From positions 1-46,532 of the forward strand of contig NZ_LXQB01000003.1 in assembly GCF_004421185.1 (NCBI RefSeq): 46,532 nucleotides of DNA. The letters run 5' to 3'. The stretch is from Methylacidiphilum sp. Yel. Lineage in GTDB: Bacteria; Verrucomicrobiota; Verrucomicrobiia; Methylacidiphilales; Methylacidiphilaceae. A program made the position numbers and the translations under genes. Below are positions 1-46,532 of the stretch, piece after piece. Below the pieces are notes generated by a model, which made no database searches, had not been told where the DNA came from, and saw only the letters and a list, made by a program, of their open reading frames with translations. The number at the start of each line of letters is the position of its first letter. The first letter of the stretch is position 1.

Positions 1-268
1 TTCAGACGGTTCAAGGCGGACTTGATAGCCTCCGTTGCACGCACACTCTAGCAGAAATCACAAGCCCGGAAGGCATATCCGGATGCTCAGTACGGTGTGT
101 CCAGTACGTCTCGTGATGCAATTTCACACCGTTCTTGCAACGCTTCTGTAAGCCAACAGCACAGACAGCGTTGAAACAATCAGTGTACTCAGGGAGTGTG
201 CGCAAGAGGATTTGAGCTGTTTGGTTGTAGGTTCTAGAAACAATCGGATTGTCCTCCTCATACTTCAC
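1..268 (-). pseudogene. TnpB (IS605 OrfB-type) N-terminal fragment, frameshifted and cut by the window edge
   Basis: Reading leftward from a GTG at 268, the product resembles the N-terminus of a TnpB family RNA-guided nuclease. It has the NQTAQILLRTLPEY and CFNAVCAVG segments, then KLHHETYW and PSGLVISARV, an order typical of this family. After ISARV the frame runs out near position 24, but the next frame continues as ATEAIKSALNRL, the expected family sequence, so a small indel around positions 35-45 broke the gene. The RuvC part would lie left of the window and cannot be judged. The GC content is higher than in the adjacent host genes. I am confident of the family but cannot exclude that the break is a sequencing error. 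Confidence 0.75.
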
Positions 269-405
269 ATACTATCCTATTTTGCGAAGCGAGAGTAGCG
301 CCGCTCCTCTCCATGCCTAAAGGAAGGGTCTTGCGCGACGCTGTTGGCAGATGAAAGCCTCTCTTTTGAAGAAAAGCTTTGGACTGAGTCCTTTTCCTAA
401 AAACT
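269..405. other. Probable left end of the TnpB element, no gene
   Basis: No coding sequence is visible between the TnpB fragment and the FMN-binding protein. The stretch contains a CCTTTAGG-centred segment followed (minus strand) by GGAGAGGAGCGGCGCTACTC. This resembles the left end of the element at 24477-24523, where a hairpin is followed by GGAGAGG and AGCGCCG. It is probably the left terminus of the insertion, with host sequence resuming near 380-400. Confidence 0.4.
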
Positions 406-999
406 TTAGCTTTCTTGGCTTCTAGCCTCCTCATTCGGTTTATGTACTAAAAAAGTATCGTCAAAAAATGGAGTTGGAATTCCATCGATACTTTTAGCGT
501 TTTTTTCTTTCCAGTACGTACGGAGGCCATTGTCTCCTTTTTTCCTTGCCCATTGGATAAGGTCCTTTCTATTTCCTTTAAATTGAAAAAGAGGAACACC
601 AAATCCACAGGAAGTGGTCACAAGATCAATATCGACTTGTATGATTTGTCTGGAGCCTGGAAAGGAAGGGAAAAGAATAAGAAATTCCCTCCACTGCTCT
701 TCCCATGGATGAATCACTCTTCCTTTGCCGTAAAGCCTCAAAATGAGAGGCTTACCTTCAAAAGAACAAAACATAAGGGTTATTCTCCCATCGGTGGCAA
801 GGTGAGCAGCAGTTTCGTTACCACTCCCAGTTAGGTTGAGCCAAAGAATCTTTTTAGGACTAATAATTCGAAGCGTATCTAATCCCTTGGGAGAAATGTT
901 AATTCGGCTAGAAGAGGTGGCTGTAGCTACAAAGAAAACTTTTTGGTTTACAATAAAATCTTTTAATTCGGCAGTGATTTCTTTGTAACTTTTACCCAT
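406..999 (-). CDS. Pyridoxamine 5'-phosphate oxidase-like FMN-binding protein
   Basis: This 197-residue protein belongs to the split-barrel flavin-binding superfamily of pyridoxamine 5'-phosphate oxidase. The N-terminal half carries the family pattern FFVATATSSSRINISPKG, then ILWLNLTGSGNETAAHL and ITLMFCSFEG, matching the strands that bind FMN phosphate. The C-terminal half, including VDIDLVTTSCGFGVPLF, resembles a subgroup often annotated only as a pyridoxamine oxidase family protein, so it need not act in vitamin B6 metabolism. It starts 12 bases after the kdpC stop and is probably co-transcribed with the potassium pump operon. No signal peptide or membrane segment is seen, so a cytoplasmic flavoprotein is expected. 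Its substrate is unknown. Confidence 0.8.
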   Translation of the reverse strand: MGKSYKEITAELKDFIVNQKVFFVATATSSSRINISPKGLDTLRIISPKKILWLNLTGSGNETAAHLATDGRITLMFCSFEGKPLILRLYGKGRVIHPWEEQWREFLILFPSFPGSRQIIQVDIDLVTTSCGFGVPLFQFKGNRKDLIQWARKKGDNGLRTYWKEKNAKSIDGIPTPFFDDTFLVHKPNEEARSQES

Positions 1000-1011
1000 A
1001 ATCCCTATACA

Positions 1012-1596
1012 TTATGGCAGAGGATATTCCTTGTCGAGCTCAAGGTTTAATTTTAGGACATTGACACTTTTTTCACCAAAAATATTAGCAAGAGGATTTT
1101 GAGTATTTTTCAAAATAAGATTCTCTATAGCTTTTAGATCCGCTTTTCTTGCTTTAGCTACTCTTGGAGCTTGCAGAAGAGCGTTTTTGAGGCTGATGTG
1201 CGGATCGAGCCCGCTTGCAGAGGCGCAGACTGCATCAGCAGGGATAAGATTTAAGGAGGCTATGCCATTTTCTTTTCTATAGTGAGTGGCTCTTTTTTTT
1301 ATCCTTTCAATAAAGTCTGAAGAAGAAGGAGCAAGGTTACTGCCTCCAGAGTTGAGTCCATCGTAGGTAGAAACAGAGGGCCTCGAATGAAAATATCTTG
1401 GAGAATCAAAATTCTGTCCTATGAGTAAGGAGCCACGGACATGGCCTTTCGAATCAATGATGAGGCTTCCTCCAGACTGATAAGGGAATAAGAGTTTTCC
1501 CAAAATATATACCGTAAAAGGGTAGATGCCAGAAAGAATAAGCAGCAACAGAAGTGTTAGTTTGACGGAGAGAACTAAGCTATGGAAGAGCTTCAT
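1012..1596 (-). CDS. kdpC: Potassium-transporting ATPase subunit KdpC
   Basis: KdpC is the single-span accessory subunit of the high-affinity potassium pump KdpFABC; it stabilises the complex and helps couple KdpA to KdpB. The 194-residue product has one N-terminal membrane helix (about residues 10-32) followed by a periplasmic domain. That domain contains the family signatures [22 protein letters not shown], and the conserved end region [15 protein letters not shown]. The length is normal for the family. It lies 9 bases after kdpB in the order kdpFABC and is followed by an FMN-binding gene. Confidence 0.97.
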
Positions 1597-1605
1597 AAGT
1601 ATTCT

Positions 1606-3654
1606 TTAGACAAGGTGTAAAAAGAAGAGCAATTGGTCTATAAGTTTAATTCCTGCAAAGGGGGCTATTACTCCACCAAGGCCGTAAATTAAAATGTTTT
1701 TGATTAAAAGATTCTCTGCAGAAATTGTCTTTAGCTTCACTCCTTTCAGGGCTATAGGGATTAAGAGAATAATGATGAGGGCATTGAATATAACGGCACT
1801 AAGGATAGCACTTTCAGGAGTACGTAGCTGCATAATGTTCAGTGGGGATATTTCGGGAAAAGTGGACATGAGCATTGCAGGAATAATGGCAAAATATTTA
1901 GCCACATCATTGGCTATGCTAAAAGTGGTTAAGGCCCCACGAGTCACGAGAAGCTGTTTGCCAATCTCGACGATTTCTATCAGTTTTGTCGGATTACTAT
2001 CAAGATCAACCATATTGCCGGCTTCTCTAGCAGCTTGAGTCCCTGTGTTCATTGCAACCCCAACATCCGCTTGTGCCAATGCGGGGGCATCATTGGTGCC
2101 GTCTCCGGCCATGGCAACAAGGTGACCAAGAGCTTGTTCTTGGCGGATTCTATTTAGCTTTTGCTCAGGGGTAACCTGAGCCATGAAATCATCGACACCT
2201 GCTTCGGCAGCGATAGCCGCGGCAGTCAGCGGATTATCTCCTGTGATCATAATTGTCCTTATGCCCATTTTTCTTAGCCTTGCAAAACGTTCTCTAATCC
2301 CTCCTTTGACAATATCCTTTAGTTCAATCACACCAAGAACCTCTTTGCCTTCGACGACAACAAGAGGGGTGCCTCCATTTTTAGCGACCTTTTCTACTAT
2401 TTCTTTTACCGATTGGGGTATGCTCGCTCCCATTTCTTTCAAATATGCTTCGATTGCATCCATGGCCCCTTTTCGAATCCTTCTTTCGCAACAAGATCCA
2501 TCTGCAGAAAAAAAATCAACTCCACTCATTCGTGTTTTTGCACTAAAAGGGATAAATTTTGCTCGTGTATCAAGCACTTCTCTGCCTCTTAACCCATATT
2601 TTTCTTTGGCAAGAATGACAATCGATCTTCCTTCAGGAGTTTCATCAGCTAAGCTAGCAAGTTGAGCGGCATCAACCAGTCTATAGTGATCTATACCAGG
2701 GGCAGCTATAAATTCGGTTGCCATCCGATTTCCTAGGGTAATAGTCCCTGTTTTATCCAGCAAGAGAACATCGATATCTCCAGAAGCTTCGACAGCTCTT
2801 CCACTTGTGGCTATAACATTGAATTGCACTAATCTGTCAATGCCGGCAATCCCGATGGCACTTAATAAGCCGCCTATTGTGGTTGGAATCAGACAGATGG
2901 TCAAGCTCGTCAAAATAGGAATCGAAACTGGAGCCTGAGAATACTTTAAAAAGGGAACCAGAGTCAGGACCACTAATAAAAAAATGAAGGTTAAAGAGGC
3001 TAACAAGATGGTTAAGGCAATCTCATTAGGCGTTTTTTGCCTTTTGGCTCCTTCAACCATTTCGATCATCCTGTCAAGAAAAGTATTCCCAGACTCAGCA
3101 GTGATTTTTATGACAATCCGATCACTAATGACACGAGTCCCACCCGTAACAGCACTTCTATCGCCACCACTTTCCCGTATGACTGGAGCTGATTCCCCAG
3201 TGATCGCTGATTCATCTACCGTTGCTGCTCCTTCAACCACTTCTCCATCAGAGGGGATGGTGTCACCGGCAACGCATACTACTAGATCTCCTTTCTTTAA
3301 CTCACTGGCGTTGACAATGACTTCTTTTCCTTGGAGAAGTTTCTTTGCCATTGTCACAGTCCTGGTCTTCTTTAAACTTTCGGCTTGAGCCTTTCCCCTA
3401 CTTTCGGCAATTGCTTCTGCAAAATTGGCAAAAAGAACAGTAAACCAAAGCCAGAGACTAATCTGAAGGGTGAAGGAAAAAGATTCCGAAGAACGAATCA
3501 TTTCGATGGTAGTAATGAAGGCACCAATTTCGGTTACAAAAATAACGGGGTTTTTCCAAAGACTAAAAGGATTGAGTTTTATAAAGGCTTCTTTTATTGC
3601 AGATGCAATAAGAGCTAAGCTCCAAAAAGAAACAACATTCTTGGAGGGTTTCAT
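1606..3654 (-). CDS. kdpB: Potassium-transporting P-type ATPase KdpB
   Basis: KdpB is the ATP-hydrolysing subunit of the Kdp potassium pump, a class IA P-type ATPase in the inner membrane. The 682-residue protein shows the whole catalytic set: the TGES actuator loop (in ITGESAPV), the phosphorylated aspartate in [14 protein letters not shown] (about residue 300), the [14 protein letters not shown] segment, and the hinge motif [18 protein letters not shown]. Hydrophobic helices flank these domains, and [13 protein letters not shown] marks the central membrane helix region. The length is normal. It starts 4 bases after the kdpA stop, consistent with translational coupling. Confidence 0.98.
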
Positions 3655-3658
3655 AATT

Positions 3659-5377
3659 TTAGAACATTTTACCCCTAGCCATCATTAGATGCTCAAGGAT
3701 AGGTCCTAAGGTAAGAACTGGGAAAAAGCTAAGAGCTCCAAGCAGGAATATGGTTGCCCCAAGGATAAAAACAAAAAGGGCACCACTGGTCGGGAAAACC
3801 ATTTGGCTAATGTACCGTTTCTGACAAACAAGTGAGCCAGCAATGGCAAGCACAGGGATAATGACAAAAAAGCGACCAAAATACATAGCCAAAGCAAGGC
3901 AAATAGCATAGGGAATAGAGGTAGCGGATAATCCTCCAAAAGCGCTTCCATTGTTTTGGCTGGTAGAGGTAAAAGCATAAAGAATTTCAGTCAATCCATG
4001 TGGCCCATTGTTTCCTAGGGCTGCCCTCCCCCATGAAGAATATATAGCCATTGAGGACATGCCTAAGATTAAAATATACTGGATCATTAGAGCTAGCACC
4101 GCCATTTTGATCTCGTAGGCACCAATTCTCTTTCCCAAATAGCCCGGAGTTCGGCCTATCATCAGACCGAATAAAAACACCGAAAGAATGACGAAAAGCA
4201 GCATTCCATATAATCCAGAGCCCACTCCCCCAAAGATGATTTCTCCTAAGCTCATATTGAACAAAGGAATCATTCCTGAGAGGGGCAAAAAAGAGTCATG
4301 CATGGAGTTGACTGCTCCACAGGAAGCAGCGGTCGTGACGGCAGCAAAAAGTGTCGATTCAAATATTCCAAATCTCGTTTCTTTGCCTTCCATATTGGTT
4401 AATTGTTCAATGCCATAAGGTTTAAAAAACGGATTGCCTGCATGCTCTAACCAATAACAGCTAAGGCTAAGAACAAGAAAAAGAAGAACCATGGTTAGCC
4501 AAATTGACCAGCCGTGACGCAGTTTCTTACAACTTAATCCAAAGTAATAGGTTAACGCACTAGGGATGAGAAAAATAAGGAGCATTTCCATAAAATTGGA
4601 AAGGGGAGTTGGATTTTCATAGGGATGAGCGGAGTTGGCGTTAAAAAATCCTCCTCCATTAGTTCCAAGAAGTTTTATCGCTTCTTGGGAGGCGATAGGT
4701 CCCTGAGGTATAATGCAAGCTCCTTCATGAGCTTTGCTATCTAGTGGAAGATAGCGGATGTAGGCATGGAAATTTTGAGGGACTCCTTGTGACATTAGGA
4801 GTAAGGCACCAACAAGAGATAGAGGTAATAGAAGATAGTAAGTGATCCTTGTAAGATCTACCCAGCAATTTCCAATAGTTTTTACCTCTGTTCGAACAAT
4901 ACCCCGAACGAATGCGGCGGCGAGGGCAATGCCAGTAGCTGCCGAAGTAAAGTTATGGAAAGCAAGCCCAACCATTTGAGAAAAGTAGGAGACTTCTTTT
5001 TCAGGTATATAGGATTGCCAGTTGGTGTTTGTTCCAAAACTAATGGCCGTATTGAACGCTATGTGAGGGGCCATAGGTCCAATATGTTCAGGGTTAAGGG
5101 GGAGAACATGCTGCATTCTTAGCACAAAATAAGTCAACAACATGCCTACAAAATTAAAGAGTAAAAGGCCAATAGCGTATTCTATCCAATTTTGCTCTTT
5201 TGATTTATCGATCGAGCAAATTTTGTAAGTTAAATTTTCCAGTGGTTTGAAGATGGCATCAAAAATAGTTTTCCCTTCTGTATCCAGGACTCTATAAATA
5301 TGTATTCCCAAAGGTTTGTTTAGGACAGCAAGGATAGATATAAAAAGAGCAAGTTCTATCCAATCTGAAGCTCTCAT
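3659..5377 (-). CDS. kdpA: Potassium-transporting ATPase potassium-binding subunit KdpA
   Basis: KdpA is the channel-like subunit that selects and carries potassium in KdpFABC. The 572-residue protein is strongly hydrophobic with about ten membrane helices. It carries selectivity-filter-like repeats typical of KdpA, including [44 protein letters not shown], and [14 protein letters not shown]. The length agrees with the family. It follows kdpF by 13 bases and is followed immediately by kdpB. No KdpD/KdpE sensor-regulator pair is present nearby, so control must come from elsewhere or differ from the enterobacterial model. Confidence 0.98.
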
Positions 5378-5390
5378 TGTTTTGTAAAAT

Positions 5391-5471
5391 TTAAAATTTT
5401 TCAGGCCAGAGGATGACTATCAGCAGATAAACAAGCAGTAGGAGAGAGACTAAAAATAGAATAAAAAGCAT
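5391..5471 (-). CDS. kdpF: KdpF small membrane subunit of the potassium pump
   Basis: A 26-codon ORF between the upstream micro-ORF and kdpA encodes a single hydrophobic helix beginning MLFILFLVSLLLL and ending LWPEKF. KdpF proteins are about 25-30 residues long, consist of one membrane helix, and characteristically end in a short polar tail with P/A-E-x-F. They lie directly before kdpA and stabilise the complex. Position, size and the PEKF ending all fit. The gene is short enough to be missed by automatic annotation. Confidence 0.88.
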   Translation of the reverse strand: MLFILFLVSLLLLVYLLIVILWPEKF

Positions 5472-5490
5472 AGGCTAGATCCTTCACACT

Positions 5491-5574
5491 TCACACTTTA
5501 TCGCATGCTTTGCAGTAGAGCAGGCTGCAAAACATCAAACCAACAAAGAACAAAACATACATAGTGTCGATCAT
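5491..5574 (-). CDS. 27-aa membrane micropeptide at the head of the kdp operon
   Basis: An ORF of 27 codons starts at an ATG (5574) and stops with TGA 19 bases before kdpF. It encodes a single hydrophobic stretch, MYVLFFVGLMFCSLLYC, followed by a short charged tail KACDKV. From memory, short ORFs with a hydrophobic helix ending in an aromatic-x-x-x-CD-x-hydrophobic tail occur before kdpF/kdpA in other bacteria, but I cannot verify that here. Its location suggests an extra small Kdp subunit or an uncharacterised peptide of the pump. No clear Shine-Dalgarno sequence is visible. The function is not established. Confidence 0.6.
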   Translation of the reverse strand: MIDTMYVLFFVGLMFCSLLYCKACDKV

Positions 5575-5610
5575 CTTACAAAGGATATTATCTCTTCTTT
5601 TTTGTCTTCT

Positions 5611-5639
5611 ATAGTTAAATATAGTGTAGAAAATATCAA
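5611..5639 (-). promoter_or_regulatory. Possible kdp operon promoter
   Basis: On the minus strand a TTGATA box (5634-5639) is followed after 17 bases by AACTAT (5611-5616), about 36 bases before the first operon ATG. The -10 match is poor and the region is generally AT-rich, so this is only a candidate. No inverted repeat resembling a KdpE site or riboswitch core was recognised. Confidence 0.25.
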
Positions 5640-5662
5640 AATTTTATTAATCCTTGCATTTT

Positions 5663-7960
5663 TCATTTTAAAAGATCTTGAGGATCGACATCTATTCTAA
5701 TGTTTATACCCATTTCAGAATCTTTGCCAAAAATTAGCTTCTTTAGCTTTTGACTGATCTCCATGACTTTTTGACAGCGTATGAATAACTGATAATGATA
5801 TTTGCCTTTGATTTTGGCAATTGGGGCCTGTGTCGGTTCACTGATAAGAGCATTAGAATCTTTCAATGCATCTTTAATTTCTTTGGTGAAGGCTTCTGTC
5901 ATAAACTTGACTTTTTCTTCTGGATTCCCTATGAAGCGAATCAATATGGCTCTGCAGAAGGGGGGATAAAAAAGAGTTTTTCTAAATTCTAGTTCCTGAT
6001 CAACAAAACCAAGATAATCGTGGTGTCTTGCAAATTGGATGGCTGGATGGTAAGGGGTTCGTGTCTGTACAAAGACTTCTCCTTCTACAGAGCCCCTGCC
6101 TGAACGGCCTGAAACCTGTAAGAGTTGTTGGAAACTTTTCTCCGATGCTCGAAAATCAGGGAGATGTAAAAGACCATCTATGGAAACAATTCCAACAAGA
6201 CTGACATGAGGAAAGTCCAGGCCTTTTGCAACCATCTGAGTACCAACAAGAATATCAAATTGCCCTTCTCCAAAGGCCCTTAATGCTCTTTCCATTGCCC
6301 CCTTTTTTTTCATTGTATCTGAATCCATTCTTAAAACTCGAGCAGAGGAAAACAATTGTTGAATGGCTTCTTCTACTTTTTCTGTGCCGCTTCCCAAAAA
6401 TTTAAAAGCTCCTACTGCCCGACACATAGGACAGAAAGAAGGAACAGAAGCAGAATAATTGCATAGATGACAATTTAAAATCCCAAGGTTTTTATGAAAA
6501 CTTAGGGAAATCGAACAATTTGGACAGGGAAGGACATAACCGCAGTCTGAGCATTGCAATGAAGAGGAATAGCCCCTGTGATTTATATAAAGGATAATTT
6601 GCTCTTTTCTTTCCAGTCTTTTTTCTATGGCTTCTTTTAGTTCATCTGAGACCAATTCTTCAGGCTTTAGAAAAAAACCGGTGCCTTTCTTTTCTTGTTG
6701 TGAAAGCCTCCTTTTGCGTTTTCTTAGATCGACAATGCTGACAGAAGGGAGTTTTCTTTCTTCGACCCTTCTTTTAAGTTCTATCAGTTTATATTTACCG
6801 CTCATCGCATTATAGTACGATTCCAAGGAGGGAGTGGCCGAACCCAAAATAATAAGGGCTCCTTCAAGTCGAGCACGCATCACGGCAACGTCTCTGCCGT
6901 GGTAGCGCGGGCTTTCCTCTTGTTTGAATGAGCTTTCATGTTCTTCATCCACAATGATTAACCCTAGGGAGGGGAATGGAGCAAAAAGAGCCGACCTGGT
7001 GCCAACAAGAATATCAATCTTGCCTCGGAGTATATCATACCAAAGAGTTGCTTTTTCACTACGGGAAATGCGGCTATGCCAGCAACCAATAGAGGCTCCT
7101 TGTGCTGTAAATCTGGCTTTAATTCTCTCCAAGAGTTGTGGTGTTAAAGAAATTTCAGGGACTAAAAGAAGAACCTGTTTTTTTTGCTTTAAGCATTTTT
7201 CAATTGTCCGCATATAGACTTCTGTCTTCCCGCTACCAGTGACTCCAAAGAGAAGAATCGGTTGAGGAAGACCTTTATGCATTTCCTCTTCGATCAAGTG
7301 GACTGCATGGCTTTGTTCTTCTGTCAAGCATTTTGGAGGAGAAAGATTAGGAACAATAGGGAAATAGGTTTCGGCTTTTTTTTGGGAGAGTCCAACTATT
7401 AACCCTTTGCGCAAAAGATTTTTCCAGATGTTTCGAGAGATTCCAGTCTTTTTAGGAAGCTCAGAAAGCCAAGCAGGTTGCCATTTTTGGAGGAAATCCA
7501 AAGCCTCTTTTTCTTTTTTGGCTCTTTTTATTTTGCTTTGAATATAAAGAGGATCCAAATGCGCTGGCAGGGATAATAGAAGATCCTCTTTTGGTTTAAT
7601 AGTCGCTCTACTAATGGAATCAGGTAAGGCGGCTTGTAAAGCTGAAATCAACGGGCTACAGTAGTAGTCTGCAATCCACTTGCATAATTTGAGAATGTTT
7701 TGAGGAACTAATAATTCTTTATTTTCCCTGCAGAGAAGGGGTTTAAGCGTAGAGTTTTGTTTTTCAAGAATATCCACAACGATTCCCCTGCCAAATCCAT
7801 TCTTAAATGGAACGCGAACGTGAGTGCCTAAAACAATTTCTTTCTCCAGGGCTTCGGGAATAGCATAGTCTAGGAGAAAGTCTCTTTTGTTATCAAGAAG
7901 TACTCGAGCGATATGGAGAGAGGGAAGCGAAGGGGGTGGGAAAAAAAATTCCTGTTCCAT
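5663..7960 (-). CDS. priA: Primosomal protein N' (replication restart helicase PriA)
   Basis: PriA is the superfamily 2 DNA helicase that recognises stalled forks and reloads the replisome. From the ATG at 7960 the protein is 765 residues. It contains an N-terminal DNA-binding region (GTHVRVPFKNGFGRGIV), Walker A GVTGSGKTEVYMRT, the DEEH box in IIVDEEHESSFKQ, SATPSLES, and a zinc-binding cysteine cluster (CSDCGY, CPNCS, CHLCNY, CPMC). The helicase C motifs QMVAKGLDFPHV and QVSGRSGRG follow. The frame stays open to 8185, but those 75 extra residues read antisense-shifted IS200 tnpA sequence and an IS hairpin. The start at MEQEFFFPPP therefore fits far better. An insertion relic lies about 90 bases upstream. 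Confidence 0.95.
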   Translation of the reverse strand: MEQEFFFPPPSLPSLHIARVLLDNKRDFLLDYAIPEALEKEIVLGTHVRVPFKNGFGRGIVVDILEKQNSTLKPLLCRENKELLVPQNILKLCKWIADYYCSPLISALQAALPDSISRATIKPKEDLLLSLPAHLDPLYIQSKIKRAKKEKEALDFLQKWQPAWLSELPKKTGISRNIWKNLLRKGLIVGLSQKKAETYFPIVPNLSPPKCLTEEQSHAVHLIEEEMHKGLPQPILLFGVTGSGKTEVYMRTIEKCLKQKKQVLLLVPEISLTPQLLERIKARFTAQGASIGCWHSRISRSEKATLWYDILRGKIDILVGTRSALFAPFPSLGLIIVDEEHESSFKQEESPRYHGRDVAVMRARLEGALIILGSATPSLESYYNAMSGKYKLIELKRRVEERKLPSVSIVDLRKRKRRLSQQEKKGTGFFLKPEELVSDELKEAIEKRLERKEQIILYINHRGYSSSLQCSDCGYVLPCPNCSISLSFHKNLGILNCHLCNYSASVPSFCPMCRAVGAFKFLGSGTEKVEEAIQQLFSSARVLRMDSDTMKKKGAMERALRAFGEGQFDILVGTQMVAKGLDFPHVSLVGIVSIDGLLHLPDFRASEKSFQQLLQVSGRSGRGSVEGEVFVQTRTPYHPAIQFARHHDYLGFVDQELEFRKTLFYPPFCRAILIRFIGNPEEKVKFMTEAFTKEIKDALKDSNALISEPTQAPIAKIKGKYHYQLFIRCQKVMEISQKLKKLIFGKDSEMGINIRIDVDPQDLLK

Positions 7961-8016
7961 GTAGAGCCTTTTAAAAAATAAATTAAAGCTAGGCAGAGAA
8001 AAAAGAGAAATGATTT

Positions 8017-8036
8017 GATCTGAAAAGATCTGAAAA
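8017..8036. repeat. Two tandem copies of GATCTGAAAA
   Basis: The decamer GATCTGAAAA occurs twice back to back between the priA start and the insertion-element hairpin, within the likely priA leader. Two copies are too few to assign a role. It may be slippage. Confidence 0.6.
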
Positions 8037-8054
8037 AAAACGCGCTGCATACAA

Positions 8055-8074
8055 CCTCTTCCTTTAGGAAGAGG
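8055..8074. repeat. Left-end hairpin of the IS605-type element
   Basis: A perfect inverted repeat with arms CCTCTTCC and GGAAGAGG encloses a TTTA loop. It overlaps the end of the tnpA reading frame. Subterminal hairpins of this kind are recognised by Y1 transposase TnpA. The same 8-bp stem and TTTA loop design appears at 25789-25808. Confidence 0.85.
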
Positions 8075-8501
8075 ATAAGGCGCGGCATTCAGGTGTTCTC
8101 TGACTCTCGATAAACTGTTGGATAACAAGCAGAGGAGCGCCGCCACAGCTTCCGGCAAAATAACTTGGGGACCAGAGATGTCCACTTCATAGTTTTCGGC
8201 AAATTTGCGTATAGTTTTTCTTTTGGATCAGGCGGCTAGAGACGCCTTTCAGACTGTTCATCAGCGTGGAAATGGCCACTTTGGGGTGGATAGGTCACCA
8301 AAAGGTGCGCGAGGTCATCCTGAGGGTCAAATTCCAACAATTCAGCTTCGAAAGCTTTACAAACCGAGGCCATAATCTCGTGCAGCTCTTCCAAAATCTC
8401 TTTAGTGAAGACTCCGCGCCGATAATTAGTCACAAAGACCAATGTAGATGAAGATTATATACACAATGTCGACCTGTACGGATCTCGTTTGACTTTATCA
8501 T
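8064..8501 (-). pseudogene. tnpA: IS200/IS605 Y1 transposase TnpA, inactivated
   Basis: Reassembling three frame segments gives a recognisable TnpA of about 145 residues: NEIRTGRHCVYNLHLH, then LVFVTNYRRGVFTKEILEEL, then VSSRLIQKK and GHLWSPSYFAGSCGGAPL. Two single-base frameshifts are evident, near 8440 and in the YPP codon run near 8293. A TGA stop replaces the expected tryptophan codon before SGHLW. The metal-binding HUH motif, normally DHVHLL, reads DLAHLL, so one histidine is gone. The catalytic tyrosine expected in the QYIE-like helix is phenylalanine (QQFIESQ). Y1 transposases cut and join single-stranded DNA ends, and this copy cannot. The reading frame ends inside the element hairpin. 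Confidence 0.85.
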
Positions 8502-8524
8502 AGACCAAGTATTTCCTAAAAAAC

Positions 8525-9603
8525 ATGGAAATTCTCCAGTCCTTTCGATTCTGCTTGGAACCGACAACGGGACAATCCCAGTGCCTCACCCGTTACCAGG
8601 GATGTGCGCGGTTGGTTTGGAACAAAGCGCTGGCCTTGCAAAAGGGGCGGCTGGAGGCCGGGTCCCCTTTGCTCTCGTATGAGGAGCTTGCCCGGCTCCT
8701 GACACGGTGGAGACACAGCGAGGACTACGGGTTTTTGGCTCAGGTGCCCGTTCACTCTTTGCAATGGACGCTCAAGTTTCTGGATCGGGCAATCCGGACC
8801 GCGTTTGACAAGTCCAATCCGGCGCGGTTGCCGCCCTTCAAGAAAAAGAACCGGGACGAGGCCGGCCTGCGCTTTACGGACCCCAAACCGATCAAGCTCG
8901 ACCTGTCGACCAAGGACACAGACGGGCGGTGTGTCTTGCCGAAGGTTTTCCTGCCCAAGATCAGCTGGGTGAAGTTCCGCAAGTCCTGGCCCATCGATGG
9001 AACGATTCGGAATGCCACGGTAACATGGCAAGCCAGGCACTGGTACATCTCTTTTCAGAGGGCGGCATGAAAAGAAACTGGCTTGGGAAATACGGAAGCT
9101 GTCGCGGAAGAAACGGTTCTGGCGAAACTGGCAGAAACAGGAGGCCAGGATAGAACGGCTTCATGCGCATATTGCGAATGCCCGGCGGGATTTTTTTGCA
9201 CAAGACCTCCACGGCCATCAGCAAAACCCACGCGATGGTGTTTGTGGAGGATTTGATCCAGAACATGAGCCGGTCGGCCAAGGGGACGAGGGAGAATCCG
9301 GGGAAGAAGGTGCGGGCGAAGAGCGGGCTGAACAAAGCGATTCTGGACCAAGGGTGGTCAATGTTCCAGAAGTTTTTGGAGTACAAGCTCCATTGGTCGG
9401 GAGGCTGGCTGGGGACCGTACCGACCCCATAGACGAGCCAGACTTGTCCGGAGCCGGAATGTGGACATGTGAGTCAAGCGAATCGGCCGAGGCAAACGAC
9501 ATTCCGCTGCGAGAGGTGCAGGTATGAGGGCAATGCCGACTCAGTGGGAGCGATGAACATATTAAGGGCTGGACTGGCCCGGCTCGCCTGTTCTCCGGTG
9601 TAG
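8525..9603 (+). pseudogene. tnpB: TnpB (IS605 OrfB), frameshifted with RuvC-I deleted
   Basis: The first segment (8525-9070) reads as a TnpB N-terminus, with GCARLVWNKALALQ, LTRWRHSEDYGFL, and VPVHSLQWTLKFLDRA. It ends after HWYISFQ where the family continues into the RuvC-I strand with its catalytic aspartate. Instead the sequence jumps to KKLAWEIRKLSRKKRFW in another frame, so roughly 50-60 codons are missing. Further frame changes lead to TSTAISKTHAMVFVEDL (RuvC-II glutamate kept), SRSAKGTRENPGK, the zinc-finger region CGHVSQANR and CERCRYEGNADSVGAMN, and a stop at 9601-9603. TnpB is an RNA-guided DNA nuclease. This copy is clearly dead. Confidence 0.85.
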
Positions 9604-9762
9604 TGCCGGGGAGTCGGTTGTTCGACTGATCCAAGGGGTGCAACAAGGCCCCTGGTGGCAGGAAAGAATTCCCTGACTGAAGGCGGAGGAGGGGGCAAGC
9701 GTTGAAAATGCTTTTATCTTGCAACATGGTGATGTAATTTGATAGCAAAAAGGATTAATACA

Positions 9763-9978
9763 ATGTCAGAATCAGAAAAAGTATATAAGATCGTCCATGT
9801 CATTGGCACTTCCAGCGAAAGCATCCAACAGGCGGTTCGCAATGCTATAGAAAGAGCAAATAAAACACTTCGTAATTTGGATTGGTTCGAGGTCAAAGAG
9901 ATTAGAGGATCGGTTAATAAAGATGGAAAACCTCTCTTTCAAGTAGAGGTTAGAATAGGCTTTAGGCTAGAAGACTGA
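9763..9978 (+). CDS. Dodecin family flavin-binding protein
   Basis: Dodecins are small proteins that form dodecamers and bind flavins, buffering or storing them. From the ATG at 9763 the product is 71 residues and shows the family pattern VYKIVHVIGTSSESIQQAV, then AIERANKTLRNLDWFEVKE with the flavin-stacking tryptophan, then IRGSV and the closing strand FQVEVRIGFRLE. The ATG is preceded by AAAAAGGA at 9747-9754. A TTG at 9739 would add eight residues without a better ribosome binding site. The gene stands just right of the insertion relic and faces the deaminase gene. Confidence 0.93.
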   Translation: MSESEKVYKIVHVIGTSSESIQQAVRNAIERANKTLRNLDWFEVKEIRGSVNKDGKPLFQVEVRIGFRLED

Positions 9979-10036
9979 TAAGAGTTATTTTTCAATATTC
10001 CTTGACCTAATAAGCCTTTTGTGTTTGAACATAGGG

Positions 10037-10540
10037 TCAATAAATGACTTTTAGAGGGGACTCTTCCCAGCTTTTCAAAATAGATAGTCCTTCCTCTCTT
10101 AAGAGTTGAATAGATTGCAGTTGTCTTTGATTGGATGGTTTTTTAAGTTCTTCGTATAAGAAAACATCTCGAAAACCAATTTTTTGAGCATCTTCTGCAG
10201 AACAACCAAAATATATTTTGTTGATCCCAGCCCAATAAATTGCCGAAAGGCACATTGGACAGGGTTCACAACTACAGTAGAGGATAGCCCCATTCAAATT
10301 GAATTTATAAAGTTTGTTGGCAGCCCGACGAATTGCTAGAATTTCAGCATGTGCAGTTGGATCTTGAGTTGAAAGCACCTCGTTATGAGCTAAGCCAATC
10401 GCTTCTCCTTGAAGCACCACAACTGCTCCAAATGGACCACCTTCTCCTTGTTCCGAACCATATTTTGCTAGTTTAAATGCGAGTCTCAGCCAAAACTCAG
10501 GACTATCACCGTTCATTGGCGGTTCGAAGATATCTGCCAT
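10037..10540 (-). CDS. guaD: Guanine deaminase-type nucleoside deaminase
   Basis: This 167-residue protein belongs to the zinc-dependent cytidine/deoxycytidylate deaminase superfamily. The catalytic core is visible as PTAHAEILAIRRA (zinc histidine and proton-shuttling glutamate) and SCEPCPMCLSAIYW (two zinc cysteines). The downstream pattern INKIYFGCSAEDAQKIGFRDVFLYEEL matches bacterial guanine deaminases of the GuaD type more closely than tRNA adenosine deaminase TadA. It would convert guanine to xanthine and ammonia in purine salvage. It is divergent from norC, sharing a roughly 120-bp intergenic region, and ends 58 bases from the dodecin stop. TadA remains a less likely alternative. Confidence 0.85.
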   Translation of the reverse strand: MADIFEPPMNGDSPEFWLRLAFKLAKYGSEQGEGGPFGAVVVLQGEAIGLAHNEVLSTQDPTAHAEILAIRRAANKLYKFNLNGAILYCSCEPCPMCLSAIYWAGINKIYFGCSAEDAQKIGFRDVFLYEELKKPSNQRQLQSIQLLREEGLSILKSWEESPLKVIY

Positions 10541-10623
10541 AGTTCGCTTAGTTTAGTTGTTTTCTTTAAAAACGGAAAGAATTCACAATGAAAAATATCT
10601 AATCCTCCATTCTTCCTGTTTAC

Positions 10624-10641
10624 TACTCTCTGCTGAGAGTA
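10624..10641. promoter_or_regulatory. Inverted repeat just upstream of norC, candidate operator or leader hairpin
   Basis: The 7-bp arms TACTCTC and GAGAGTA flank TGCT, a perfect inverted repeat 18 bases before the norC TTG start. It could be a repressor operator for nitric-oxide control or a hairpin near the ribosome binding site. It does not match the FNR/DNR consensus TTGAT-N4-ATCAA. Confidence 0.45.
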
Positions 10642-10659
10642 TCAGTCCGAAAAGGAATC

Positions 10660-11370
10660 TTGACTTTTTTTGTCTGTTTTGTTTGCTCCTTTCTTATGAA
10701 ATTTGGGTGGTTAGAAATCACTCTTTTTTCGATTGTCCTTGTCGTAGTGATCTCAGCCATATTTGTTAGAGGGAAAAATTGGTTGGAACCAGGTTTTTGG
10801 GGAGTGTTTGCTATCGTGAGTTCTTTGGTAATGTTTTCTATTCTTTGGCTTTTAACTTTTGATACCTTAAAGAAAATTTCATTTGGTTCAGCTCGAGTAC
10901 CGTCTCCAACCGTTATCAATCATAAAATTGGATTTGAATACGATCCAGATAAAAAGCGCTATATGCCAACAATAGGGGAAGAAGAATTATTTTTCGGGAA
11001 AAAATGGTCAGAACAAGAAGCGACTCAACTGTTAACCAAAGGCAAGTTAGTGATTCAGAGTAGAAATTGCATGGACTGTCATACTCTCTTAGGCAATGGA
11101 GCCTATTTTGCACCTGATCTTACGAAATCTTGGCTTGATCCAAAATGGCAGACTATGATCCAACCAATGATAGGTGTGGCTACAAAAGAAGAAACTATGG
11201 CTAAGTGGCTGCAAAACCCTGAGTATTATGGAACATGGCAAAGAAGAATGCCCAATTTGAAATTGACAGAAGAGGAGGCCAAGGCCGTCGTTGGCTATCT
11301 AAAATTTATGTCTGCTATCGATACAAACGGGTTTCCGGATCATTTTGGCAAATCACCCGCTATTTTTTGA
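10660..11370 (+). CDS. norC: Nitric oxide reductase cytochrome c subunit NorC
   Basis: NorC is the membrane-anchored cytochrome c that passes electrons to NorB, which reduces nitric oxide to nitrous oxide. The product (236 residues from TTG 10660) carries two N-terminal hydrophobic helices, then a c-type heme site RNCMDCHTLLGNGAYFAPDL, and a late methionine in RRMPNLKLTEEEAKAVVGYL that probably ligates heme iron. Canonical NorC has a single anchor helix, so the second hydrophobic segment is unusual. A TTG start sits 3 bases after AAAAGGA, and the ATG at 10696 lacks an evident Shine-Dalgarno sequence, so the exact start is uncertain. norB follows after 15 bases. Confidence 0.9.
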   Translation: MTFFVCFVCSFLMKFGWLEITLFSIVLVVVISAIFVRGKNWLEPGFWGVFAIVSSLVMFSILWLLTFDTLKKISFGSARVPSPTVINHKIGFEYDPDKKRYMPTIGEEELFFGKKWSEQEATQLLTKGKLVIQSRNCMDCHTLLGNGAYFAPDLTKSWLDPKWQTMIQPMIGVATKEETMAKWLQNPEYYGTWQRRMPNLKLTEEEAKAVVGYLKFMSAIDTNGFPDHFGKSPAIF

Positions 11371-11385
11371 TTCCCAAAGTTAAAA

Positions 11386-12789
11386 ATGAAAGAAAGTAAA
11401 GATCTTTATGAATCACAAAAATTAGCCATTGGCTATTGGATCGTAGCTATATGTCTTTTTGGAGCCCAACTTGTCTTTGGACTGATTATTTCCTATCAGT
11501 ATATCCAGCCTGAATTTCTCCATAAATTCCTTAATTTCTCTATTTGTCGGCTGCTTCATATTAACTCAATGATTCTTTGGTTGCTTTTTGGTTTTATTGG
11601 GGGAATCTATTGGTTTTTACCTTTAGAAACAGAAAGAGAGGTTGTAGGCATTTTTCTAGGCAAAATCGCTTTTATAGTTCTGACAGCAGCTGTCAGTATT
11701 GTTGTGCTGGTTTTTTTGCTTGTCCAAATAGGCAAAGGAGAAATGCTGACGCTTTGGCTTGTTACTGAAGGCAGAGAGTATATTGAAGCGCCAAGATGGG
11801 CTGATATTGGTATAGTGGCTGTTTTTTCGATAATATTTTTTAATGTTTTTGCATCTATCTGGAAAGCCAAGAAACTAAAGGGAATACTTTGGGTATTAAT
11901 AGTGGATTTGCTTGCCATTATTGGATTTTACATTGCTGGCATGTTTTTCAGTCCCAATATCTCGGTAGATCAATTTTGGTGGTGGTGGGTGGTGCATCTT
12001 TGGGTTGAAGCAACCTGGGAAGTGCTAGTTGGCGTACTTGTTGGATGGGTGCTAATGGCTGTTTTGGGAACCTCAAGAAAAATTGTTGAAGGATGGCTTT
12101 ACTTAGAAGTTTTCCTTATTTTTGGAACTGGAATTTTAGGGCTAGGACATCATTATTTCTGGATAGGTGCTCCAGAATATTGGTTAGGCATTGGAGGCTT
12201 TTTTTCTGCCCTAGAGCCTTTGCCTCTTGTCGCAATGATTGTTCATGCGGTCTATGATGCAGGAGTCCATAGGTTGAAAACAATTAATAAACCAGCTTTT
12301 TTTTGGATTGTGGCACAAGCCTTTGGCAATTTCATCGGAGCAGGGGTATGGGGCTTTATGCATACATTGCCTCAAATCAATCTTTATAGTCATGGCACAC
12401 AGTTGACAGCAGCCCATGGACATCTTGCTTTTTTTGGTGCGTATGTTAATACGAATCTTGCCTTAATTTATACGGCTCTTCAAAGAATTCGGTTGCATGA
12501 GGGATCCATTCTTGATGGAACCCTTTGGAAATGGGTTTTTATTGGTTTGAATCTGGCAATGTTGGGTATTACTGCTCCATTAACTGTGGCTGGGTTTACT
12601 CAAACATTTGTTGAACGAGCCGTTGGTGGTTCGACATGGCAAGCCTACATCGATGCCCAGTCGCATCCCTGGTTTAAAGAGTCTATGATCTGGCGCATGG
12701 GATTTGGAATTATGTTTTTTGTTTGTTATGTCTTACTTGTTGCTGATTTGTTAACTATTGGGAAAACAAAGGCCACTCATCAACAATAG
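11386..12789 (+). CDS. norB: Nitric oxide reductase large subunit NorB
   Basis: NorB is the heme-copper-superfamily membrane subunit that couples two NO molecules to N2O at a heme b3-FeB centre. The 467-residue protein has about twelve membrane helices and the full ligand set. LLHINSMILW holds a low-spin heme histidine, VVHLWVEATWEV the FeB histidine with the NOR-specific glutamate, GLGHHYFWIG two FeB histidines, and LTAAHGHLAFFGAY the proximal and distal heme histidines. The absence of the oxidase tyrosine/lysine pattern and the HLWVE motif separate it from cytochrome oxidases. It has no quinol-oxidising N-terminal extension, so it is the cytochrome-c-dependent type and pairs with NorC. Confidence 0.96.
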   Translation: MKESKDLYESQKLAIGYWIVAICLFGAQLVFGLIISYQYIQPEFLHKFLNFSICRLLHINSMILWLLFGFIGGIYWFLPLETEREVVGIFLGKIAFIVLTAAVSIVVLVFLLVQIGKGEMLTLWLVTEGREYIEAPRWADIGIVAVFSIIFFNVFASIWKAKKLKGILWVLIVDLLAIIGFYIAGMFFSPNISVDQFWWWWVVHLWVEATWEVLVGVLVGWVLMAVLGTSRKIVEGWLYLEVFLIFGTGILGLGHHYFWIGAPEYWLGIGGFFSALEPLPLVAMIVHAVYDAGVHRLKTINKPAFFWIVAQAFGNFIGAGVWGFMHTLPQINLYSHGTQLTAAHGHLAFFGAYVNTNLALIYTALQRIRLHEGSILDGTLWKWVFIGLNLAMLGITAPLTVAGFTQTFVERAVGGSTWQAYIDAQSHPWFKESMIWRMGFGIMFFVCYVLLVADLLTIGKTKATHQQ

Positions 12790-12800
12790 GACCATTTCTT

Positions 12801-13121
12801 ATGAGTGCTGACTCCGTTTTAAAGATGCTCTTAGCCAGCTTGAGTTTTGTTCTTACGGCTGGCTTGTATGCATTTTTTTATGCGTTTGGAAGATTGAAAG
12901 GATCTTTCTTTTGGGAACTCTTTTCTTTTGTTTTTGCCTTAATGATGATGCTTAGCGGGTTTTTTCTTGTTTCATGTCCTGCATTTACTCTTTTTTGGAA
13001 ACTGCTTCTGATTTTTTCTATTTTTAGCTATTTGATCATTCCAAAAGCAATGTTTTGGATTGTCGAAAAAATTCATCAAAAAGAAGGGGAAGAAGAAGGA
13101 AGACTAAAGACACTGAAATAG
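12801..13121 (+). CDS. Small membrane protein downstream of norB, function unknown
   Basis: This 106-residue protein begins 11 bases after norB, so it is almost certainly co-transcribed with norCB. It has three or four hydrophobic stretches (about residues 8-28, 38-58 and 64-85) and a lysine/glutamate-rich cytoplasmic tail (KIHQKEGEEEGRLK). I recognise no motif from NorD, NorE, NorF or NorQ, although size and topology resemble small accessory subunits of heme-copper enzymes. Candidate roles are assembly or stabilisation of the NorCB complex. An AT-only inverted repeat follows the stop and could be a weak terminator. Confidence 0.75.
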   Translation: MSADSVLKMLLASLSFVLTAGLYAFFYAFGRLKGSFFWELFSFVFALMMMLSGFFLVSCPAFTLFWKLLLIFSIFSYLIIPKAMFWIVEKIHQKEGEEEGRLKTLK

Positions 13122-13170
13122 ATTAAAAAAAGCTTGTTTTAATTTATAAGAGATTTTAAAGAAATTATGC

Positions 13171-13689
13171 ATGGCTGATGTCTCACTGAGTGCTGTCTAT
13201 ACTTCGTTGGAGGATGCTGAAAAGGCTCTAAAGAGCCTGGAGCAAAATCAATTCCCTCTTACAAGAGTTTCTATTCTTGCTCAGGATCTATCCAGTGAAA
13301 GAAAAGTTCATGGATATATCACTGCTGGAGATATCGCCAAAACGGGTGCCACTATTGGGGGATGGGTTGGCGGGCTTTTTGGGATCCTTGTAGGTGCAGC
13401 CTTTGTTTGGGTTCCAGGGTTTGGTCCATTGATTGTTGCTGGTCCTCTTTCAGCAGCTTTGCTTGGTGGGTTGGAGGGATTGGTTGCCGGTGGAGTTGCT
13501 GGAGCAGCTCTTGGATTTTTGTCTGGCTTGGGGATACAAAAACAACATATTTTAAAATTTGAAGAACATCTCAAAGCAGGAAAATATCTTCTTGTTATTC
13601 GAGGCACTGAAGAAGAGATCGAAGGGGCTAAAAAGATTCTTGAAGCAACACAACCGCTTGAAATGCAGGTTCATAAAGAAAGCCCATAG
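13171..13689 (+). CDS. YflT-like general stress domain protein with glycine-zipper core
   Basis: The 172-residue product starts with a ferredoxin-like pattern, LSAVYTSLEDAEKALKSLEQ then TRVSILAQDLSSE, as in proteins of the heat-induced stress YflT family and the DUF1269-type group. The middle (about residues 52-120) is a long run of glycine and alanine, such as GATIGGWVGGLFGILVGAAF, that can form paired membrane-associated glycine-zipper helices. The C-terminal strand GKYLLVIRGTEEEIEGAKKIL completes the fold. Similar proteins are linked to stress responses, but no biochemical role is established. It stands alone, facing the SOD-like gene. Confidence 0.75.
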   Translation: MADVSLSAVYTSLEDAEKALKSLEQNQFPLTRVSILAQDLSSERKVHGYITAGDIAKTGATIGGWVGGLFGILVGAAFVWVPGFGPLIVAGPLSAALLGGLEGLVAGGVAGAALGFLSGLGIQKQHILKFEEHLKAGKYLLVIRGTEEEIEGAKKILEATQPLEMQVHKESP

Positions 13690-13805
13690 TCAGAGTTTTT
13701 TTGGAGATGCTTTCTTTTTTCCCCTTGAGGTGCCTTGACAAAGTTTTTTTCCCAAAACGATGAGTCTTATGTTTGTCAAATAACTAATCAAAACGTGCTA
13801 TAAAA

Positions 13806-14438
13806 TTACATTATAGGCAGATTCTTTTCTATCTCCTTCCAGTCAAGGGCGTTAAAAAATTCTTCAATGTAACCTTCTTTGTCTGAACCAAAGTCTGACT
13901 CATAGGCATGTTCGACAAGATCAATAGCTAGCAGAGGACTCATCCCTGAAAAAGGAAAAGCATCTTCCCTATTAGAAGATAGGTTAAAGAGTTTACCAGT
14001 ATAATGATCCAAAACCAACCAGACCCAGCCTGTAGAATAAAGTGCCTTAATTTTAAAATCTAGCTTGAATCGCACGACGGAATCAAAATTGATTTCTAGG
14101 AGTTCTTTGATTTTCCCTTCGCAATTTCCATTTCTGCCTAAAGAAGAGAAATACAATTCATGGCTTGCAATCTTACCATAAAGGGAAAACCATTGACCTA
14201 TCTTTGAGGTGACAAGCTCTTTTTTAGAAGGTTCTTCCTCTGTGTTTTGAAAAGAAGGCCAGTTGTCAAGATATTGAGAAAATTCATTGGCTATGGAATT
14301 AGCCTCTTGCAAAAGATGACTGTATAAAGCCACATGCTTATTTAAAGCGTTCGCAGAAAATTTCCCAATTCCATTTTCAAATTTTTTTAAAAAAATCTCA
14401 GACTTGTCCGTTAAAACTTTCAATGAATCAGTAGCCAT
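13806..14438 (-). CDS. Fe/Mn superoxide dismutase-like protein with altered active-site surroundings
   Basis: This 210-residue protein has the fold signatures of iron/manganese superoxide dismutase. By alignment to E. coli SodB from memory, the four metal ligands are kept: histidine in LNKHVALYS, histidine in IASHELYF, and the aspartate and histidine of AIDLVEHAY. GWVWLVLD is also conserved. However, the second-shell residues normally needed for fast dismutation appear changed. The HHxxYV segment reads YSHLLQ, the glutamine four residues before the second histidine ligand is lysine, and SNREDAF has no glutamine at the Mn-type position. It may still bind metal but do something else. It lies 60 bases after recN, probably in the same transcript. 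Confidence 0.75.
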   Translation of the reverse strand: MATDSLKVLTDKSEIFLKKFENGIGKFSANALNKHVALYSHLLQEANSIANEFSQYLDNWPSFQNTEEEPSKKELVTSKIGQWFSLYGKIASHELYFSSLGRNGNCEGKIKELLEINFDSVVRFKLDFKIKALYSTGWVWLVLDHYTGKLFNLSSNREDAFPFSGMSPLLAIDLVEHAYESDFGSDKEGYIEEFFNALDWKEIEKNLPIM

Positions 14439-14498
14439 CTTGCATATAATAATAGGAAAATTCTTAGGTTCATGGCAAGGATTCGTTTTTTTCTCTTC

Positions 14499-16202
14499 CT
14501 ATTGGAATAATTTTTCTAGGCTCTTTTCTTCTTTGTTCCCCTTGGCTACGGAAAGTAGTTTGCGAGCTAGTCTTATTGCTTCTTTGCTTTCTCCTCCAAG
14601 CATTCTTGCAATTTCCTTCAAACGGTCTTCTTCAACAATTTTCTTCAATAGAACTCGTGTGACATTTTCTTCCGATTCTTTCATAACCTTGAAATGAGCG
14701 TCCCCTCCAGCAGCCATGGATGGAAGATGGGTTATGCAGAGTACTTGATGGTTTATTGAAAGTTCCTTCAATAAAGAACTTACCTTCCAGGCTATCTCCC
14801 CACCAATGTTAGCGTCTATTTCGTCGAAAACAAGTATTGGGATAGGATCGACTCGGACAAAGACCGCTTTTAAGGCCAGCATGACTCTGGCTGCTTCTCC
14901 ACTTGAAGCAATTTCTTTCAATGGTTTGAGTGGAATGCCTGGATTAGGAGAAAAAAGAAATTCTATTTCGTCCTGACCAGAAGGACCAACCTTTTCTTTA
15001 TTATCAATACTTATGGAAAACCCTGATTGGGCAAAACCCAATGATTGGAGCACAGTTTGAATAGAAATGATTAATGCTTCGGCTGTTTTTTTTCTTTTGG
15101 AACTTAAATGCAAGGCCTCTTTTTGAAGTGCTTCCAAAAGTTCGAGTTCTTCTTTAGCGATATTTCGGACTATATCTTCTTCTTCCTTTATTTTGGCTAA
15201 TTGTTCGCTAATTTTAGATTTATAATCGATTAATTCCTCTATCTGCAAAGCATATTTTCTTTTTAAATTCTCGAGGAAATTTTTTCTTTGTTCTAATTTT
15301 TCGAGAGCTTCTGGATCTATTTCTATTTTAGAAAAATAATCTTCGATCAATCTATCGAGTTCTAGCAAATCATGAGCTGCGGACTGTTCCAAGGCTATTG
15401 CCTGAGAGCCTTTTTGAGGATCAAATTTCTCCAATAGGCAAAGGTGCCTATGCAGAGAAGACAATAAAGAAAGAATAGAGGGATTGTTCTGGGAAAGCAA
15501 ACCACGAATTGCTCCAAGACAATCGTAAATTTTCCAGCCGGTTCTAGCTAAATTTAGCTTTTGGTCGATTGCTTCTTCTTCTCCTGGAATAAGATCGGCA
15601 GCGACAATCTCCTGCAGTTGCTCGTTAAGTCTCTGTTTCTTTTTGAGCAGCTCTTCTAAAGAAAGAGAATTTTTTTTCTTCAGCAGTTTTTGATGAGTCT
15701 CATAAAGGGATTTTACTCGATGGGATAACTCATTTAAAGAGCCAAAAGCATCGAGGAGCTTTAATTGGATTTTTTTGTCAACAAGGGATTGATGATCGTG
15801 AGGACCAAGCACATCGATCAGATTATCTCCAAGTTCTTTTAAAAGGGAAATCGGAATGAGTTCACCATTAATGAATTGGCGACTCGATCCTGAAGGCCGC
15901 ATTTCCCTTCTCAAAATAAAAGAAGAGCTATCTAATGTATCCAATCCTTTTTCTTTGAAAAGATCAGAAACCCTGGTCCAGAAAGTCTCTGATAATTGAA
16001 ATTCTCCTTCGACTATGCCTGGCTTTTCTTTATTTTTTAGAAATGACGGAGAAGCTCTTTCTCCCAACAGAAACTTTAAGGAGTCGATGACTATCGATTT
16101 GCCTGCACCGGTTTCTCCAGTTAAAACATTGAGTCCCGGGACAAGGTCCCATTCTAGCTCTTCAATAAGGGCGAGGTTTTCAATCCTTAACTTGAGTAAC
16201 AT
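14499..16202 (-). CDS. recN: DNA repair protein RecN
   Basis: RecN is an SMC-like ATPase that acts early in double-strand break repair by tethering DNA ends. The 567-residue protein has an N-terminal Walker A (LTGETGAGKSIVIDSLKFLLG), a long coiled-coil middle with an interrupted heptad region (about residues 150-370), the ABC signature in SSGEAARVMLALK, and Walker B in PILVFDEIDANIGG. The ending VLCITHLPSMAAGGDAHF is characteristic of RecN. Length and order of motifs are normal. It sits 38 bases after prfB and ahead of the SOD-like gene. Confidence 0.97.
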   Translation of the reverse strand: MLLKLRIENLALIEELEWDLVPGLNVLTGETGAGKSIVIDSLKFLLGERASPSFLKNKEKPGIVEGEFQLSETFWTRVSDLFKEKGLDTLDSSSFILRREMRPSGSSRQFINGELIPISLLKELGDNLIDVLGPHDHQSLVDKKIQLKLLDAFGSLNELSHRVKSLYETHQKLLKKKNSLSLEELLKKKQRLNEQLQEIVAADLIPGEEEAIDQKLNLARTGWKIYDCLGAIRGLLSQNNPSILSLLSSLHRHLCLLEKFDPQKGSQAIALEQSAAHDLLELDRLIEDYFSKIEIDPEALEKLEQRKNFLENLKRKYALQIEELIDYKSKISEQLAKIKEEEDIVRNIAKEELELLEALQKEALHLSSKRKKTAEALIISIQTVLQSLGFAQSGFSISIDNKEKVGPSGQDEIEFLFSPNPGIPLKPLKEIASSGEAARVMLALKAVFVRVDPIPILVFDEIDANIGGEIAWKVSSLLKELSINHQVLCITHLPSMAAGGDAHFKVMKESEENVTRVLLKKIVEEDRLKEIARMLGGESKEAIRLARKLLSVAKGNKEEKSLEKLFQ

Positions 16203-16240
16203 GAAAAATCTGTATCATTTTAAAATAATCGAAACGGTGT

Positions 16241-17375
16241 TCAAGTTTCCTCTATTTCTCTTTCTTCTTGATCCTTCTTTTTCCCTAGCAAATACGCCCA
16301 GATAAAAGAATCAAGATCTCCGTCAAGAACTTCCTCTACCTGAGATCTGTTTTCTCCAGTTCTCAAATCTTTAACCATCTTATAAGGTTGTAGGACATAA
16401 GATCGAATCTGCCTTCCCCAACCTATTTCTCCTTTTTGTCCGTAAATTCTTTCCATTTCGGCTCTTTTTTTGTCTTTTTCTAATTCATAAAGCCGCGAAC
16501 GAAGGATCTTCAACGCGGTGGCTTTATTTTGTAATTGGCTGCGTTCATTCTGACATACCACAACTAATCCAGTAGGTAAATGGGTAATACGAACAGCCGA
16601 ATCCGTTGTATTGACACCTTGGCCTCCATGACCGCTAGAGCGGAACACATCTATCTTTAAATCACTTTCTTTAATTTCTATGTCGATGGTTTCGTCAACT
16701 TCTGCAACAACATCGACCGAAGCAAAGGAAGTTTGTCTTTTCCCCTGAGCGTTAAAAGGAGAAATTCTGACAAGACGGTGCACGCCACGCTCTGCTTTTA
16801 AATAACCATAGGCATTGTTCCCTGAAACTAGGATGCTTGCGGATTTGATCCCTGCTTCTTCTCCAGGGAGAATATCGACAAGACTCACCTTATAGCCATG
16901 CCTTTCTGCATAGCGCTGATACATTCGCAAAAGCATTGCAGCCCAATCGCACGCTTCTGTCCCTCCTGCTCCAGCATGGATCGATAAAATAGCGTTCTTC
17001 TGATCCAATGGATCAGAAAGAATGAGTTTGACTTCCACTGAATCGAGCAACTCAGAATAATTTTTTATTTCCCTCTCTAATTCTTCTATAAGGGATACAT
17101 CTCCGCTTTCCTTTAAAAGATCAAAGAGAGCTTCTAGATCTTTGAATCTGCTGAGGATAGTGTAATAATCGGATAGTTTTGCTTTAAGCTCTTTTGATTT
17201 AGATATCGCTTTTTCTGATTTTTCGCTTGATTGCCAAAAACCTGGATCGGCCATTTCTTTTTCTATCGCTTGAAGTTCTGCTTCAAGCTGCGTAGGGTCA
17301 AAGAAACCCCCGTACGGAAAATAATCTCTGTTTGAGTTCGCTAAGTTGATTAGAGAGAATATGTAAGTCGGTCAT
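16241..17375 (-). CDS. prfB: Peptide chain release factor 2, with programmed +1 frameshift
   Basis: RF2 releases polypeptides at UGA and UAA codons. The gene is split between two frames. Codons 1-25 run from the ATG at 17375 to an in-frame TGA at 17298-17300, and the rest continues in the +1 frame from the aspartate codon at 17299, giving about 377 residues. The shifted frame holds the anticodon-like SPF tripeptide (RLVRISPFNAQGKR) and the catalytic GGQ loop (SSGHGGQGVNTTDSAV). Both mark RF2, since SPF reads UGA. Starting at the internal ATG (17254) would drop the conserved N-terminal helices. recN follows after 38 bases. Confidence 0.96.
17297..17312 (-). promoter_or_regulatory. prfB autoregulatory frameshift site
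   Basis: On the minus strand the sequence CGGGGGTTTCTTTGAC contains an internal Shine-Dalgarno-like GGGGG, the slippery CTT codon, and a UGA stop followed by C. This matches the known RF2 site, where low RF2 lets ribosomes slip +1 from CUU-U and read on as GAC. Scarce RF2 therefore raises its own synthesis. The upstream purine run to CTT spacing agrees with the consensus. Confidence 0.95.
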
Positions 17376-17534
17376 GTTTAAAATGTACGAAATTTCTCTT
17401 TAAAAAACAAGCCTTCTTTCTCTTCTATCCTACTATTAGGCGTAGCTCTTTATGGGTCCCAGAACGCAATTTTAGTCTTTTTCTATATCCTAAGAAGCAG
17501 GTCTGCCTTTTTTAGCCAGGCAATTTTTCTAGGA
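17376..17534. other. Intergenic region left of a TnpB relic, no gene seen
   Basis: No reading frame with recognisable similarity, RNA gene or clear terminator is visible here. The left part should contain the prfB promoter. The right part probably includes the eroded edge of the insertion at 17535-18190. Confidence 0.4.
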
Positions 17535-18190
17535 GCTAAAGAAAAGCTCATCGGTCCCAAGCCACACTAAAACTTGCTCGAGCGATTGCGGAGACTCTCT
17601 AGAAGTCTCTTGCGCAAGAAAAAGGGGTCGGCCAATCGGACCAAAGCCAAGGCTTAGGCTTGCAAGGCTGCATGCCAGGATTGCCAATATCCGGCAGGAA
17701 GGCTTACACAAGCTCACGACAAAGCTCAGGCGACGATTTCACCCCCGTCGTTGTCGAAGAGCTGAAGGCGGGCAGCATGGTGAAGAACCGGTAATCTTGC
17801 CGGCTCCCTATCCGACATGGGTTTCTTCGAGTTTTGGCGGCAACTGGCATACAAGGCAAAGTGGGGTGGTGGAATGGTGGTGGAGGCCGACCGCTGGTTT
17901 CCGTCCAGCGAGAGCTGTATGACTGGCAGGACGGTGCAGGAAAAATGCCTCTGGCTGTTTGCAGGTGACGATGTCCGGACTGTGGGAGGTGAATGCGGCT
18001 AGCAATCTTCTGGGGTATGGATTGGACGTCCTAAGCGGTCCTACGGCGAGGGCCGGCTGTATGTGAAGCCTGTGGAGAGGAAGGCACTGGCTCTGGCCTC
18101 AAAGCCCGAGTGAAACCAGCTTCGGTGAAGCAGGAAGTCAACTTCGAACCTGTGTTAGTAGAAATGAGTAAGTCTGACGGAACGGTATAG
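17535..18190 (+). pseudogene. TnpB C-terminal relic, heavily decayed
   Basis: Pieces in several frames line up with the C-terminal half of a TnpB nuclease: GPKPRLRLARLHARIANIRQ, FTPVVVEELKAG (RuvC-II glutamate), KNRNLAGSLSDMGFFEFWRQ, then AKWGGGMVVEADRWFPSS and NAASNLLGYGLDVLSGPTAR. The second zinc-finger pair reads CPDCGR, after which the bases coding for the expected EHDRD segment are missing, removing the RuvC-III aspartate and shifting the frame. The N-terminal half and RuvC-I are absent. The final frame ends with TAG at 18188-18190, two bases before the stop codon of the convergent exported protein. No end hairpin remains. Its GC content is well above neighbouring genes. Confidence 0.8.
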
Positions 18191-18192
18191 GA

Positions 18193-18870
18193 TCAAGTGG
18201 AGGAGTTGGCAAAGCGTTTTTTTTCCCTTTCTAGTCTTTGGATCGCTTTGTGAATTCTATTTAGAGTCAGTTCAATGTTATCGAGATTTTTTTCGACTTG
18301 ATAAAGGTTTCCCGACTTATCATAGATTAAGATTTGAGTGGTGTTTTTAGGAACTCCCAACTCATGGGTTAATGTGCCATTCATGTCGAGCACAGGGAAG
18401 GGACGAGAGTTTGCATTAAAATTTTTTTTTATGTGGGAAAGAGCCAATCCTTTAAAAAACCCTGCGTGAGAAATGTCTTCAACTAAAATCAGTGCCACAT
18501 CATCAGGCAGTTTTGTTTTAGGATCCTCTCCAAGCAGTCGAGCCCATTTTTCTTGCTTTTTACCCTGAGTCATGTTGGGTACGGAAACGATAAAAACAGT
18601 GATTTTTCCTAGAAACTGATTTATGGAATGCTTTTTACCTAAGGGATCGATCAAGGGATAGAAGGGAAAATGACGAGCGTATCCATCGTAGTGAATGGAA
18701 TAATTGGGGGAAGTTTTTTCAGCTGCTTTTAACAAGGAAGAACTACATAAAAAAAGCAAGAGGAATAGAACCATAGTTGGAATAATACGAAGGGGATAGA
18801 ATTTCTCTTTGCTCTTTATTTCTGGGATAGACCCAATAGCCAACAGTTTCTTTTTGCATAAAATAAGCAT
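18193..18870 (-). CDS. Exported thioredoxin-fold protein lacking catalytic cysteines
   Basis: The 225-residue product has a basic N-terminus and a strongly hydrophobic segment MVLFLLLFLCSSSLLKA (about residues 33-49), consistent with a signal peptide or anchor. The start could be the internal methionine at residue 33. The mature part follows a redoxin-like order: FPLIDPLGKKHSINQFLG, KITVFIVSVPNMTQGK, PDDVALILVEDIS, RPFPVLDMNGTLTHELGVP and TQILIYDKSGNLYQVEKN. At the position where thioredoxin-like proteins carry CxxC or a peroxidatic cysteine, the sequence is VSVPNMTQ, so no redox cysteine is present. The role is unknown. Its stop abuts a TnpB relic, and insertion may have altered the last few residues. 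Confidence 0.7.
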   Translation of the reverse strand: MLILCKKKLLAIGSIPEIKSKEKFYPLRIIPTMVLFLLLFLCSSSLLKAAEKTSPNYSIHYDGYARHFPFYPLIDPLGKKHSINQFLGKITVFIVSVPNMTQGKKQEKWARLLGEDPKTKLPDDVALILVEDISHAGFFKGLALSHIKKNFNANSRPFPVLDMNGTLTHELGVPKNTTQILIYDKSGNLYQVEKNLDNIELTLNRIHKAIQRLEREKKRFANSST

Positions 18871-18993
18871 AATGCATATTCTAAGGGAAAATTTCTATTT
18901 AACTAAAAACATTTTTAGGGGTTTTGTTCTATTTAAAATAACTGAATATGTTGTAATTTCTTTCATTTACTGAAAAACAATCAGCCTGATTTT

Positions 18994-19467
18994 ATGGAGC
19001 TAGCAAGCCAGCAAAGTAGAGAGTCGAGCTTTTCCCATCTCTCTCCATCAGGAGAGGCAAGAATGGTTAATGTGACGGATAAAGCTGTGCAAAAAAGAAC
19101 GGCCATTGCTGAAGGCTTTATAACGCTTTCTCAAGAAACGATTGGCCTTTTGCAGGCTAAGGCTATGCCTAAAGGAGATGTGCTCACCGTTGCGAAGATT
19201 GCCTCGATTATGGCGGCTAAAAAAACAGGGGAACTCATACCTTTAGCCCATGCTGTTGGCCTTTCTTATGCTGATACCCATTTTGAAATCGAGGAAACTG
19301 GAATAAGAGTAGTCGCAAGGGCCGAATCAGTGGCGAAGACAGGGGTGGAGATGGAAGCCCTTGTTATGGTCTCAGTAGCCCTTTTGACTCTCTACGATAT
19401 GTGTAAGGCGGTTGACAAATCGATGGTCATCGGTCAAATCAGACTTATAGAGAAAAAAAAGGAATGA
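18994..19467 (+). CDS. moaC: Cyclic pyranopterin monophosphate synthase MoaC
   Basis: MoaC turns the MoaA product into cyclic pyranopterin monophosphate, the first stable molybdenum cofactor intermediate. The 157-residue protein has the conserved GEARMVNVTDKAV start, KGDVLTVAKIASIMAAKKTGEL, IPLAHAV with the conserved histidine, and the catalytic block KTGVEMEAL to LYDMCKAVDKSMVIG. The GEARMV motif shows that residues before the second methionine (19063) belong to the protein, although that ATG has the better Shine-Dalgarno sequence (AGGAGAGG). It overlaps the next gene by four bases (ATGA), a sign of translational coupling. Confidence 0.96.
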   Translation: MELASQQSRESSFSHLSPSGEARMVNVTDKAVQKRTAIAEGFITLSQETIGLLQAKAMPKGDVLTVAKIASIMAAKKTGELIPLAHAVGLSYADTHFEIEETGIRVVARAESVAKTGVEMEALVMVSVALLTLYDMCKAVDKSMVIGQIRLIEKKKE

Positions 19468-19967
19468 AAATTGGTCGTATTACTTTAAGCGACAGAGCCT
19501 ATGCGGGTATTTACAAGGATCAGAGTGGTCCTGAAATCGAAAAAGTTATCATGCATCTATTTGCTGAACCTGTTGAATTCATTTCTGTATTGATTCCTGA
19601 TGAAAAAAATTTGCTTGTTTCCGAATTTTTGAGGCTTGTTGATGAACTTGACTGTCCTCTTGTTCTCACAACTGGAGGCACAGGGCCATCTTCAAGAGAT
19701 GTTACCCCTGAAGCAACAAGGCTTGTCTTAGAGAAGGAATTGCCGGGCTTTGGCGAAATCATGAGAATGGAGTCGTATAAGAAAGTAAAGACGGCAATAT
19801 TATCAAGAGCAGTTGCTGGAATTAGAAAACGCTCGCTTATCATTAATTTACCGGGCAAACCCTCTGCCATAGCCGACTGTTTAATGCTGCTGGGAGAAGC
19901 TATAGCCGAATGTTTGGATCATCTACGTGGGTATAGGCCTCTTCTAGCAATTAAAGACAAAAAATAG
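19464..19967 (+). CDS. mog: Molybdopterin adenylyltransferase (MogA/MoaB family)
   Basis: This 167-residue protein adenylates molybdopterin before molybdenum insertion. The family signature is clear: VLTTGGTGPSSRDVTPEATR forms the substrate-binding loop, followed by PGFGEIMRMES, SRAVAGIRKRSLIINLPGKP and SAIADCLMLL. The start MKIGRITLSDRAYAGIYKD with SGP shortly after agrees with MogA/MoaB. Telling MogA from MoaB reliably needs a tree. It is coupled to moaC by a four-base overlap and followed by a terminator at 20076-20099. No moaA, moaE or moeA is present here. Confidence 0.93.
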   Translation: MKIGRITLSDRAYAGIYKDQSGPEIEKVIMHLFAEPVEFISVLIPDEKNLLVSEFLRLVDELDCPLVLTTGGTGPSSRDVTPEATRLVLEKELPGFGEIMRMESYKKVKTAILSRAVAGIRKRSLIINLPGKPSAIADCLMLLGEAIAECLDHLRGYRPLLAIKDKK

Positions 19968-20075
19968 AATCGGTAGCAGCGGTAGACGAGTAGAGTTTGC
20001 AGAGAAACCAAATAGAAAACCAGTTGATCTGCAAAAACTGTGGAAATTATGGTACAAAAAAAGACATAGGAGTAG

Positions 20076-20099
20076 AAACTTCGACAAAGAAGTTTTTTT
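20076..20099 (+). terminator. Rho-independent terminator after moaC-mog
   Basis: Arms AAACTTC (20076-20082) and GAAGTTT (20089-20095) flank a 6-base loop and run into a T tract. It lies about 110 bases after the mog stop and before hisI, so it should end the moaC-mog transcript. Confidence 0.7.
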
Positions 20100-20177
20100 G
20101 CGTTAAGATTTTTTGAATAGAGTCACAAAGAATGTCAGTTTTAATGTAAAACTTATAAAAGCGGAGTCAGTTATTCT

Positions 20178-20606
20178 ATGAAGCCAACGGTTTACGAAAT
20201 TGAAGAAGGGAATAAATTATTACCACGATTTGATCTCCATGAGTATTTACCTTGTATCACTCTGGATGCGGATACTGGAGAGGTGCTTATGTTAGGCTAC
20301 ATGAATAAAGAGGCTTTGGATAGAACCATAGAAACAGGATTGGCGACTTATTATAGCCGATCGCGAAAAAAAATTTGGGTGAAGGGAGAGCAATCAGGGT
20401 TTTTTCAACACGTTAAGGATATTTTTATCGATGATGATCAAGATACCTTACTTTTAAAAGTGAAAGTCGATGGCGGTGCCTCCTGTCATGTTGGTTATAG
20501 AAGTTGTTTTTATAGAAAGCTAAAAGCAGGAAGCAAAGAAGAGCTTGAATTTACTGAACAAAATAAAGTTTTTGATCCAAAAATTGTTTATAAACTTAGC
20601 TCATGA
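20178..20606 (+). CDS. hisI: Phosphoribosyl-AMP cyclohydrolase HisI
   Basis: HisI opens the purine ring of phosphoribosyl-AMP, the third step of histidine synthesis. The 142-residue protein shows the family core: MLGYMNKEALDRTIETGLAT then YYSRSRKKIWVKGEQSG, the metal-binding acid cluster IFIDDDQDTLLLKV, and the zinc cysteines in GGASCHVGYRSCFYR. It is the single-domain form without a fused HisE pyrophosphohydrolase. No other histidine gene is adjacent. Its stop and the luxC stop share the palindrome TCATGA at 20601-20606, so the two convergent genes overlap by six bases. Confidence 0.96.
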   Translation: MKPTVYEIEEGNKLLPRFDLHEYLPCITLDADTGEVLMLGYMNKEALDRTIETGLATYYSRSRKKIWVKGEQSGFFQHVKDIFIDDDQDTLLLKVKVDGGASCHVGYRSCFYRKLKAGSKEELEFTEQNKVFDPKIVYKLSS

Positions 20607-21704
20607 CTTTACATCCTGATTCTGGATTTCCCAGTCCACCCATCTCACTAAATCCTCGATCCTATTCCTTCCGTCATGATGCCAAAATGCTGAAGGCTGT
20701 TGCATTTCTCCTACAGAACAAAATCTTGTGACCCCAGCATTAATAAAGAGCCTAACAATATCATCTGGAATTGTTTCGAAAACACCTACCGTACTTATCA
20801 TACCCTGGATAGGTTTTAGCCATTCCTTTAGCTTTGTTTTGTCCACGCTGTCAACGTAAATGGTGCGATAGCCACAAGTGGGTTCAAAACTGTTGGATCT
20901 TCTATGGATTACAGTCCAGGGATTAATCTCCGTGAGACTACTTTCCCATACAGTCCAGCCCAGGGCCTTTGCACAATCCCGGAGTTGTTTAATGGCTGCG
21001 AGTTCTTCAATATTAATATCAAAGCCTTTTTCTGAGCTTCTCTTGCTCAGACTCTCCGCAAGAGCTTCGCAAAAAGAGAGGATGATGGTGCTAGGTGTGT
21101 TCTCTTCGATGAGCATTGATTGAGGAGAAAGACATCCTAATTGGTTAAAAAGACTGATATCTTTAGCGCTTAGGGTTATTTTTTCTCTGTTTATATTTTC
21201 GATTGTGCCTACCCAAATTAAGCTCACTTTATGGCCATGGCCGACAAATCGTTTGTCAGAAGGGGTCAGAGCTTTGAAATGCTCAATTGTCCTATTCCCA
21301 CCAAAAACTACAATACAATCAGACTGTTCAAAGGCTTCTTGGTTGAATTCAAAACAAAGTTTGACTTGATTTTTCAATTTTTTTGGAAGTAAAGAAATAA
21401 ATCTTAAGAGTGGTTCGGTGACCGGCTGGGGACACTGAACAACATTGAAAGAGCCTACCAGTAGCCCAAGTAAAACGCTTTGAAAACCAGCTACATATAA
21501 GTTGGCTGCCAATACATGGTATATTTGTCGTGGAGCGATAGCCTTGGTTTTCGCTCCTCCGTAATCAAAGAAGTCATCCAAAGCAGTTAAACTTTTTAAT
21601 TCCAGTTCCACAAGACGGATGAGGTCCTCTTTTCCCCTGAAGCCAATTTCTGGGAAAAGCTTGCAAATTGCATCAAGCATTTCAATTCTTTCCAAAGTTT
21701 GCAT
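20601..21704 (-). CDS. luxC: LuxC-family acyl-CoA reductase
   Basis: The 367-residue protein resembles the LuxC family of long-chain acyl-CoA/acyl-protein reductases, which make fatty aldehydes with NADPH. Supporting segments are CIVVFGGNRTIEHFKAL (nucleotide-binding region), a cysteine in SFEPTCGYRTIYV that could carry the acyl thioester, and the family ending RFCSVGEMQQPSAFWHHDGR followed by RWVDWE. The gene starts 3 bases after the luxE-like stop, so the two are coupled. No luciferase genes luxAB are nearby, so bioluminescence is not implied. An aldehyde for lipid or envelope chemistry is more plausible. The exact product is unknown. Confidence 0.82.
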   Translation of the reverse strand: MQTLERIEMLDAICKLFPEIGFRGKEDLIRLVELELKSLTALDDFFDYGGAKTKAIAPRQIYHVLAANLYVAGFQSVLLGLLVGSFNVVQCPQPVTEPLLRFISLLPKKLKNQVKLCFEFNQEAFEQSDCIVVFGGNRTIEHFKALTPSDKRFVGHGHKVSLIWVGTIENINREKITLSAKDISLFNQLGCLSPQSMLIEENTPSTIILSFCEALAESLSKRSSEKGFDINIEELAAIKQLRDCAKALGWTVWESSLTEINPWTVIHRRSNSFEPTCGYRTIYVDSVDKTKLKEWLKPIQGMISTVGVFETIPDDIVRLFINAGVTRFCSVGEMQQPSAFWHHDGRNRIEDLVRWVDWEIQNQDVKS

Positions 21705-21707
21705 CTG

Positions 21708-22778
21708 CTAACGGTGGGTGTTTTCAAAAAAGGCTATTTCTTCAATGCTTAAAGAACAACCCCTTGGGGGAGCATGATTAGATCTTCCTATAAGATAAAA
21801 TCCTTCTTGAGTTTTTATGGCTATATCGAGAGTTTGTATGCAAAGAACAGAATCGACATTGGCAAGATCTATCCAACGGACCAATCCTTTTTGGCCGACT
21901 TGACATTCTTTTTCTGTTCTAGGATCGATAACTAAAACTTTGGCCCAAGGAGGGACTAAAAATGTCCCATCAGTGCCTTTGGAATAAGCCTGACTAGATA
22001 ATTCCGTCATCCCATACTCGCTGAAGATACAGTCTTGTGTTATCCCAAAGTAAGAAGATAATTTTTGATAAAATTCTTTTTTGTCGATCTCTTTATGCTT
22101 TCCTTTCATCCCTCCGGTTTCAAGGATAAAAGAGCCTTGAGGAAGCGATAAAGATTTAGGGTGTTTTTCCATAAGTAAAACGAAGCTGAAAGCCGTTCCA
22201 CATATTCCAACGTTTCTGCCGGCTGAAATGTCCAAATTGAGTTTTTGGATAAAGGGATCAATACAAAATGTTTTGTTTTGAATCCAAAAATAGGACGGGA
22301 AAGGGTTTGATTCTGCCCAAAAAGAAAACATTGCAGAAAGGGAACTATGTGGATTTTCATTAGGAGACTCTGTTAGAAAATGAAGACATGCTCTATGGAT
22401 AGGGATAGCAGCTTCGTTAGCCCCCTGCAAAGACACAGCCTTATAGATCAATGGATCTAAAAAATAGTGTCTTCCTTGGATTCCAGAGGTGGTGCCACTG
22501 GTAAGGTAATGGCCTGCTGCCTGTTCAATGGTGTAACAAAAGATGGTTTCTTTTTTGAAAAGTTCTTGTGGAATGGCAGGAATTTCTTTCCAAGAAGAAA
22601 GGCGATTTGCAATAGTTTCCGTCAAAGTTTTATAAGCAGGGCAATGTTTTCTTTGAAAATCATATAATCTAAAAACTAAGGATTCGAAATTTTGTGGATT
22701 TTCTCGAAGGCTTAATAATTGATCTATCCACCACTGCCTGTTAGCTGGATCTTGAAAAAAACTTCTTTGGCCTTCCAT
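21708..22778 (-). CDS. luxE: LuxE-family acyl-protein synthetase
   Basis: LuxE enzymes belong to the adenylate-forming superfamily and activate a fatty acid for reduction by LuxC. From the ATG at 22778 the product is 356 residues. It contains the adenylation loop YLTSGTTSGIQGRHYF, the acid-containing segment ILETGGMKGK, and the adenine-pocket motif IFSEYGMTELSSQAYSKG, all typical of LuxE/PaaK relatives. The late segment TLDIAIKTQEGFYLIGRSNHA ends the large domain, and the usual flexible C-terminal lid is short, as in LuxE. An upstream ATG (22802) lacks a ribosome binding site, while AAAAAGGAAAG precedes the chosen one. It is translationally coupled to the reductase gene. Confidence 0.82.
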   Translation of the reverse strand: MEGQRSFFQDPANRQWWIDQLLSLRENPQNFESLVFRLYDFQRKHCPAYKTLTETIANRLSSWKEIPAIPQELFKKETIFCYTIEQAAGHYLTSGTTSGIQGRHYFLDPLIYKAVSLQGANEAAIPIHRACLHFLTESPNENPHSSLSAMFSFWAESNPFPSYFWIQNKTFCIDPFIQKLNLDISAGRNVGICGTAFSFVLLMEKHPKSLSLPQGSFILETGGMKGKHKEIDKKEFYQKLSSYFGITQDCIFSEYGMTELSSQAYSKGTDGTFLVPPWAKVLVIDPRTEKECQVGQKGLVRWIDLANVDSVLCIQTLDIAIKTQEGFYLIGRSNHAPPRGCSLSIEEIAFFENTHR

Positions 22779-22869
22779 AGCTTTTTCTTTCCTTTTTATC
22801 ATAGCGAAATAAACTACATTAAAAATATAGCGAGTTTAGAAAAAAATCCCTTTGGAATGGGAGCATAAG

Positions 22870-23112
22870 ATGCAGAACAAAGATGAGGTGACCATTTTGT
22901 CTCCATACATTTCGCTGGAAGGAGAATTGTGGGTGAGGGATAAGGCGATTGTCAATTGTCATATTCAAGGGAAAATAAGAGTGGGAGGAAAGTTGGAAAT
23001 ACTTTCTGAAGCGGTCATCGAAGGGGAAGTCTATGCGCAAGCCATTGAGATAGATTCGGGAGCTACAATAAATGGAAGAATAGTGATCGGTAAAAACAAG
23101 CTAAATAGTTAA
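22870..23112 (+). CDS. Small bactofilin
   Basis: Bactofilins are polymer-forming cytoskeletal proteins built from a right-handed beta-helix. The 80-residue product has the repeating short-strand pattern ISLEGELWVRDKAIVNCHIQ, then GKIRVGGKLEILSEAVIEGE, then VYAQAIEIDSGATINGRIVI, with glycine turns every six to ten residues. The ATG at 22870 follows TGGGAG. A TTG at 22852 would add six residues. It overlaps the next gene by one base (TAATG). It is divergent from the luxE-luxC pair, with about 90 bp between starts. Confidence 0.85.
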   Translation: MQNKDEVTILSPYISLEGELWVRDKAIVNCHIQGKIRVGGKLEILSEAVIEGEVYAQAIEIDSGATINGRIVIGKNKLNS

Positions 23113-23876
23113 TGCAACCAATCAGTTCCAAGCGATTAGATAGTAAAACACAACTTATTAGATGTCCTGCTTGTGGGCATTCTCAAGTTGAATCCAGATG
23201 GGCTCTGTCGACTATTTGTAAGAAATGCTTTCATTATATTGGGCTTGCTACAAAAAAAAACCCCGTTCCATGTCTTCCTTCTTTGCCCTCCAAGACGCGT
23301 GAAATTACCTGCCCCTACTGCCACAATTCTCAAAAAATTTATCCTCAAGCCCTTTCTGTCGGTTGTGCTTTCTGTGGGGCCTATCTTTATGTGGAAAATC
23401 TTTGCCTAAAAGGAAAGATCAGAGGAAAAATTTCGACTCTTGGAGATATTGATTTTGAGGCTGGATCGGAATATGTGGGCGCTACTGTACAGGGAAGAAG
23501 AATAAGAATCAGGGGAATAATGCAATGTTCTTTTAAAGCCACGGAAGAAGTGGAATTTTGCTCGCAGAGTGTTGTAAAAGGGATAGTGGTCGCCCCGCGG
23601 GTAATTGTGAATCGATTTTCTTCTCCCAAAGTAAAGGAAGTGATTACTTACGAGCTTATAGTGAAAGGTCAACTTGAGTGTGAGACCATTATTGCCAGAG
23701 ATTTTTTAAAAATTGAATCTTTCGGTAAGATTACGACAAAAAAAATGTTAACCAATAGGCTTGTGGCTGAGCTTTTTTCTCGGCTAGAAGCGGATTTCGA
23801 AACTTATTCGTTACTTACTCGAGATATCCAGAAAAATGGAATAGAGCTAGGAGAAGAGAGGCTCTTTTTAACTTAA
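23112..23876 (+). CDS. Double zinc-ribbon bactofilin-like protein
   Basis: The 254-residue protein combines two N-terminal zinc ribbons with a bactofilin-like beta-helix. The ribbons are CPACGHSQ with CKKC (about residues 18-39) and CPYCHNSQ with CAFC (about residues 67-88), each a pair of CxxC knuckles. From about residue 96 the short repeating strands LCLKGKIRGKISTLGDIDFE, VQGRRIRIRGIMQCSFKATE, VVKGIVVAPRVIV, YELIVKGQLECETIIARDFL and IESFGKITTKKM follow. The last 30 residues look helical. It overlaps the small bactofilin gene by one base, so the two are coupled. A role in placing the filament on DNA, RNA or another protein is possible but unproven. Confidence 0.78.
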   Translation: MQPISSKRLDSKTQLIRCPACGHSQVESRWALSTICKKCFHYIGLATKKNPVPCLPSLPSKTREITCPYCHNSQKIYPQALSVGCAFCGAYLYVENLCLKGKIRGKISTLGDIDFEAGSEYVGATVQGRRIRIRGIMQCSFKATEEVEFCSQSVVKGIVVAPRVIVNRFSSPKVKEVITYELIVKGQLECETIIARDFLKIESFGKITTKKMLTNRLVAELFSRLEADFETYSLLTRDIQKNGIELGEERLFLT

Positions 23877-24187
23877 GTATTTTTAGTTAGCTAATTGGCA
23901 TTATTAAGAATTTGACTTTTCTTTATCCCAGATGATGGTTTTTTTTAGAATTCTTCACAAGCGATCTCTTCATGGTTATTTCTTGACAAAATTGATACCC
24001 TTATTATGATAAGCTTTCTGATTAGGATTCCACTGGGTCTTCGACGGGATCAGAAATCTAAGAGATTGAGAAGGGTGGGGGAAGAACGAGAAAATTTTTT
24101 AAGGAGGATGTAAATCAAAAAGCAGGCCTTCCGTGGTCACACAAGAAGAAATTCTTTAATTTATAAAAAGTATAGTGGGAGGGTAAG
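23877..24187 (+). other. Long leader region before the small basic protein
   Basis: No gene is seen in this 311-bp stretch. It contains a strong promoter at 23983-24010, which implies a 5' leader of about 170 bases. Within the leader, AAGGAGG (24101-24107) is followed immediately by ATGTAA, a start codon directly next to a stop. The segment GGGAGGGTAAG just before 24188 is the probable ribosome binding site of the downstream gene. No known riboswitch core was recognised. Confidence 0.5.
23983..24010 (+). promoter_or_regulatory. Strong sigma-70-type promoter for the small basic protein gene
   Basis: TTGACA (23983-23988) is a perfect -35 box, separated by 16 bases from TATGAT (24005-24010), a five-of-six match to TATAAT. 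The promoter points toward the gene at 24188 and leaves a long untranslated leader. Such strength fits a highly expressed gene. Confidence 0.7.
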
Positions 24188-24340
24188 ATGTCTCAACATA
24201 GAAGCTACCGAAGTGGTTCCATGTTAGCCGCCAAAAGAAACGTGCTTAAAAGATATGAGCGAATTAATATTTTGAAAAAGCAAGGAAAATGGAAGGAAGG
24301 GGATAAGGTTCTTGGCCTACCAAAGACCAAGCCAGTTTAA
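24188..24340 (+). CDS. Small basic protein, Chlamydiae/Verrucomicrobia type
   Basis: A 50-codon ORF from ATG 24188 to TAA 24340 encodes MSQHRSYRSGSMLAAKRNV, continuing LKRYERINILKKQGKW. It is rich in lysine and arginine with a calculated strong positive charge. It resembles the small basic protein family shared by Chlamydiae and Verrucomicrobia, recognised by its conserved start and the KRNVLKRYERI core. The function is not known, but its basicity and strong promoter suggest an RNA- or ribosome-associated role. The gene is preceded by GGGAGGGTAAG. It supports the phylum assignment of the window. Confidence 0.85.
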   Translation: MSQHRSYRSGSMLAAKRNVLKRYERINILKKQGKWKEGDKVLGLPKTKPV

Positions 24341-24476
24341 AGATTCCAGTATTTAAAAAATTTCTTTCTTCAGAGCATTCTAAGGGTGCCTGAAGGCCTC
24401 AGGAAAGAATCATTTCCTCATTGGGCTTGTTATCTCTCTTGTTGCTCTGCTGCTTTTCAACAAATTTGCGCGGGAG

Positions 24477-24523
24477 TCCCCGCCTTTCAAGGCGGAGAGG
24501 GATAGCGCCGCCGCGCAGCGGCG
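24477..24523. repeat. Left-end hairpins of the tnpB element
   Basis: Two adjacent inverted repeats are visible: CCGCC-TTTCAA-GGCGG (24480-24495) and CGCCGC-CGCGCA-GCGGCG (24506-24523). The second stands out in an otherwise AT-rich flank. GGAGAGG between them resembles the left end at 269-405. Confidence 0.65.
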
Positions 24524-24565
24524 ATGCTTTACAACTGAAACATAATACTCGTCAACCTGAATGAA

Positions 24566-25801
24566 TTGCCAGCCACCCAATCGCTGAGGTGCAAACTGAA
24601 GCTCCTGCTCACTAAAGAGCAGGAGGAGGCGGTGCGGTGCACGGCGTTGGCTTACCGTAACGCCCTAAATCACACATCCACTGTCGCTTTTTTGGGCGGG
24701 AAGATATCGCAAGGCAAGAAACTGCAAAGGCTGGTGTCCCAGGATTTGCGCGAAAGGTTTGAGCTGCCAGCTCAAATGACATACAACGTGCCCAGACAAG
24801 TGGCTGCGGCCTAAAAAACCCTCTGGGAACGCGCCAAAGCGGGCGCGGCCCATAAAGCGAAAGGCTGGATCGGCCCGGCGCTATAAGGGTCTCGACAAGG
24901 CATACAGATTCACTGCCATGACCATGACTTTGAACCATCGCCGGGATTGGTCCTTGGGCAAGGAACAAACGGTCAGCATGGGGACTTTGGGCGGAGGCAT
25001 CCGGTGCCGATACGAAGGATGGAACCGGCATCTGGAGAGGATGGCGCGAGCCCAGGGAGCATGGTGTCACACTGGGCGGGGCCCTGCTCTGGCAGGACTC
25101 TGCATCCAGGGCATGGTATCTGCTGGTGTCCGTCGAAAAGGCTTTGGACCGGTACCCGCAGGCCTCCATCACCCCAGTCAAGGGTGTGGACATGAACCGC
25201 CGGAACCTCGCGGTGGAATCCAATACCCAAGGCAAATGTCGTTTTTATCCTGGTGGACACCGAAGGCAACTGGCCAATCGTGCCGCCAGTAGACGAAGTG
25301 CGCTGCAAGAGAAGGGCACTTGCGGAGCCCCACGCGATGGTAGGCATGGAGGGGCTAAAGGCTATCCGTTATCGAACCGAGTGCAGACAGTCGGAGAAGG
25401 TTTTCGTCAAACGCTGCAAGGCCAACCGTAAGGGGAGCACTTGGGGTTTTGCGGAGGGGCAAGCCAAGACGGCTTACAAAATCCGGCTGCCGTTCGGAGT
25501 GCCGGTTTGGGTGGCTGCGGATTACACCAGCCAGAGACGGCCGGTTTGCGAGCATGTTGGACGGGAGAATCAGCCCAATAAGGGACTGCTGTTTGTATGC
25601 GCCCATTGTGGGTATAGGCTCCATGCCGATTTAGTGGCTGCCAGAAACATCAGCATGCGAACGCTTTTCATCTGGCAAGACTGGGTGAGGACGGGGCGAT
25701 TGTCAGCCGACCCTTAAGCATCGGGTGATGAAGCCAAAGCCGCACGCCTTTCGAGATACACGCAGCTGCGGTGGAGCCTGGATGCAAGCTCCGTCCTTTA
25801 G
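24566..25801 (+). pseudogene. tnpB: TnpB, multiply frameshifted but RuvC residues still readable
   Basis: The N-terminal segment (24566-24814) reads SLRCKLKLLLTKEQEEAV, YRNALNHTSTVAF and LPAQMTYNVPRQVAA, then stops at a TAA. Later frames continue with KGLDKAYRFTAMTMTLNHRR, EQTVSMGTLGGGIRCRYEGW, the RuvC-I region VKGVDMNRRNLAVESN, the RuvC-II region AMVGMEGLKAIRYRTE, and the zinc finger plus RuvC-III region LFVCAHCGYRLHADLVAARN. The first finger pair reads RPVCEHVG, losing one cysteine. The final frame RYTQLRWSLDASSVL ends at TAG 25799-25801 inside the right-end hairpin, as usual for this subgroup. All three catalytic acids can be read, but at least four frame breaks prevent a functional nuclease. 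Confidence 0.85.
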
Positions 25802-25808
25802 GACGGAG
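25789..25808. repeat. Right-end hairpin of the tnpB element
   Basis: Arms CTCCGTCC and GGACGGAG enclose a TTTA loop, followed by TAGTTGAC. It overlaps the tnpB stop codon. In active elements this end also forms the 3' part of the omega RNA that guides TnpB. The same design appears on the minus strand at 46381-46408. Confidence 0.85.
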
Positions 25809-25815
25809 TAGTTGA

Positions 25816-26059
25816 CTTAATGACCGCTGACTTTAGAAATGCTTTTGGATGCTATCCATTAGCAAGTATATACGGCTAGAGATAGGATGGGGTACCATGG
25901 GCATTTTTAAGGCAAGAGAGGATGGTTGTAGAATTGGAATCTTAGCTAAGAACAAAGCCATTTCGATTACACCCCTAGGCTACCTCCAAACAGGAGTTAA
26001 CATGGTTTTTTTTAGCTCTATAATTTGTCAGCAATTGCTCATACAGAAACTCTGATACA
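25816..26059 (+). other. Intergenic stretch with a doubtful 52-aa ORF
   Basis: The only open frame is ATG 25897 to TGA 26055, preceded by GGATGGGG and encoding a 52-residue peptide starting MGIFKAREDGCRIGILAKN. I recognise no family and its codon use gives no strong signal. It may be a chance ORF or the remnant of a gene cut by the neighbouring insertion. It runs convergent to the ChaN-like gene and ends 4 bases from that gene's stop codon. Confidence 0.2.
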
Positions 26060-26950
26060 TTAAAAGGCTAGGAGTTCGAAATAATCGGCTACGGAGGAGG
26101 GAATAAAAGAAAAGCTCTGGTGATCTAATACTATTTGCTTGCTTATTTGCTTTTCTTTTTTAGAGAGCTGTAGGGGCTCTTTTGAACCAAAGAGGAGTAT
26201 TCTTTGAGCAAATTGCTGTGTCAATTGAGGAATGCCAAGACCATAACGGACGTGGATCTCTCCTGTGACGACACACATGGTTCTTTGAGAACCAAGGGGA
26301 GAATTCAGAAAGCTTAGGATGTGCTTTGCCATAGAACTTTCTCTAAGTCTTTGTGCTTCTATAGCAAAGGCAATCCTTTGTTTATCCATAAAAGCATGGA
26401 CTGAAAGATAGGGGGTTAAAAATCTCCTATATAACGGTGTTATGGCGGCCAATGGGAAAGCGGCTTTTTCTTTTTTTGCTAGGGAGGAATAGCCTTCCCT
26501 TGCTACTTTTGAAATAATAGGATGAGTCGTGTCTATACCGATCAAGGGTATGTGATGTTTTTGAGCAAAAAGGCAAAGTGGTTTGTAATCCAAGTAGTTA
26601 GGCCATTTCTTCTTCCATTGAATGGTTTCTGAAAATTCTTTGAAAGAGAGCTGACCATTTATAAACCGATCGATTATCTTTTGGTCTTTGGCTTCGAGGG
26701 ATTCCAACGCCAAAGCCAGAGGAATGTGCCTGTTGTATAGAAGTTTTAAAAGTGCAAGCTGGGCTTTATGATGGCTATGCAGAGTGTGTACTTCGCCCAA
26801 ATAGATAATTCGAGCCTTGGAAAGATCTTCTATTAGCTCTTTATGATTTACTATTGCTCCACTCTTTAGATCTATCCAGATTCCTTCTGCAGCATTCCCA
26901 ATGCGATAAAAGCTTAAGAAAAGAACAAGTAGAATGAATATTTTTTTCAC
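26060..26950 (-). CDS. ChaN-family (haem-binding, Tiki-like fold) exported protein
   Basis: The 296-residue protein begins with a signal peptide (MKKIFILLVLFLSFYRIGNA, cleavage near AAEG). It continues with the ChaN/EreA-like superfamily pattern: IIYLGEVHTLHSHHKAQLAL with a conserved glutamate and histidines, PLALALESLEAKDQKIIDRF, FAQKHHIPLIGIDT, and the C-terminal TGEIHVRYGLGIPQL. Campylobacter ChaN binds haem and takes part in iron uptake, and related Tiki domains are metalloproteases. Which activity applies here cannot be told. There is no lipobox cysteine after the signal peptide. It starts 35 bases after the HAD gene and is probably co-transcribed with it. Confidence 0.82.
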   Translation of the reverse strand: MKKIFILLVLFLSFYRIGNAAEGIWIDLKSGAIVNHKELIEDLSKARIIYLGEVHTLHSHHKAQLALLKLLYNRHIPLALALESLEAKDQKIIDRFINGQLSFKEFSETIQWKKKWPNYLDYKPLCLFAQKHHIPLIGIDTTHPIISKVAREGYSSLAKKEKAAFPLAAITPLYRRFLTPYLSVHAFMDKQRIAFAIEAQRLRESSMAKHILSFLNSPLGSQRTMCVVTGEIHVRYGLGIPQLTQQFAQRILLFGSKEPLQLSKKEKQISKQIVLDHQSFSFIPSSVADYFELLAF

Positions 26951-26985
26951 AAGGATGAATGAAACAAAAAGATCGTTGTCTCCTT

Positions 26986-27675
26986 CTATTGCTGAGAGAC
27001 ATCATTAAAAAGAACATCGATTGTTTCTAAAGACAAATCTTTCCAGCTAGAAATTACTAGATCAGCATTTTCTAAGTTGTTTTTAGGTCTTGTAGTGGTC
27101 AAAGCGATCACTTTCATGCCAGCCTTTTTTGCAGATTCAACTCCTGCAGGGGCATCTTCAAACACTACACAGCGGCTGGGCACATAACCCAATTTTTGAG
27201 CTGTTAGTAGATAAGGGGCAGGATGTGGTTTGCCTTCCCTGACGTCTTCAGCACCTACTATAACGGGAAAATACTCTTTGATTCCTAATTTTTCTAATAC
27301 GAAGAAGATATTGGTTTTTGTTGTCGAGGAGCAAATAGCCATGGGAATATGCTTCTGTTTTAAGCGATCCAGAAACTCTTTGACTCCATAAGTAAGACAA
27401 AGGCCTTCCTCCTGTACAATTTTTTTATAAAGTTCTTCCTTTCTCTTTGAAAGTTGAGTAATTTCTTTGGGATTTTGACTCCAGCCAAGAAACTCGGAAA
27501 TGATTTTTTCATTTTTCATTCCGAATGTTTTGTTCATAAAATCTTGTTTAACTTCTTTGTGTTGTTCGGCTGCAAGCATGCGCCAACTTTGTTCATGCTG
27601 TTTGACTGAATCGACAATGACGCCGTCCCAATCAAAAAGAGCAGCCCACTGATAGTTATCATGGTCTTTTTTCAT
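26986..27675 (-). CDS. HAD-superfamily phosphatase, beta-phosphoglucomutase-like
   Basis: This 229-residue protein has the haloacid dehalogenase fold with a helical cap. The motifs are FDWDGVIVDS (nucleophile aspartate and general acid), the cap region MLAAEQHKEVKQDFMNKTFG, MAICSSTTKTN (motif II), the conserved lysine in EGKPHPAPYLL, and VVFEDAPAGVESAKKAGM (motif IV). The DxD, EDAPAGV and GKPxP pattern fits beta-phosphoglucomutase or small sugar-phosphate phosphatases, but the substrate cannot be told from sequence. It is the first gene of a two-gene unit with the ChaN-like gene and is divergent from the retropepsin-like gene. Confidence 0.9.
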   Translation of the reverse strand: MKKDHDNYQWAALFDWDGVIVDSVKQHEQSWRMLAAEQHKEVKQDFMNKTFGMKNEKIISEFLGWSQNPKEITQLSKRKEELYKKIVQEEGLCLTYGVKEFLDRLKQKHIPMAICSSTTKTNIFFVLEKLGIKEYFPVIVGAEDVREGKPHPAPYLLTAQKLGYVPSRCVVFEDAPAGVESAKKAGMKVIALTTTRPKNNLENADLVISSWKDLSLETIDVLFNDVSQQ

Positions 27676-27804
27676 ATAAAACTAACCGGCCTTAAAGCGA
27701 ATCGATCGAAAAGATCGATTTTGCATGCAAAGAACAATAAGAAAGGCCTTTATCATCCCAATAGCAATATCTTCTCAAGAAAGGTCTTATTTTCCTGGAA
27801 GGTT

Positions 27805-28962
27805 ATGACAAAGGTAGGTATTGTTATTGTTCTTTTCAAGATTTCCTTCTTTGAAAATTCGTTTTGTAAAAATCTGCGAGCAAATCAAAAACAATATAAG
27901 TCTTTAGCCAGTGAAAAAGAGCTTCTAAAGGCTTATAAAGCCCGAGGATTTTTAGCTCTTTATAGGAATCGGAATAGCGAAGCAAGAAAATTTTTTCAAA
28001 TGTGTTATTCCCTCTCTCCTCAGGATGCAAAGCTTTGTGAACTTTTAGCCATAGCATCTCTTAGGGAAAACGATAGAAGGGGAGCAATCTTTTGGATGCA
28101 TCAAGCCCATTTGATTGGGCTAGCCCGTTTTTATCAGATGGTAAAGCACCCTTTTGAATGTTCGAATTCTTTGCAAAATGCAACCTGTCCATTACTTAAC
28201 ACCTCTTATCCAGTCGTTCCGTTGGAAATTGATGGCCATTTTTTTGCTTTTCTCATCGATACAGGGGCTTCGACATCTATTGTGGATAAAAAAGTGGCAC
28301 AAGCTGTTGGACTAAAAGAAGGGTGTCCATCGGAATTGGTTTTAAGTAATGGAAAGAGGATTCAGGGAGCTTTGAGTACTCTGCCAATTTTACGTATTGG
28401 TTCTTTTGCGATTAAAAATGTTCCGGCCATGCTCATCGAAAAGCTAAAGCCACTTTCCTCAGGTGCTCCGAATAGCTTTCATGGGGTATTAGGAACAGAT
28501 TTGCTTTCAAGATTCAATATACTCATTGATTATCAAACAAAGAAGATTGTCATTTCAAAAAGGGCCATGGAGCAAGGGGCTACCTTTCTATCTGGGTCAA
28601 AATTATTGGCTGAAATTCCTTTTTTGTTTAGCCCTCAAGGACTTCTGCTACTAAAAGGGAGCCTTCAGTCGAAGGAAGTTTTTTTTATTTATGATACTGG
28701 ATTTGGAGGGTACCCATTGGAATTTAATCAAAAATATAGGAATATGTTTTTTGGGTTTTCAGTACCTGCTAGAAGCTCATTGATATTTGGACCGGTAGCA
28801 ATCAAGAAAATAAGTGAAACTTTTAGCCAACTTCCACTGACTCTAGAAGAAAGAGAAGAAATACCTATAGGAGGGATAATTGGCAATAGGCTCTTTTCTA
28901 GATACAAAGTGTTGTTGAATTTCTCAAAAATGGTTGTGCAGCTATATGATCAGAAGAACTAA
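27805..28962 (+). CDS. Two-lobed retropepsin-like aspartic protease with TPR-like N-terminus
   Basis: From the ATG at 27805, preceded by GGAAGG, the product is 386 residues with a hydrophobic start MTKVGIVIVLFKISFF that probably exports it. Residues about 30-110 are helical with a TPR-like repeat (ARKFFQMCYSLSPQDAKLCE). Two copies of a retropepsin-type fold follow. The first has FAFLIDTGASTSIVDK (aspartate 152) and GVLGTDLLSRFNILIDYQTK. The second has FFIYDTGFGGYPLEF (aspartate 297) and GGIIGNRLFSRYKVLLNFSK. The repeated order DTG then G-x-x-G-x-x-L-x-x-(R/K)-(F/Y) suggests an internal duplication like pepsin's two lobes. The frame is open upstream to 27661, but the signal sequence and ribosome binding site favour 27805. 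Confidence 0.82.
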   Translation: MTKVGIVIVLFKISFFENSFCKNLRANQKQYKSLASEKELLKAYKARGFLALYRNRNSEARKFFQMCYSLSPQDAKLCELLAIASLRENDRRGAIFWMHQAHLIGLARFYQMVKHPFECSNSLQNATCPLLNTSYPVVPLEIDGHFFAFLIDTGASTSIVDKKVAQAVGLKEGCPSELVLSNGKRIQGALSTLPILRIGSFAIKNVPAMLIEKLKPLSSGAPNSFHGVLGTDLLSRFNILIDYQTKKIVISKRAMEQGATFLSGSKLLAEIPFLFSPQGLLLLKGSLQSKEVFFIYDTGFGGYPLEFNQKYRNMFFGFSVPARSSLIFGPVAIKKISETFSQLPLTLEEREEIPIGGIIGNRLFSRYKVLLNFSKMVVQLYDQKN

Positions 28963-28967
28963 GCTAG

Positions 28968-29039
28968 TGGGCAGACAGGGATTCGAACCCTGAACCAAGT
29001 GCTTAAAAGGCACCTGCTCTACCGTTGAGCTATCTGCCC
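28968..29039 (-). tRNA. tRNA-Lys (anticodon UUU)
   Basis: The minus strand folds as a cloverleaf. The acceptor arm is GGGCAGA paired with TCTGCCC, the D arm GCTC/GAGC, and the anticodon stem GGTGC/GCACT with loop CTTTTAA, giving TTT at positions 34-36. The T arm is CAGGG/CCCTG around TTCGAAT. CCA is not encoded. It sits between the protease and folE2 genes. Confidence 0.97.
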
Positions 29040-29197
29040 TCGGGAATTAAGAATGTATTTTTTTTTAGTTATTTGTCTAAAAAAAATTGTCCAAAAAAAA
29101 GACCATTTCAATCTTTCTGTTCGAATAAAAATAGTATAGTATTGCTTTGTCTATCTAAAAAATATACTTTTCGAAATGCCTAAAAGTTTCTCCTCTT

Positions 29198-29998
29198 ATG
29201 AAAAATTCATTATCTGCTTCTTTAGCTGATTGTCAAAGCCAACGGGATCATAGAAAAATCAAAATACACCGAGTAGGAGTTAAAGGTCTAAGGTATCCTA
29301 TAGAAGTACGAGACAAAAATTTTGAAAGCCAACATACAGTGGCTACCGTATCCCTTCTTGTGGATCTTCCGCATCATTTTAAGGGCACACACATGAGCAG
29401 ATTTGTTGAGGTGCTCAATGCGCATGGTCGGATGGTGCATGTCTGTAATGTTTTTTCGATCGTCCATGAACTCCAGAAGAAATTACATGCGGAAACTGCT
29501 CATGTCATCATGGAATTTCCTTATTTCATTGAAAAAATTGCCCCAGTGACTGGTTCAAAAGGCCTTGTTGATTATCAGGTAAGATTTGAAGCAGCGGCCT
29601 ATCTTGATGAGACGGATTTTGTTATGTGGGTTACTGTGCCCGTGACCACCTTGTGTCCTTGTTCAAAAGCAATAAGCGATCGGGGAGCTCATAACCAAAG
29701 AGGGTATGTGTCAGTTGCCATAAGATTTGTTCAAACGATCTGGATTGAAGACGTCATTGAGATGGTTGAAGCCTCAGCCAGTAGCCCGATTTATTCTCTT
29801 CTTAAAAGACCTGATGAAAAGTATGTTACTGAATTGGCGTTCGATAACCCTGTGTTTGTAGAAGACTTGGTGAGGAATGTGGCTCTTAGGCTCAATGCCA
29901 ATCAAGATATACTCTGGTATCGGGTAGAAGCCGAGAATATGGAAAGCATTCATAATCATGCTGCTTACGCTTGTGTGGAAAAAGAGCTAGAAACTTAG
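29198..29998 (+). CDS. folE2: GTP cyclohydrolase FolE2 (type IB)
   Basis: FolE2 converts GTP to dihydroneopterin triphosphate, starting folate and other pterin syntheses, in organisms that often lack the zinc-only FolE. The 266-residue protein has the family pattern VGVKGLRYPIEVRDK, LPHHFKGTHMSRFVEVL, and the catalytic block TLCPCSKAISDRGAHNQRG with the metal-binding cysteine. The late segments ELAFDNPVFVEDLVRN and VEAENMESIHNHAAY complete it. Length and order are normal. It lies between tRNA-Lys and the thiC riboswitch in the same direction. FolE2 can work with several divalent metals, useful when zinc is scarce. Confidence 0.97.
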   Translation: MKNSLSASLADCQSQRDHRKIKIHRVGVKGLRYPIEVRDKNFESQHTVATVSLLVDLPHHFKGTHMSRFVEVLNAHGRMVHVCNVFSIVHELQKKLHAETAHVIMEFPYFIEKIAPVTGSKGLVDYQVRFEAAAYLDETDFVMWVTVPVTTLCPCSKAISDRGAHNQRGYVSVAIRFVQTIWIEDVIEMVEASASSPIYSLLKRPDEKYVTELAFDNPVFVEDLVRNVALRLNANQDILWYRVEAENMESIHNHAAYACVEKELET

Positions 29999-30095
29999 AA
30001 AAGAACAATTGACTGACTATGCCAAAAAAGATAAGCAGAGAGGAATAGCAGTTGATAAATGGTTTTTTTTTAGTTATAAGTATTAAGTGATCCAT

Positions 30096-30187
30096 GGGGA
30101 GCCTTATTGGCTGAGAGGTTCTTCTCTAATGATAGAGGAGAACGACCCTATGAACCTGATCCGGATAATGCCGGCGGAGGGAAAGGA
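30096..30187 (+). promoter_or_regulatory. TPP riboswitch (thi-box) controlling thiC
   Basis: The conserved thi-box segments appear in order: GGGGAGCC, GGCTGAGAGG, a variable stem with TTCTCTAATGATAGAGGAG, then GACCCTATGAACCTGATCC and GGATAATGCCGGCGGAGGGA. These match the thiamine diphosphate aptamer (CUGAGA and ACCUGAU core motifs). It lies 61 bases before thiC. Thiamine diphosphate binding should lower thiC expression. Confidence 0.95.
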
Positions 30188-30224
30188 TATGCACTGTTCT
30201 TATGCTCTTATCTCCTGTTCGGCT

Positions 30225-32171
<1,947 letters not shown>

Positions 32172-32265
32172 TATTTTTTTTTCTTTCTTTTTTTATTTTA
32201 CTAAATAATATAAGTTTTATAAATATTGATCCTAGATCATCCTAAAAATTTGTTTTTCTTACTGT

Positions 32266-35034
32266 ATGAGACAAAAGCCATCTCTTTCCATTTCTTCCAT
32301 GGTTATGTCCAATCGGAAATCGATTGGCATCGAAAATCTTGCTTTACTTGAGGAATATTACCAACGCTGGAAGAAAGATCCGAATTCTGTCTCTGCTGAT
32401 TGGAGCGCTTTTTTTGAAGGGTTTGAGTTCGGATATGAATCCTTAAAAAATGGTCAGCTCGGAAAGAAAGTCGAAAGCCGAGCTAAAACCGATGATTTAA
32501 AAAAGCAACGTGCCGTTTATGAACTTATTCATGCCTATCGCACCCTTGGGCATTATATAGCCAATCTTGATCCGTTGGGATTCAATCAATATGAATATGA
32601 CGAATTGAAGCTTGAAAGATTTGGGTTAGATCAAAAAGACCTTGAGTGCTACTTTGATTCTGGAGATCTGGCTGGGGGGGGATGGAGAACTTTACGGGAG
32701 ATATTAGAGATACTTAAGAAATCTTATTGTTCTACGTTGGCTGTTGAGTTTATGCACATGGATTCTTTTGTGCAAAGAAAATGGATATCCCAGCGGATTG
32801 AAGGAAAATCTTTTTATGCTGGTTTTTCGAAAGAACACAAAAAGCAAATTCTTTATGACCTATTGAAGGCTGAACTTTTTGAAGCGTTTTTACATACACG
32901 ATACGTTGGACAGAAAAGATTTTCTTTGGAAGGAAGTTGTACACTCATTCCTATGATGGATGCTCTTATAGAAGCTTGTCCGACCCATGGGATTGAGCGG
33001 CTTGTTGTTGGAATGGCGCATCGAGGAAGGCTTAATTTTGTTGCCAATGTGTTGCAGCAGGATTATAAGGTCATCTTTGATGAATTTTCTGAAAATTACA
33101 TTCCCGAAGGGGTATTGGGCAATGGGGATGTTCGGTATCATTTAGGCTTTGAAGCAGCTCTGAAAACTAAGTCTGGTGCTATTGTAACAGTAGGCCTAAC
33201 GCCTAACCCAAGTCATTTGGAAGCTGTTAATCCTGTGGTGGAAGGCAAAGCCAGAGCTTGGGAAAGAAGACTAAAAGATACAGAGCATAGAAAAAAAGTT
33301 TTGCCTTTGCTTATTCATGGAGATGCCTCATTTATGGGACAAGGCGTTGTGCAAGAAACTTTGAATCTTTCCAGGCTTGAAGGGTATACAACGGGGGGTA
33401 CTCTGCATATTATTGTCAACAATCAGATTGGCTTTACAACGGTGCCTCAGGATGGGCGCTCTACGCATCATTGTACGGCAGTAGCACTGATGCTAGGAAT
33501 TCCTATTTTTCATGTCAACAGTGATGATCCTTTGGCGGCTGTCTTTGCTGTGCTGCTAGCTTTAGAGTACAGGCAAGTTTTTGGTCAGGATGTGGTTGTT
33601 GATCTTGTGGGATATAGAAAGTATGGACATAACGAGGGGGATGAACCTAGCTTTACTCAACCTCTTCTTTATAAGGCAATAGCACAGCATCCCAATATCA
33701 GTGATGTTTTCTTGGATCAGTTGATAAAATCCGGAGAGATGACAAGAGAAGAAGCAAATGCATACCGAAAAATATTTGTTGCTGAGTTGAACCAAAAAAT
33801 GGAGGAATCGAAGGAATGGATTAAACAAGAAAACCCTCCCACCTTGAGACCCAGGTTGGCTTGTCCCAGGATTTTTGATCCAGTGAAAACAGCCGTTCCT
33901 TTGGAAGAATTCCTTTATGTAGGCAATGCATTGGTGAGGGAGCCTCCTGATTTCAATCTTAATCCTAAAATCCGCAAGATCCTTGAAGAAAGAAAAGCCA
34001 TGGTTGAAGGAAAACAGCCAATTCTTTTAGCTTTTGCTGAAACCATGGCTTTTGGCACTCTTCTCTATGAGGGAATCCCAGTTAGACTATCCGGTCAAGA
34101 TAGTCGGCGTGGGACTTTCAGTCAAAGGCATGCGGTACTTTATGATACAAAAGTCTCTAAGAAATATGTTCCCTTAGCGAATATCCATCCCAACCAGGCG
34201 ATATTTTGTATCTATAACAGTCCCCTTTCCGAATATGCTGTTTTAGGTTTCGATTATGGCTATTCTCTAGATTATCCTGAAGCTTTAATTATTTGGGAAG
34301 CTCAGTACGGTGATTTTGCTAATGGGGCTCAGGTTATTATAGATCTATACCTGGTTAGCTCTGAATCGAAGTGGGGTGTGACATCGAACATTGTTTTGCT
34401 ACTGCCACATGGATATGAAGGACAGGGGCCTGAGCATTCTAGCGCACGTGTGGAAAGATTCCTTCAAGCATGTGCTGAAGATAATGTCGTTGTTGCTAAC
34501 TGTACTACCCCAGCCAATTATTTTCATATCTTAAGAAGACAGGTTTTGAGGGGATTTTCTAAACCCTTAATCCTTTTCACCCATAAAAGCCTTTTACGCA
34601 ACCCACAATGTTCCTCGTCCATTACAGAATTTGTTCAAGGCTCTTTTGAAGAGGTCTTGGCGGATCCTCAGGTCAATCAACCAAGCTCAAAAGTTATCTT
34701 ATGCACTGGAAAAGTCTATTATGATCTTATAGACTACAGAAGCCGGATTGGAAGGATGGATATTCCTATTGTTCGAATCGAACAGCTCTATCCTCTGCAT
34801 GAGAAAAAGCTCAAAGAGATTGTCTTAAGCTATCAGCCCCAGTCCCTAGTTTGGTGTCAAGAGGAGCCAAAAAACATGGGCGCTTGGACTTATATGTTTC
34901 CTAAACTGAACGATATTTTTTCTCTTCCTGTCCTTTATGCCGGTAGGGAGGCCTCGGCCAGCACGGCGACTGGTTCAATGGCCTACCATCGGCTGGAGCA
35001 GCAAAAGCTTCTTGCAGATGCCTTTGGCAGATAA
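32266..35034 (+). CDS. sucA: 2-oxoglutarate dehydrogenase E1 component
   Basis: SucA decarboxylates 2-oxoglutarate with thiamine diphosphate and passes the succinyl group to the lipoyl arm of SucB. The 922-residue protein carries the N-terminal E1o segment LEEYYQRWKKDPNSVSADW, which usually binds E2. The catalytic parts MAHRGRLNFVANVLQQDYKV, HLGFEAALKTKSGAI, SHLEAVNPVVEGKARA, the TPP motif HGDASFMGQGVVQETLNL and GYTTGGTLHIIVNNQIGFTT follow. The C-terminal domain has RLSGQDSRRGTFSQRHAVL and LLPHGYEGQGPEHSS. sucB follows after 41 bases and lpd after that. The operon would complete the oxidative TCA cycle. Confidence 0.98.
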   Translation: MRQKPSLSISSMVMSNRKSIGIENLALLEEYYQRWKKDPNSVSADWSAFFEGFEFGYESLKNGQLGKKVESRAKTDDLKKQRAVYELIHAYRTLGHYIANLDPLGFNQYEYDELKLERFGLDQKDLECYFDSGDLAGGGWRTLREILEILKKSYCSTLAVEFMHMDSFVQRKWISQRIEGKSFYAGFSKEHKKQILYDLLKAELFEAFLHTRYVGQKRFSLEGSCTLIPMMDALIEACPTHGIERLVVGMAHRGRLNFVANVLQQDYKVIFDEFSENYIPEGVLGNGDVRYHLGFEAALKTKSGAIVTVGLTPNPSHLEAVNPVVEGKARAWERRLKDTEHRKKVLPLLIHGDASFMGQGVVQETLNLSRLEGYTTGGTLHIIVNNQIGFTTVPQDGRSTHHCTAVALMLGIPIFHVNSDDPLAAVFAVLLALEYRQVFGQDVVVDLVGYRKYGHNEGDEPSFTQPLLYKAIAQHPNISDVFLDQLIKSGEMTREEANAYRKIFVAELNQKMEESKEWIKQENPPTLRPRLACPRIFDPVKTAVPLEEFLYVGNALVREPPDFNLNPKIRKILEERKAMVEGKQPILLAFAETMAFGTLLYEGIPVRLSGQDSRRGTFSQRHAVLYDTKVSKKYVPLANIHPNQAIFCIYNSPLSEYAVLGFDYGYSLDYPEALIIWEAQYGDFANGAQVIIDLYLVSSESKWGVTSNIVLLLPHGYEGQGPEHSSARVERFLQACAEDNVVVANCTTPANYFHILRRQVLRGFSKPLILFTHKSLLRNPQCSSSITEFVQGSFEEVLADPQVNQPSSKVILCTGKVYYDLIDYRSRIGRMDIPIVRIEQLYPLHEKKLKEIVLSYQPQSLVWCQEEPKNMGAWTYMFPKLNDIFSLPVLYAGREASASTATGSMAYHRLEQQKLLADAFGR

Positions 35035-35075
35035 CCCTTATGTAAATTCATTTTTAACCCAGGAGCTAGGTCGCA

Positions 35076-36257
35076 ATGGATATAAAAATGCCTTCTGTTG
35101 GTGAATCGATTGAATCTGGATTGATTGGCAAATGGCTTAAAAAAGAAGGGGAAAGAGTACAATCTGGAGATGCCTTGTGTGAAATTGAAACTGAGAAGAT
35201 CACTACTGAAATTTATGCTGAGAAAGAAGGAATATTGCATATTCTTGTCAAAGAAGGCTCAGAGGTGAAGGTTGGGCAAACCATCGCTCAATTAGAAGAA
35301 TTGCCTTCGGGAAAGATGGAGCCAGAGCCGAGGGCAAGTATCAAAGTAGAAAAAGAGGAAAAAACAGTTTTGGAACCGCAGAAAGAATCGATAGAGCCAG
35401 TAAAAAAGGAAGAGGAGAAAGAAAAGGCTTCTGTAGAAGCTCCCCTGATGCGTCCTAGTAGGATAACCAAGGAAGAGGCCCTAGAACTGATAGAGGAAGA
35501 AAAGGAAGAAAAAGAAGAAAAAAAAGAAGCAAACAAACTAGAGCCTTTTGCGCTAGGTCCTCAAGAAAAAAGAAAACCACTGAGTCCTATCCGAAAGAAG
35601 ATTGCTCAGCGTTTGCTAGAAGCTCATATTGGCACCGCTCATTTAACTACCTTCAATGAAGTCGATATGAGTACGGTGCTAGAATTAAGAAAAAATTATG
35701 GGAAGAGATTCGAAGAGAAATTCGGAGTCAAACTGGGACTGATGTCCTTTTTTGTCCGAGCGGTTGTGGAGGCTTTGAAAAAAATACCAGAGGTCGGTGC
35801 GCGGATTGAAGAGGATGAACTTGTTTATCCTTCCACTTTGGATCTGGGAATAGCTGTTGCTACAGAAAAAGGATTGATCGTACCAGTGATTCGTAGCGCC
35901 GAAAATCTAAGTTTTGCCCAGATTGAAAAAACGATTCAAGAACTAGCTATAAAAGCGAGAAGTGGGAAAATTACTCTCGAAGACATTGAAGGAGGAGTCT
36001 TTACGATAACCAATGGCGGTGTCTTTGGCTCTATGCTTTCCACCCCTATATTGAATCCACCTCAAAGTGGCATTCTTGGCATGCATGCTATTAAAGAAAG
36101 GCCTGTAGCAATCAATGGGAAAGTGGAAATCAGACCCGTCATGTACCTTGCTCTTACCTACGATCATCGAGTGATTGATGGCAAAGAAGCTGTCAGTTTT
36201 TTAGTCCTTGTCAAAGAGTTTATCGAACAGCCCGCCTCGGTTCTTTTGGAAGTCTAA
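35076..36257 (+). CDS. sucB: Dihydrolipoyl succinyltransferase (E2) with reduced E3-binding domain
   Basis: SucB forms the core of the 2-oxoglutarate dehydrogenase complex. The 393-residue protein starts with one lipoyl domain (residues 1-77), with the lipoylated lysine 41 in ETEKITTE. A charged linker of about 80 residues rich in glutamate and lysine follows. The catalytic domain (about residue 165 onward) ends with the active-site [12 protein letters not shown] (histidine 364, aspartate 368). The peripheral subunit-binding domain that holds Lpd normally has PAARKLA and GRVTKEDV elements. Here only [11 protein letters not shown] can be seen, so that domain looks truncated or much diverged. 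It lies between sucA and lpd. Confidence 0.96.
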
Positions 36258-36284
36258 ATGTTGGTTTTATAGAAAGCAAAAAGA

Positions 36285-37685
36285 ATGGATACGTTTGATG
36301 TATGCGTCATTGGATCTGGCCCTGGTGGCTATGTTGCCGCCATTCGTGCCGCTCAGCTTGGCTTGAATGTGGCAATTATTGAAAAAGACAAGACCCTTGG
36401 AGGTACCTGCCTGAATGTGGGATGTATTCCGAGTAAAGCTCTTCTTTCTCTTTCTGAATATTACTATTTTGCCAAGACAAAGTTTGCTGAAAATGGATTG
36501 CTCGTTGAAAATCTCCGCTTCGATCTCGATAAACTCATGAAGAAAAAAGACCAAGTCGTCCATAAGCTAGTCAAGGGAGTGGATTTTCTCATGAAGAAAA
36601 ACGGGATTGAAGTATTTCATGGGATAGGATCGCTTGTAGATCCCCAAACGGTTGTCATAGCCGAAGAAAATGGAAAAGAACATAGAATTAAAGCTAAAAA
36701 TATTATCCTTGCGACAGGTAGTGCACCAGCTTCTCTGTCTTTTTTGCCTTCCTATAACGATCAGATCGTGGATAGCACCTCGGCCCTTCAGTTTAGTTCT
36801 GTTCCCAGAAGTATGGCTGTTATAGGTGCTGGAGCTGTTGGATTGGAGCTAGGATCTGTGTGGAGTAGACTTGGATCCAAGGTTTATGTTATAGAGCTTT
36901 TGCCAAGAATATGTCCATTGATGGATCATTCCGTATCCAGCACTTTAGAAACCTTTCTTCGAAATCAAGGAATAGAATTTTTTCTCAATACTAAAATCAT
37001 CTCTGCAACGAGCAATACAAACGAAGTCTTACTTGAATTAGTTTCAGGATCCAAGACCTACTCGCTTAGTGTGGAAAAAGTGCTCGTAGCCGTAGGGAGA
37101 ATTCCTTATACTCATGGGTTGAATCTGCAACAAATAGGCATCAGTACTACAAAGAAAGGCAGTGTAGAGGTCAATGCATGGTGGCAGACCAATTTTGCCC
37201 ATATCTATGCAATTGGCGATTTAATAGAAGGGCCAATGCTTGCTCATAGAGCTCAACTAGAAGGAATAGCGGTCGCTGAAATCATTGCTGGGCTTCGATC
37301 CCCACAACTGAACTATGCGCTCATCCCCTCTATTATTTATACCTCTCCTGAGGCGGGAGGAATTGGCTTTACAGAAGAAGAATTGCAAGCAGCTAAAAGA
37401 GACTATAAAAAGGGTGTATCGAAGTTCTCTTTTAATGGAAGGGCGTTGGCCGGGGATGTCGGCGAAGGATTTGTAAAAATTTTGGTGGATGCCAAAAGTG
37501 ATAAGATTTTGGGAATCCATGGAGTGGGGCCAGTTATCTCCGAGCTCATTTCAATGTCGACCCCATTGTTTTTAAGAAAGGTTAGCGGGGTGGATTTCGT
37601 AAGCCTGCCATTAGCGCATCCTACGCTTTCTGAAGTGCTTCGTGAAGCAGCTCTTGATGCCTATAAGCGGTCGATTCATTCGTAG
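36285..37685 (+). CDS. lpd: Dihydrolipoyl dehydrogenase (E3)
   Basis: Lpd reoxidises the dihydrolipoyl arm and passes electrons to NAD+. The 466-residue flavoprotein has the FAD dinucleotide fold VIGSGPGGYVAAIRAAQLG, the redox-active disulfide in GGTCLNVGCIPSKALL (cysteines 42 and 47), the NAD-binding fold AVIGAGAVGLELGSVWSRLG, AIGDLIEGPMLAHRA, and the C-terminal histidine-glutamate pair in LPLAHPTLSEVLREA. Length is normal. It lies 27 bases after sucB and can also serve other lipoyl enzymes. Its 3' end overlaps the convergent alr gene by ten bases. Confidence 0.98.
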   Translation: MDTFDVCVIGSGPGGYVAAIRAAQLGLNVAIIEKDKTLGGTCLNVGCIPSKALLSLSEYYYFAKTKFAENGLLVENLRFDLDKLMKKKDQVVHKLVKGVDFLMKKNGIEVFHGIGSLVDPQTVVIAEENGKEHRIKAKNIILATGSAPASLSFLPSYNDQIVDSTSALQFSSVPRSMAVIGAGAVGLELGSVWSRLGSKVYVIELLPRICPLMDHSVSSTLETFLRNQGIEFFLNTKIISATSNTNEVLLELVSGSKTYSLSVEKVLVAVGRIPYTHGLNLQQIGISTTKKGSVEVNAWWQTNFAHIYAIGDLIEGPMLAHRAQLEGIAVAEIIAGLRSPQLNYALIPSIIYTSPEAGGIGFTEEELQAAKRDYKKGVSKFSFNGRALAGDVGEGFVKILVDAKSDKILGIHGVGPVISELISMSTPLFLRKVSGVDFVSLPLAHPTLSEVLREAALDAYKRSIHS

Positions 37686-38845
37686 TAATGCACGGAAGCA
37701 TTGGAGCGGGAAAGAAAATGCCGATACTGTCTTGGAATGTTGGAATGGATATTCGTGAGTATTTCATAGGAAATTGTTCCAGCAAGCTTGGCCAGTTCGT
37801 CAGCATTAATGGATTCTTTTCCTTGCGTACCAATCAATACCGCCTCCTCCCCAATTTTACATGAAGACAGTTCGCTGATATCCACCATGATCTGGTTCAT
37901 TGTAACCGCTCCACGGACTGGACATCTTTTTCCTTTGATCAGCACAAAGGCTTTATTAGAAAGCGACCGGAGATAGCCATCGCCATAACCGATGGAAAGC
38001 ACGGCGATCTTAGAAGGTTTTTTAAGCCTGTAAGTTGACCCATAGCTGATTGGATGGTTTTTGGGAAGCTCTTTTATTAGCACGACTTTGCATTTCCAAC
38101 TCATAATTGGTTTAAGAAGCGTTCGTAGGAATGACATGGGGGCTAGTCCATAAAGGGCAAGACCAATCCGTACATAATCGCAAGCATACACACTTTTCCG
38201 CCATAAAGCCGCGCTATTAGCAACATGAATGGGAAGGCCTTTGAAATGCTCCTTTAATTTTAATAGCTCAAGCCACTGCTTTTCCGTCGCTTCTATATCC
38301 GTATCTGCCTGGGAAAAATGAGTGCACACTGCACCGATACAGACAGAAGAAAGTTTTTTTATTTTTTCCATCTCTTTAACAAAATTTGAAGGGATAAACC
38401 CAAGTCTTCCCATCCCTGTATCTATTTTAAGATGGATAATTGCCTTTTTGCCTAAATGTTCTGCTGCTTGATTGAGCCATTTTGCCTCATTGAATGAAGA
38501 GACAACTACCCAGGCATTATTGGCGATCACAAGTGGAGCTTCAGGAGGCAAGATAGGACATAAGATTAATAAAGGATTTTGGATACCGGCATTTCTCAGT
38601 TCAATAACCTCATCGACGTTGTTGATTCCAAGAACTTCGATTCCAGATTGCACAAGTTCTCTGGATATAGGAACAAGGCCATGCCCATAGGCATCAGACT
38701 TAACAACAGCAATAATTTTTGTTTTTTTTGGAATCCTCTTTCTTGCCACGCGGATATTAAAGCGCAAAGCCTGCCCATCAATTTCTACCCAACTACGAGG
38801 CAGGGGGGCAGCCGAAAAAAAAGAATAGTAATTCTTATAGCTCAT
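37676..38845 (-). CDS. alr: Alanine racemase
   Basis: Alanine racemase supplies D-alanine for peptidoglycan using pyridoxal phosphate. The 389-residue protein begins SWVEIDGQALRFNIRVAR and has the PLP lysine in AVVKSDAYGHGLVPI (lysine 49). HLKIDTGMGRLGF, HVANSAALW, YVRIGLALYGLAP, and the second catalytic region ISYGSTYRLKKPSKIAVLSI with the tyrosine in GYGDGYLRSL complete the set. The C-terminal RCPVRGAVTMNQIMVDIS is also typical. It follows tsaB by 7 bases in a minus-strand cluster. Its last codons overlap the end of lpd. Confidence 0.97.
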   Translation of the reverse strand: MSYKNYYSFFSAAPLPRSWVEIDGQALRFNIRVARKRIPKKTKIIAVVKSDAYGHGLVPISRELVQSGIEVLGINNVDEVIELRNAGIQNPLLILCPILPPEAPLVIANNAWVVVSSFNEAKWLNQAAEHLGKKAIIHLKIDTGMGRLGFIPSNFVKEMEKIKKLSSVCIGAVCTHFSQADTDIEATEKQWLELLKLKEHFKGLPIHVANSAALWRKSVYACDYVRIGLALYGLAPMSFLRTLLKPIMSWKCKVVLIKELPKNHPISYGSTYRLKKPSKIAVLSIGYGDGYLRSLSNKAFVLIKGKRCPVRGAVTMNQIMVDISELSSCKIGEEAVLIGTQGKESINADELAKLAGTISYEILTNIHSNIPRQYRHFLSRSNASVHYYE

Positions 38846-38852
38846 TTTATTA

Positions 38853-39428
38853 TTAAACAGGGCCTCTTAAATAGATAGGTTCTGGGAAAGGGGTGTTATC
38901 AAATGGAGGACAATTTTCTGGAAGTAGAAAAAAGTCTTCGGCTCTTGGAAAAACTTGAGGCATGTTGTCATGTAGGGCTTCTGGACTAACTGCTAAATCT
39001 ACCGTTTTGATTATTTCTGTTAGTTTTTTTTGCTCAATAAGATAAGGCCCTTTGACGAGTTTACCATAAGAAAAGAGAGAACAAAAAAGTTCGCCTCGCC
39101 TGGCATCAGAAAATATTCCTAAGGAAGGAATATGAGAAAATTGAAGGCCTATAGACCATATGCTTGGAATGGAAAGAATTGAGGCGTTTTTGGCTATGCT
39201 GATTCCTTGTGCGGCTGCAATGCCTACCCGGATAGAGGAAAAAGATCCTGGTCCTGTCCCAACAAAGATCTTTTCGATCTTCAAAGAGGCCAAATTTAAT
39301 TTTTCCAGACAATCAAATAGGGAAGAAAAATGGCGTTTGCCTTTAAAATACGAGCGCCAGACAACATGGTGATTTTCTGCCAAAGCCACGCTGCCCATTT
39401 CTGAAGAGGTATCAATCGAAAGGATCAT
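38853..39428 (-). CDS. tsaB: tRNA threonylcarbamoyladenosine biosynthesis protein TsaB
   Basis: TsaB forms a complex with TsaD and TsaE that adds threonylcarbamoyl to A37 of ANN-decoding tRNAs. The 191-residue protein has the ASKHA-fold start MILSIDTSSEMGSVALAEN, RHFSSLFDCLEKL, and the family hallmark FVGTGPGSFSSIRVGIAAAQ. SDARRGELFCSLF follows later. It lacks the metal-binding HxxxH of TsaD, as expected. It is 47 bases after tsaE and 7 before alr. tsaD itself is not in the window. Confidence 0.95.
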   Translation of the reverse strand: MILSIDTSSEMGSVALAENHHVVWRSYFKGKRHFSSLFDCLEKLNLASLKIEKIFVGTGPGSFSSIRVGIAAAQGISIAKNASILSIPSIWSIGLQFSHIPSLGIFSDARRGELFCSLFSYGKLVKGPYLIEQKKLTEIIKTVDLAVSPEALHDNMPQVFPRAEDFFLLPENCPPFDNTPFPEPIYLRGPV

Positions 39429-39475
39429 AAAGTTATAGGAAGGAATAGGGAGGTTCTAACATAACAAATGAGGGA

Positions 39476-39901
39476 TCAACGAATGCGTTTAATTTTTCTT
39501 TCATTTTGGGCAATGATTGTAATTTCCCAATACTGGGTCCAAGAAGGTAATAGTTTTTCTATTTTTTGAGGCCATTCCACAAAACAAATAGCTTCTCCAT
39601 ACAAGATTTCTTCCAAATAATGAGATAAGCTAGGAGGCAGGTTTTCTACTCGGTACAAGTCAATATGAAAAATATCGAACTTTTCTCCTTTATAACAGTG
39701 GACTAAACTAAAAGTAGGACTCGTAACTTCGCCTTTAAAACCTAAAGCAAGAGCAGCGCCTTTGACAAGTTGGGTCTTACCCGATCCTAACTCGCCGATC
39801 AATGCAAACACTTCTCCCCCCTGGCAGGGTTTTACCAGTTCTTTGGCAAAATTAATAGTCTCCTCTGGACTTTTGGAAATGATCGAAGCCTCTGTATCCA
39901 T
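39476..39901 (-). CDS. tsaE: tRNA threonylcarbamoyladenosine biosynthesis ATPase TsaE
   Basis: TsaE is the ATPase partner of TsaB and TsaD in t6A tRNA modification. From the ATG at 39901 the product is 141 residues with ISKSPEETINFAKELVKP at its start, Walker A ALIGELGSGKTQLVKGAAL, GEVTSPTFSLVHCYKG, and the HIDLYRVEN and GEAICFVEWPQKIE segments. These are the standard TsaE landmarks. A TTG (39940) and an ATG (39922) upstream are possible but would extend the overlap. Even the chosen start lies inside the 3' end of thiL, giving a 50-base overlap in another frame. Confidence 0.94.
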   Translation of the reverse strand: MDTEASIISKSPEETINFAKELVKPCQGGEVFALIGELGSGKTQLVKGAALALGFKGEVTSPTFSLVHCYKGEKFDIFHIDLYRVENLPPSLSHYLEEILYGEAICFVEWPQKIEKLLPSWTQYWEITIIAQNERKIKRIR

Positions 39902-40799
39902 CCTGAAATTCCATTTTTCCATTTTTGCTAAAAGTTCCAATTTTTTTTATAGGAACCTCAAAAGGCCAATTTTTTATAAGATTTATTTCTTTTTCTTTTG
40001 CGACAGAAAAAAGCAATTCGTAGTCTTCCCCATCGGTTAAGGCATTGTGAAGGCCATAATTTTTTCGCACTGGAATTGCCTCATAATCGATTTCAAAGCC
40101 AATATTGGAAGCTTTTGCCATTCTTGGTAAATCGGTGGCCAAACCATCACTTAGATCCATCATCGCCTTTGCCCATTGGCCTTTGGCAAGCCATTGGCCT
40201 TCTTTTATTCTGGGAATAAATAATAGATGGTGCCCAGAATCATAGCTGCCTCCAAGAACTCCTGTAACAAACAAAGCGTCTCCATCTTCTGCTCCTGATC
40301 TCAATATTGGCTTATAGCCATCGGTTTTTCCCCATACCGTCACTACAAGAAAAAGTTGGTTTGACTCAGTGGTTTCTCCTCCAATAAGATCCGTTCCGAT
40401 AGCACGAGCCAAATCAGTCAATCCCTTATAAAGTTGCTTTATTTTTTCTACTTTCTCTGTTCTGTTAACTCCAAGGCATATGAGGGCATAGAGCGGTTCT
40501 CCGCCCATAGAGGCGATGTCAGAGAGAGCCCTTGCGAGCGCTTTTCGGCCAATCCATTCTGGAGGAGTTGATGGATCAAAGTGTACATTTTCTACGGTTG
40601 CATCCATTTTGAAAAGATAATAGAGCTCTTTTTTTTCTGTTTGGATTACTGCACAGTCTTCTGCTGTGGAAGCTATCACTTCTCTTTTGCTTTTTCCCCA
40701 CCCTTCAACAAGAAGACTGATGAGCTGCTCTTCGCTGAGATCAGAAACAAGAGATTCCGATGTTAAAGAAAATGAGGTATTGGTTTTCTTACTTTGCAC
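39852..40799 (-). CDS. thiL: Thiamine-monophosphate kinase ThiL
   Basis: ThiL phosphorylates thiamine monophosphate to thiamine diphosphate, the last step of cofactor synthesis. The protein shows LSEEQLISLLVEGWGKSKRE, the metal-binding acid in TAEDCAVIQTEKKELYYL, KMDATVENVHFDPSTPPEWI, KALARALSDIASMGGEPLYA, IGGETTESNQLFL, and the C-terminal MDLSDGLATDLPRMAKAS and LTDGEDYELLF. A GTG at 40799 with GGGGA six bases upstream gives 315 residues, the usual size. A TTG at 40889 would add 30 poorly supported residues and overlap the upstream CPBP gene. The 3' end overlaps tsaE. Confidence 0.93.
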   Translation of the reverse strand: MQSKKTNTSFSLTSESLVSDLSEEQLISLLVEGWGKSKREVIASTAEDCAVIQTEKKELYYLFKMDATVENVHFDPSTPPEWIGRKALARALSDIASMGGEPLYALICLGVNRTEKVEKIKQLYKGLTDLARAIGTDLIGGETTESNQLFLVVTVWGKTDGYKPILRSGAEDGDALFVTGVLGGSYDSGHHLLFIPRIKEGQWLAKGQWAKAMMDLSDGLATDLPRMAKASNIGFEIDYEAIPVRKNYGLHNALTDGEDYELLFSVAKEKEINLIKNWPFEVPIKKIGTFSKNGKMEFQDGYRGFDHFQKSRGDY

Positions 40800-40881
40800 T
40801 ATTGATCCCCAAAAGTAACAGGATTTTAGCTTTAATTTCTTAAAAATGTCATAATCGGGGTCTAAAGAGTCAATAGTTTCT

Positions 40882-41661
40882 TTAACCAAATTTTGCTAAA
40901 AGAAGAAGGCATGCTGTAAAACCATTGAACCAGAAATGAATGGCCATAGAGAGGATCAAACAACCACTGAATTCATAAACGGCTGCTAATATCATGCCAA
41001 AGATAAAAAGAGGGAGAAAAGTGATCCAATGAATGTGGAGTAAAGCAAAGATAAGGCCACTCAAGACTATGGCACTTCTTTTTGTAAGGTGACTTCTAAA
41101 AAATTGATAAAGAAATCCCCTGAAAAGAAGCTCTTCTCCAATAGGAGCCGCCACAAGAATTAAAGTTAAAAGAACGGCAATTTCACTGGGCTTTGAGGCA
41201 TGTAAGAAAAGATCAACGGCGGGCTGTCTTGGAACGGGAAGATGGAGTGCTTTCCCAATATTCTCACTGAGTCCAGCAATCATTTGAAGGGGTAGGTAGG
41301 CAGAAAGACATATCCAAAAACTGAGGATGGCAATTTCCCATGGATTAAACTGAGAGAGCCCTAAGAAATCTGAAAGAGTATACCCATGAAAACGGACCAA
41401 AAGGACAATAAGAATAATAGAAAAAATGCTCAATCCAGCAGCGACACCAAGCAAGATGCCTGTGAGAAGAAAGAGACATACGGCAACAAGTTCCAACCAG
41501 CTAAAAGGAATTGGAAGAAATTCTCTAAAGGGAGCAAAATCGGTTTTTTTCCACCGGTAAAGAAAAATCCCCATTGCCAGATCCGCCAGAAGGGTAAGCA
41601 ATAGGAAGCCAAGGATCAGTGGCTTATAATGAACAATGAGTCTTTGAGTTAGTTCATCCAC
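40882..41661 (-). CDS. CPBP family intramembrane metalloprotease
   Basis: The 259-residue membrane protein belongs to the CAAX-protease/bacteriocin-processing (CPBP, Abi) family. Motif 1 is PIGEELLFRGFLYQFF (the EExxxR pair), motif 2 is GLIFALLHIHWITFL (FxxxH), and motif 3 is AIHFWFNGFTA (HxxxN). These catalytic residues sit among about seven membrane helices. Bacterial members are linked to peptide processing, secretion and self-immunity, but substrates are seldom known. It lies upstream of thiL and downstream of sppA, all on the minus strand, so it is probably part of a long transcript. Confidence 0.9.
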   Translation of the reverse strand: MDELTQRLIVHYKPLILGFLLLTLLADLAMGIFLYRWKKTDFAPFREFLPIPFSWLELVAVCLFLLTGILLGVAAGLSIFSIILIVLLVRFHGYTLSDFLGLSQFNPWEIAILSFWICLSAYLPLQMIAGLSENIGKALHLPVPRQPAVDLFLHASKPSEIAVLLTLILVAAPIGEELLFRGFLYQFFRSHLTKRSAIVLSGLIFALLHIHWITFLPLFIFGMILAAVYEFSGCLILSMAIHFWFNGFTACLLLLAKFG

Positions 41662-41768
41662 GTTTTGTTATCCTACTCTTTGTTGCAAGCATTATGCCTA
41701 AAGCAAGCTAGGCAGTCTAGTTTCTTGAATTATCTATCCTTTTGAAAATTTCAACGTTAGATACACAT

Positions 41769-41791
41769 GGAATGGTTCCTAGGAGCATTCC
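41769..41791. other. Stem-loop between sppA and the CPBP protease gene
   Basis: GGAATG and CATTCC arms enclose a loop with internal TTCC/GGAG complementarity. It lies about 35 bases past the sppA stop on the minus strand. No T tract follows, so a terminator or an RNA-processing site are both only possibilities. Confidence 0.35.
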
Positions 41792-41825
41792 ACGGTCTTT
41801 GTTAAAAACAAACTTTCAGCCTTTA

Positions 41826-42818
41826 TTAATTCAAACCAAAAGCTTGAGGATAAAGATAGTATAGGTGTCCAGAAGATATTGGCCATTGCAACGGTTGGGG
41901 GCTCAGGTTGATATTTGGGATCATTTCCTTGGAAAAAAGGCGAAACAAATTAGAAAATTTAAAGGGAGGAACATAACGAATGAGCCGAGCGGATGGAACT
42001 TTAGAAAGCTCTTTGCATTTGTTAAAAGCATCTTCGAAATACCCAAGGCCATCGATCAGCCCATTTTTTAAAGCATCTTGCCCCATGAAAATTCGGCCAT
42101 CGGCAAGGTTGTTCTTCAGCTTATTGATATCCATGTGTCTTTCTTTGGCTACTATGGACACAAACTTATTATAGGTTTCATCGATTAATCCTTGGATAAA
42201 AGCTTGTTCTTCTGGGGTCATTTCTCTTGTCGGATTTAATAGGTCTTTCATTTTCCCTGACTTAAATGTGAGGGCTTTTATTCCGACTTTTTCCATTAAA
42301 TCTTTGACGAGGAAGGATTCCATAATGACTCCAATGCTGCCAGTGATCGTCAGATCATTAGCCATAAGATAGCTGCCACCCACCGCCGAGTAATAGCCCC
42401 CAGAAGCCGCCATGGACTCCATATAGATCACCACTGGTTTTACATTACGAGTTAATCGGATTTCATGATAAATGACATCGCTAGCGTTAACTTCTCCTCC
42501 AGGGGAATTAATGGCAACAATGATTCCTTTGACTTTTTTATCTTCTCGGGCTGCCTTCAGTTGCACTTTCATGTCTTCGACAGTGTTTTGAGTAAACGTT
42601 CCTCCTTCATCCTGACTAATCAGTCCCCGAAGATGGATTAGAGCAATTTTAACATCTTTCATGGCAAAATCACCGCCCACAAACTCTTCCTCTAGAGCGA
42701 GCGGAGCGGATGGTGCCTTTTTGGTTTGTAAAATGGATATAAAAATAAGATTCAAAAGCAGGCTAAAACATAAAATTAAAATTAAAAACACGCTAAAACA
42801 GCCACCTTTCTTATTCAT
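41826..42818 (-). CDS. sppA: Signal peptide peptidase SppA (short, 36-kDa type)
   Basis: SppA is a membrane-anchored serine protease that breaks down cleaved signal peptides. The 330-residue protein has an N-terminal membrane helix (about residues 9-30) and a single ClpP-like domain. IALIHLRGLIS is followed by IIVAINSPGGEVNAS, the nucleophile serine in IYMESMAASGGYYSAVGG, LTITGSIGVIME, and the general-base lysine in TFKSGKMKDLLNPTREMTPE. The short single-domain form, like Bacillus SppA, must work as an oligomer. It lies between metG and the CPBP protease, so two membrane proteases are neighbours. Confidence 0.95.
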   Translation of the reverse strand: MNKKGGCFSVFLILILCFSLLLNLIFISILQTKKAPSAPLALEEEFVGGDFAMKDVKIALIHLRGLISQDEGGTFTQNTVEDMKVQLKAAREDKKVKGIIVAINSPGGEVNASDVIYHEIRLTRNVKPVVIYMESMAASGGYYSAVGGSYLMANDLTITGSIGVIMESFLVKDLMEKVGIKALTFKSGKMKDLLNPTREMTPEEQAFIQGLIDETYNKFVSIVAKERHMDINKLKNNLADGRIFMGQDALKNGLIDGLGYFEDAFNKCKELSKVPSARLIRYVPPFKFSNLFRLFSKEMIPNINLSPQPLQWPISSGHLYYLYPQAFGLN

Positions 42819-42888
42819 AGTGCCAATCCTTCTCTGTGCTCAGAGTAAATCATTTCCTCCGTTCTGCAATATTAAAATAAATAAGTAG

Positions 42889-44418
42889 CTATTCATTGCC
42901 TTGCTGTGGGATTCTTGGAAATAAAGGAAAAGGAGCATTGATTGTTTTCCCTGCTAAATCCATGGAATAGAAAGCATCATACAATGGAAAGTTCTCTTTT
43001 CCAATATTTAAAAGCGAGAGTATTTTCTCACTGGTCTCCGGCATCACTGGATCAATGAGTAAAGCATATCTTTTAAGGCATGCGCAGCAGACAAAAAGAA
43101 TGCAATCGAGCTGGTGGGATTCCTTGGGGTTTTTTGCTAGGGTCCAGGGAGCGGTCGTATCGATATACCTGTTGAGTTTTTTCATATGTTGCCAGACTTC
43201 CTGGAGAGCCATCGAAATATCGTATTTATCGAAATGCTGGCAATAGCTTTCTAATAGCATGCCATTGAGCAAGTTTTTTTCTCTTTCTCCCATGAGCTTT
43301 TCAGAACAGGAGGGAATGACACCAGATCTATATTTATGGATCATTGTTGTGATTCTTTGGACAAGATTACCCAAATCATTGCAGAGATCGCTTGCATATC
43401 GGCTAGCAATTTTTTCATCAGTAAAATCGGCATCCTGCCCTAGGCCCATTTCTCTTAATAGATAATATCTAAGAGCATCGGCTCCATATAGTTGTATATA
43501 GGGCAGAGGATCGATGTAATTGCCTAATGACTTGCTCATCTTTGCTCCGCGGTTCATCCACCAGCCATGGATTAAAAAGCGGTGAGGTTGTTCTAATTCC
43601 AGAGCCTGTAGCATGACTGGCCAATAGATAGTGTGTGCAGGAATCAAGATGTCCTTTCCGATAACGTGTAATTGAGCAGGCCACCAGTTATGGCTCTCGG
43701 TCCTGGCAAAAGAAACATAGTTTAATAAGGCATCAAACCAGACGTAGGTGACGTAGTTTTCATCAAAAGGCAACGGAATGCCCCAAGAAAGTCTACTGAT
43801 CGGTCTGGATATGCACAAGTCCGAAAGGGGTTTTTCTAAAGCCCCTAAGAGCTCGTTGCGTTTAGATTTAGGAATGAGCCATTCTTCGTGAGTTTCTACA
43901 TAGTCTTTTAGCCAATTTTCGAAAAGGGATAATTTGAAAAAATAATTTGGTTCTTTGGTTTTGATGACTTCTCCATAGATTTCAGGCCATTGACCATTGA
44001 CTAAATCTTTTTCCGTAACGAATTGTTCTTGCCTTAAGCTATAGTAGCCTTCATGTTCTTTAAAATAGATAAGTCCTTTATTCGCTAGCTTTTGTAAGGC
44101 CTCTTGGACATACTGAATGTGGGAAGGATGAGTGGTGCGGGCGAAAGCATCATAGCTAATATGCAATTGATTCCAAAGCTGGACGAATTTTTCTGTTTGG
44201 ATATCGCAAAAATGTTTAACGTTTAGTTTTTCTTTTTCAGCCGAGCGCTGAACTTTCTGGCCATGTTCGTCGACACCAGTAAGGAAAAAAACTGAATCTC
44301 CCTTCTTCCTATGATACCTAGCAATAGCATCAGCCATTATTTTTTCATAGGCATGACCTAAGTGAGGGGAGCCATTGACATAATCAATGGCAGTAGTAAT
44401 AAAAAAAGGATTCGGCAT
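42889..44418 (-). CDS. metG: Methionyl-tRNA synthetase
   Basis: MetRS charges tRNA-Met. The 509-residue class I synthetase has the HIGH-type sequence DYVNGSPHLGHAYEKIMADA, FLTGVDEHGQKVQRSAEKE, and the KMSKS motif in MNRGAKMSKSLGNYIDPLP. The connective region, which in many MetRS carries zinc cysteines (YCxxCE and CPxC), reads GYYSLRQEQFVTEKDLVNGQ with no cysteines, so it is a zinc-free form. The C-terminal EMAP-like tRNA-binding domain found in some MetRS is absent. It heads the minus-strand cluster and is divergent from the HU gene. Confidence 0.97.
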   Translation of the reverse strand: MPNPFFITTAIDYVNGSPHLGHAYEKIMADAIARYHRKKGDSVFFLTGVDEHGQKVQRSAEKEKLNVKHFCDIQTEKFVQLWNQLHISYDAFARTTHPSHIQYVQEALQKLANKGLIYFKEHEGYYSLRQEQFVTEKDLVNGQWPEIYGEVIKTKEPNYFFKLSLFENWLKDYVETHEEWLIPKSKRNELLGALEKPLSDLCISRPISRLSWGIPLPFDENYVTYVWFDALLNYVSFARTESHNWWPAQLHVIGKDILIPAHTIYWPVMLQALELEQPHRFLIHGWWMNRGAKMSKSLGNYIDPLPYIQLYGADALRYYLLREMGLGQDADFTDEKIASRYASDLCNDLGNLVQRITTMIHKYRSGVIPSCSEKLMGEREKNLLNGMLLESYCQHFDKYDISMALQEVWQHMKKLNRYIDTTAPWTLAKNPKESHQLDCILFVCCACLKRYALLIDPVMPETSEKILSLLNIGKENFPLYDAFYSMDLAGKTINAPFPLFPRIPQQGNE

Positions 44419-44607
44419 ATCTGACTCTAATAATAAAATACTTTGGTTTGCTTTGTATGTATTTTTTCCTCATGAATCTTTTTCTATGAATATTCTTGAG
44501 AAAAAAGAAAATATGTTAACTTTTATTTTGATCATTATCACTTTAGGCACATAGTTAAAAGAGGGAGAAGAAGGGAAATCCTCTGGAAAAGAAGAAAGTA
44601 ATAGGAT

Positions 44608-44946
44608 ATGGGGAATTTAACAAGAAGAGATTTAGTCGTCAAGGTTGCGATGAAAACAGGTTTGCCACAACAAGAAGTGGCAAAGGTCTTTGAGGAGATC
44701 CTTGATGTTTTTATGGAAGTTTTCAAAAAAAGAGAGACGATTGAACTACGCAATTTTGGGGTTTTTGAAGTTACATTAAGAAAAGCTAGAATAGGACGCA
44801 ATCCACGAAATCCCGAGCGGGACATTCTTATACCCCCAAGAGCGGTGGTTCGATTTAAACCAGGAAAAGAAGTTAAAGGCATTCTCAATGCGATTACAAA
44901 AGATCTTCTTAAAGAGGAAGAATTAAAGAAGAAGAAAAAGACATAA
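44608..44946 (+). CDS. HU/IHF-family DNA-binding protein
   Basis: The 112-residue protein is a nucleoid-associated DNA-bending protein. It has the N-terminal helices LTRRDLVVKVAMKTGLPQQE then VAKVFEEILDVFMEVFKK, the strand signature IELRNFGVFEVTLRKARIGR and NPRNPERDILIPPRAVVRFK, which forms the arm with the intercalating proline, and the end KPGKEVKGILNAI. A lysine-rich tail (LKKKKKT) extends it about 15 residues beyond typical HU. Whether it behaves as HU or one half of IHF cannot be told. It is 57 bases before hisS in the same direction. Confidence 0.95.
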   Translation: MGNLTRRDLVVKVAMKTGLPQQEVAKVFEEILDVFMEVFKKRETIELRNFGVFEVTLRKARIGRNPRNPERDILIPPRAVVRFKPGKEVKGILNAITKDLLKEEELKKKKKT

Positions 44947-45003
44947 TTTTGCCTTTTCTTTTTTTAAAAAAACTGAGTTATTGCCTCTAAGCTATTTTGT
45001 TTT

Positions 45004-46221
45004 ATGCAGCCGCTCCCTGGATTTCGTGATTTTTATCCTCCCGACTTTGCTTTTAGACAATTGCTATTTTCTCGCTGGAGAGAAATATGCAGGCGTTTCA
45101 ATTTTGTCGAGTATGATGGGCCAGTATTAGAGTCTTTAGAACTGTATCAAAAAAAGTCTGGAGAAGAGATACTCAATCAAATTTATCATTTTTTGGATAA
45201 AGGCAATCGGATTGTTGCATTAAGACCTGAAATGACGCCAACACTAGCCAGAATGATCGAGGCCCATTATAAGGAATATAAGAAGCCTATTAAATGGTTT
45301 TCTATTCCCCAACTTTTTCGTTACGAACGAGCTCAAAAGGGGAGGTTGAGAGAACATTTCCAGCTTAATTGCGATATTATTGGAGAAGCTGATCTAGAAG
45401 CAGATATTGAGCTGATGAATCTTGCAATAGACATTCTCCGTTCTTTTGGTTTAGGCAAGGAAGATTTTATTGTTCGGATTAGTGACCGGCAGTTTTGGTC
45501 TGAATTCCTAACCAAAAAAGGAGTTGCCATAGAAGAATGGTACCAGTTTTTCCAAGCTATAGATAAGATCGAAAGAGATCCAAAAGAAGAGATTGAGCGC
45601 CGTTTAGGAGGGTTAGCCAAAGAGGTGTTTGAGTTAATTGAAAAGCCATGCTATTGGGAAAGATTTGACGTTGTTTTAGAGGGGCTTCGTCATAGGAAGC
45701 TTGAAGAATATGCTCGGATAGATCTTAGAATTGTCCGAGGTTTGGCCTATTATACGGGAATCGTCTATGAAATTTTTGATAAAGCTGGAAAATTTAGAGC
45801 TATCGCAGGAGGAGGAAGATATGATGATCTGCTTAAGCTCTTTGGAGGAGAAGATATCCCTGCGGCAGGGTTTGGAATGGGGGATGTCGTTCTTGGCGAA
45901 ATTCTTAAAGAAAAAAGGCTTTTAGAGCCTTCTTTCCCACGGCTTGATGTGTATGTTGTTTTTCCAGAAGGGAAAAAGAATGCTCTTGGGCTACTTTTGA
46001 TCGAACAGTTACGGAGTAGTGGGTTTTCTGTTGAGTTTTCATTCCATCCCTTGAAAATGAAGAAGCAGCTGGCACAAGCCCAATCCCTCAATGCCCGATT
46101 TGCGCTTTTTGTGACCGAAAAAATCGCAGAAGGGTTCGTAGAACTAAAGAATATGGACGAAAGAAAGCAGTTTGTGATACCGGTAGAACAATTGGTTGGA
46201 TTTCTAGAGAAAAAAGAGTAA
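45004..46221 (+). CDS. hisS: Histidyl-tRNA synthetase
   Basis: HisRS charges tRNA-His. The 405-residue class II enzyme has the start LPGFRDFYPPDFAFRQ, motif 1-like FNFVEYDGPVLESLELY, IVALRPEMTPTLARM, and motif 2 as FRYERAQKGRLREHFQLNCD with the catalytic arginine. The HisRS-specific histidine-binding RGLAYYTGIVYEIFD and motif 3 region AIAGGGRYDDLLKLFGG follow. The C-terminal anticodon domain runs PRLDVYVVFPEGKKNA to VIPVEQLV. The presence of motif 2 arginine, RGLAYYTG and anticodon domain argues against HisZ, the HisG regulatory paralog. Confidence 0.95.
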   Translation: MQPLPGFRDFYPPDFAFRQLLFSRWREICRRFNFVEYDGPVLESLELYQKKSGEEILNQIYHFLDKGNRIVALRPEMTPTLARMIEAHYKEYKKPIKWFSIPQLFRYERAQKGRLREHFQLNCDIIGEADLEADIELMNLAIDILRSFGLGKEDFIVRISDRQFWSEFLTKKGVAIEEWYQFFQAIDKIERDPKEEIERRLGGLAKEVFELIEKPCYWERFDVVLEGLRHRKLEEYARIDLRIVRGLAYYTGIVYEIFDKAGKFRAIAGGGRYDDLLKLFGGEDIPAAGFGMGDVVLGEILKEKRLLEPSFPRLDVYVVFPEGKKNALGLLLIEQLRSSGFSVEFSFHPLKMKKQLAQAQSLNARFALFVTEKIAEGFVELKNMDERKQFVIPVEQLVGFLEKKE

Positions 46222-46380
46222 AATGAGGGCCGGTAGTATTTTCTTTGTCTTTTCTTTTTTGGGAATGGACTATTTTAAAAGGATTTTCATCGCAACCGGA
46301 TTGTTTTGAAAGAAATAGGCTCCCTAGAGCCCACAGTGGCGATGAAGCTTGCAGGCAGAGCTAAGACTTCCTGTTTGAGA
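46222..46380 (+). other. Region after hisS, no supported gene
   Basis: An ATG right after the hisS stop opens a 28-codon frame (MRAGSIFFVFSFLG) that stops at TGA. It could be the truncated start of a gene interrupted by the insertion to the right. Nothing else recognisable is present. Confidence 0.3.
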
Positions 46381-46532
46381 GTCAACTACCCCGCCCTGAA
46401 GGGCGGAGCTTGTGAGTCAGGCTGGGTTGACCAGGGAAAGCGGTAGTCAGTCCGCTCCGTTTGCAACAGGTCGTTAAGACCCACTCCGGGATGCTTCCTC
46501 AGTCCCGGACACTGGAAGGTGGGAATCATGCT
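46381..46532 (-). mobile_element. Right end of an IS605-type element, cut by the window edge
   Basis: On the minus strand, the sequence from the window edge runs through a GC-rich stretch to AAGCTCCGCCC-TTCA-GGGCGGGGTAGTTGAC, ending at 46381. Arms of 8 bp with one G-T pair form the hairpin at 46389-46408. The GCTCCG stem and GTAGTTGAC tail match the right end at 25789-25814, so both belong to one family. The stretch is the probable 3' end of tnpB and omega RNA, and the coding part lies beyond the window. Confidence 0.7.

Follow-up and report, generated by a model that had tools for sequence, protein, structure and literature searches.

A conserved gene pair of Verrucomicrobiota joins a bactofilin to a bactofilin with tandem zinc ribbons

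Two overlapping genes encode a minimal bactofilin (BAC) and a larger bactofilin with two zinc ribbons at its N-terminus (ZRB), and this pair is conserved through the Verrucomicrobiota. On balance, ZRB is probably a partner-dependent hybrid bactofilin, a subunit that uses its zinc heads to recruit a client to a bactofilin scaffold. For bactofilins, which are known to act as scaffolds, few clients and few fused domains have been described, and a strictly paired module of two bactofilins, one of them with zinc heads, offers a defined handle on cargo recruitment by these filaments. The phylum includes methanotrophs as well as Akkermansia-related gut and environmental bacteria, and its cell biology is still poorly understood. 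The initial annotation of this DNA had recognized the pair and proposed it as a candidate for an undescribed scaffold; the observation is confirmed and is stronger than sequence alone could show. The paired module does appear to be undescribed: in the open-access literature searched, no paper combines 'bactofilin' with 'zinc ribbon' or with 'Akkermansia', and the titles and abstracts of the papers there on 'zinc finger', 'zinc' and 'Verrucomicrobia' describe no such protein.

Sequence and predicted structure of the gene pair

The window analyzed here, a stretch of 46,532 nucleotides, makes up contig G000:C3 in a genome of 2.25 Mb. BAC (22870..23112, forward strand; ATG at 22870, TAA at 23112) has 80 residues, to which an alternative in-frame TTG start at 22852 would add six, and ZRB (23112..23876, forward strand; ATG at 23112, TAA at 23876) has 254. 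The stop codon of the first gene and the start codon of the second share one base (23112..23112, forward strand) in the sequence TAATG, an overlap that is also present in three further members of the genus (L024, L025 and L026) and is consistent with translational coupling. Around the pair no terminator-like sites were found, and promoter-like sites occur at a frequency not clearly above chance. Both proteins score above the Pfam cut-off for Bactofilin (PF04519, 27.9 bits), BAC with 40 bits (E 4.9e-10) and ZRB with 34.7 bits (E 2.2e-8), and the two genes lie where the initial annotation had placed them.

Structure prediction with AlphaFold2 produced beta-helix models for both proteins. The BAC model is all beta (mean pLDDT 89) and superposes on the Thermus bactofilin 6ria over 68 residues (VIA; Z 10.3, rmsd 1.7), though BAC is short even among bactofilins and covers only residues 11-79 of the Thermus chain. 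In the ZRB model, built from 37 aligned sequences (mean pLDDT 86.9), two ribbon modules of four strands each (residues 13-44 and 63-93) precede a bactofilin beta-helix at residues ~96-230 (23397..23801, forward strand). The helix had been proposed for residues 96-220, which are predicted as such with a block pLDDT of 94-98, and it continues to ~230 with a pLDDT of 90 for residues 221-230. Its portion from residue 112 to residue 215 can be superposed on 6rib, the filament structure of Thermus bactofilin (VIA; Z 12.7, rmsd 1.5, 99 residues). Foldseek by itself gave weak E-values for both models, and it was the VIA superposition that brought out the bactofilin match. For the ZRB model the tapirin adhesin 6n2b outscores bactofilin (Z 16.1); since other beta-helix proteins also match, the fold is insufficient to prove bactofilin membership, and the assignment of ZRB to the bactofilins rests on the Pfam match. 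Separately, the ZRBs of genus g13 (L042 and L057; family f9) have ~50 extra beta-helix residues that resemble inserted whole rungs.

Zinc ribbons and their possible ligands

The two CxxC/CxxC zinc ribbons noted initially are real and equally spaced, each of them a CX2CX14CX2C module of 22 residues. Ribbon 1 (C18-C39; 23163..23228, forward strand) follows the pattern CPxCGxxQxE....STxC[RK]xC, with invariant Q, E, S and T residues besides its cysteines, and ribbon 2 spans C67-C88 (23310..23375, forward strand). None of the eight cysteines varies in the order-wide alignment of 18 sequences (A1) or in the phylum-wide alignment of 37 (A4). The four cysteines of ribbon 2 are present in 126/126 unique ZRBs and those of ribbon 1 in 115-117 of the 126, the remainder being gaps that include single-ribbon proteins. 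Ribbon 1 and ribbon 2 are themselves homologues (hhalign E 2.5e-17), and from their cysteines we infer that they bind zinc. Between them lies a basic linker (residues 40-66; 23229..23309, forward strand) that is net positive in 53/54 two-ribbon homologues (mean charge +4.6), varies from 25 to 72 residues in length among homologues and is modelled with a pLDDT down to ~55 in its low-confidence part (residues 45-60).

Conservation of this kind would suit a docking surface, but it could also be read as a structural cap or a zinc or redox switch that times bactofilin assembly. The cysteines are absolutely conserved amid varying surrounding sequence, ribbon 2 directly abuts the N-terminal end of the beta-helix in the AlphaFold2 model, and ribbon 2 is the only ribbon retained in Akkermansia-like genomes and several other classes, all of which a cap or switch would accommodate. 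Ribbon 1 fits this reading poorly: its additional invariant Q, E, S and T are those expected of a binding surface, and a module on a linker of such length is too loose for a cap. A role in capping or switching, instead of docking, is considered distinctly improbable.

A second alternative is that the ribbons bind nucleic acid, so that ZRB would link the bactofilin scaffold to the nucleoid, to ribosomes or to mRNA. The basic linker and the net basic ZRB helix are compatible with such a function, as is the resemblance of ribbon 2 to the ribbons of eS27 (PDB chain, E 4e-5, with eS27 remaining below its family cut-off) and Rpo12, and in Myxococcus bactofilins are reported to organize ParABS (PMC5703909). 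The ribbons themselves, however, are near neutral (mean charge +0.2 and -0.3), and the basic linkers might equally serve anionic membranes. Moreover, the profile matches of ribbon 2 are weak, and because LysW, an amino-acid carrier, scores about as well (E 1.5e-4) as eS27, they indicate the zinc-ribbon fold in general and do not discriminate between nucleic acid and protein binding. Nucleic acid binding is regarded as unlikely, though a serious rival, and the more elaborate proposal that in Verrucomicrobiota a filament with tandem zinc-ribbon heads tethers the nucleoid or the translation apparatus to bactofilins at the membrane as somewhat less likely.

The ZRB ribbons were assigned neither to eS27 nor to the ZitP ribbon family. 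The S27e profiles remain below their cut-offs (NCBIfam NF001629, E 9.3e-7, 28.3 bits against 70; PF01667, 16.9 bits against 24.5), LysW is a weak fold-level match alone, and the ZitP family (PF13719) is not listed at E values up to 1, the nearest entry being PF13717 at 0.052. The ribosomal, lysine-biosynthesis or polymerase context of eS27, LysW and Rpo12 is likewise not seen for ZRB.

Distribution and fixed pairing in the Verrucomicrobiota

The survey for proteins that combine zinc ribbons with a bactofilin domain recovered ZRB in 54/60 related genomes and across the phylum. Of 288 genomes sampled across the phylum, 97 encode a Pfam bactofilin and 83 match profile A1, four of the latter (G159, G184, G194 and G329) through a plain bactofilin only. 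Closer inspection of three genomes at first counted as having a bactofilin without ZRB (G270, G276 and G323) revealed single-ribbon ZRBs, and with these additions a hand tally of the listed rows places ZRB in ~82/97 of the bactofilin-bearing Verrucomicrobiota genomes sampled. Used by itself as a query, the window protein retrieved no relative from GTDB. GTDB contigs were instead scanned with a degenerate DNA pattern for ribbon 1, which matches once per locus, at ZRB, in 79 collected loci and whose reach is limited to ZRBs that have that ribbon, single-ribbon (ribbon 2) proteins lying outside it. The scan returned at least 118 stretches; among the 80 loci listed, an HMM identifies 79 as ZRBs, the remaining one being truncated at the end of its locus, and all 80 are titled as Verrucomicrobiota bar one record named only 'bacterium'. 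No ZRB was found on a plasmid.

The constant feature of these loci is the partner. A bactofilin gene lies immediately upstream of ZRB on the same strand in 60/61 loci sampled at the level of order, class or phylum, and in 60/60 of those with room, the sole exception being a contig end where the sequence starts 124 bases before ZRB. The same arrangement is seen in 76/76 of the listed GTDB loci with room; the two sets share some genomes, and many of the loci are of common ancestry, such that the counts do not represent independent events. The remaining neighbours vary by group: five families of the order have luxE/luxC there, some members of the class have nadA and Akkermansia-like genomes have uvrA (nadA and uvrA as named by us from their sequence, not by profile search), and no gene besides the partner bactofilin is constant across the loci examined. 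In families f2 and f4 (L041, L045, L049, L054, L056, L058-L062 and L033), an additional bactofilin gene lies downstream of ZRB in convergent orientation, which makes a cluster of three bactofilins.

The dependence within the pair appears to be unequal. ZRB was never seen without a partner bactofilin where upstream sequence exists, but three genomes of genus g46 (L232, L233 and L234, from G229, G302 and G327) keep the partner, which has an anchor-like N-terminus, with no adjacent ZRB, in what the gene arrangement indicates is a natural loss of ZRB. ZRB thus appears to be the more dependent of the two. The complete Akkermansia-like genome G166 (L239), unlike its congeners, has a single stand-alone bactofilin and no ZRB, and both members of the pair seem to have been lost together. 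These natural variants, with one ribbon, two ribbons or a partner without ZRB, open the way to direct tests.

Polymerization and membrane attachment

The phenylalanine required for homopolymerization (F105 in Thermus) sits in a GAxFVGxS motif and marks the known homopolymerizers, not all members of PF04519. In the HMM alignment this position is F in 103/113 aligned partners, compared to 24/120 aligned ZRBs; by pair, F is confined to the partner in 75 pairs and present in both proteins in 21. In the window, ZRB has Leu at this position and BAC has no alignment there. The loss of the residue from most ZRBs, along with their longer and divergent helix, could also mean that ZRB is a divergent bactofilin paralogue that has dropped out of filaments, its linkage to the partner a remnant of an old tandem duplication held together by shared transcription. 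Set against the persistence of the linkage across the phylum despite reshuffled flanks, the strict conservation of the ribbons and the loss of ZRB without loss of the partner in g46, this explanation is very unlikely.

In many other lineages the partners begin with MLKKFI/MFKKVI-type peptides (e.g., MLKKFIPQKP and MFKKVIGQ) that, compared by eye, are akin to the BacA membrane anchor, MFSKQAKS (PMC12448750). Neither protein of the window has a recognizable membrane-targeting peptide, also judged by eye, BAC beginning with MQNKDEV and ZRB with MQPISSK. Any division of labour between a polymerizing, anchored partner and a recruiting ZRB would not be uniform: 24 ZRBs retain the Phe, and the partner in the window's own family is short, starts without an anchor-like peptide and gives no alignment where the Phe would be, so that the polymerizer in this family may be the third bactofilin of the genome. 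That protein is canonical (L240 3714-4454, from G000:C78, 65417-65710), with 246 residues, a GAIFVGKS motif and a PF04519 E-value of 9e-25, and the genes beside it look, by their sequence, like an aspartate-semialdehyde dehydrogenase and a copper-type ATPase.

A client-recruiting hybrid bactofilin

The best working analogy for ZRB is BacC of Rhodomicrobium vannielii, a bactofilin-cadherin hybrid without the Phe that binds BacA via its bactofilin domain and is dispersed when BacA is absent (PMC10259793). ZRB is similarly a hybrid bactofilin, usually without the Phe (Leu in the window) and with a second bactofilin as its partner, and on the analogy with a Phe-less hybrid that needs BacA, ZRB should ride on its partner bactofilin. 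The two differ in architecture and distribution, in that BacC has a C-terminal cadherin-like domain while ZRB has N-terminal tandem ribbons, a fixed gene pair and a phylum-wide occurrence. Relative to other bactofilins such as Caulobacter BacA and Thermus bactofilin (PF04519 / IPR007607), with which BAC and ZRB have the beta-helix and the Pfam match in common, ZRB is distinguished by its ribbons, its longer helix and, usually, the lack of the polymerization Phe, and the window BAC by its shortening. Two bactofilins side by side also occur in Bacillus, where BacE and BacF are described as tandem bactofilins that act together (PMC4627819).

For the ribbons, the closest parallel is ZitP, whose zinc ribbon is a docking module for PopZ (PMC5182065). 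Both proteins place an N-terminal C4 ribbon in a cytoplasmic scaffold system, though ZitP is a membrane protein with a single ribbon of different spacing (C5, C8, C28 and C31; CX2CX19CX2C, where ZRB has CX2CX14CX2C), a DUF3426 domain and no bactofilin. The best-supported reading of the ZRB ribbons is that they bring in a client in the way that ZitP engages PopZ through its ribbon. To our knowledge, neither BacE nor BacF has zinc ribbons.

In the mechanism favoured here, one transcript would yield BAC and ZRB, and the beta-helix of ZRB would co-assemble with the partner bactofilin or, in the window's genome, with the third, canonical one. Co-assembly would display the basic zinc-ribbon heads in pairs, either along the length of the filament or at its tips, where the ribbons could dock a cytoplasmic client, and in many lineages the hydrophobic/basic N-terminal peptide of the partner would tether the assembly to the membrane. 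The linkage of the two genes need not, however, imply a physical partnership of their products.

The luxE/luxC neighbours and other surroundings

Upstream of BAC and divergent from it, on the reverse strand (20601-22802), the window carries a LuxE/LuxC-like pair, in a presumably non-luminous bacterium: a luxE-like acyl-protein synthetase (21708..22802, reverse strand; PF04443, 5.6e-13) and, adjoining it, a luxC-like acyl-CoA reductase (20601..21704, reverse strand; PF05893, 2.6e-37). The initial annotation had raised a possible link between the bactofilin pair and these genes. As a general rule such a functional link was rejected, with adjacency limited to part of one order: luxE-luxC adjoin the pair in 5 of the 8 ZRB-bearing families of the window's order and in none of the 20 loci from class and phylum level. 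Among the f4 genomes, the majority of which retain ZRB, no LuxE was detected, and in f3, part of f2 and some f9 genomes it is encoded at another place in the genome. On the other side of the pair, downstream of ZRB, lies a broken IS605-family TnpB-like remnant (24566-25717, forward strand) with split frames, the C-terminal piece of which matches PF07282 (Cas12f1-like TNB) with an E-value of 1.1e-11.
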